Source: Gammaproteobacteria bacterium | GTDB taxonomy: Bacteria; Pseudomonadota; Gammaproteobacteria; Steroidobacterales; Steroidobacteraceae | Length of the DNA: 12,455 nt | Direction: 5' to 3' | NCBI GenBank assembly: GCA_030043215.1 | Contig: JASHYG010000337.1 | Coordinates: 1 to 12,455 of the forward strand | Part shown: positions 1-12,455 of the stretch, one piece after another | How positions within the stretch are numbered: the stretch's first letter is position 1 | How the letters are laid out: each line of letters opens with the position of its first letter | Notes under the pieces: generated by a model | Databases searched by the model: none | The model's input: only the letters and a program-made list of their open reading frames with translations | What the model was told of the DNA's origin: nothing | Made by a program: the position numbers and the translations under genes

Positions 1-1
1 G

Positions 2-403
2 GACGTCGATTTTCGGCATGGCAACGCCTCGGCGATGCCGTTCATGGAGAACTCCTTCGACCTCATTCTGTGCCGGGCCGCGTTCAAGAATTTCACCCAG
101 CCGCTCACCGCGATGAACGAGATGCACCGTGTCCTCAAGCCGGGCGGCCGAGCACTCATCGTCGACCTGCGCAGGGACGCTTCGATGGACGACATCAACG
201 CGTACATCAAGCAGTCGGACCTCGGCTGGGCGAATTCCGTCATCTACAAGGTGACGTTTCGCTACCTGCTGCTCCCGCGAGCCTACTCGAGGCAACAGCT
301 CGTGGAGATGGCCTCGAAATCGGCTTTCGCGGGCGCGCGCATCGATGCCTCCGGGATCGGCTTCGAGGTCACCCTCCAAAAGGACGCTAGGCACTCCTCC
401 TAA
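2..403 (+). CDS. Class I SAM-dependent methyltransferase, C-terminal part (5' end outside window)
   Basis: The reading frame is already open at base 2 and ends at TAA 401-403, giving about 133 residues. The first visible residues, DVDFRHGNASAMPFMENSFD, match the core of Methyltransf_11-type enzymes: the strand and acidic loop before motif II, then the 'LPF.d.SFD' signature. LILCRAAFKNF and 'EMHRVLKPGGRALIVDL' follow, the latter being the classic post-II/motif III block (VLKPGG). The glycine-rich SAM-binding motif I must lie upstream of the window. The enzyme should transfer a methyl group from S-adenosylmethionine, probably in the cytoplasm; the acceptor cannot be told from this fragment. The C-terminal part (about residues 60-133) is helical, as in small-molecule methyltransferases. 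An ATG at 35 is internal, because the conserved motif starts before it. The gene ends just before a hairpin and the blaI-like promoter, so it is probably a separate transcription unit. Confidence 0.85.
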   Translation, partial: DVDFRHGNASAMPFMENSFDLILCRAAFKNFTQPLTAMNEMHRVLKPGGRALIVDLRRDASMDDINAYIKQSDLGWANSVIYKVTFRYLLLPRAYSRQQLVEMASKSAFAGARIDASGIGFEVTLQKDARHSS

Positions 404-409
404 GTCGGC

Positions 410-434
410 GCCCGGGTACTACCGGCTCCCGGGC
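410..434 (+). terminator. Hairpin after the methyltransferase gene, possible terminator
   Basis: GCCCGGG (410-416) and CCCGGGC (428-434) form a perfect 7-bp, all-GC stem with an 11-nt loop, starting 7 nt after the methyltransferase stop codon. No run of T follows, so it is not a textbook intrinsic terminator. It ends only 2 nt before the -35 element of the next gene, which fits a boundary between two transcription units. It could equally help mRNA 3'-end stability. Confidence 0.4.
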
Positions 435-436
435 AC

Positions 437-464
437 TTGACACTATCGTTTATGCGTGTAAACT
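437..464 (+). promoter_or_regulatory. Sigma-70-type promoter of the blaI-like gene
   Basis: A perfect -35 box TTGACA (437-442) is followed after 16 bp by TAAACT (459-464), which matches 4 of 6 positions of TATAAT. Transcription would start near 471, leaving a leader of about 30 nt before the GTG start at 501. The spacer and -10 box are buried in the first inverted repeat (448-463), the expected geometry for repression by the gene's own product. The -35 match is strong; the -10 assignment is inferred. Confidence 0.6.
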
Positions 465-488
465 ACCGGATAGTTTATCGCTGTAAAC
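448..488 (+). promoter_or_regulatory. Tandem operator made of alternating GTTTA/TAAAC half-sites
   Basis: Two 16-bp inverted repeats with the same layout lie 25 bp apart: GTTTATGCGTGTAAAC (448-463) and GTTTATCGCTGTAAAC (473-488). The inner half-sites also form a perfect 7-bp inverted repeat around a 5-bp centre, TAAACTACCGGATAGTTTA (459-477). Four half-sites therefore alternate across the -10 box and the likely transcription start. BlaI/MecI repressors bind as dimers to such dyads (classical sites carry TACA/TGTA cores), and TGTA occurs in both right half-sites here. The position between the promoter and a BlaI-type gene makes autoregulation the natural reading; binding itself is inferred. 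Confidence 0.65.
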
Positions 489-500
489 GCTCGCTCCGCC

Positions 501-890
501 GTGAACCGAGAATTGCCCGCTCCATCGATTACTCAGGCCGAATCCGTGGTCATGGAGGTTCTTTGGCGCCGCAGCCCGCTGCCCAGGGAAGTCATCATGG
601 CTGCGCTTCAACGTGAGCAGCCCTGGCAGGAGGGCACGATCAAGGCGCTCTTGAACCGGCTCTTGCGCAAGAGAGCCGTTCGCGCCGACAAGGACGGGCG
701 GCGTTTTCTATATTCGCCGCTCGTCAGCCGCGATGAGTGGTTACTGACGGAAGGCAAGGGGCTACTGGATCGGCTGTTCTCCGGACGTGTGGCGCCGCTC
801 GCGGCACACTTCAGCCGCCACGGCAAGCTCACCAAGCGCGATATCGCCGATCTGAGACGCCTGCTCGCGGAGCTCGACGATGGCGAATGA
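501..890 (+). CDS. BlaI/MecI/CopY-family transcriptional repressor
   Basis: The product is 129 aa, the usual size for the family. The start is GTG 501, chosen because the winged-helix domain begins directly after it; no good ATG is near. Residues about 9-80 form the winged helix: 'ITQAESVVMEVLWRRSPL' (family ITxAE..VM.vLW), then the recognition part 'GTIKALLNRLLRKRAV' and the wing 'DGRRFLYSPLVSRDEW'. The C-terminal half ('GLLDRLFSGRVAPLAAHF', then 'KLTKRDIADLRRLLAEL') is the dimerisation region in which BlaI/MecI are cleaved when the partner sensor is activated. It should be a dimeric cytoplasmic repressor of its own promoter (see 448-488) and of the overlapping M56 protease gene. There is no beta-lactamase gene in the window, so the wider regulon is unknown. 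The name blaI is not assigned because a beta-lactam role is unproven. Confidence 0.9.
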   Translation: MNRELPAPSITQAESVVMEVLWRRSPLPREVIMAALQREQPWQEGTIKALLNRLLRKRAVRADKDGRRFLYSPLVSRDEWLLTEGKGLLDRLFSGRVAPLAAHFSRHGKLTKRDIADLRRLLAELDDGE

Positions 891-2190
891 CCTCATGAGG
901 TATCTGGTCGGGCTCACGCTCGTCACGAGCCTGGGAATCATCGGGGCGTTGCTCTTACGCCGCGCTGCGCGGCTCGTGTTCGGCCCGGCCGCGTCCTATT
1001 CCACATGGCTGTTCGTGCCGGCCGCAATGGCGGCTGTGTTGCTCCCGCACGTGCGCGATGCCGGCTCTGCACTGCGAATCGCCCTGGCATCCAACTCCGT
1101 TTCCGCGCTTCGCCATGTACTCGACGCATCCGGCGGTCCTTCGATCACTGCCGGGACATCACTCGACTGGCGGACGTGGTCACTCGGAGCTTGGGGCGTT
1201 GGGGTCATGCTCTTCGCTCTATATCTCGGCGGCTTGCAACGCGCATTCATCCGGAGCCTGGGCGCGCTGTCGGGCTCGCGCTCCGTCCTGCGGAGCGAGC
1301 ATTCGGCCGGCTGCCCCGTACTGCTTGGCGTTCTCCGACCAAAGGTCATCTTACCGGCGGATTTCCGTCTGCGGTACACACGACTGGAGCGGCTACTCAT
1401 CTTTTCACATGAACGAACTCATTTGCGGCGGGGCGATACCGCGTGGAACGCTCTTGCCGCATTCATACGGTGCGTATTTTGGTTCAATCCTCTCGTCCAT
1501 CTGGCCGCGATCTGCCTGCGCATCGATCAGGAGCTCGCATGCGACGCCGCGGTCCTGCAGGAACATCCCCGTGCGCGTCGCAGCTACGCGAGCGCCATGC
1601 TGAAAACCCAACTTGCCGACGCAGCCCTGCCCGTCGGCTGCCATTGGCGATCCGTCCACCACCTCAAGGAGCGTCTCCAAATGACCAAGAGACCCATGCC
1701 CGGACGCATACGTCGCACCTGCGGCCACGTGTTTGTCGCTGTTGCCTCCCTGATGATCGGCTATTCGGCGTGGGCCGCCCAGCCCGTCACGGTCGCGCCG
1801 ATCACCGGATCTGGCATTTCCGCGCCGATTACCCAGTCACCTGCAGCGCTCACCTCATCGAGCTCGGTTCGCGTCTATGGGACCGGGGTTTCGGTTGAGA
1901 ATATCGGGGACTTGACGCACGTCGCCGGCCCGAGATTGCGGCTGGTGTTCGATCCGGGAGTTCACTTCGATTGGCAATCGGATCACGTCGCAACGGAGCC
2001 GGACGGAGCGAGGACCCTCGAAGGGCATGTTCGCATCGTCGCCGACGCGGTTCACGTGACGAGGTCCGGAACCCTCGTGACCAAGAGCGTGGTGCAGCCG
2101 GTCATCGCGTACGCGGAACGGGCCGTGCTGACGGCACAGCGAGGCGGGGGATTCACATTGAGCATCGAGAACGGCAGCGTGCAGTTCTAA
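880..2190 (+). CDS. M56-family membrane metalloprotease (BlaR1/MecR1-like sensor without PBP domain)
   Basis: The product is 436 aa. ATG 880 overlaps the repressor gene by 11 bp and has GGAG 7 nt upstream; an in-frame ATG at 895 is an alternative. Hydrophobic segments lie at about residues 8-26, 41-56, 101-119 and 187-212. The gluzincin zinc site is H177-E-R-T-H181 followed by RRGD, with the third ligand probably E218 in QELACD, as in BlaR1/MecR1. A further TM helix is at about 283-300 and ends in an AWAA signal-like site. Everything after residue 300 (about 136 aa) should be periplasmic. In BlaR1/MecR1 this part is a roughly 250-aa penicillin-binding sensor; here it is short, has no SxxK/SxN/KTG set and reads as repetitive beta-structure. 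The expected role is signal-activated cleavage of the BlaI-type repressor encoded in the same operon; the signal is unknown. Confidence 0.88.
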   Translation: MANDLMRYLVGLTLVTSLGIIGALLLRRAARLVFGPAASYSTWLFVPAAMAAVLLPHVRDAGSALRIALASNSVSALRHVLDASGGPSITAGTSLDWRTWSLGAWGVGVMLFALYLGGLQRAFIRSLGALSGSRSVLRSEHSAGCPVLLGVLRPKVILPADFRLRYTRLERLLIFSHERTHLRRGDTAWNALAAFIRCVFWFNPLVHLAAICLRIDQELACDAAVLQEHPRARRSYASAMLKTQLADAALPVGCHWRSVHHLKERLQMTKRPMPGRIRRTCGHVFVAVASLMIGYSAWAAQPVTVAPITGSGISAPITQSPAALTSSSSVRVYGTGVSVENIGDLTHVAGPRLRLVFDPGVHFDWQSDHVATEPDGARTLEGHVRIVADAVHVTRSGTLVTKSVVQPVIAYAERAVLTAQRGGGFTLSIENGSVQF

Positions 2191-2195
2191 AGAGT

Positions 2196-2210
2196 CGGGG
2201 TCCGGTCCCG
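2196..2210. terminator. Weak bidirectional hairpin between convergent genes
   Basis: CGGG (2196-2199) pairs with CCCG (2207-2210) around a 7-nt loop, midway between the M56 protease stop (2190) and the stop of the convergent GIDE-like gene (2242). A T-rich stretch follows on each side (TGTTCTTT on plus; ACTCTTT read on minus), as expected of a shared terminator. The 4-bp stem is short, so this is tentative. Confidence 0.25.
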
Positions 2211-2241
2211 TGTTCTTTGCGTTGATGCGCCGTAGCGCCGC

Positions 2242-3120
2242 TCAAGATAAGGCCCGGCTCAGCGCCCAGGCGCATACCAGGATGCAGGCGAAGCCGAACG
2301 AGAGATAGCCCCACGCGCGAAACTTCTCGCGCCGCTCGAGCCGCTCGGGAGTCATGGGCGCGATCATGAACGGCCTGCCGTCGGTAGGCTGGGAGATGAC
2401 GCTGACGCGCGCGATGTGGGAGCTCAAGTTCTGCGCCTCGCATTCCTTGGCTGCAGCGGCGCGCGCCCTGTCCCATTCCGCTGCGCTGAGCACGCCATCG
2501 TGGTCGGCATCGAAGCGCGCGAGCAGCGTCTTCTGGTCCTGCTTCCACTCATGGAGCTTGGCGGCGATCGCAGCGCTCACATCGCCGGTCTCCGACTGCG
2601 AGCGGAACTCACCGACGACGCACAGATGGGCGTCCACTGCAAGCAGCTGCTCGAGGTAGCGGAAACGGCCGCGGCCCACGCTGACGACGGGTGGAGCTCC
2701 CGAGGGCCGGGGCGAGTCCCCATACCAGGAATTGGAGATAGTCGGCGTGACTTCGGCTTGCACGGGACCCACGAGGCACTGTGCATCGTCGTCCACGAGC
2801 GCGAAGGGCTCGACGCTGGTCGCGCGCTCCACATTGACCCAATTTGATCGGCCCCTCTGGTCCCTGCCCTGTTCCTCGTCAACCCGGAAGTTCCACCATA
2901 CGCACGGCCGCCCGCTGAGCGGTGCGGCGGCCGGCGTGCCCGAGGCCGGCTGTGCGTGCCCCACGACCTTGACGTAACCCTGCGCGGCGGAGCGCACGCG
3001 CACGAGCGGCGTATCGGCAACCGCGCGGTCGCGGCGCATGCGCGAGAAGAATCCATACAGGCCGACGGCCGAGAATATCGCCGCTACGCCGGCGAGGACC
3101 TGGGCGCCCTGGGGGGTCAT
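2242..3120 (-). CDS. GIDE-like two-TM membrane protein with an EF-hand loop
   Basis: The product is 292 aa; the start is ATG 3120-3118 and the stop TGA 2244-2242. A TM helix at about 7-25 and a second at about 270-288 bracket a large soluble region. The region around 36-175 ('VRSAAQGYVKVVGHAQ', 'LSGRPCVWWNFRVDEE', 'FALVDDDAQCLV', 'GEFRS') has the layout of the GIDE domain, first named in the mitochondrial ubiquitin ligase MUL1 and common in bacteria beside lemA; no RING domain is present, so a ligase function should not be assumed. Residues 203-216, FDADHDGVLSAAEW, are a canonical EF-hand loop (D204, D206, D208, G209, S212, E215), suggesting calcium binding. The gene lies 68 bp downstream of lemA on the same strand, so the two are probably one operon. 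The biological role is unknown. The family call rests on motif and neighbour; the EF-hand is directly visible. Confidence 0.75.
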   Translation of the reverse strand: MTPQGAQVLAGVAAIFSAVGLYGFFSRMRRDRAVADTPLVRVRSAAQGYVKVVGHAQPASGTPAAAPLSGRPCVWWNFRVDEEQGRDQRGRSNWVNVERATSVEPFALVDDDAQCLVGPVQAEVTPTISNSWYGDSPRPSGAPPVVSVGRGRFRYLEQLLAVDAHLCVVGEFRSQSETGDVSAAIAAKLHEWKQDQKTLLARFDADHDGVLSAAEWDRARAAAAKECEAQNLSSHIARVSVISQPTDGRPFMIAPMTPERLERREKFRAWGYLSFGFACILVCAWALSRALS

Positions 3121-3188
3121 GTCCGTTCGTCACACCCGCGCGTAAAGGGATCGCTCGGGACAGCTGAGCTGGCTGTGATCTCGGCCCG

Positions 3189-3761
3189 TCAGCGCGAGAA
3201 CGCCGCCTGCAGGTCCACGTCCGCCTTCTCCTCGGGCTGGAAATGCAGCAGCTGCGCCTCCGGAAAATTGCCCATGCCGGCAACCAGCACGCCCGGGAAG
3301 CTCGCGATACGCACGTTGTTGGTATTGACGGCGTCGTTATATGCCTCGCGGCGGTCGGCGATCGCCGTCTCGAGGCCGCTGATGCGCTCCTGCAGATGAC
3401 GGAACGGCTCGCTCGCCTTGAGCTGCGGGTAGTTCTCGGCGACGGCATAGAGGCCCGTGAGGCCTGCGCGCAATTCGCGCTCGGCGGCGCCAAGCGAAGC
3501 GACGTTGCCGGACGTGCGTGCGGCGTCCACGCCTGCGCGGGCGCGCATGACGCGCTCGAGCGTCCCCGCCTCGTATTGCATGTACTGTTTGCAGACCTCG
3601 ACCAGCTTCGGCAGCTCGTCGTGACGCTGCACGAGCAAGACGTCGATGTTGGACCAGGCGAGCTTGACCGCCGCACGCACCTGTACGAGCCCATTGTAGG
3701 TCCCGATGAGGTAGCCAACGACGGCCAGGAAGAGAAACAGCACAGCGAGCAAGCCAATCAT
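3189..3761 (-). CDS. lemA: LemA family protein
   Basis: The product is 190 aa, typical of LemA. The start is ATG 3761-3759, chosen because it begins directly at the N-terminal TM helix (residues 2-20) and has GAGG 9 nt upstream. The frame stays open back to 3866, but those 35 residues (rich in R, G and P) are unlike the family. After the helix comes the hallmark 'YNGLVQVRAAVKLAWSNIDVLL' region (about 22-43), then 'QRHDELPKLVEVCKQY', 'AVAENYPQLKASEPFRHLQ' and 'RREAYNDAVNTNNVRIASFPG', all diagnostic LemA blocks. The fold is a long helical bundle anchored in the inner membrane with the N-terminus outside. Its molecular function is unknown; LemA was first described through an antigenic epitope in Listeria. 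It is the first gene of a probable operon with the GIDE-like gene, a pairing known in many proteobacteria. Confidence 0.93.
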   Translation of the reverse strand: MIGLLAVLFLFLAVVGYLIGTYNGLVQVRAAVKLAWSNIDVLLVQRHDELPKLVEVCKQYMQYEAGTLERVMRARAGVDAARTSGNVASLGAAERELRAGLTGLYAVAENYPQLKASEPFRHLQERISGLETAIADRREAYNDAVNTNNVRIASFPGVLVAGMGNFPEAQLLHFQPEEKADVDLQAAFSR

Positions 3762-4241
3762 GAGATGAATCCTCGCGCGAGGCGGCAAGCGCCCCGCGGA
3801 GCATACCCGCCGTCCCAGAGCAACAGTGTGAATGGCTTGGCACCCTAGACCCGACTGTTTTCCCAATCTCGGGTCCCGGGCGGCGTATCAACAGTGCGCA
3901 GATTGGATTTGTGACGCCGGTCGCGATAGCAGCCGTCGGATCGTCCGGCGCCGGCGGCGACCGCAGCATCTACCGCGACCGAGGCTCGCAGATCCGCGTG
4001 GAAGTGCGGCGGTATATCCGATCGAGGCGGTCGACCTGTTGACAACTGTCAACCCGAACTCCTGACAGAAGCGACTGTCGCGGCATTGCGCGGCGGCCTA
4101 GCCTCTGGCCCTCGTCAGCGGACATTCGGGAGCTCTCATGACCCCAACGAATTCACAGTGCCTCTCGACGGCGCTTCCTCGCGTGCGGATGCGCACGAGC
4201 GCCCCATCCTCGAGATGCCATCGTTCTCTGAGGATCGCACC
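3762..4241. other. Divergent intergenic region between lemA and the esterase gene
   Basis: These 480 bp separate two divergent genes and must hold both promoters. I see no convincing coding sequence: open frames here have no recognisable motifs and read as GC-rich noise. A frame continuous with the esterase reaches back to a TTG at 4086, but its 52 extra residues precede the signal peptide and look non-coding. Notable structures are the palindrome 4038-4053 and the dyad 4064-4079 (listed separately), a GACCCGA/TCGGGTC inverted repeat (3848-3875, 14-nt loop) and the small palindrome CCGGCGCCGG (3945-3954). On the minus strand TATGCT (3805-3800) is a possible lemA -10 box, without a good -35 box. 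Confidence 0.6.
4038..4053 (+). promoter_or_regulatory. 16-bp palindrome, candidate operator upstream of the esterase gene
   Basis: GTTGACAACTGTCAAC has perfect 7-bp arms around a 2-bp centre. Eleven bases further on, a second dyad with a related core follows (GACAG 4064-4068, CTGTC 4075-4079). The left arm contains TTGACA, a perfect -35 box, but no good -10 box lies 16-18 bp downstream. The pair sits about 160-200 bp before the esterase ATG and resembles operators of small dimeric repressors such as TetR or MarR types. No such regulator is encoded in the window, so the owner is unknown. Confidence 0.4.
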
Positions 4242-5807
4242 ATGAGCCTCTTCCCGCCGCTCTGCACACTCGTGATGCTGGCGTGCCTTGGTGTTGCGGG
4301 CGCGGGCGAGCCCTCCGGTCCACCGGTGGTGCGCATCGCGACCGGTCTCCTGCGCGGCCAGCACGACGGCTCGATCGATGTCTTCCGAGGCGTTCCCTAT
4401 GCGATGCCGCCGGTCGGGGCCCTGCGCTTCAGACCCCCGAGGCCGGCCGCGAGATGGAGCGGAGTGAGGACCGCCGAGCAATTTGGCCCCGCCTGCCCGC
4501 AGCCGACCAACGCCAGCTCCGTCGGGAATCTCGGCGGCGACTTCGGTCCCATGAGCGAAGACTGCTTGACGTTGAACATCTGGGCTCCGCACCACGCGCG
4601 CCGGGCCCCCGTCATGGTCTGGATTCACGGGGGTGCGAACCGATTGGCGTCCGGAGCATTCTCCATGTGGGATGGCACCGCCTTCGCGCGCGACGGCGTG
4701 GTCATCGTCAGCTTCAACTATCGCCTCGGCGGTCTCGGTTTCTTCGCCCATCCGGCCCTGACCGCGGAGGCGGCACCCCACGAGCCGCTGGGCAATTACG
4801 CACTGATGGATCAGATCGCGGTGCTGCAATGGGTCCGGCGCAACATCGCGGCCTTCGGCGGCGATCCGAGCAACGTCACGCTCTTTGGCGAGTCCTCCGG
4901 GGCCAATGAGACGCTTTGGCTCATGGCGGCTCAGTCTGCGAGAGATCTGTTCCAGAGGGCGATCGTGGAGTCGGCCGGCGGATGGATCGCGCCGACCACA
5001 CTGGCCGAGCGGGAGCAGGACGGCGTCAAACTGGCTCATCTTGCCGGACTGAACGGCTCCGCAGTGACGGCGGCCGCGCTGCGCGCGCTTCCGGTGAGCG
5101 CATTCCTGGACCCCGCGTTCAATTTCGACTTCGAGCCCTTCATCGACGGACGCTTGGTGACCGAGACGCCCACGCAAGCCTTCGCACGATCCCGATTCGT
5201 GGGACGGCCGCTGATCATCGGCTTCAACAGCTTCGAGGGATCCGTCTGGCGTCCGGACTTCATTTCGCAGCTCGACATTCCGGTCCGCGAGCTCGCCGGT
5301 CTGTATCCGGACAATCTATCCAGTGAGTCGTCGAAACGCCTGCTCTGGGCCGATCAGTACGATGGCGCGCCGTCGCGCTGGATAGCGGCCCGCATGGCGA
5401 GCAAAGCTCCGAGTTATCTCTATCGCTTCGCTTACGTGCCCGAGAGGCAACGGGCGCTCCTGCCTGGGGCACCGCACGGTGGAGAGCTGCCGTTCGTCTT
5501 TGACAGCTGGGATCGATTCAGCGGCGCGGTCGCGAGTGTCTACCGCTTGATGAGCGGAGGGGTCTTTCAGGTGACGGCCCAGGATCGCGCCGTGACCGCG
5601 TTCGTTCACGGCTGCTGGGTCGCCTTTGCGAAGACCGGACGTCCGGATTGTCCAGGGGGACCCGCATGGCCGGAGTACTCGGTCGGTGCCGATCAACTCA
5701 TGGACTTCGACGAGCGCCCCACGGTCGAGCGCGGTGTGCGAAAGGCTCAATTCGATGCGCTCGAGCGCGTGCTGCTGCCACGTGTTCTCGACTCCTCGAA
5801 TCGGTAG
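4242..5807 (+). CDS. Exported type-B carboxylesterase (alpha/beta-hydrolase)
   Basis: The product is 521 aa, normal for the type-B carboxylesterase/cholinesterase family. The start ATG 4242 has GAGG 8 nt upstream and begins a Sec signal peptide (M1 to about A21, cleavage probably near GAG-EP), so the enzyme should be periplasmic or secreted. Family landmarks in order: 'FRGVPYAMPPVGALRFRPP' (48-66), 'SEDCLTLNIW' (105-114), the oxyanion-hole WIHGGAN (127-133), the nucleophile elbow FGESSGA with S218, the acid E332 in GFNSFEGS, and H412 in PHGGELPFVF. The triad is complete, so activity on carboxylic esters is expected. The substrate cannot be read from sequence; lipids, plant esters and xenobiotic esters are all possible. 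It is probably transcribed alone from the 3762-4241 region, though only 44 bp separate it from the sensor kinase gene. The stop is TAG. Confidence 0.93.
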   Translation: MSLFPPLCTLVMLACLGVAGAGEPSGPPVVRIATGLLRGQHDGSIDVFRGVPYAMPPVGALRFRPPRPAARWSGVRTAEQFGPACPQPTNASSVGNLGGDFGPMSEDCLTLNIWAPHHARRAPVMVWIHGGANRLASGAFSMWDGTAFARDGVVIVSFNYRLGGLGFFAHPALTAEAAPHEPLGNYALMDQIAVLQWVRRNIAAFGGDPSNVTLFGESSGANETLWLMAAQSARDLFQRAIVESAGGWIAPTTLAEREQDGVKLAHLAGLNGSAVTAAALRALPVSAFLDPAFNFDFEPFIDGRLVTETPTQAFARSRFVGRPLIIGFNSFEGSVWRPDFISQLDIPVRELAGLYPDNLSSESSKRLLWADQYDGAPSRWIAARMASKAPSYLYRFAYVPERQRALLPGAPHGGELPFVFDSWDRFSGAVASVYRLMSGGVFQVTAQDRAVTAFVHGCWVAFAKTGRPDCPGGPAWPEYSVGADQLMDFDERPTVERGVRKAQFDALERVLLPRVLDSSNR

Positions 5808-5813
5808 CTCCGG

Positions 5814-5831
5814 TCGGCTAAGATGAGCCGA
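5814..5831 (+). terminator. Short hairpin between the esterase and sensor kinase genes
   Basis: TCGGCT (5814-5819) and AGCCGA (5826-5831) form a perfect 6-bp stem with loop AAGATG. It starts 6 nt after the esterase stop and ends 3 nt before the GGGAGG ribosome-binding site of the kinase gene. No T-run follows. It may be a weak terminator or may modulate kinase translation. TAAGAT (5819-5824) inside it could alternatively be a -10 box, but no -35 partner is clear. Confidence 0.25.
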
Positions 5832-5851
5832 ATTGGGAGGCATGATCAGCA

Positions 5852-7033
5852 GTGAGCCGGCTTGATCTCGCCGATCGCGCCAGGAGCGGCCCGGCACCGG
5901 TAGACGGGCGGGTCAACTGGGAGCCGTTCCTGTGGCTGGCCTACCTCCTCTTGCTGTTCGCGCCTCTGACGTGGAAGCAGACTCCCGAGGAGTTTCGGAC
6001 CTGGCTCTTCCCAACGCTGATCAGCCTGCCGCTGTTCTTGGCGCTGTATCGGCGGCTTTATCGCAGGCGCTGGCAGCTCACTCTCGTCGATCTGCTTCCG
6101 ATGGCCTTGCTGGGCTACCTGCTCACCCCCTTCAACCCGCTCGGCTTCACTTACCTGACGTACGCCGCGATATTTGCGCCCTATGCGCTCCCGGGTCTAT
6201 TCCGGCCGTTCCTGCTCTCGCTTGCGCTGGTCGCTCTTCACGCCGCCGAGATTGTCGTCATCCATCAGCCTTCGATATTACTCACCGTCGTCTGTGCGAC
6301 TGTGTTCATCGTCCTATCCTGCGTCAACGGCTACTTCAAGGTGGAAGACAACCGCAAGAGCGCTGCATTGAGGTTGTCGCACGAGGAGATCCGGCGCCTT
6401 GCAGCGGTCGCCGAGCGAGCGCGCATTGGCCGGGACTTGCACGATCTGCTCGGTCACACGCTCTCTCTCATCGCCGTCAAGGGCTCGCTGGCCCAGAAGC
6501 TCGCCGCGCGCGACCTCAGCGCCGCGATCCGCGAGATGGAGGACGTCACGCGCACGGCGCGTGATTCCCTCAAGCAAGTCCGCGCCGCCGTCGCAGGAAT
6601 GCACTCGGCATCGCTCGAGGAGGAGTTGACCTCGGCGCGTGAGCTACTCGAGTTGAGCGGTGTGGCCGTGAGCTGCCATCGGGCCCCGGAGGTGCTGCCG
6701 CCCGAGACCGAGACAGTGCTGGCGATGGTCATTCGAGAGGCGACGACCAACATCCATCGACACGCCATGGCAAGCCGAGCCTGGATCGAGATCCAGCACG
6801 AGCTCGGAAGCGTATTGCTGCTCGTCCGCGATGACGGACGCGGTGGTGCGACGGCTCGCGGAAGTGGGCTCGCGGGAATCCAGGCGCGAGTGGGCTCCCT
6901 GGGAGGCGTCCTGGAGATCGACTCGGCGGTCGGTCACGGCACCGTACTTCATGTAGAGCTGCCGCTCGATCATCGCGCCGGTGACTCGCCACCCTCATTG
7001 ACGAACCCCGTATCGTCGGAGGCGGGCGCGTGA
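5852..7033 (+). CDS. Sensor histidine kinase, HisKA_3 (NarL/DesK) type
   Basis: The product is 393 aa. The start is GTG 5852 with GGGAGG (5835-5840) 11 nt upstream; the nearer ATG 5842 is out of frame and closes after seven codons. Residues about 25-160 hold roughly five or six TM helices (25-40, 52-67, 78-95, 101-114, 119-137, 142-160) with almost no loop, so signals are probably sensed in or at the membrane, as in DesK-like kinases. A short coiled linker leads to the HisKA_3 dimerisation domain with phospho-accepting H197 in 'ERARIGRDLHDLLGHTLSLI'. The HATPase_c domain has the N-box 'REATTNIHRHA' (N300), the G1 box DDGRGG (327-332) and the G2-like GSGLAGIQARV. It should autophosphorylate and pass phosphate to the regulator encoded immediately downstream, whose start overlaps its stop by 4 bp. 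The signal is unknown. Confidence 0.93.
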   Translation: MSRLDLADRARSGPAPVDGRVNWEPFLWLAYLLLLFAPLTWKQTPEEFRTWLFPTLISLPLFLALYRRLYRRRWQLTLVDLLPMALLGYLLTPFNPLGFTYLTYAAIFAPYALPGLFRPFLLSLALVALHAAEIVVIHQPSILLTVVCATVFIVLSCVNGYFKVEDNRKSAALRLSHEEIRRLAAVAERARIGRDLHDLLGHTLSLIAVKGSLAQKLAARDLSAAIREMEDVTRTARDSLKQVRAAVAGMHSASLEEELTSARELLELSGVAVSCHRAPEVLPPETETVLAMVIREATTNIHRHAMASRAWIEIQHELGSVLLLVRDDGRGGATARGSGLAGIQARVGSLGGVLEIDSAVGHGTVLHVELPLDHRAGDSPPSLTNPVSSEAGA

Positions 7034-7632
7034 TTCGGGTTCTCCTCGCGGAAGATCAGGCGATGCTGCGCGGCGCGCTGTCTGCGCTGCTGAGCCTGGA
7101 AGGCGACATCAGCGTAGTCGGCAGCGTTCCGGACGGGTCGGCCGCCTGGACGCAGGCCCAGAAGCTGCGCCCGGACGTCATCATCGCGGACATCGAGATG
7201 CCGGGCCTCAGCGGGATCGAGCTGGCCGCGCGCGTGCAGGAATCCGGTCTGCCGAGCAAGGTGGTGATCGTCACGACGTTTGCTCGCGGTGGCTATTTGC
7301 GCCGGGCTCTCGATGCCGGTGTCGCGGGCTACCTGCTGAAAGACGCGCTGCCGGAACAGCTCGCCAACGCGGTGCGCGTCGTGCATGCCGGCGGGCGTGC
7401 GATCGATCCCGAATTGGCGATCGGCGCATGGTCCGAAGCCGATCCGCTCACCGACCGGGAGCGCCAGCTATTGCGACTCGCCGGAGAAGGTCTCTCGGCA
7501 TCGGAGATCGCCGCCCGGCTCAACCTGACCCACGGGACGGTACGCACCTACCTCTCCGGGGCGACCGGAAAGCTGCACGCGCGCAATCGCATCGAGGCCT
7601 ATCGCCTGGCGCGAGAGAAGGGCTGGCTCTAG
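7030..7632 (+). CDS. NarL/FixJ-family response regulator
   Basis: The product is 200 aa; GTG 7030 overlaps the kinase stop (GTGA), indicating translational coupling. The receiver domain spans about residues 1-120, with acidic pair E8/D9, phospho-acceptor D54 in VIIADIEMPG, T82/T83 in IVTTFA and K104 in YLLKDA. The LuxR-type helix-turn-helix (about 139-200) reads 'PLTDRERQLLRLAGEGLSAS', 'EIAARLNLTHGTVRTYLS', 'HARNRIEAYRLA'. It should dimerise and bind DNA once phosphorylated by the HisKA_3 kinase encoded upstream. Organisation and kinase type resemble DesK/DesR and other small NarL-type systems. The target is unproven; the nearest downstream promoter is the one at 7964-7992 before the DUF1592 gene. 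The stop is TAG, followed by a GC hairpin at 7654-7673. Confidence 0.93.
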   Translation: MIRVLLAEDQAMLRGALSALLSLEGDISVVGSVPDGSAAWTQAQKLRPDVIIADIEMPGLSGIELAARVQESGLPSKVVIVTTFARGGYLRRALDAGVAGYLLKDALPEQLANAVRVVHAGGRAIDPELAIGAWSEADPLTDRERQLLRLAGEGLSASEIAARLNLTHGTVRTYLSGATGKLHARNRIEAYRLAREKGWL

Positions 7633-7653
7633 CCTGACAGCGTTGTCCGACCT

Positions 7654-7673
7654 CGCCTGGGCCGCGCCAGGCG
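7654..7673 (+). terminator. GC hairpin after the response regulator gene
   Basis: CGCCTGG (7654-7660) and CCAGGCG (7667-7673) form a perfect 7-bp stem with a 6-nt loop, 21 nt after the regulator stop. No T-run follows (the next bases are GCGACCC), so intrinsic termination is uncertain. Its location at the end of the two-component operon supports a 3'-end role. Confidence 0.4.
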
Positions 7674-7963
7674 GCGACCCAGTCCCACCCGCCGTTAGCC
7701 GGCCTCGCGTGCTCCGGGTCATGCGATATCGAGGAGACCGGGCTTTCCATGCGCATCCAACTCCATGATTTATTAGACTATGTTATCTCGCCGGTCCAGC
7801 CCATCAGTGGCGGGCCAGGACGGGCGCGGTCCCTCGAGGGGTAAGGATCGCGGAAAGCCGCTCTCCGGTCAGGAATGCTCCTCGTACTGCCAGCCTGGGG
7901 AGCCCGCGTCCGCGCGCTTCCGACAGCGCTCACAACCGGAATAAATGCTTATCTTCCAGTGCG

Positions 7964-7992
7964 TTGATTTAGTCGCATCGGGGGGCTATACA
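7964..7992 (+). promoter_or_regulatory. Sigma-70-type promoter of the DUF1592 gene cluster
   Basis: TTGATT (7964-7969) and TATACA (7987-7992) are separated by exactly 17 bp; each matches the consensus at 4 of 6 positions. The overlapping TACAAT (7989-7994, 5 of 6) with a 19-bp spacer is an alternative -10 box. Transcription would start near 8000, giving a leader of about 20 nt that contains the ribosome-binding site GGGAGG (8011-8016), 4 nt before ATG 8021. Assignment is by pattern only. Confidence 0.5.
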
Positions 7993-8020
7993 ATGAGATC
8001 GCAACAACCCGGGAGGCGGA

Positions 8021-8278
8021 ATGCGCAAGAGCGGAGCATTGTTCAATGATGCGCTGAGGCTGGCCGGCACGTGCGTGCCGGTGGTTTGGCTTGCCCTCTC
8101 GGCTGGGGTCGCGCAGGGCCAGGAGGCGGCGAGCCCGCAGGCCCAGGGGGCGGTGAACCCCAGTGTCACCAAGCCCTTCCAGGCCATGATCAATACCATT
8201 TGCTCGAAGTGCCACAACACCACGGACTGGGCCGGTGGCTTCGCCTTCGACTCCTTGGATGTGAATCATCCCGGCTAG
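8021..8278 (+). CDS. N-terminal piece of the DUF1592-family protein: signal peptide plus CxxCH haem motif, ended by in-frame TAG
   Basis: ATG 8021 with GGGAGG 4 nt upstream opens an 85-codon frame that stops at TAG 8276-8278. Residues 1 to about 33 form a Sec signal peptide (hydrophobic core 'TCVPVVWLALSAGVA', cleavage probably after AQG). C61-S-K-C64-H65 is a cytochrome-c haem-attachment motif, followed by 'NTTDWAGGFAFDSLD', the usual N-terminal cytochrome-like segment of exported DUF1592 proteins. The same frame resumes directly after the stop (DPKIWEQAITKLTGRLMPP), and the expected distal Met ligand of the haem (M103 in LMPP, counting the TAG as residue 86) lies beyond it. The fragment alone is therefore not a complete cytochrome domain. 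Good ribosome-binding site, promoter, signal peptide and codon use show that this was, or still is, the true 5' end of the large gene downstream. Confidence 0.75.
   Translation: MRKSGALFNDALRLAGTCVPVVWLALSAGVAQGQEAASPQAQGAVNPSVTKPFQAMINTICSKCHNTTDWAGGFAFDSLDVNHPG
8276..8278 (+). other. In-frame amber codon splitting the DUF1592-family gene
   Basis: TAG lies between codons GGC and GAT in a frame that is open from 8021 to 10555 apart from this one triplet. It is a single base change from CAG, AAG, GAG, TCG, TGG, TTG, TAC or TAT. TAG also terminates the esterase and response regulator genes, so it acts as a normal stop in this genome. Nonsense mutation, base-calling error and readthrough are all compatible with the sequence. 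Confidence 0.9.
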
Positions 8279-8326
8279 GATCCCAAGATCTGGGAACAGG
8301 CCATCACCAAGCTCACTGGGCGGCTC

Positions 8327-10558
8327 ATGCCTCCCGCCGGACAGCAACAGCCGGCCCAGGCCACCATCGATGCCTTCATCGGCTACCTCTCGACCCGCCT
8401 TGACGATTCCGCGAAGGACCGCGGTGTCGGCCATGTGCCGCTCGAGCGACTCACCCGCACCGAATTCGCGGCCTCGGTGAAGGACATTCTCGGAGTGGAC
8501 GTCGATCCCAAGCAGATCCTGCCCACCGAGATCGAGGTCGATGGTTTCAGCAATATCGCCGGCGCCCTGACCGTCTCCCCGACGTTCATGGAGCAGTACC
8601 TCTCCGCGGCGCGCCACGTTGCCGAGACGGCCGTCGGCGAGCCCCTTCCGAAAATGGCCACCGTCTTCTTCGGGGGCGGCGGCGGCGGTGGCGGGCAAGC
8701 CGGACTCGGTTCCGCGGCTCAGTACACCCATCGGGACGGGTTCCCCTTGGGCACGCGGGGAGGCGTGAGCTTTACCTACGTCTTCCCTGCCGATGGACAG
8801 TATCGCTTCAACTTCATGGACGGCGACAGTCTCGACGCCGGCCTGTATCCGCGCGGCATGGAAACACGGGCGACGCTCGTCATCCTCGTGGACGGCACGG
8901 AAGTCGCTCGCCGGCAGATCGGCGGACCGGAGGACCTGGCCCTTGCCGACCGCGACGGCCCCACGGGACGCTCGGCCATCGTCGCCCAGGTGTCGCAGAT
9001 ACCGGTGGAGGTCAAGGCCGGCGAGCACCGGGTGACGGTCACCTTCATCGAGCGCGCCTGGTCCGAGAGCAACGACCCGACCGGCGCCGGCCGGACCTTC
9101 GGCATCGGCATGCCGATCATCCGGGACGGCGTCCAGGTCGTGGGACCGTTCTCACCCCAGGGGCTGTCCCTGAGCGCGAGTCGCGCCAAGATCTTCGTCT
9201 GCGAGCCCCAGCAGCCGGCCGAGGAGCGGCCTTGTGCCGAGCGCATCGCGCGGCATCTGGCGACCGAGGCGTTCCGCCGTCCCGTGACGGACGACGACGT
9301 GAAATCGCTGATGGCATTCTATGATGTCGGCCGGACGGAGCCGGGCGGCTTCGATTCCGGGGTGACCGAGCTCATCACCGCGATCCTCTCGAGCCCGGAT
9401 TTCCTCTATCGCGCGATCTCGAGCCCCACGACTCCGGGGCAGTCACGTCCGCTGACCGATCTGGAGCTGGCCTCGCGCCTGTCCTTCTTCCTCTGGAACG
9501 AGGGCCCCGACCCGCAGCTGCTCCAGCTTGCCGAGAATGACCAGCTCTCGGACCCCAAGGTCCTGGATGCCCAGGTCGCGCGCATGCTGAAAGATCCGCG
9601 TGCCGAGTCGCTGGTCACCGACTTCGCGTTCTCGTGGCTGAACTTCGGCACCCTGAATCAGATCGAGCCGCTCGACCGCGAATTCACGGCCGACATGAGG
9701 ACGAACTTCGAGACCGAGGCGCGCCTGTTCCTCGACAGCGTGCTGCTCGAGAACCGCAACGTGACCGACCTGCTCACGGCGGACTGGACGTTCGTCAACG
9801 ATACGCTCGCCCGGCAGTACGGCATCCCGGACGTTCTCGGGCCGCAGTTCCGGAGAGTGACGCTGAAGGATGAGAATCGCTGGGGCCTGCTGGGCAAGGG
9901 GGCATTCGAGCTCAGGACCTCATATGCCGACCGGACGTCGCCCGTGCTGCGTGGCGAATACATCCTCGACCGGCTCATTGGCACCCCGCCCCACCCGCCA
10001 CCGCCCGGCGTCTTCATGGATCTGTCCTTCCACGAGGGCCAGCCGCCCACCAACGTGCGCCAGCGCCTCGAGGCCCACCGCCGCAATCCGACGTGCGGCG
10101 CCTGCCATGGCCTGATCGATCCCTTGGGTCTCGCACTCGAGAATTTCGACGTGACCGGACGCTGGCGTACGATCGATCCCGCCACGAAGGTGCCCATCGA
10201 TCCGACGGCGGAGCTCGATAGCGGAATCGTGCTGCGCAATCCTTCGGATCTGCGGCGCTATCTCACGCGCAAGCCCGACCAGTTCCCAACGGCCGTGACC
10301 AAGCGCTTGATGATGTATGCGCTCAACCGCGAGCTCGAGTACTACGACATGCCCCAGGTCCGCAAGATCGTGCGGGACGCTGCAGCCAGCAACTATACGT
10401 TCGCCTCGCTCATCACCGGTGTCGTCAACAGCGATGACTTCCGACGCCAGGGAGCGGCCGACGCGAAACCGAAGCAGGCGCCGGATGCCGCCCATCCGCT
10501 GAAGGTGGCCGCCACCGGCAGCGGCGGCAAAAACGCGACGCAGCGGCAACAGGAGTAA
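8327..10558 (+). CDS. DUF1587/DUF1595/DUF1592/DUF1588/DUF1585 multidomain cytochrome-like protein (downstream part of the split gene)
   Basis: From ATG 8327 this frame encodes 743 aa; the coding sense actually resumes at 8279, right after the TAG. ATG 8327 has no convincing ribosome-binding site and lies in the family's conserved MPP motif, so it is unlikely to be the natural start. In the 743-aa numbering: DUF1587 about 39-103 ('RLTRTEFAASVKDILGVDVD'), a glycine run 116-123, a beta-rich carbohydrate-binding-like insert about 132-275, DUF1595 about 300-363, DUF1592 about 375-505 ('LTDLELASRLSFFLWNEGPD'), DUF1588 about 516-614 with 'GTPPHPPPPGV' and a second haem motif C590-G-A-C593-H594, and DUF1585 about 625-706. 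Such proteins are exported and usually carry an N-terminal cytochrome c domain; their reaction is unknown, an extracytoplasmic redox role being inferred. The downstream DUF1552 gene starts 6 bp after the stop, the typical pairing. Whether a functional full-length product is made depends on the TAG at 8276. Confidence 0.85.
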   Translation: MPPAGQQQPAQATIDAFIGYLSTRLDDSAKDRGVGHVPLERLTRTEFAASVKDILGVDVDPKQILPTEIEVDGFSNIAGALTVSPTFMEQYLSAARHVAETAVGEPLPKMATVFFGGGGGGGGQAGLGSAAQYTHRDGFPLGTRGGVSFTYVFPADGQYRFNFMDGDSLDAGLYPRGMETRATLVILVDGTEVARRQIGGPEDLALADRDGPTGRSAIVAQVSQIPVEVKAGEHRVTVTFIERAWSESNDPTGAGRTFGIGMPIIRDGVQVVGPFSPQGLSLSASRAKIFVCEPQQPAEERPCAERIARHLATEAFRRPVTDDDVKSLMAFYDVGRTEPGGFDSGVTELITAILSSPDFLYRAISSPTTPGQSRPLTDLELASRLSFFLWNEGPDPQLLQLAENDQLSDPKVLDAQVARMLKDPRAESLVTDFAFSWLNFGTLNQIEPLDREFTADMRTNFETEARLFLDSVLLENRNVTDLLTADWTFVNDTLARQYGIPDVLGPQFRRVTLKDENRWGLLGKGAFELRTSYADRTSPVLRGEYILDRLIGTPPHPPPPGVFMDLSFHEGQPPTNVRQRLEAHRRNPTCGACHGLIDPLGLALENFDVTGRWRTIDPATKVPIDPTAELDSGIVLRNPSDLRRYLTRKPDQFPTAVTKRLMMYALNRELEYYDMPQVRKIVRDAAASNYTFASLITGVVNSDDFRRQGAADAKPKQAPDAAHPLKVAATGSGGKNATQRQQE

Positions 10559-10564
10559 TCTGCC

Positions 10565-11926
10565 ATGGCGACGTTCCTGACCAAGAAGCATTTGTCCCGG
10601 CGCACGTTCCTGCGCGGCAGCGGCGTAGCCCTGGGGCTGCCGTTTCTGGACGCCATGGTGCCGGCCGCCACGGCGCTCGCGAGCACCGACGCTGCACCGA
10701 AGACCCGTGCGGGATTCTTCTACATCCCGCACGGGGCGATCATGAACAACACGGTCTACGGCAAGAAAGTCGACGCCTGGAGCTCCACCGGCAAGGGCGC
10801 GGACTTCACGCTCGGCAAGACCTTGGCGTCGCTGGAGCCGTACAAGAAATACGTCACGACCTTCGACAATCTCGAGAACCTCGCCGCGCTCGGTTCCGTG
10901 CACACGCTGAACCCTGCGACCTGGCTGTCCTGCGCGCGGCCAGACACGGAAGCCAAGGGCGCGAGCATGTCAGTCACTCTCGATCAGATCGTCGCTCAGC
11001 ACATCGGGCAGAAGACCGCGCTGCCTTCGCTCGAGGTGTGCTCGGAAACGACCATCCAGGTGGCCGCCTGCGGCGGCGCGGGTTGCTACTACGCCTCGAC
11101 CACATCCTATTCCGGGCCCAATACGCCGCTGCCGATGGAATACAACCCGCGCAAGGTGTTCATCGAGCTCATGGGCGAGGGCGATACGGCGGCCGAGCGC
11201 GCAGCGCTGCTGCGCGAGAACATGAGCATCCTCGACATGATCAGCGAGCGCGCGAAGGCGCTGAACAGCGAGCTCGGCCCGAACGACCAGGCGAGGCTCG
11301 CGGACTATCTCGATACCGTTCGCGAGCTCGAGCGGCGGGTGGCTCTCGCCGGCACGAGGAAGCTGACGGGCATCGATGTACCGGACGCGCCGCTCGGTGA
11401 GCTCGAGAATTTCGACAAGCAGGTCCGGCTCATGTTCGACCTGATTGCCCTCGCCTATCAGGCCGACCTCACGCGCGTCGTCTCGTACGTGATGGTCTCC
11501 GAAGGCACCAATCGCACCTATAACTTCGTCGGCGTGCCCGATGCCTTCCACCCGGTCAGCCACCACTCCAACGACCCCGAGCGCATTCGCCGCCTGCAGG
11601 TGATCGAGCGCTATCACATGGAGCGGTTCGCGGACTTCGTGAAGAAGCTGGCCGACACCAAGGAGGGCGACGGCAGCATCCTCGATCATTCGCTGTTCCT
11701 CTATGGCTCGAACATGAGCAACAGCAACCAGCACGACAACTATCCCTTGCCGGAGGTCCTGGTCGGCGGAGCGAACGGTGCGCACGTCGGCGGCAAGAAC
11801 GTGGTGCTGGCCCCGCACACGCCGCTCTCGAATCTGCACCTGACCATCCTCGACAAATTCGGGATCAAGCAGAAGAGCTTTGGCACCGGCTCCGCCATCA
11901 GCACCGGCGTCATCACCGAGGTCTGA
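10565..11926 (+). CDS. Tat-exported DUF1552 family protein
   Basis: The product is 453 aa. ATG 10565 has AGGAG 9 nt upstream, overlapping the end of the previous gene, which points to co-transcription and coupled translation. The N-terminus is a twin-arginine signal: S11-R12-R13-T-F-L-R followed by 'GSGVALGLPFLDAMVPAATA', so the protein is exported folded. The body has DUF1552 landmarks: 'AGFFYIPHGAIMNN' near residue 50, 'HTLNPATWLSCA', 'TPLPMEYNPRKVF', 'ERAKALNSELGPNDQARLAD', 'YLDTVRELERRV', 'FHPVSHHSNDPERI' and 'LFLYGSNMSNSNQHDNYPLP'. A small Cys/Gly patch (ACGGAGCYY) precedes the SYSGPNTPLP segment. The enzymatic function of DUF1552 is unknown. Its constant partnership with DUF1592 proteins suggests that the two act together outside the cytoplasm. 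The next gene starts 45 bp downstream. Confidence 0.93.
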   Translation: MATFLTKKHLSRRTFLRGSGVALGLPFLDAMVPAATALASTDAAPKTRAGFFYIPHGAIMNNTVYGKKVDAWSSTGKGADFTLGKTLASLEPYKKYVTTFDNLENLAALGSVHTLNPATWLSCARPDTEAKGASMSVTLDQIVAQHIGQKTALPSLEVCSETTIQVAACGGAGCYYASTTSYSGPNTPLPMEYNPRKVFIELMGEGDTAAERAALLRENMSILDMISERAKALNSELGPNDQARLADYLDTVRELERRVALAGTRKLTGIDVPDAPLGELENFDKQVRLMFDLIALAYQADLTRVVSYVMVSEGTNRTYNFVGVPDAFHPVSHHSNDPERIRRLQVIERYHMERFADFVKKLADTKEGDGSILDHSLFLYGSNMSNSNQHDNYPLPEVLVGGANGAHVGGKNVVLAPHTPLSNLHLTILDKFGIKQKSFGTGSAISTGVITEV

Positions 11927-11971
11927 GCGGTAACTGCGAGACCATGCTGGATGTGCTTCGGATGAGGGGAC

Positions 11972-12455
11972 ATGACGACAACTGACCGCAGAAGCTTCCT
12001 GCAGGCGTCCTTGAGCGGGCTCGCAGGGCTCGCATCCGTGCCGCTCATCGGCGCCGGCCTCGAAGGTTGTGAGCAGCGTCCAACCCAGCCGGCGGCCGAG
12101 CGGACGGCTGCGCTGCCGAGCGTGAAGCTCACCGACCGGATCTCGATCGTGACCGGTGCGCCCGGCAATGTGGTCGCGCTGTCTTCGAGCGACGGCGTCC
12201 TGCTGGTCGATAGCGGCTCGGCGCCGCTGGCCCGCGCCGTGCGCGCGAGTCTCGCCGGCGAGAGTGTTCGCACCCTCATCAACACGCACTATCACGACGA
12301 GCAGACCGGCGGGAATGCGCTGTTCGGAGCGGCGGGCGCGACCATCCACTCCCATGCGATCACCCGCGAGTGGCTCGCGACCGACTACTACGTGCCCGCG
12401 GAGGACCGCTGGGTGAAGGCGCTCCCGGCAATCGCCTGGCCCACGGTGACGTTTC
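11972..12455 (+). CDS. Tat-exported metallo-beta-lactamase-fold hydrolase, N-terminal part (runs off the window)
   Basis: An open frame from ATG 11972 (AGGGG a few bases upstream) runs to the window end, giving 161 residues. It begins with a Tat signal (D5-R6-R7-S-F-L-Q, then 'ASLSGLAGLASVPLIGAGLEG'); C33 in LEGC could be a poor lipobox, so a Tat lipoprotein is possible. After a Pro/Ala linker the MBL fold starts at about residue 52: 'ISIVTGAPGNVVALSSSDGV', 'LLVDSG' and then the metal motif region 'TLINTHYHDEQTGGN'. H106 and H108 match the first two ligands, but E110 and Q111 stand where the family usually has D and H (HxHxDH). 'GAAGATIHSHAITREWL' follows in the usual place. The later ligands lie outside the window. 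It is probably the third gene of the DUF1592-DUF1552 cluster. The fold assignment is firm; hydrolase activity and metal content are not. Confidence 0.87.
   Translation, partial: MTTTDRRSFLQASLSGLAGLASVPLIGAGLEGCEQRPTQPAAERTAALPSVKLTDRISIVTGAPGNVVALSSSDGVLLVDSGSAPLARAVRASLAGESVRTLINTHYHDEQTGGNALFGAAGATIHSHAITREWLATDYYVPAEDRWVKALPAIAWPTVTF

Follow-up and report, generated by a model that had tools for sequence, protein, structure and literature searches.

In-frame stop codons in bacterial genes are described by Belinky et al. (2021; PMC7918605) as widespread and mostly short-lived, and the same paper also reports purifying selection on bacterial genes that carry them. The locus examined here is similar in that a stop lies within an otherwise conserved gene, and their example sets TAG versus CAG at a single position of an alignment; it differs in that their focus is on orthologous stops present in more than one species, whereas the stop studied here was seen in one contig only. 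The gene itself has its closest described counterpart in PMC5615132, where PSCyt and PSD domains likewise occur in one protein next to an adjoining gene of unknown function, and the functions of PSCyt-encoding genes are said to be unknown. However, those genes are from Verrucomicrobia, while ours is an interrupted copy from a Steroidobacteraceae-like proteobacterium. Such in-frame stops have already been described (PMC7918605), and in this respect the present case is an ordinary one. The window, by which we mean the whole 12,455-nucleotide stretch analysed, is the entire contig C70, one of 455 contigs in a 2.49-Mb draft genome that is 62.8% complete, and its best protein matches, where a family was named, came from Steroidobacteraceae.

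The interrupted frame lies on the forward strand at 8021-10558 and consists of 845 codons and a terminal TAA (10556-10558), with TAG 8276-8278 at codon 86 as the sole internal stop; our reading of the frame thus agrees with the first-pass annotation, made from the DNA letters and a list of open reading frames, which had described it as broken by this TAG alone. Where that annotation had placed a ribosome-binding site in front of the gene, direct reading showed a ribosome-binding-site-like GGGAGG at 8011-8016 (+), upstream of the start codon. The promoter it had proposed was not recovered, as a sigma-70 consensus scan of 7600-8400 returned no sites, other promoter types being outside the scan. 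The N-terminal 85 codons (8021-8275, +) encode a putative signal peptide, recognised by eye, and a CxxCH motif at residues 61-65, seen in the translation and in homologues. The remainder of the gene (8279-10558, +) holds Met103 and then, in order, DUF1587, DUF1595, DUF1592, DUF1588 and DUF1585, each above its curated cut-off and all downstream of the TAG, with a second CxxCH (residues 692-696) within DUF1588. The arrangement claimed earlier, with the first CxxCH upstream of the TAG and the Met ligand and all DUF domains downstream, therefore holds, and the interrupted gene encodes a PSCyt/DUF1592-type multidomain protein. The list of open reading frames splits the gene into a first half of 85 aa (8021-8278) and a second of 743 aa (8327-10558, +), the latter opened mechanically at the next ATG, which is Met103, the Met of the RLMPP motif, and a possible restart. 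This ATG is in frame and 48 bases past the TAG, with no clear ribosome-binding site seen upstream of it by eye.

When the TAG was read as X, PSCyt1 matched residues 61-107 with 21.9 bits, just under its cut-off of 22, and Cytochrome_CBB3 matched residues 55-123 with 21.1 bits, under its cut-off of 27, while the two pieces searched separately matched neither profile. As these matches appear solely when the TAG is read as X, the TAG probably falls within a cytochrome domain at the N-terminus, although both profile scores are below their cut-offs. The predicted structure of the read-through protein had a mean pLDDT of 46.1 and the model was set aside. Codons 66-102, between CxxCH and Met103, make up 37 of the 845 codons and include codon 86, so that the cut does fall between haem attachment and axial ligand, as the first-pass annotation had stressed. 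The weight it gave to this placement is nevertheless unsupported, because codon 86 is a variable position and the interval was singled out after the fact. Nonsense changes are, furthermore, possible at many places in this frame, since 50 of its codons are one transition away from a stop.

Protein homologues were examined as the best 120 of 4228 matches, one of which (P0005) is the window itself, leaving 119 with 70-88% identity. In all 119 the frame runs through codon 86, and all 119 keep both the CxxCH and the Met of RLMPP. Residue 86 in these same 119 is Q in 66, E in 20, D in 18, R in 4 and G in 4, with rarer states of A (2), H (2), K (1), S (1) and N (1), and on this alignment position 86 is variable and tolerates many amino acids. 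The four nearest relatives, which are 88.8-89.2% identical to the window and include two that are 99.9% alike, all have Q at this position. Comparison of codon 86 with orthologues, as had been proposed from the DNA alone, thus gave a sense codon in every case examined and glutamine in the four nearest. Among the relatives compared as DNA the codon varies. It is CGC (Arg) in the same-genus G003 and GCG (Ala) in the same-genus G002, both about 79% identical, and as neither is Gln the ancestral codon is uncertain.

A search of 59 genomes, including the window's own, gave 97 family matches in 14 of them; in three of these 14, scoring covered 16 candidates out of 18 to 22, and the matches include many paralogues, with some that fall short of position 86. 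A truly internal stop was present in one of the 97, namely the window's own match. Six further matches had been flagged with a stop, but these were terminal stops, beyond which the match continued for 0 to 5 codons. A stop at the same place was seen in none of the 119 homologues (best 120 of 4228) and none of the 96 other family matches, and no second sample with the same TAG was present among the matches listed. Searching with the 85-residue piece gave three matches from five candidates, these being the window, P0123 and P0122, and a truncation of the window's type was found in the window's own match only. P0123 was rejected as a truncated copy, as it extends beyond codon 86 and ends on a 929-base contig. 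P0122 (100 aa) is a more distant sequence from another metagenome, encoded on a contig of 1740 bases; it ends near the position of the window's stop in a divergent tail (VT), which may reflect a frameshift or the end of the contig. A relative of the family with 37% identity is also encoded on the L042 contig, which is titled as a Klebsiella pneumoniae MAG and is possibly mislabelled.

Constraint was assessed in an alignment of 34 rows, in which columns were called invariant when identical across all rows but the one tested. The window differs in one of 321 otherwise invariant columns, compared with 0 to 6 for the other 33 rows. Nei-Gojobori estimates against L010 and L011, from which branch values were derived by arithmetic on the pairwise figures, gave the window branch a dN of 0.053, a dS of 0.19 and a dN/dS of about 0.27, with dN/dS of about 0.41 and 0.22 for the L010 and L011 branches, respectively. 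Pairwise dN/dS was 0.59 and 0.64 before the stop versus 0.33 and 0.21 after it, and the weaker constraint on the N-terminal part may merely reflect the signal peptide and linker. Relative-rate counts were taken for four sisters against four outgroups, giving 16 comparisons that share rows and are not independent; the window's side was faster in 14 of these (extremes 42:26 and 39:22) and slower in the other two (32:35 and 37:38), a lean that is a possible hint of mild relaxation. Judged from these sequence comparisons, the interrupted gene is without clear decay and does not have the features of a decayed pseudogene. This is consistent with the earlier statement that no other lesion has accumulated, given the lack of any other stop, the single changed column and the dN/dS of about 0.27.

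We also assessed whether TAG is read as sense in this genome. Release factor 1 (prfA) is present, above its curated cut-off and with no stop inside. Stop codon use was sampled from 21 contigs (130,077 bases, window included), with open reading frames filtered mechanically by length and GC3, and the 84 frames obtained ended in TGA (56), TAG (20) and TAA (8). Within the window itself TAG terminates two other genes, at 4086-5807 and 7030-7632, as had been pointed out in the first-pass annotation. Anticodons of 21 tRNA genes were assigned with ARAGORN and those of two at contig ends (CAT and CGT) by eye; the suppressor tRNA with a CUA anticodon that it had been suggested to look for was absent among these 23, in a genome that is 62.8% complete and whose missing part could hold one. 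A tRNA-Gln(CUG) gene is present. No stops were found inside eight other own-genome matches to the interrupted protein (some partial), 13 TonB-receptor matches or 41 ABC matches (38 above cut-off and three below), and with none in these 62 matches false stops are not a general feature of the assembly.

We favour the reading in which the TAG is a real and very recent point nonsense substitution, most likely a segregating polymorphism or a pseudogene too young for decay, and consider this probable. Under this account a formerly functional, normal PSCyt/DUF1592 gene would have been hit by one nonsense substitution, the base at 8276-8278 being real, the earlier codon 86 presumably glutamine and the change to TAG a single C-to-T transition. 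Translation from 8021 would then halt after 85 residues to give an exported fragment that lacks the axial Met, and the main product would be lost, or made as mere traces through basal misreading of UAG or a weak restart. The nonsense substitution is preferred to an assembly or sequencing error, which is the less likely of the two though still a serious candidate; the weights given to all of the readings are our judgement and were not computed. If a sequencing or consensus error, or mixing of strains in the assembly, had produced the TAG, then the organism's gene would be intact, and this would fit a draft as fragmented and incomplete as this one, a TAG present in one contig only among the matches listed, a gene without other lesion and no clear loss of constraint. 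Against this, the 62 other family matches of this genome, surveyed for stops and not for frameshifts, have none, and a C-to-T transition, if the earlier codon was glutamine, belongs to a common natural class of mutation. That related copies are whole points to a young mutation or an assembly error and not to new decoding, and when a draft assembly shows a lone stop in an otherwise clean gene, a young polymorphism or an error is in any case the expected source, which calls for caution. Of the three origins raised in the first-pass annotation, recent change and error therefore both fit the data, whereas readthrough gained no positive support.

Functional readthrough, in which UAG would be decoded at a useful rate, perhaps as Gln, to give a low and possibly regulated amount of full-length protein, is in our opinion improbable. 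Constraint persists over the gene as a whole, several different insertions might serve at so permissive a residue, the tRNA-Gln(CUG) gene is at hand and purifying selection on genes with in-frame stops offers a precedent (PMC7918605). The stop is, however, absent from every relative examined, where conserved readthrough would have it shared, no CUA tRNA is among the 23 and release factor 1 is present; the remaining constraint also gives readthrough no preference, because the same pattern is predicted by an error and by a change that arose very recently. The more specific proposal, that a UAG at a permissive site between haem-binding motif and ligand is read through to set a tunable low-expression state of the cytochrome, is marginally more doubtful again. 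Were readthrough true, an electron-transfer protein would be dosed by a stop codon. A claim of recoding needs evidence from relatives, tRNAs, release factor and reads. A split into two separate products, with the downstream one starting at ATG 8327 and taking a new role, has the in-frame 743-aa reading frame on its side, yet it is very unlikely, given that this ATG has no clear ribosome-binding site before it, its product would be without an N-terminal signal peptide, the haem motif would be parted from its ligand and the layout occurs in none of the 119 homologues (best 120 of 4228). Genome-wide reassignment of TAG has no finding in its favour and can be given next to no credence, as recoding is contradicted by the intact release factor 1 and by TAG serving as an ordinary terminator, both in the 20 of 84 sampled frames and in the two window genes, with CUA tRNAs again lacking among the 23; the earlier judgement that global recoding is unlikely agrees with this.

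Amber hotspots occur at Dcm-methylated CCAGG sites, and an earlier CAG codon would have made the window's site CCAGG. In contrast to such systems, however, the window's own incomplete genome has no detected C5 DNA methylase, and a Dcm-type hotspot was set aside as the cause of the TAG on the ground that none was found in this 62.8% complete assembly. Among five relatives, the enzyme was found in the same-genus G002 and in G006, a member of the same family, but not in G001, G003 or G009, which places it in one of three same-genus genomes. TAG 8276-8278 sits in CTAG, a disfavoured tetramer that is scarce in the 21 contigs of this genome, window included (34 observed, where a simple Markov estimate gives 104.5), and this decides nothing about its origin. 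GATC is abundant in the same 21 contigs, with 1050 copies versus 399 expected from base composition.

Downstream of the interrupted gene a profile match identified a DUF1552 gene (10565-11926, +), and the gap of six bases between the two makes it a probable operon partner. A DUF1552-like frame with a closely similar start also lies downstream in the same-genus relative L010. Upstream, at 5852-7632, a HisKA_3 histidine kinase gene overlaps that of a LuxR-type response regulator. Elsewhere in the window, a gene for a GIDE ('E3 Ubiquitin ligase') domain protein directly adjoins a LemA gene (2242-3120 and 3189-3866, both on the reverse strand), and at 501-2190 a penicillinase-repressor-type gene overlaps a BlaR1-type M56 peptidase gene, forming a familiar regulator pair.
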